From NCBI GenBank assembly GCA_016840245.1, contig JAEOST010000647.1, positions 1-12,772 of the forward strand: 12,772 bases of DNA, in the 5' to 3' direction. Position 1 is the stretch's first letter. Each line of letters begins with the position of its first letter. The stretch is from Candidatus Thorarchaeota archaeon (GTDB lineage: Archaea; Asgardarchaeota; Thorarchaeia; Thorarchaeales; Thorarchaeaceae). Below are positions 1 to 12,772 of this stretch, one piece after another. Both the position numbers and the translations under genes were made by a program. The notes under the pieces were generated by a model, which was not told where the DNA came from, ran no database searches, and worked only from the letters and a program-made list of their open reading frames with translations.

Positions 1-357
1 CATCGCACCCATCATAGCAGCCAATATCAGATTAGCTAATGGATCGCTCTCATGAGCGTTGCCTATGACCTCAAGACTGCCATCAGCCATTGTTTGCTTG
101 AATGGGGTTTCACCTGTGAAGATACCTAGCAGTATAGCAGAGTTAGCCTTGTATGTCACATCAGGACTTGGATAGATTCCGTCGTGAATTGTCATGTCAT
201 CCTTTGTCACAACGATGTATTGTGCTCCTTCCTCAGTATGAACCTGAAGGATCTTGCCATCATAGCGACCTACCCAATCAGCAAGTATCTTCTTGATATC
301 ATCTTTTTCCCGAACCTTCGCCATAAGGAACTTGAAGAACTCTTGTAACTGTGACAT
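1..357 (-). CDS. SCP2 sterol-carrier-like lipid-binding protein (3' end cut by window edge)
   Basis: The frame is open from an ATG at 355-357 to base 1 with no stop, giving 119 residues. An N-terminal amphipathic helix (SQLQEFFKFLMAKVREKDDI) leads into a beta-rich part with the SCP2 pattern: YIVVTKDDMTIHDG near residues 50-63, then VTYKANSAILLGIFTGE and a hydrophobic LANLILAAMM helix. SCP2 domains form a hydrophobic tunnel that holds lipids or acyl-CoA, and small single-domain versions are cytosolic. The start is fixed by a strong Shine-Dalgarno (AAGGAGGA, complement of 366-373), which lies in the 3' end of the preceding gene. It is the last visible gene of the nitroreductase operon, 4 bp after its neighbour. 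The family call rests on recognition of the fold pattern; the ligand cannot be told from sequence. Confidence 0.75.
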   Translation of the reverse strand, partial: MSQLQEFFKFLMAKVREKDDIKKILADWVGRYDGKILQVHTEEGAQYIVVTKDDMTIHDGIYPSPDVTYKANSAILLGIFTGETPFKQTMADGSLEVIGNAHESDPLANLILAAMMGAM

Positions 358-361
358 TCAA

Positions 362-634
362 TCAGTCCTCCTTTGCAACCCACTCATCGAGGGCCTCTTT
401 CATGGCAGCATCGATTGTGGTATGCCAGATGTTACCTTTGCGTTTCTTCACCTTATCAAGAAAGGCATCATATTTCTCATTCTCAAACAGAACAACTACC
501 CGTCCTTTTCTATCACTCATGAATGCCTCATGATAGCCCTTCTTAGTGTTCCAGTACTCGTGTTCAATGTCACCTTCTTCCAAACGAGGATAGAAAGGCC
601 ATTCACCGGTTGGATGTTTCCTAAACCTTGCCAT
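362..634 (-). CDS. Small uncharacterised protein, 90 aa, with N-terminal WPFxP motif
   Basis: I do not recognise a family. The protein is highly charged and soluble, with no signal peptide or membrane segment. It begins MARFRKHPTGEWPFYPRLEE, has a beta-like stretch (GRVVVLFENEKYDAFLDKVKK) and ends in an acidic helix (TIDAAMKEALDEWVAKED). Residues 12-28 (WPFYP, then GDI, then W) resemble the C-terminal end of the upstream neighbour (W65-P-F-R-P, GDI 76-78, W82). The start is an ATG with Shine-Dalgarno GGAGGA (complement of 644-649). It sits 1 bp after the preceding gene and 4 bp before the SCP2 gene, so co-translation is likely. It is clearly a real gene by spacing and RBS, but its function is unknown. 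Confidence 0.8.
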   Translation of the reverse strand: MARFRKHPTGEWPFYPRLEEGDIEHEYWNTKKGYHEAFMSDRKGRVVVLFENEKYDAFLDKVKKRKGNIWHTTIDAAMKEALDEWVAKED

Positions 635-635
635 A

Positions 636-893
636 TTAGCCAGTCCTCCACTTTTTCACGATATCACCGGTTGCTTCAAAGAAACCAGGTCTAAAGGGCC
701 ACTGAACAACATATCTGAAGCCCTTCGTTCCGTCCTTTTCACCTTTTGACCAACGTCCTGTGTATACTCGAGCACCTTTGTTATTTGCAAATTGCCCGAC
801 AACGCATTCAATAAGACCTTCAAGAGTGAGTCCTGCTTCTTCAGCAAGCTCTTTCATTTTGTCAGTTGTATTATCGTCAAAACTTACTTCCAT
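636..893 (-). CDS. Small uncharacterised protein, 85 aa, with C-terminal WPFxP motif
   Basis: No family recognised. The N-terminus (MEVSFDDNTTDKMKELAEEA, then GLTLEGLIECVVGQF) reads as a strand followed by two helices, vaguely like a ribbon-helix-helix or antitoxin N-terminus, but this is weak. The C-terminal half is basic and aromatic and ends in W65-P-F-R-P followed by GDI (76-78) and W82, echoing the start of the next protein. There is one cysteine (C30). The ATG start is supported by Shine-Dalgarno GAAGGAG (complement of 903-909), 9 nt upstream. It lies 6 bp after the nitroreductase stop and 1 bp before the next start, so it belongs to the same transcript. Confidence 0.8.
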   Translation of the reverse strand: MEVSFDDNTTDKMKELAEEAGLTLEGLIECVVGQFANNKGARVYTGRWSKGEKDGTKGFRYVVQWPFRPGFFEATGDIVKKWRTG

Positions 894-899
894 TCGTGC

Positions 900-1667
900 T
901 CACTCCTTCTTCCTGAATGCGAGGCGTTTGTATGGATTACCCCAACGCTCTTGGTACATCAGACCCTCAAGTGGAGCTCTGCTTGGACCTAAAGCTCGTG
1001 GTGAAACTCTCTTACCTATACAGAAGGCAGTTATCGGTGTCCAGATTGGTGGAATACCTAACTTATCACGGATAAGCTGAGCATGTCTTGGATCTGAGCA
1101 TACCAATGCTTCATATCCACAACCATACCCTAGCTCAGTGGCAACTAGCCACATATTCTGAATAGCCATTCCAGCAACAACAGATCCAAACAACTCGTTT
1201 GGATAGAGATATCCTGCATCATGCCATGTCTCGCTTGCACATACAATGATTACAGCATCACTCTTCTCTGGGTATCTGAATAGCTCTCCATCCCTTAGTC
1301 GGGCGTATACTGCAGCCCTATAAGGATCACTGATGAACCAGTTTCTGCCACTTGTAAGCTCGAATGGTGCACCACCAAATGCAGTCTGAGCCATCTCCTG
1401 TGCTAAGTCAGCTAAGAATACCTTCATATCATGATCATCGCGGATAACCACGAATCTAATCATTAGCATGTTCTCAGGACTTGGAGCATGACGAGCTGCT
1501 TCCAAAATCAATTCTAAATGCGCATCCGGAAGTCTTTCGCCGGTGAATTCTCGAATAGAACGTCTCTCTCTAACAAGGTCCATTGCTCTCATCTTGTCTA
1601 GAGTCAGTGTTCCTTCTTCAGACTCACCAGCTGAATCCGGCTTCGCTTCAGTTGCACTATCAGCCAT
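900..1667 (-). CDS. Nitroreductase-family FMN oxidoreductase
   Basis: The 255-residue protein has the nitroreductase-fold signature. RRSIREF at 35-41 is the N-terminal FMN-phosphate-binding arginine motif, followed by ILEAARHAPSPEN (54-66), a central FGSVVAGMAIQNMWLVATELGYGCGYE segment (160-186, the flavin-binding helix and loop) and a PITAFCIGKR strand near 211-220. The family uses FMN and NAD(P)H to reduce nitro groups, quinones, flavins or other acceptors; the substrate here is unknown. The frame is open to 1697, but the ATG at 1665-1667 is preceded by GAGAGGAG six nucleotides upstream, so that start is preferred and the 10-residue extension is rejected. The first 20 residues are acidic and low-complexity. 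It is the first gene of a four-gene operon ending in an SCP2 protein, which hints at a lipophilic substrate (inference). Confidence 0.9.
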   Translation of the reverse strand: MADSATEAKPDSAGESEEGTLTLDKMRAMDLVRERRSIREFTGERLPDAHLELILEAARHAPSPENMLMIRFVVIRDDHDMKVFLADLAQEMAQTAFGGAPFELTSGRNWFISDPYRAAVYARLRDGELFRYPEKSDAVIIVCASETWHDAGYLYPNELFGSVVAGMAIQNMWLVATELGYGCGYEALVCSDPRHAQLIRDKLGIPPIWTPITAFCIGKRVSPRALGPSRAPLEGLMYQERWGNPYKRLAFRKKE

Positions 1668-1717
1668 TATTACTCCTCTCATAGAGTGGTTTAGCAAAGT
1701 GAGAGATGAGATGCTGG

Positions 1718-1729
1718 CATAAATGTATT
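1718..1729 (-). promoter_or_regulatory. Possible TATA box for the nitroreductase operon
   Basis: Read on the minus strand this is AATACATTTATG, about 55 nt ahead of the ATG at 1667. It would place transcription initiation near 1694 and give a leader of about 27 nt containing the GAGGAG Shine-Dalgarno. The match to an archaeal TATA box is partial, with only a weak purine-rich BRE-like stretch before it. Confidence 0.3.
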
Positions 1730-1789
1730 CCTAGATGACCATATTCAGGTTGTGGATTTCATTCTGAAAGCTATTGGGGTCATGCCTGC

Positions 1790-1818
1790 GTATTGACCAA
1801 GTATGTTTAGGCCAATAC
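1790..1818 (-). other. Intergenic hairpin, 9-bp stem on minus-strand RNA
   Basis: Bases 1790-1798 pair with 1810-1818. On the plus strand there is one A-C mismatch, but on the minus-strand RNA that pair becomes G-U, so the 9-bp stem (GUAUUGGCC with GGUCAAUAC) is continuous only in the minus-strand transcript, with an 11-nt loop. The segment GGTCA can alternatively pair with TGACC on the other side (plus 1794-1798 with 1778-1782), so two exclusive folds are possible. It lies between the BioD/DRTGG stop and the nitroreductase start, which are on the same strand. Confidence 0.4.
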
Positions 1819-1848
1819 AAGGTGACTTATGGAGCATTCTCGGTCATT

Positions 1849-1863
1849 TGTTCGGGGCGAACA
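1849..1863. other. Intergenic hairpin, 6-bp stem with GGG loop
   Basis: TGTTCG at 1849-1854 and CGAACA at 1858-1863 are perfect inverted repeats around a three-base loop. It is one of three inverted repeats in the 257-bp gene-free spacer at 1668-1924. No T-tract follows on either strand, so it is not a textbook terminator. Confidence 0.4.
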
Positions 1864-1898
1864 TTAACTCTCCCGGCAAATATCGCTCCATTCATTTT

Positions 1899-1917
1899 GG
1901 AGGAGCCCAGCTCCTCC
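1899..1917 (-). terminator. Hairpin just after the BioD/DRTGG gene, possible 3'-end structure
   Basis: GGAGGAGC (1899-1906) and GCTCCTCC (1910-1917) form a perfect 8-bp stem with a CCA loop, starting 7 bp past the stop codon of the minus-strand gene. On the minus strand it is followed by AAAA and not by a U-run. A 3'-end-protecting or processing hairpin is therefore more plausible than intrinsic termination. Each arm contains an SD-like or anti-SD-like GGAGG/CCTCC sequence. Confidence 0.4.
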
Positions 1918-1924
1918 CATTCCA

Positions 1925-2995
1925 TCACTCTGGTTTCATAATACAATCAATATCAATAGCCTGACTTACTATCTTGTCCACCATGGCAATCTTCTCTTTG
2001 TTCTCAGGAGTCACTGTCCCAATCAGATTGTCAACAATATGTCCAGTGGTGTACGTATCATGTGCAGTCATCATTATCGGAACATCCAGTTCCTTTGCTC
2101 TGGCAATAGTACGGATATCAGGACCCATCCCGCCTGTCAGAATGAGGAGATTTGTGTCGGTCTCAAGTGCAGCCAGACAGATATCTGCGCGGTCACCACT
2201 TGTGATGACAGCTTTGTCCTTTGCCCGTCTGAACCATTTGAGAGCGTTTTCAGGAGCCATGCTCCCAATGAGAAAATGATCAATGAGAACATCTAATTTC
2301 CCTTCACCAGTTACAATCTGTCCATCAATTGCACGAAGTATTTCTCTAACTGAGGGGCTAAAGAGTTCTCGTCGATGGTAAATAACACCGCATAATGGAA
2401 TTCCTAATTCCGTTAAAAATGGTTGAATCTCATTTTTGATTGTCTTCTTGAGCATTGGTGGGACCATATTCAGAATAATTGAGAATTGATCAACTCCATG
2501 TTGACTGAAATAATCCTTCATCATGATGATATCATCAATGGCAGTGATGTCAGTGAAGTTGACCAAGCATATTACGGATGCTTCAAACTCTTTTGCAATT
2601 GTTGCAGTTGATAATCCAATATGACTTAGATTCCAGGGAGCACGCATTCCCTCTATAACAACATAGTCTTTGTCTTCTGAGATGTCTTGGTAGCTCTTCT
2701 TCATTCTCTCAACTAGAGCATCCTTTCCAACTCGGATGAATTCATCAAAGGTTGCTTGAGTCTGAATAATTGGACAAATCACTCCAAGGTCCTGTTCCAT
2801 CTCAAGCATATCTTTCATAATAGCGGCATCCTCATCTACATCTTGATCAGGAGTGCTATGCGCGTAAGACTTGGTACCTACAGGTTTGAAATACCCGACC
2901 TTCATTCCTTGTGAACGTAGTTGCGATGATACTGCTAATGCCACCATCGTTTTTCCTGTAAGTGTTTCACCACTGATTACAATATTCTTCGCCAT
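1925..2995 (-). CDS. BioD-like phosphotransacetylase-family protein (P-loop AAA_26 + DRTGG domain)
   Basis: The 356-residue protein begins with a dethiobiotin-synthetase-like P-loop domain. The Walker A is GETLTGKT at 9-16, followed by GMKVGYFKPVGTKS at 30-43 and a YVVIEGMRAPW segment at 111-121. The C-terminal third, roughly 210-320, fits a DRTGG domain (LIGSMAPENALKWF, then GDRADI at 267-272, then LILTGGMGPD at 284-293). This two-domain arrangement matches the N-terminal part of long phosphotransacetylases but lacks the catalytic PTA domain, so it should not make acetyl phosphate by itself. It directly abuts the upstream ADP-forming acetate--CoA ligase (TAG immediately followed by ATG, with GGTGGTGA upstream as RBS). 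That points to a regulatory or cofactor-handling role in acetyl-CoA/acetate metabolism, a recurrent archaeal pairing whose biochemistry is not settled as far as I know. Confidence 0.85.
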   Translation of the reverse strand: MAKNIVISGETLTGKTMVALAVSSQLRSQGMKVGYFKPVGTKSYAHSTPDQDVDEDAAIMKDMLEMEQDLGVICPIIQTQATFDEFIRVGKDALVERMKKSYQDISEDKDYVVIEGMRAPWNLSHIGLSTATIAKEFEASVICLVNFTDITAIDDIIMMKDYFSQHGVDQFSIILNMVPPMLKKTIKNEIQPFLTELGIPLCGVIYHRRELFSPSVREILRAIDGQIVTGEGKLDVLIDHFLIGSMAPENALKWFRRAKDKAVITSGDRADICLAALETDTNLLILTGGMGPDIRTIARAKELDVPIMMTAHDTYTTGHIVDNLIGTVTPENKEKIAMVDKIVSQAIDIDCIMKPE

Positions 2996-5113
2996 CTATT
3001 CACCACCAATAGTCATCTTAACATCCACAGCTATTGCCCCTTTCCCTTTCTCATAGGAAAAGGCGGGATTAATATCTAATTCTACAATCTCCTCAAAATC
3101 AATCACTAGTTGACTTATTCTGAGAATTGTATCCTTTATAGCTTCAATATCACCGGGGAGTTCACCACGTACTCCTTTCAATAGAGTACTGATTCTTGTT
3201 TCCTCAATGAGGTCTATAGCATCACTTCGAGTCAAGGGAGCCAGTCTGAATGCAACATCCTTCAGAAAATTGACGTATATACCACCAGCTCCAAACATAA
3301 GCATAGGTCCAAATTGCACATCTCGTGAGCACCCGATAATTAGTTCTCGGCCTTTCTCAGCCATCTCCTGAACATCTACTCCATATACTACTGCTCGTGG
3401 AACATGAGTACGAACATTTTCAAGGATGCTAAGAAATGCATCTTCCACCTCTTCAGGGGACTCCAAACCAACTTTGATACCACCGATGTCGGTTTTGTGC
3501 ACAATATCCGGACTTGCAATCTTTAGGACAACTGGATAACCTATCTCAGTTGCAATCTCACGTGCTTCTTCAGAGCTGGTTGCCAGCCTAGTTTTAGCAA
3601 CACGGATACCATATGCCTCTGCTATTAGATGTGCCTCACTTCCCAGGAGGACACGACGTTCATCTTTCTTTACGAGGTCTATTATTTCTCGGACCTTATC
3701 TGTATCTACCTTGAATTTGGGTACAGTTTCGTCTCTAAGACTATCTCGACGCATTGTATAATTGTACAACTCAGCAATTGCATTTACTGCACGTTCAGGA
3801 AAATCAAATACCGGAATCCTGCCTGCATTCAGTACAACTCTTGGATATACCATTGTTTGGCCGCCCATAAAGACAGCAAGTAAGGGCTTATTCGGATACT
3901 TCTCACGAGAATCTACGAGAATTTGTGCAGTCTCTGTTGGTTTCGTCATTGCCTGTGGAGTAAGAAGAACTAATACTGAGTCAACATTTTCATCTTGCAG
4001 CGAGGCCTCAATGCATAGTGCATAATCCTGAGGTGTTGCTGTTCCCAAAGCGTCGATGGGATTGTAAACTGATGCAGCAGGAGGAAGTCCAGCCTTTAAT
4101 GATTCAATGGTCGCCTGTGTAAATTGAGCAATCTCTAGACCTGATGCTTCACACGCATCAGTAGTGATGATACCTGGACCGCCTGCATTAGTCACGATTG
4201 CGACTCGATTTCCAGCAGGCAGGTGCATATCATCGAAGACATTCGCTACATCGAATAGCTCAGCCATACCCTCCGCACGAATCACTCCACTTTGCTTGAA
4301 AGCAACATCATAGGCTGTATCGCTACCAGCTAATGAACCAGTATGAGAAGATGCGGCTCTGGCACCTGCAGCACTTACTCCTGACTTTACAATGAAAATC
4401 GGTTTATGAGGCGCTATTTTTCTACAGACTTCCATAAATCTGGGTCCATCAACAACTGATTCAATATAGAGGAGGATGAAGGTAGAATCAGGATCATTTC
4501 CAAAAGCTTCAATAAAATCAGCTTCGTTCAGATGTGATTTATTACCAAGACTTACAAACTTTGAGAATCCAATATTTTCCATAAGGCTCCAATCAAGAAT
4601 ACCAGTCATCAGAGCACCAGACTGCGAAGCAAAGGCAATAGATCCCTTCTTTGGAGTACCTGCAGCAAATGATGCATTATAAGGAGCAGAAGTGTTTACT
4701 ATTCCTAGACAATTTGGTCCTTGAATGACCATGTCATATTGTTCAGCAAGCTCTACAATTCTCTTCTCAGCCTGTTGTCCTTCATGACCAATTTCCTTGA
4801 AACCTGCAGTGATTATTACGAGCGCCTTGACACCTTTTTTTCCGCATTCTTCTACAACTGGTTGCACAAACTTCGCAGGTATTACAATAACAGCTACATC
4901 AACATCACTGTTGATTTCCGTTAATGATCGGTAGGTCTTCAGACCAAGAATCTCTCCACCCTTTGGATTCACAGGATAGATTTTGCCTGGATATCCACTA
5001 TCTATGAGATTCACTACAACAGAATTCCCAAGTTTCCCCTTCGTTGCGGAAGCTCCAACAACCGCAATTGAACGAGGGTTGAACAAAGTATCAATGCCTT
5101 TCTGCCGGTCCAA
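2996..5113 (-). CDS. Acetate--CoA ligase (ADP-forming), fused alpha-beta subunits
   Basis: This enzyme converts an acyl-CoA, ADP and Pi to the free acid, CoA and ATP, conserving energy by substrate-level phosphorylation in the cytosol. The 705 residues show the alpha part first: a CoA-binding Rossmann domain from FNPRSIAVVGAS (11-22), then two ligase-CoA domains with the phosphorylated histidine in SSHTGSLAGSD (H257) and the supporting glutamate in YIES (E218). The beta part is an ATP-grasp domain from about 465, with the second histidine in SPDIVHKTDIGG (H539), FGPMLMFGAGG near 601-611 and ELDINP at 678-683. The H257 and E218 positions match what I recall of the characterised archaeal ACD alpha subunit. 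The start codon is TTG, directly after an in-frame TAA, and no ATG lies near the conserved N-terminus; only a weak SD is visible. Substrate range (acetate versus branched or aryl acids) cannot be read from sequence. Also described as acd or acdAB fusion. Confidence 0.95.
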   Translation of the reverse strand: MDRQKGIDTLFNPRSIAVVGASATKGKLGNSVVVNLIDSGYPGKIYPVNPKGGEILGLKTYRSLTEINSDVDVAVIVIPAKFVQPVVEECGKKGVKALVIITAGFKEIGHEGQQAEKRIVELAEQYDMVIQGPNCLGIVNTSAPYNASFAAGTPKKGSIAFASQSGALMTGILDWSLMENIGFSKFVSLGNKSHLNEADFIEAFGNDPDSTFILLYIESVVDGPRFMEVCRKIAPHKPIFIVKSGVSAAGARAASSHTGSLAGSDTAYDVAFKQSGVIRAEGMAELFDVANVFDDMHLPAGNRVAIVTNAGGPGIITTDACEASGLEIAQFTQATIESLKAGLPPAASVYNPIDALGTATPQDYALCIEASLQDENVDSVLVLLTPQAMTKPTETAQILVDSREKYPNKPLLAVFMGGQTMVYPRVVLNAGRIPVFDFPERAVNAIAELYNYTMRRDSLRDETVPKFKVDTDKVREIIDLVKKDERRVLLGSEAHLIAEAYGIRVAKTRLATSSEEAREIATEIGYPVVLKIASPDIVHKTDIGGIKVGLESPEEVEDAFLSILENVRTHVPRAVVYGVDVQEMAEKGRELIIGCSRDVQFGPMLMFGAGGIYVNFLKDVAFRLAPLTRSDAIDLIEETRISTLLKGVRGELPGDIEAIKDTILRISQLVIDFEEIVELDINPAFSYEKGKGAIAVDVKMTIGGE

Positions 5114-5166
5114 TTATTGCACACTCGAATCTAGATAATTGACAGTTAACCTCGCCACTCTGGTAT

Positions 5167-5174
5167 GTTATAAC
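5167..5174. promoter_or_regulatory. Palindromic TATA-like element between divergent ACD and RHH genes
   Basis: GTTATAAC is a perfect 8-bp palindrome in the 152-bp divergent spacer. Leftward it lies about 57 bp before the ACD TTG, implying a leader of about 30 nt. Rightward it is about 95 bp before the first RHH ATG, implying a leader of about 70 nt. It could serve either direction; no BRE is convincing. Confidence 0.35.
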
Positions 5175-5265
5175 TTCTATCTTGCTGGCTAATTTTGAAT
5201 ATCGAGTTGGTATTACTCAGGTCCATATTGTGATATTGCCTGTGTCTTCTCAGGGTGATACAAAG

Positions 5266-5406
5266 ATGAAGCTGGTGACATTACACGTCCCTTCAACTTA
5301 CCTTCTTGGTTTGGAAAAGCTAGTTGATAGTAATCTGTATCCTAATCGAAGTGAAGCAATTAGAATTGCAATACGTGATTTGTTAAAGAAAGAACTTTGG
5401 GAATAG
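5266..5406 (+). CDS. CdrS-like short ribbon-helix-helix (CopG/MetJ-type) DNA-binding protein, copy 1
   Basis: The 46-residue protein is a minimal ribbon-helix-helix domain. MKLVTLHVP (1-9) is the DNA-contacting beta strand, helix 1 is YLLGLEKLVDS (12-22), and the LYPNRSEAIRIAIRDLLKKELW segment (24-45) is the turn plus helix 2 with the usual N-R-S-E-A-I-R signature. Such proteins act as dimers on short palindromic operators. The size and sequence pattern recall the haloarchaeal cell-division regulator CdrS, though that is resemblance and not proof. The start is ATG 5266-5268 because a perfect archaeal SD (GGTGAT, 5254-5259) stands before it; an in-frame extension to 5182 is rejected because the RHH strand begins at this methionine. 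It is followed 13 bp later by a near-identical copy and may also control the divergent ACD gene. Confidence 0.85.
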   Translation: MKLVTLHVPSTYLLGLEKLVDSNLYPNRSEAIRIAIRDLLKKELWE

Positions 5407-5419
5407 AGGTGGTCATAGA

Positions 5420-5560
5420 ATGAAGTTGGTTACATTGCATGTTCCAGAGCAGTATATTGATGGTCTTGAGAAGTTGGTTGAGTCCCGACTCTATCCAAAT
5501 AGATCCGAGGCAATCAGGATTGCTATTCGGGATCTATTAAAGAGAGAACTCTGGGGTTAG
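5420..5560 (+). CDS. CdrS-like short ribbon-helix-helix DNA-binding protein, copy 2
   Basis: This is a second 46-residue ribbon-helix-helix protein, identical to the first at 38 of 46 positions. The strand (MKLVTLHVP), the PNRSEAIRIAIRDLLK helix and the W45 position are all kept. Changes cluster at residues 10-14 (EQYID in place of STYLL) and 21-23. The DNA differs much more than the protein: six of the first nine codons are synonymously changed, so the duplication is old and the sequence is under purifying selection. The ATG is preceded by AGGTGGT (5407-5413). The two genes are almost certainly co-transcribed, and the products could form homo- or heterodimers with slightly different operator preference (inference). 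Confidence 0.85.
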   Translation: MKLVTLHVPEQYIDGLEKLVESRLYPNRSEAIRIAIRDLLKRELWG

Positions 5561-5568
5561 ACTCTTGG

Positions 5569-5583
5569 GGGAGTCGAACTCCC
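5569..5583 (+). terminator. Hairpin after the RHH pair, possible transcript end
   Basis: GGGAGT (5569-5574) and ACTCCC (5578-5583) form a perfect 6-bp stem with a CGA loop, 8 bp past the second RHH stop. An overlapping alternative inverted repeat, GACTC/GAGTC (5560-5564 with 5571-5575), uses part of the same bases. Downstream sequence is AT-rich but has no clean U-run. Confidence 0.35.
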
Positions 5584-5592
5584 ATTAGAAAA

Positions 5593-5603
5593 TGAATCAT
5601 TCA
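5593..5603. promoter_or_regulatory. Operator-like interrupted palindrome
   Basis: TGAAT-C-ATTCA is a perfect 5+5 inverted repeat around one base. It sits 12 bp upstream of the TATA-like element for the Cys-cluster genes and just downstream of the two RHH regulators. Position and size suit an RHH dimer site, but no second copy was found to support it. Confidence 0.25.
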
Positions 5604-5604
5604 A

Positions 5605-5622
5605 TCAAGGAATCTTATTATA
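5605..5622 (+). promoter_or_regulatory. Candidate BRE/TATA promoter for the Cys-cluster gene pair
   Basis: A purine-rich CAAGGAA (BRE-like) is followed by TTATTATA (5615-5622), one of the better archaeal TATA matches in the window. It predicts initiation near 5645 and a leader of about 65 nt before the TTG at 5710. Confidence 0.45.
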
Positions 5623-5709
5623 CATTCTTTTGGAGATAATTTTAGTATCAAAGCTGCGTTTCCCATCTGAAAGGAGCGTGCAGCAAAAATAGCACCTAGG
5701 ACCTCTGAT

Positions 5710-6666
5710 TTGAAATCTAACTCAATTATCCTAGGTGGGACTAAGAACGTTGTAACTCGACTTGTCAAAGGGTGTCCATGTTACAAGGAACTCGGTGATG
5801 AGAAGCTGTGTGTCAATGATGACGATGTCCTACCGATAAGGGCCATATCAGTGGACCCCTCGTTCTTCGCCAAGATTGACTGCGTTGACGACCTTTCTGA
5901 ATACAAAAGCGACAGTGCGAATATGTGCTACCTTCTTATCTACCTGGATGACGATAAGGACAATGTCTACTGCGTAAGTCGTGGAATAAGGCTTTACATA
6001 AACAATCAGGAAGTTAAGGCAGCAGATATCAAATCTGCATTGAACTTTGTTACATCAAAAGAGATGTCAACAAATGGAGTTGTTTGTTCATCCTGTCTAT
6101 ACAAGTATCTAGTAACTCTTGGCCATGTCTTTGATGACATATTCACAAAATCTGAGAGGGCTGAGATGATTGAAAACTATGTAAGAGAACTCTTCATCCA
6201 AATGGCGCTAGACCTCGGGGGAGGAAATGGAGAGGAGTTGACACAAGAGGAGAAATCAACCAGAATAATCCGAGAACAGATTGAGAAGCTAAATGCACAA
6301 AGAACTCTCTGGACTCAAAAGATAGCGGAAATACGTGAGTTGGAGGGTGTTGAAGAACTCCGTACATTGCTTGAGCACTATAACCAGCTATGCAGACTTG
6401 AAGCTGTATTTCTCCTTCAAGTAATGACTCTAAAGGATTCCACAGATCAATTCATTGCTCTAGGTCTCTTGAAGTTCATGGTTGAACTTTCAGAACATGT
6501 CCTTGAACTGAATAATAAGATACGAGAAACCACTCACATATTATATAGCCAAAATCGGATGCCTCAAGACATTCAAGAAATGTTGGACTTGAATGACAAT
6601 CATCGAAAGATGAGTGAATATAGATTCAGTAACCTTGTCAAACTCCTGAATCAGATTGAGGTATGA
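5710..6666 (+). CDS. Uncharacterised cysteine-cluster protein, paralogue A (318 aa)
   Basis: No known family recognised. The N-terminal part (residues 1-140) carries nine-residue-range motifs shared with the next gene: RLVKGCPCYK (C22, C24), GDEKLCVNDD (C34), NMCY (C73), YCVSRG (C88) and VCSSCLYK (C126, C129). These seven cysteines are conserved in the paralogue and suggest a zinc site or Fe-S cluster; C58 and C228 are not conserved. The C-terminal half (about 145-315) is predicted helical and charged, with likely coiled-coil stretches and a shared RLEAVFLLQ...LKDSTDQF...EHVLELNNKI pattern. There is no signal peptide or membrane segment, so it is probably cytosolic. The start is TTG with AGGA (5698-5701) 8 nt upstream. 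A stronger AAAGGAG lies at 5670-5676, but no canonical start follows it in frame. The gene lies downstream of two RHH genes and 95 bp before its paralogue. Confidence 0.85.
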   Translation: MKSNSIILGGTKNVVTRLVKGCPCYKELGDEKLCVNDDDVLPIRAISVDPSFFAKIDCVDDLSEYKSDSANMCYLLIYLDDDKDNVYCVSRGIRLYINNQEVKAADIKSALNFVTSKEMSTNGVVCSSCLYKYLVTLGHVFDDIFTKSERAEMIENYVRELFIQMALDLGGGNGEELTQEEKSTRIIREQIEKLNAQRTLWTQKIAEIRELEGVEELRTLLEHYNQLCRLEAVFLLQVMTLKDSTDQFIALGLLKFMVELSEHVLELNNKIRETTHILYSQNRMPQDIQEMLDLNDNHRKMSEYRFSNLVKLLNQIEV

Positions 6667-6673
6667 TGACACA

Positions 6674-6687
6674 ATAACTTCTATAAC
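6674..6687 (+). promoter_or_regulatory. Possible promoter or shared motif between the Cys-cluster paralogues
   Basis: The gap holds ATAACTTCTATAAC. Its first 11 bases (ATAACTTCTAT) recur exactly at 5170-5180 in the ACD/RHH divergent spacer, overlapping the GTTATAAC palindrome there. It contains a TATAAC core 75-80 bp ahead of the downstream start. It could be a promoter element or a shared regulator site; the evidence is only this coincidence. Confidence 0.25.
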
Positions 6688-6761
6688 GTCTAAAATCGTT
6701 TCATACAAGAGGAAATTTCAGGTTCAGGATCTGATATTAGAGCAATTTGGAGCATACAGTA

Positions 6762-7733
6762 TTGGTTTATGCACAAGATGAGAGCAATGGTCGTCAAGGC
6801 ACAATAAGACTTGTACGAGGTTGTCCCTGTTACAAGGTATTCGGTGACGAAAAGCTCTGCGTAAACGATGACAGCATTTTGGAAGTTGAATGCATTGAAA
6901 TCGATCCTGCAATTTTCGGATTCCACGACTCTAAACTATCAATGGAAGAAGAACAGGCGTCTGATGATAACGTATGCTATGCCTCAATATTCGTCAACTA
7001 TCCAGACAATAAGGTCTACTGTATTTCTCAGGGTTGGATGCTACGAATTCATGACAGGGACGTTCCTGGAGACGATTTAGAGGATGCCCTCCAATTCTTG
7101 TCCACAAAAGACCTGTCAGCAAGTGCAGAGATATGTAGCGAATGCCTGTACAAATTCTTGCTCACGTTGAGCGATACCTTCACAGATACCATGTCCCTTA
7201 AGGACAAGACAGACGAAGTAAAACGATACGTTGACAAATTCTCTTTGATGATTGCGGTGAAACACAGCCAGATGGATGGAATGAAGTCTATTGGCACTGA
7301 GGATGATATTGAAGAAGGGGTGGATCACTTTGCATTCCTTCGAAGCTACCTGGTTCAGCTATTAGATCAACAGAGTTACTGGTCCCAGTTTCATAATGAC
7401 CTGTTCAGAGAGGATGCAGAGGATTGGTTAATCAAACTTGTTGAAAGTAGACTACTCCTGACGCGACTTGAGTTTCAGTTCTATAGCCAGACATTGCAAC
7501 TGAGAGATACTGCAGATTTTCATATGCTGATCAAGTATCTCGGATATATTCTGAAGACGTCTGCACACGTGTTGAACATCAATCAAGAAATCCATGCTGA
7601 GATTCGTTCTGATCGGTTCAAGAAGCTAGTTGAATCAGAAAAACGATTCGACCAACTTGAATCGTATGCTGAAAAGAGTCGAACAGTTGAACATAACTTT
7701 GGAAACGTACTCCAAATTCTAAGCAGATTGTAA
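6762..7733 (+). CDS. Uncharacterised cysteine-cluster protein, paralogue B (323 aa)
   Basis: This is a tandem paralogue of the preceding gene, with no known family recognised. The same cysteine frame is kept with no gaps across the N-terminal region: RLVRGCPCYK, FGDEKLCVNDD, NVCY, YCISQG and ICSECLYKFL. All seven shared cysteines keep identical spacing. The C-terminal half is helical and more divergent but keeps an RLEFQFYSQ...LRDTADF...AHVLNINQEI pattern. The start is taken as TTG 6762-6764, with GGAG (6749-6752) 9 nt upstream; this also gives an N-terminus of the same length as paralogue A. A TTG at 6747 in the same frame (5 residues longer) is the alternative, limited by an in-frame stop at 6738-6740. 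It ends 50 bp from the convergent YkgJ gene. Role unknown; a metal-binding sensor or scaffold is conjecture. Confidence 0.85.
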   Translation: MVYAQDESNGRQGTIRLVRGCPCYKVFGDEKLCVNDDSILEVECIEIDPAIFGFHDSKLSMEEEQASDDNVCYASIFVNYPDNKVYCISQGWMLRIHDRDVPGDDLEDALQFLSTKDLSASAEICSECLYKFLLTLSDTFTDTMSLKDKTDEVKRYVDKFSLMIAVKHSQMDGMKSIGTEDDIEEGVDHFAFLRSYLVQLLDQQSYWSQFHNDLFREDAEDWLIKLVESRLLLTRLEFQFYSQTLQLRDTADFHMLIKYLGYILKTSAHVLNINQEIHAEIRSDRFKKLVESEKRFDQLESYAEKSRTVEHNFGNVLQILSRL

Positions 7734-7783
7734 TCCAAAGATCCGAGGTTCTTTTGCTCGGGTAGCTGAGAAGTAGAGTTGTT

Positions 7784-8365
7784 CTAAGAGAGTGACTCAG
7801 AAATAGCTGTTTCAACATAACCCAAAGCGGTACACTCTCTCTGTGAGGTGTTCCACTTGTGTGCAATTTCTTTGAAATGCTCAAAATCACTCAATGGCTC
7901 TTTTGACAATACCAATAGTTCAGAATAGAGAATAACAGGACCTTCTTTCAGACCAGGACAAATCTCTCGTTTGGCATGAAGAGACCAAACAAGCTCGTTA
8001 TTCTCAGCTCTAAACACAAAAGGAAATGATGCACATACTGCAGGACGAATCGGATGAATCAGACAGAGGTTGTTATCGAGGAATATACATGACCCATCTT
8101 CGATCTTCTTCAATGCAACGTAGGCCATACCCTGTTCAGTCATAACCCGAGGAATCTGTCGGAGACCGTCAGGAATCGTCTGCCCCTCTGGAAGTACATA
8201 GAAATCGAGAGCTTTCAATAACTCTTTAGCTGACAATCCAAGACCGACACTTAATCGGGCAACATCTCGAGATGTGACTGTCACAATCATGTCAACTTGT
8301 TTACAACAAGCTCCACATTGTATGCATTCAAAGTGTATACCAGTATCCTCTGAAGCCAATATCAC
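7784..8365 (-). CDS. YkgJ-family CxxCxxCC metal-cluster protein
   Basis: The protein shows the zinc/iron-chelating YkgJ pattern: FECIQCGACCK (C14, C17, C20, C21), then GSCIFLDNNLCLIHPIRPAVCASFPF (C93, C101, C111) and a later C136. These eight cysteines are the usual ligand set; the family is annotated as Zn or Fe-S binding, and its biochemical role is mostly unknown. The rest is soluble and mixed alpha/beta, 193 residues, within the normal size range. The frame opens with GTG at 8363-8365, which sits directly on a GAGGTG sequence. A TTG two codons later (8357-8359) has that same GAGGTG five nucleotides ahead and may be the true start. It follows the aminotransferase gene by 29 bp on the same strand, so co-transcription is likely. 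Confidence 0.9.
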   Translation of the reverse strand: MILASEDTGIHFECIQCGACCKQVDMIVTVTSRDVARLSVGLGLSAKELLKALDFYVLPEGQTIPDGLRQIPRVMTEQGMAYVALKKIEDGSCIFLDNNLCLIHPIRPAVCASFPFVFRAENNELVWSLHAKREICPGLKEGPVILYSELLVLSKEPLSDFEHFKEIAHKWNTSQRECTALGYVETAISESLS

Positions 8366-8394
8366 ACCTCAGGATATTGTGGGCATGTATGCTC

Positions 8395-9558
8395 TTATAG
8401 AGTTGGAAGGAATTCTGTGAGCTTCATGAGCCCTTCTTCAATCACATCAAGCGAGGTTGCATAGGAGAATCGAAGATGATTGTCATAATGATCTCCAAAC
8501 ACGGTACCCGGTGTACTCACAACGCCGGTCTTTTTCAGCAATAACTCCGCTAGTGTATTGCTACTCAAACCAAACTCAGAAAAGTCTGGAAATACATAGA
8601 AAGCACCTTTGGGATCGATGCATGGGATTTGAGCCATCTCTTTGAAAAGCTTAGTAATTCTGTCACGGCGTTTTTGGTACTCTTTCTGAACCAATGTGAT
8701 AAAGCTCTGATCCCCGTTGAGCGCTTCAACACCCGCAGCTTGGACGAATGATGTTGCGCATGATGTTGTATTCTGCTGGATACGCACCATATTGTTAATC
8801 GTTTCCTCGTTCGCAATTGCATACCCAAGCCTCCAACCAGTCATAGCATAGGCCTTTGAGAGTCCATTGAGAACCATTGTACGTTCAAGATTCTTGTCAA
8901 TTTCAAGCATTGAATTCTGCGTAAAGCCATCGTAAACCAAGGACTCATAGATCTCGTCACTAAAGACCACAAAATCATGGTCCACAGATAGGTCGTAGAT
9001 CAACTTCAGAGTAGCCTTCGTCAAAACGCCACCTGTAGGATTATTCGGACTGTTTATGACCATGGCAGACACGGTTTTTGAGACCTTATTCTTCAACAGT
9101 TCCTCATCAACTACATAACCAGGTTGAGTTGGAACATCTACTGGCTTAGCATCAAGTATTCGAGTCAAGACTCTATAGGTCGGCCATGCTGGCGACAACA
9201 CGAGAACATCATCACCTGCATCAATCGTAGCAAGAAATCCCATGAAGAGAGCCATCTTACCACCGGGCGTCACTATTACATTGCTCAAACCATCAATCTC
9301 AATACTTCTCCGAGCATAATATTTCTCAATTGCTTTCAATAAGGGTGTTATACCACGGGAAGATGTGTATCTAGTCACGCCTTGTTTTAGCGCATCTATC
9401 GCTGCATTGACAATATTATCTGGAGTTGGAAAATCAGGTTGCCCAACCTCGAAGTGATACACTTTCTTACCTGCAGCCTCAATCTTGGCGGCAAGGTCGA
9501 ACATCTTGAGTGTACCAGATGGAGGAATTCGTTCCATATAGTGCGAAGTCCAGTCCAA
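8395..9558 (-). CDS. Class I/II pyridoxal-phosphate aminotransferase (AspC-like)
   Basis: The 387-residue fold-type I enzyme has every expected PLP element. These are FEVGQPDFPTP (36-46), SRGITPLLKAI near 67-76, the INSPNNPTGG motif at 168-177 (N173 contacts the cofactor ring), SDEIYE with D201 and Y204, the Schiff-base lysine K235 in GLSKAYAMTGWRLGY, and the substrate-carboxylate arginine R363 in HLRFSYA. It moves an amino group between an amino acid and a 2-oxoacid; whether it prefers aspartate, aromatic or branched substrates cannot be told. The start is TTG at 9556-9558 with SD GGTGA 5-7 nt upstream; the ATG at residue 8 lacks this spacing. Its own TATA-like element lies at 9622-9629. The downstream partner is the YkgJ gene. 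Confidence 0.95.
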   Translation of the reverse strand: MDWTSHYMERIPPSGTLKMFDLAAKIEAAGKKVYHFEVGQPDFPTPDNIVNAAIDALKQGVTRYTSSRGITPLLKAIEKYYARRSIEIDGLSNVIVTPGGKMALFMGFLATIDAGDDVLVLSPAWPTYRVLTRILDAKPVDVPTQPGYVVDEELLKNKVSKTVSAMVINSPNNPTGGVLTKATLKLIYDLSVDHDFVVFSDEIYESLVYDGFTQNSMLEIDKNLERTMVLNGLSKAYAMTGWRLGYAIANEETINNMVRIQQNTTSCATSFVQAAGVEALNGDQSFITLVQKEYQKRRDRITKLFKEMAQIPCIDPKGAFYVFPDFSEFGLSSNTLAELLLKKTGVVSTPGTVFGDHYDNHLRFSYATSLDVIEEGLMKLTEFLPTL

Positions 9559-9621
9559 GGATATTCACCAGCTGACGTCACCATGTAACATTGGAGCAGA
9601 CTCGGTCCAGTAAAACGGTAG

Positions 9622-9629
9622 TTATATCA
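9622..9629 (-). promoter_or_regulatory. Candidate TATA box for the aminotransferase-YkgJ unit
   Basis: On the minus strand this reads GATATAAC, in the 85-bp gap after the DUF362 gene. It predicts initiation near 9598 and a leader of about 40 nt that includes the GGTGA Shine-Dalgarno. A perfect palindrome TGACGTCA lies downstream at 9573-9580, within the expected leader. Confidence 0.4.
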
Positions 9630-9643
9630 GTTGTGCATGGGTC

Positions 9644-10468
9644 CTAAATTTTACAGAGGCTCTGCAGTAGTGCTATTTGCATTTTAGTTCCATGTATAGC
9701 AATCTTGTCAACTAGAGCAGTACCAAGACCTAACTCATGAGCACGACGCAGATATGGAATATTCATCGGATCTTGACCAACAAGACTTGCACAGAATGCA
9801 TCAACAGCTACAGGGTCTTCACCAACAACAACCCCATTGATCCTCTTGGTATTTCGGTCCTCACGATTGCCAATTACAATTTCAGTCAGGTCCATCACTG
9901 TAAGATCAGGCCTATAGACTGTGACTAGATCTATGAGTGCATCATCTAATTTTGAATGATAGACCGATTTGTCACGCTCAGGAATCAGTCCCAAGAGATT
10001 CTTCAATCCAGCTCCAATCTCACCAACCTCCGGATATACCTTTAGAGTGCCTATATTGACAAGTAATCGAGGACCCGAGAGCAACGTTGGCATCAACAAA
10101 GAGTCAAACAGGTTCCCGGGCATTTTCATCTCTACCAATTCAGCCTCTGATAATCCAACTAGAGTAACTCTCTCATCCTGAAGTGATTCAAATGAAGAGA
10201 GACGAAAGGCTTCTTCAGCTGAGCGCAAGGGATTGTCACTCTCAATAACCTGCATGGGAGCGATCTCTCTAAACATTCGAACGACGGCCTGCATTATTTC
10301 CAGACTTGTATTCCCAGGAGTCAGAGGATTGTAAATTGAAGGCTTGATTACAACTCGGTCGATCTTCTTGGTTAAATAGAGGGGTGATGGCAAACTAGAA
10401 ACAGCAGTGGATAAGGCCTCTCGTTGATTACGTTTTACTGCGACTGCCACTCGTGGAACCGATTCCAT
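9644..10468 (-). CDS. DUF362 domain protein
   Basis: The 274-residue protein fits DUF362. An early VVIKPSIYNPLTPGNTSLEI segment (39-58) resembles the family's KPN...P.G.T.P motif. It is followed by GLKNLLGLIPERDKSVYH (154-171), a PDLTVMDLTEIV strand (187-198) and GVVVGEDPVAVDAFCASLVG (212-231), the most diagnostic stretch. Many family members carry an additional ferredoxin-type 4Fe-4S domain; this one does not, and the cysteine content is low. Family function is not firmly established. The start is the ATG at 10466-10468 with no SD. With a TATA-like element 28 bp upstream, the mRNA may be leaderless. It is followed by the aminotransferase on the same strand after 85 bp with an apparent separate promoter. 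Confidence 0.85.
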   Translation of the reverse strand: MESVPRVAVAVKRNQREALSTAVSSLPSPLYLTKKIDRVVIKPSIYNPLTPGNTSLEIMQAVVRMFREIAPMQVIESDNPLRSAEEAFRLSSFESLQDERVTLVGLSEAELVEMKMPGNLFDSLLMPTLLSGPRLLVNIGTLKVYPEVGEIGAGLKNLLGLIPERDKSVYHSKLDDALIDLVTVYRPDLTVMDLTEIVIGNREDRNTKRINGVVVGEDPVAVDAFCASLVGQDPMNIPYLRRAHELGLGTALVDKIAIHGTKMQIALLQSLCKI

Positions 10469-10490
10469 GTTATCGAGCTGGTTAGTCCAA

Positions 10491-10500
10491 GGTTTTAAGT
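10491..10500. promoter_or_regulatory. Central bidirectional TATA-like element
   Basis: GGTTTTAAGT sits in the middle of the 56-bp divergent spacer, with its centre about 28 bp from the DUF362 ATG on one side and about 29 bp from the E1-like ATG on the other. That is the archaeal TATA-to-start distance for leaderless transcripts in both directions, and neither gene has a Shine-Dalgarno. Confidence 0.45.
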
Positions 10501-10524
10501 GAGTCTATCAATTCTTGAATTTCA

Positions 10525-11286
10525 ATGACTATCACAGAGGACCAACGTGAGAGATACTCACGGATGCTTGCATTACGTGACTTCGACGAAGAGGCAATAG
10601 AATCAATAATGAATACACAAATCTGTATGGTCGGAGCCGGAGGTCTCGGTAGTGCAGCACTCAGGCTGATCGCAGCCATCGGATTTGGAAAAATTTCGAT
10701 CATCGATAACGACATTGTTGAGTTGTCCAACATCCAACGTCAGACACTATTCAATACTGACGACCTTGGCAAAAACAAAGCTGAAGCTGCGTCATTGAAT
10801 CTGACACGAATGAATCCCGAAGTAGAGATTAAATCAGTTGTATCAGAAATCGATGAAGACAATGCTGTTAAACTAATCAGAGGTGCAGATATCATCATTG
10901 ATGGATTAGATTCTTTCAAAGCCAGAAGATCTGTTAATACCGCTAGTGTCAATCTAAAGATACCGTACATCTTTGCAGGAGCAGTTGAATATTACGGAAA
11001 TCTATCAACATTTATCCCGCGTGCGACAGGTTGTCTTCATTGTATGTTGGGAGATGCTAAAGACAATCCGGAATTGACTTGTGCCAAGATTGGGGTTTCG
11101 CCAACTCTTCTCTCAATTGTTGGGGCAATAGAGGTTCGAGAAGCAGTTCTTATTGCTACCAATAGGAAACCAAAATTATTCCGTCAGCTAATGACTGTAG
11201 ACATCGACTCCCTTGCCATTGAGTATTTCGAATTGAAGAGAGTCGATAATTGTCCAGTATGTGGGAAACTAAGTTCCGAAGAATAA
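10525..11286 (+). CDS. ThiF/MoeB/HesA-family E1-like adenylating enzyme
   Basis: The 253-residue protein is a single-domain E1-like enzyme that would adenylate the C-terminal glycine of a ubiquitin-like or sulfur-carrier protein. It shows RYSRMLALRDF near the N-terminus, the nucleotide-binding GAGGLGS (38-44), the acidic-loop IIDNDIVELSNIQRQ (59-73), the conserved-aspartate region DGLDSFKARRSVN (126-138), and two zinc-binding CxxC pairs (C170/C173 and C243/C246). C186 lies where ThiF/MoeB proteins have their reactive cysteine. The length and cysteine spacing match bacterial ThiF/MoeB; there is no rhodanese domain and no beta-grasp partner gene in the window. It could therefore serve molybdopterin, thiamine, tRNA thiolation or protein conjugation, and I cannot choose. 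The ATG lacks an SD, suggesting a leaderless message. The last 18 bp overlap the convergent acidic-protein gene. Confidence 0.92.
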   Translation: MTITEDQRERYSRMLALRDFDEEAIESIMNTQICMVGAGGLGSAALRLIAAIGFGKISIIDNDIVELSNIQRQTLFNTDDLGKNKAEAASLNLTRMNPEVEIKSVVSEIDEDNAVKLIRGADIIIDGLDSFKARRSVNTASVNLKIPYIFAGAVEYYGNLSTFIPRATGCLHCMLGDAKDNPELTCAKIGVSPTLLSIVGAIEVREAVLIATNRKPKLFRQLMTVDIDSLAIEYFELKRVDNCPVCGKLSSEE

Positions 11287-12351
11287 TCTTCGAGCACGCC
11301 GTCTACGCTCTTCTTCCGTCTCGTCGCTCTCTGGGGGTGGTGGTGGTGGTGGTTTTGGTTCAGATGTATCTTCATGTGCGTCCTCAGTTTTAACCTCATC
11401 TTCTTCGATTTCTGCGCTTTCTTCTGAATCATCAACTGGGAGTGATGGTTCGTCATATGGACTCCATGTAGCTGGTGTTTCAGGTGTTGTGGGAGGGGAA
11501 ATAGGCTCAGAAACAGATTCGTCTGGTTCAGGGGTTGATTCTTCTGGTGGGGTTACAGCGGATTCATAGTCTCTCCAGGTGAACCCTTCATCTTCTGTAG
11601 GGGGAGGAGGCACAGTAGCATCTTCAGGAGGGGCGGGTGGTTCAGTCTCAGTGCTAGAGGTCCCCTCGGGTGTATCCACGGATTCATCAAAACTAGACCG
11701 AGGTGGATCGACCAGATAGGGTTCTGGTTCAGCAACCTCAAAGTCTGAACTGAAGTCTCTAGTTGTACTCTCTAATTCTAATTCATCCATCTCTATGCCG
11801 GGAGTGGGTTCAATCTCATCAAGAGTTGCTCCATTTTCCTCATCAGGAAGAATTGGCTCATGGGGGATATCAGCACTCTCTGCTTCTTCAATATCCAATA
11901 CTGCATCCTCTGTCGGAATCTCAACAGCAGGGAGTTCTTCCAAATCGATGGATTCTGTTTCAGGAGAAGCCACAATCTCCACTTCATCACTAGAACTTGA
12001 ATATCCCATAGCATCACTTAGTGGGCTATCTTCAAATTGCAACTCGGACTCATGTGTTGGCTCTTCAAACTCAATTGCTACTTCATCACTCGGTGGAGCA
12101 CTCACCTCATCAGCAGACTCCGAGTCTTTTGATTCTCCAGTGAAGCTGAGACCGAGTTCTTGACTCAAACAAGACTCGCAGCGTTTCGCAGCAGCTAGGA
12201 GACCGTCGGTAATGAAATCATCTATTGTCTTAGCACGACCAGGATTCCTTCGTGACCAATTCACAAAAGAATCGATCATTCTTAGTGCATCTCGCACACC
12301 TAGCCAATAGTCCTCTGATTCTCTCTTGTCTTTACTCACAAGGACACCCAT
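11269..12351 (-). CDS. Acidic, proline-rich, probably disordered protein with poly-Pro tract and basic tail
   Basis: No family recognised. Residues 1-70 look folded and helical (DYWLGVRDALRMIDSFVNWS, then IDDFITDGLLAAAKRCESCL). From about 75 to 332 the chain is dominated by Glu, Asp, Ser, Pro and Thr with no hydrophobic core, so it is probably disordered. Several PPxP-like spots precede a run of seven prolines (334-340), an acidic stretch, then a very basic end RRRRARRLFFGT (349-360). There is no signal peptide or membrane helix. The strict codon structure, ATG start and GTGAT Shine-Dalgarno 5 nt upstream indicate a real gene. The seven-proline run is coded by mostly CCA triplets, so it may expand or contract. 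A linker, scaffold or profilin/SH3-like ligand role is conjecture. Confidence 0.85.
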   Translation of the reverse strand: MGVLVSKDKRESEDYWLGVRDALRMIDSFVNWSRRNPGRAKTIDDFITDGLLAAAKRCESCLSQELGLSFTGESKDSESADEVSAPPSDEVAIEFEEPTHESELQFEDSPLSDAMGYSSSSDEVEIVASPETESIDLEELPAVEIPTEDAVLDIEEAESADIPHEPILPDEENGATLDEIEPTPGIEMDELELESTTRDFSSDFEVAEPEPYLVDPPRSSFDESVDTPEGTSSTETEPPAPPEDATVPPPPTEDEGFTWRDYESAVTPPEESTPEPDESVSEPISPPTTPETPATWSPYDEPSLPVDDSEESAEIEEDEVKTEDAHEDTSEPKPPPPPPPESDETEEERRRRARRLFFGT

Positions 12352-12355
12352 GAAG

Positions 12356-12369
12356 AATCACATATGATT
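12356..12369 (-). promoter_or_regulatory. Small hairpin covering the Shine-Dalgarno of the acidic-protein gene
   Basis: AATCA (12356-12360) and TGATT (12365-12369) are a 5-bp inverted repeat around CATA. On the minus-strand RNA the GUGAU ribosome-binding sequence lies in one arm, 5 nt before the ATG, so folding would hide it. Five base pairs alone are weak. Confidence 0.25.
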
Positions 12370-12390
12370 ACGACAAAAGGCTTTGTATCA

Positions 12391-12400
12391 CGAATATAGG
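12391..12400 (-). promoter_or_regulatory. Candidate TATA box for the acidic-protein gene
   Basis: CCTATATTCG on the minus strand, about 40-48 nt ahead of the ATG at 12351, predicts a leader of roughly 18 nt that still contains the GTGAT ribosome-binding site. It lies in the 51-bp gap after the upstream gene, so the acidic-protein gene may be transcribed alone. Confidence 0.4.
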
Positions 12401-12402
12401 GT

Positions 12403-12772
12403 TCACTTTGACTCTGCTTCTTTTAATGCTAGAATCTCCTCAAGTATCTCTTCGAACAACAATGCAATTTCCTCTTTCTTGTACTCATCCAATTCGCCTT
12501 CAATAGCAACAACACGAGTCGGGATGCCAACCCCCATCTTATCGCGAATCTCATTTCTATAAATTGTTTCAATATGGGGATCCGGCTCTTTTAGTACTAT
12601 AATCACACCGCTAGCCCCTTTGTAAGTAACTGAGAGCAGAACATCCATCGCAGCATGTCTGGGGGACATAAGTAATGCTTTTACATCACTTCCTTCAGTT
12701 TCAAGTCCGCCTGCACCAATGCGTATGCCATCAACTGCAACTACATGTTGTCCAAACATGGCTAAGACTTGG
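12403..12772 (-). CDS. Uncharacterised protein, 5' end cut by window edge
   Basis: The frame is open to the right edge with no stop. An ATG at 12757-12759 lacks any Shine-Dalgarno, and the coding-like frame continues upstream (Q-V-L-A before it), so the gene very likely starts outside the window. About 122 residues are visible. They include an alternating strand/helix region (HVVAVDGIRIGAGGLETEG, then KALLMSPRHAAMDVLLSVTY, then GVIIVLKEPD) and an acidic C-terminal helix (EEIALLFEEILEEILALKEA). The first part vaguely recalls the DGI...SAR.VL..P..D segment of Mur-ligase/cyanophycin-synthetase-like proteins, but I would not assign a function. It lies 51 bp upstream of the acidic-protein gene on the same strand. 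Confidence 0.7.
   Translation of the reverse strand, partial: QVLAMFGQHVVAVDGIRIGAGGLETEGSDVKALLMSPRHAAMDVLLSVTYKGASGVIIVLKEPDPHIETIYRNEIRDKMGVGIPTRVVAIEGELDEYKKEEIALLFEEILEEILALKEAESK

Follow-up and report, generated by a model that had tools for sequence, protein, structure and literature searches.

Genes A and B, a tandem pair from a Candidatus Thorarchaeota archaeon, were found to share a mobile domain of about 120 residues, encountered in Asgard archaea only in the searches performed here. The domain occurs alone, after Arf GTPases, behind a part with seven predicted transmembrane helices (7TM), before a thioredoxin-like part (Trx) and in the Thorarchaeal proteins A and B. As the tentatively preferred explanation, which is held to be quite possible, it would be a cytosolic metal-binding accessory domain of Asgard small-GTPase and membrane signalling, with A and B as the partner subunits of the Thorarchaeal version. 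The features of the window, i.e. the whole stretch of 12,772 nucleotides that was analysed, are collected in Table 1.

Table 1. Positions of the genes and cysteine modules in the window.
Feature	Position	Strand	Description
RHH1	5266..5406	+	small gene of the ribbon-helix-helix type (CopG/CdrS-like); ATG 5266 gives 46 aa; frame open from TTG 5182 onwards; Pfam RHH_1 2e-5 (frame from 5182)
RHH2	5420..5560	+	second RHH gene of the tandem; 46 aa; identity to RHH1 84%
Gene A	5710..6666	+	318 aa, TTG start; module and helical C-terminal region
Cysteine module of A	5743..6138	+	core Cys 22, 34, 73, 88, 126, 129; optional Cys 24; basis: alignments A5, A6
Gene B	6747..7733	+	328 aa from TTG 6747 (323 aa from TTG 6762); module and helical C-terminal region
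Cysteine module of B	6792..7187	+	core Cys 26, 38, 77, 92, 130, 133; optional Cys 28 (numbered from 6747); basis: alignments A5, A6
CxxCxxCC (PF03692) gene	7784-8365	-	putative metal-chelating protein; convergent neighbour of B, downstream

Both open reading frames are intact and lie in tandem on the forward strand with 80 bases between them. An artefact or frame error was ruled out on account of the intact frames and of the relatives (161 for A and 227 for B at E ≤ 10) obtained from a set of 5.8 billion proteins. A and B were aligned by BLASTP at 29% identity (92/313 positions, E = 9e-52), and by this comparison they are tandem paralogues. The alignment is ungapped from residue 17 to residue 167 of A. 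The cysteines of A are at positions 22, 24, 34, 58, 73, 88, 126, 129 and 228 and those of B, numbered from the TTG at 6762, at positions 21, 23, 33, 44, 72, 87, 125 and 128. Seven of them are shared in identical register (22, 24, 34, 73, 88, 126 and 129 of A with 21, 23, 33, 72, 87, 125 and 128 of B), and the unshared C58 and C228 in A and C44 in B had been omitted from the sequence-only reading. All seven were invariant in alignments of 20/20 B and 21/21 A sequences, which were hand-chosen from the hit lists. The E-value of the BLASTP comparison and this invariance together place the shared register beyond chance. Conservation between A and B is lower in the C-terminal halves than in the cysteine part. 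The sequence-only reading had described seven common cysteines at the same ungapped spacing and a conserved cysteine core set against more divergent helical C-terminal regions, and both descriptions were borne out. Its seven-cysteine module is therefore real in A and B, but the core was found to comprise six cysteines and the domain to be Asgard-wide and mobile rather than specific to this pair.

Among the matches listed, B is more conserved than A, the best 120 of the 227 B relatives having 66-73% identity (one exception at 98%) and the best 120 of the 161 A relatives 42-61% (two exceptions at 98 and 92%). In these lists A and B each have their nearest match, at 98% identity, in a Thorarchaeota MAG, where the two proteins bear consecutive locus tags. 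Nearly all listed relatives are named 'hypothetical protein', and they are mostly assigned to Thorarchaeota, some to Lokiarchaeota, Hodarchaeota or 'Promethearchaeota' and one to Thermoplasmata, under which the B relative P0117 (71% identity) is filed. The source name 'TFIIIB Brf1' of one relative (P0085) was unsupported by the scans run here. A search with the module alignment returned 65 proteins, of which the named ones are all Asgard save one 'Bathyarchaeia' and one 'Zixibacteria' entry (P0266 and P0281). These two are probably mis-binned contigs, because they share 84% and 88% full-length identity with Heimdallarchaeota proteins. This search with the module alignment is based on shared words, and distant non-Asgard or eukaryotic relatives could escape it. 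For a virus origin, IMG/VR was scanned with the B alignment and yielded 16 pattern matches, none of which was confirmed as a relative.

The pair had been considered unrecognised, and this assessment held in all libraries searched, as no significant match was obtained in Pfam, NCBIfam, PHROGs, PADLOC or the PDB sequences. A and B gave no hit at E ≤ 1 in Pfam and PADLOC, a best value of 0.0042 in NCBIfam (16 bits against a cut-off of 405) and a best value of 0.074 in PHROGs. When 33 module rows were compared with Pfam, no family was matched by more than one member, and the Thioredoxin hits fell in the fused part. Among the PDB sequences profile A5 had no match at E ≤ 10, profile A6 a best value of 0.38 and profile A4 a best value of 0.18, the last in the helical region. 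The weak dGTPase and AgrC hits, a Cas4 chain from the PDB search and the single-member Pfam hits were set aside as chance. In a literature search no title or abstract was recognised as dealing with this domain; a study of Asgard Arf origins may already report the fusions described below, and the six-cysteine domain family is apparently undescribed.

The full-length A/B profile A3 matched in 67/227 genomes, including lineages beyond Thor. With the module profile A5, matches were obtained in 88/227 Asgard genomes (E ≤ 0.01) and none in the other 139; the broader A6 matched in the same number. The 88 genomes were sorted by us into 44 Thor-type genomes, a group of nine (G063-G071), 20 with Heimdall-type stand-alones, two groups of four (G183-G186 and G080-G083), a group of five (G084-G087 and G168), G014 and G062 (fragments). 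Near-identical proteins identify G067 as Heimdallarchaeota (99.7% to HZR80) and G168 as Freyarchaeota (99.5%), and G024 and G037 match Heimdallarchaeota KAS47 at 85-88% identity. In alignment A6, the 33 rows of which were drawn from the domain-bearing lineages, exactly seven columns are invariant (33/33 rows), namely the six cysteines and the proline after the first cysteine, and no polar residue other than the cysteines is invariant. Across 131 distinct near-full modules the cysteine columns hold 130, 131, 131, 131, 131 and 131 cysteines, and the second cysteine of the CxC is present in 93/131. As read from these alignments, the defining core is six cysteines, and the seventh, the second of the CxC, is optional.

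Homology of the modules was examined with altered sequences scored against A5. The type-2 Arf, 7TM, Trx and L098/L112/L113 modules, which are outside the A5 model, reached 33.8-65.8 bits untouched and 3.5-24.5 bits after replacement of all cysteines by alanine; after shuffling of the non-cysteine residues they gave no score, except once 2.5 bits. Replacement of the cysteines costs the modules 28-45 bits. Because shuffling of the non-cysteine residues drops the score in all groups from 33.8-134.5 to at most 9.7 bits, the A5 match does not reflect cysteine spacing alone. Against the Thor-only profile A3 the untouched modules scored 2.4-12.4 (type-2 Arf), 1.0-30.0 (7TM) and 11.1-29.5 bits (Trx/L098-type). 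The replacement, shuffling and A3 scores thus support a homology that holds stepwise, in which the most distant modules rest heavily on their cysteines. In a FastTree phylogeny the 131 modules fall into one clade per architecture group, with two exceptions: Thor A/B, of which a few tips are intermixed, and the membrane type, from which the G014 protein (L120, five segments) stands apart; the Thor short group has a support of 0.56 only. The two types of Arf fusion were not found as sister groups in this tree, and since the intervening nodes have a support of 0.00-0.33, one and two fusion events cannot be told apart.

Arf-family GTPases with a C-terminal module in one open frame are of two types, each present in 8/9 of the genomes G063-G071 (type 1 in G063-G069 and G071, type 2 in G063-G067 and G069-G071). 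Pfam was run on one protein per type and gave Arf at 5.5e-44 for L046 (type 1) and 5.5e-37 for L092 (type 2). The fusions carry the P-loop (G1), switch I and DxGGQ (G3), by which they are Arf-family GTPases. The G4 motif is NKxD in type 1; HKSD in its place in type 2 (L092:4437-5435, L095:4395-5387 and L096:3857-4849) perhaps indicates an altered nucleotide choice. A G domain fused to the module was found in Heimdall-lineage proteins only, and in neither A nor B was a GTPase match obtained (a G domain with P-loop, DxGGQ and NKxD). A third, unlinked Thor paralogue, which also has a helical region, is adjoined by a Ras-type GTPase gene in 2/6 loci, at a distance between longest frames of 10 bp in L039 (Pfam Ras 7.4e-42) and about 560 bp in L040, and in the other 4/6 loci by no neighbour bearing GTPase motifs. 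Because GTPases are abundant in Asgard genomes, with 22-47 Arf-model matches in each of eight genomes, and no GTPase gene was recognised near A and B in the window, GTPase neighbourhood is weak evidence and only the fusions weigh much.

A membrane part followed by the module is encoded in 7/9 of the genomes G063-G071 (absent from G066 and G071). Seven transmembrane segments were predicted in 6/7 of these proteins; L121 gave six with the threshold applied. As loops 1, 3 and 5 are basic in L093, L094 and L122, the module of the membrane fusions is predicted and should be on the cytosolic side, where a metal fits better than disulphides. Close to the membrane fusion, a few genes away, a longin-type match was seen (Fuz_longin_1, 7.9e-6 in L121 and 0.0089 in L093). 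The six invariant cysteines, the absence of another invariant polar residue, the predicted cytosolic placement and the small size agree with a metal-held structural or binding domain, the metal of which, by analogy, would probably be zinc. The ArfGAP zinc finger is built as C-x2-C-x16/17-C-x2-C plus a catalytic arginine; the module differs from it in spacing, has no invariant arginine in A6 and gave no Pfam ArfGAP hit among the 33 rows.

The same cysteines could instead hold an iron-sulphur cluster or a switchable thiol or metal site, the redox state of which would be passed to the fused partner, be it a GTPase, a membrane protein or a thioredoxin-like part. This alternative is regarded as somewhat unlikely. 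It draws on the thioredoxin-like region that follows the module in L115-L119 (Thioredoxin_2 at 0.00013 in L116 and 0.00034 in L118, both below the curated cut-off) and on the thioredoxin-V4R genes adjoining the modules of L098, L112 and L113 (V4R at 4.4e-28, 8e-33 and 3.5e-32), and six cysteines with an optional seventh would suit the ligand set of a cluster. However, the fused thioredoxin-like part reads SGAPHC or SGAQKC and has no CxxC at the expected place, no iron-sulphur family was matched in the libraries searched, and the cysteine spacing of the module is not known to resemble a ferredoxin motif.

Wide variation of architectures and neighbours among lineages is what would be expected of a plain structural zinc domain, a scaffold reused in unrelated proteins, in which case A and B would have a separate job and no link to GTPases. 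Stand-alone module proteins are 119-165 aa in length, and a different helical part accompanies the module in L042, L043, L110 and L111. Beside the Heimdall-type stand-alones of L049, L050, L052-L055, L057 and L061 lies not a GTPase gene but a gene of 1259-1484 aa with a TrmB HTH and a coiled coil (Pfam, L049 and L052), and near A and B, too, no GTPase was recognised. This explanation is nevertheless considered unlikely in view of the two Arf fusions and the membrane fusion within the same genomes, the Ras-type GTPase neighbour of the third paralogue and the V4R neighbours. In Jord/Frey-type loci, large genes with a similar 'ILVGDGxTGI' start and no Pfam family adjoin the module (L098:1366-4458 and L116:780-2645); by eye they are possibly longin-like.

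Two matches sharing a strand and separated by less than 400 bp were present in 38/44 Thor-type genomes with a match, and the co-occurrence of both paralogues in related genomes, named in the sequence-only reading as support for a new family, was thereby observed. A survey for RHH genes covered 38/44 Thor-type genomes (G194, G208, G209, G211, G214 and G216 were left out). In 35/38 an RHH gene of 45-46 aa lies upstream in the same orientation, at a distance of less than 400 bp, and in the remaining three the sequence stretch ends at A or 445 bp before A. The order in the 38 loci was RHH, A, B wherever A and B were distinguishable; odd loci are G192, where RHH and B stand without A, G008, where RHH is accompanied by an A at the contig end, and G217, both genes of which are nearer B. 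Identity to the RHH copy of the window is 77-91%, higher than the 25-63% of A (best segment), and the RHH protein resembles the RHH domain of NikR (2bj1, E = 0.002). Two tandem RHH copies are present in the window, against a single copy in each of the other Thor-type loci inspected. RHH antitoxins exist, and a toxin-antitoxin reading of the RHH gene with A and B was set aside, as the cluster order is kept in 35/38 of the Thor-type genomes surveyed.

RHH paralogues lie directly upstream of ftsZ in 5/8 Asgard genomes (G001, G003, G007, G086 and G185; not G024, G064 and G067); in G001, G003 and G007 they are also found in divergent orientation to a Ras-type GTPase gene (Pfam Ras 2.3e-49 in G003). 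They adjoin other genes as well, and their position near ftsZ and the GTPase gene is a lead to shared control, not proof of it. In L158 a CdrS-like RHH gene (2236-2424) is followed by ftsZ (2432-3736), an arrangement known from haloarchaea. In excerpts of PMC7439475 and PMC8406309, CdrS is described as a small RHH regulator beside ftsZ2 in haloarchaea, and in those of PMC7439475 its likeness to the RHH domain of NikR is reported. The window RHH is likewise a short, NikR-like RHH_1 protein, with the ftsZ-adjacent Asgard copies as its paralogues; unlike CdrS, it precedes A and B and not ftsZ, and its putative likeness to haloarchaeal CdrS is drawn from the RHH_1 match, the NikR resemblance and the ftsZ-adjacent paralogues. 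That the RHH gene, A and B constitute a regulator cluster in transcription or cell division, with A and B as co-regulators or as products controlled with ftsZ, would agree with the highly conserved RHH neighbour, with the CdrS-like position of its paralogues and with the TrmB-HTH coiled-coil gene beside the Heimdall-type stand-alones, but is highly improbable given that no DNA-binding domain was recognised in A or B with any of the libraries (Pfam, NCBIfam, PHROGs, PADLOC) and that the RHH paralogues adjoin other genes too, so that the link may mean shared control only.

The PF03692 product encoded downstream of B, with a CxxCxxCC putative zinc/iron-chelating domain, is cysteine-rich like A and B, but these have no profile match to PF03692. 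Its cluster was present in 32/62 stretches compared, several of which come from the same genomes. Elsewhere in the window, two ORFs on the reverse strand (362-634 and 636-893) belong to cluster c5, the former assigned by position and not clustered. In L001, L003 and L007 this cluster is represented by two ORFs (85-90 aa), in L004-L006 by a single ORF of 175-184 aa, which is a gene split or fusion.

In the preferred reading, a metal-binding accessory domain of GTPase and membrane signalling, A and B would be Thorarchaeal paralogues built on the six-cysteine domain, which would fold around one or two bound metal ions, with zinc as the first choice, and act in the cytosol. The recurrent partners, i.e. 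Arf GTPases, the Ras-type GTPase neighbour, V4R and membrane helices, suggest that the domain plays an accessory role in membrane signalling linked to GTPases, serving as a protein-protein or regulatory part that Asgard lineages would attach to small GTPases and membrane proteins. Moreover, the constant pairing and order suggest that A and B may form a heteromer, either via their modules or via their helical C-terminal regions. Both would be expressed from a single cluster preceded by an RHH regulator of the CdrS type and may act in GTPase- or membrane-linked signalling. Against this reading speak the lack of a recognised GTPase gene near A and B in the window, the 4/6 third-paralogue loci and the Heimdall-type stand-alones without a GTPase neighbour, the 139/227 genomes that gave no match and the dependence of the most distant modules on their cysteines. 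In a more far-reaching version, which is judged clearly improbable, the domain would be the coupling part of an undescribed Asgard signalling relay: the seven-helix membrane proteins and the Arf GTPases would meet through the cytosolic module in one Heimdallarchaeota lineage, and the Thor A-B pair would be its soluble form with two subunits, controlled by a regulator of the CdrS type that is tied to the ftsZ regulon. If true, the relay would be a receptor-to-small-GTPase link predating eukaryotes.

Fusions of Asgard small GTPases with longin or roadblock domains are described in PMC10933270, in excerpts of which no other partners are named. These proteins likewise combine a small GTPase with an extra accessory domain; the partner found here differs in being a six-cysteine domain without a Pfam match. 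According to the same excerpts, Asgard V4R/TRAPPC3 proteins of the trafficking type bind zinc via four cysteines; V4R genes adjoin some of the modules, yet the module itself has no V4R match. The domain is therefore best placed, as a kind, as a variant of the GTPase-associated accessory domain, and no new fold is claimed. A and B are a conserved gene pair in Thorarchaeota, and the domain offers small, expressible proteins for probing archaeal GTPase regulation. It would supply a family for several hundred database entries, most of them nameless. Finally, the presence of a domain of no known family on Arf GTPases and on predicted seven-helix proteins in the same genomes hints at an unknown component of signalling in those archaea that are most closely related to eukaryotes.
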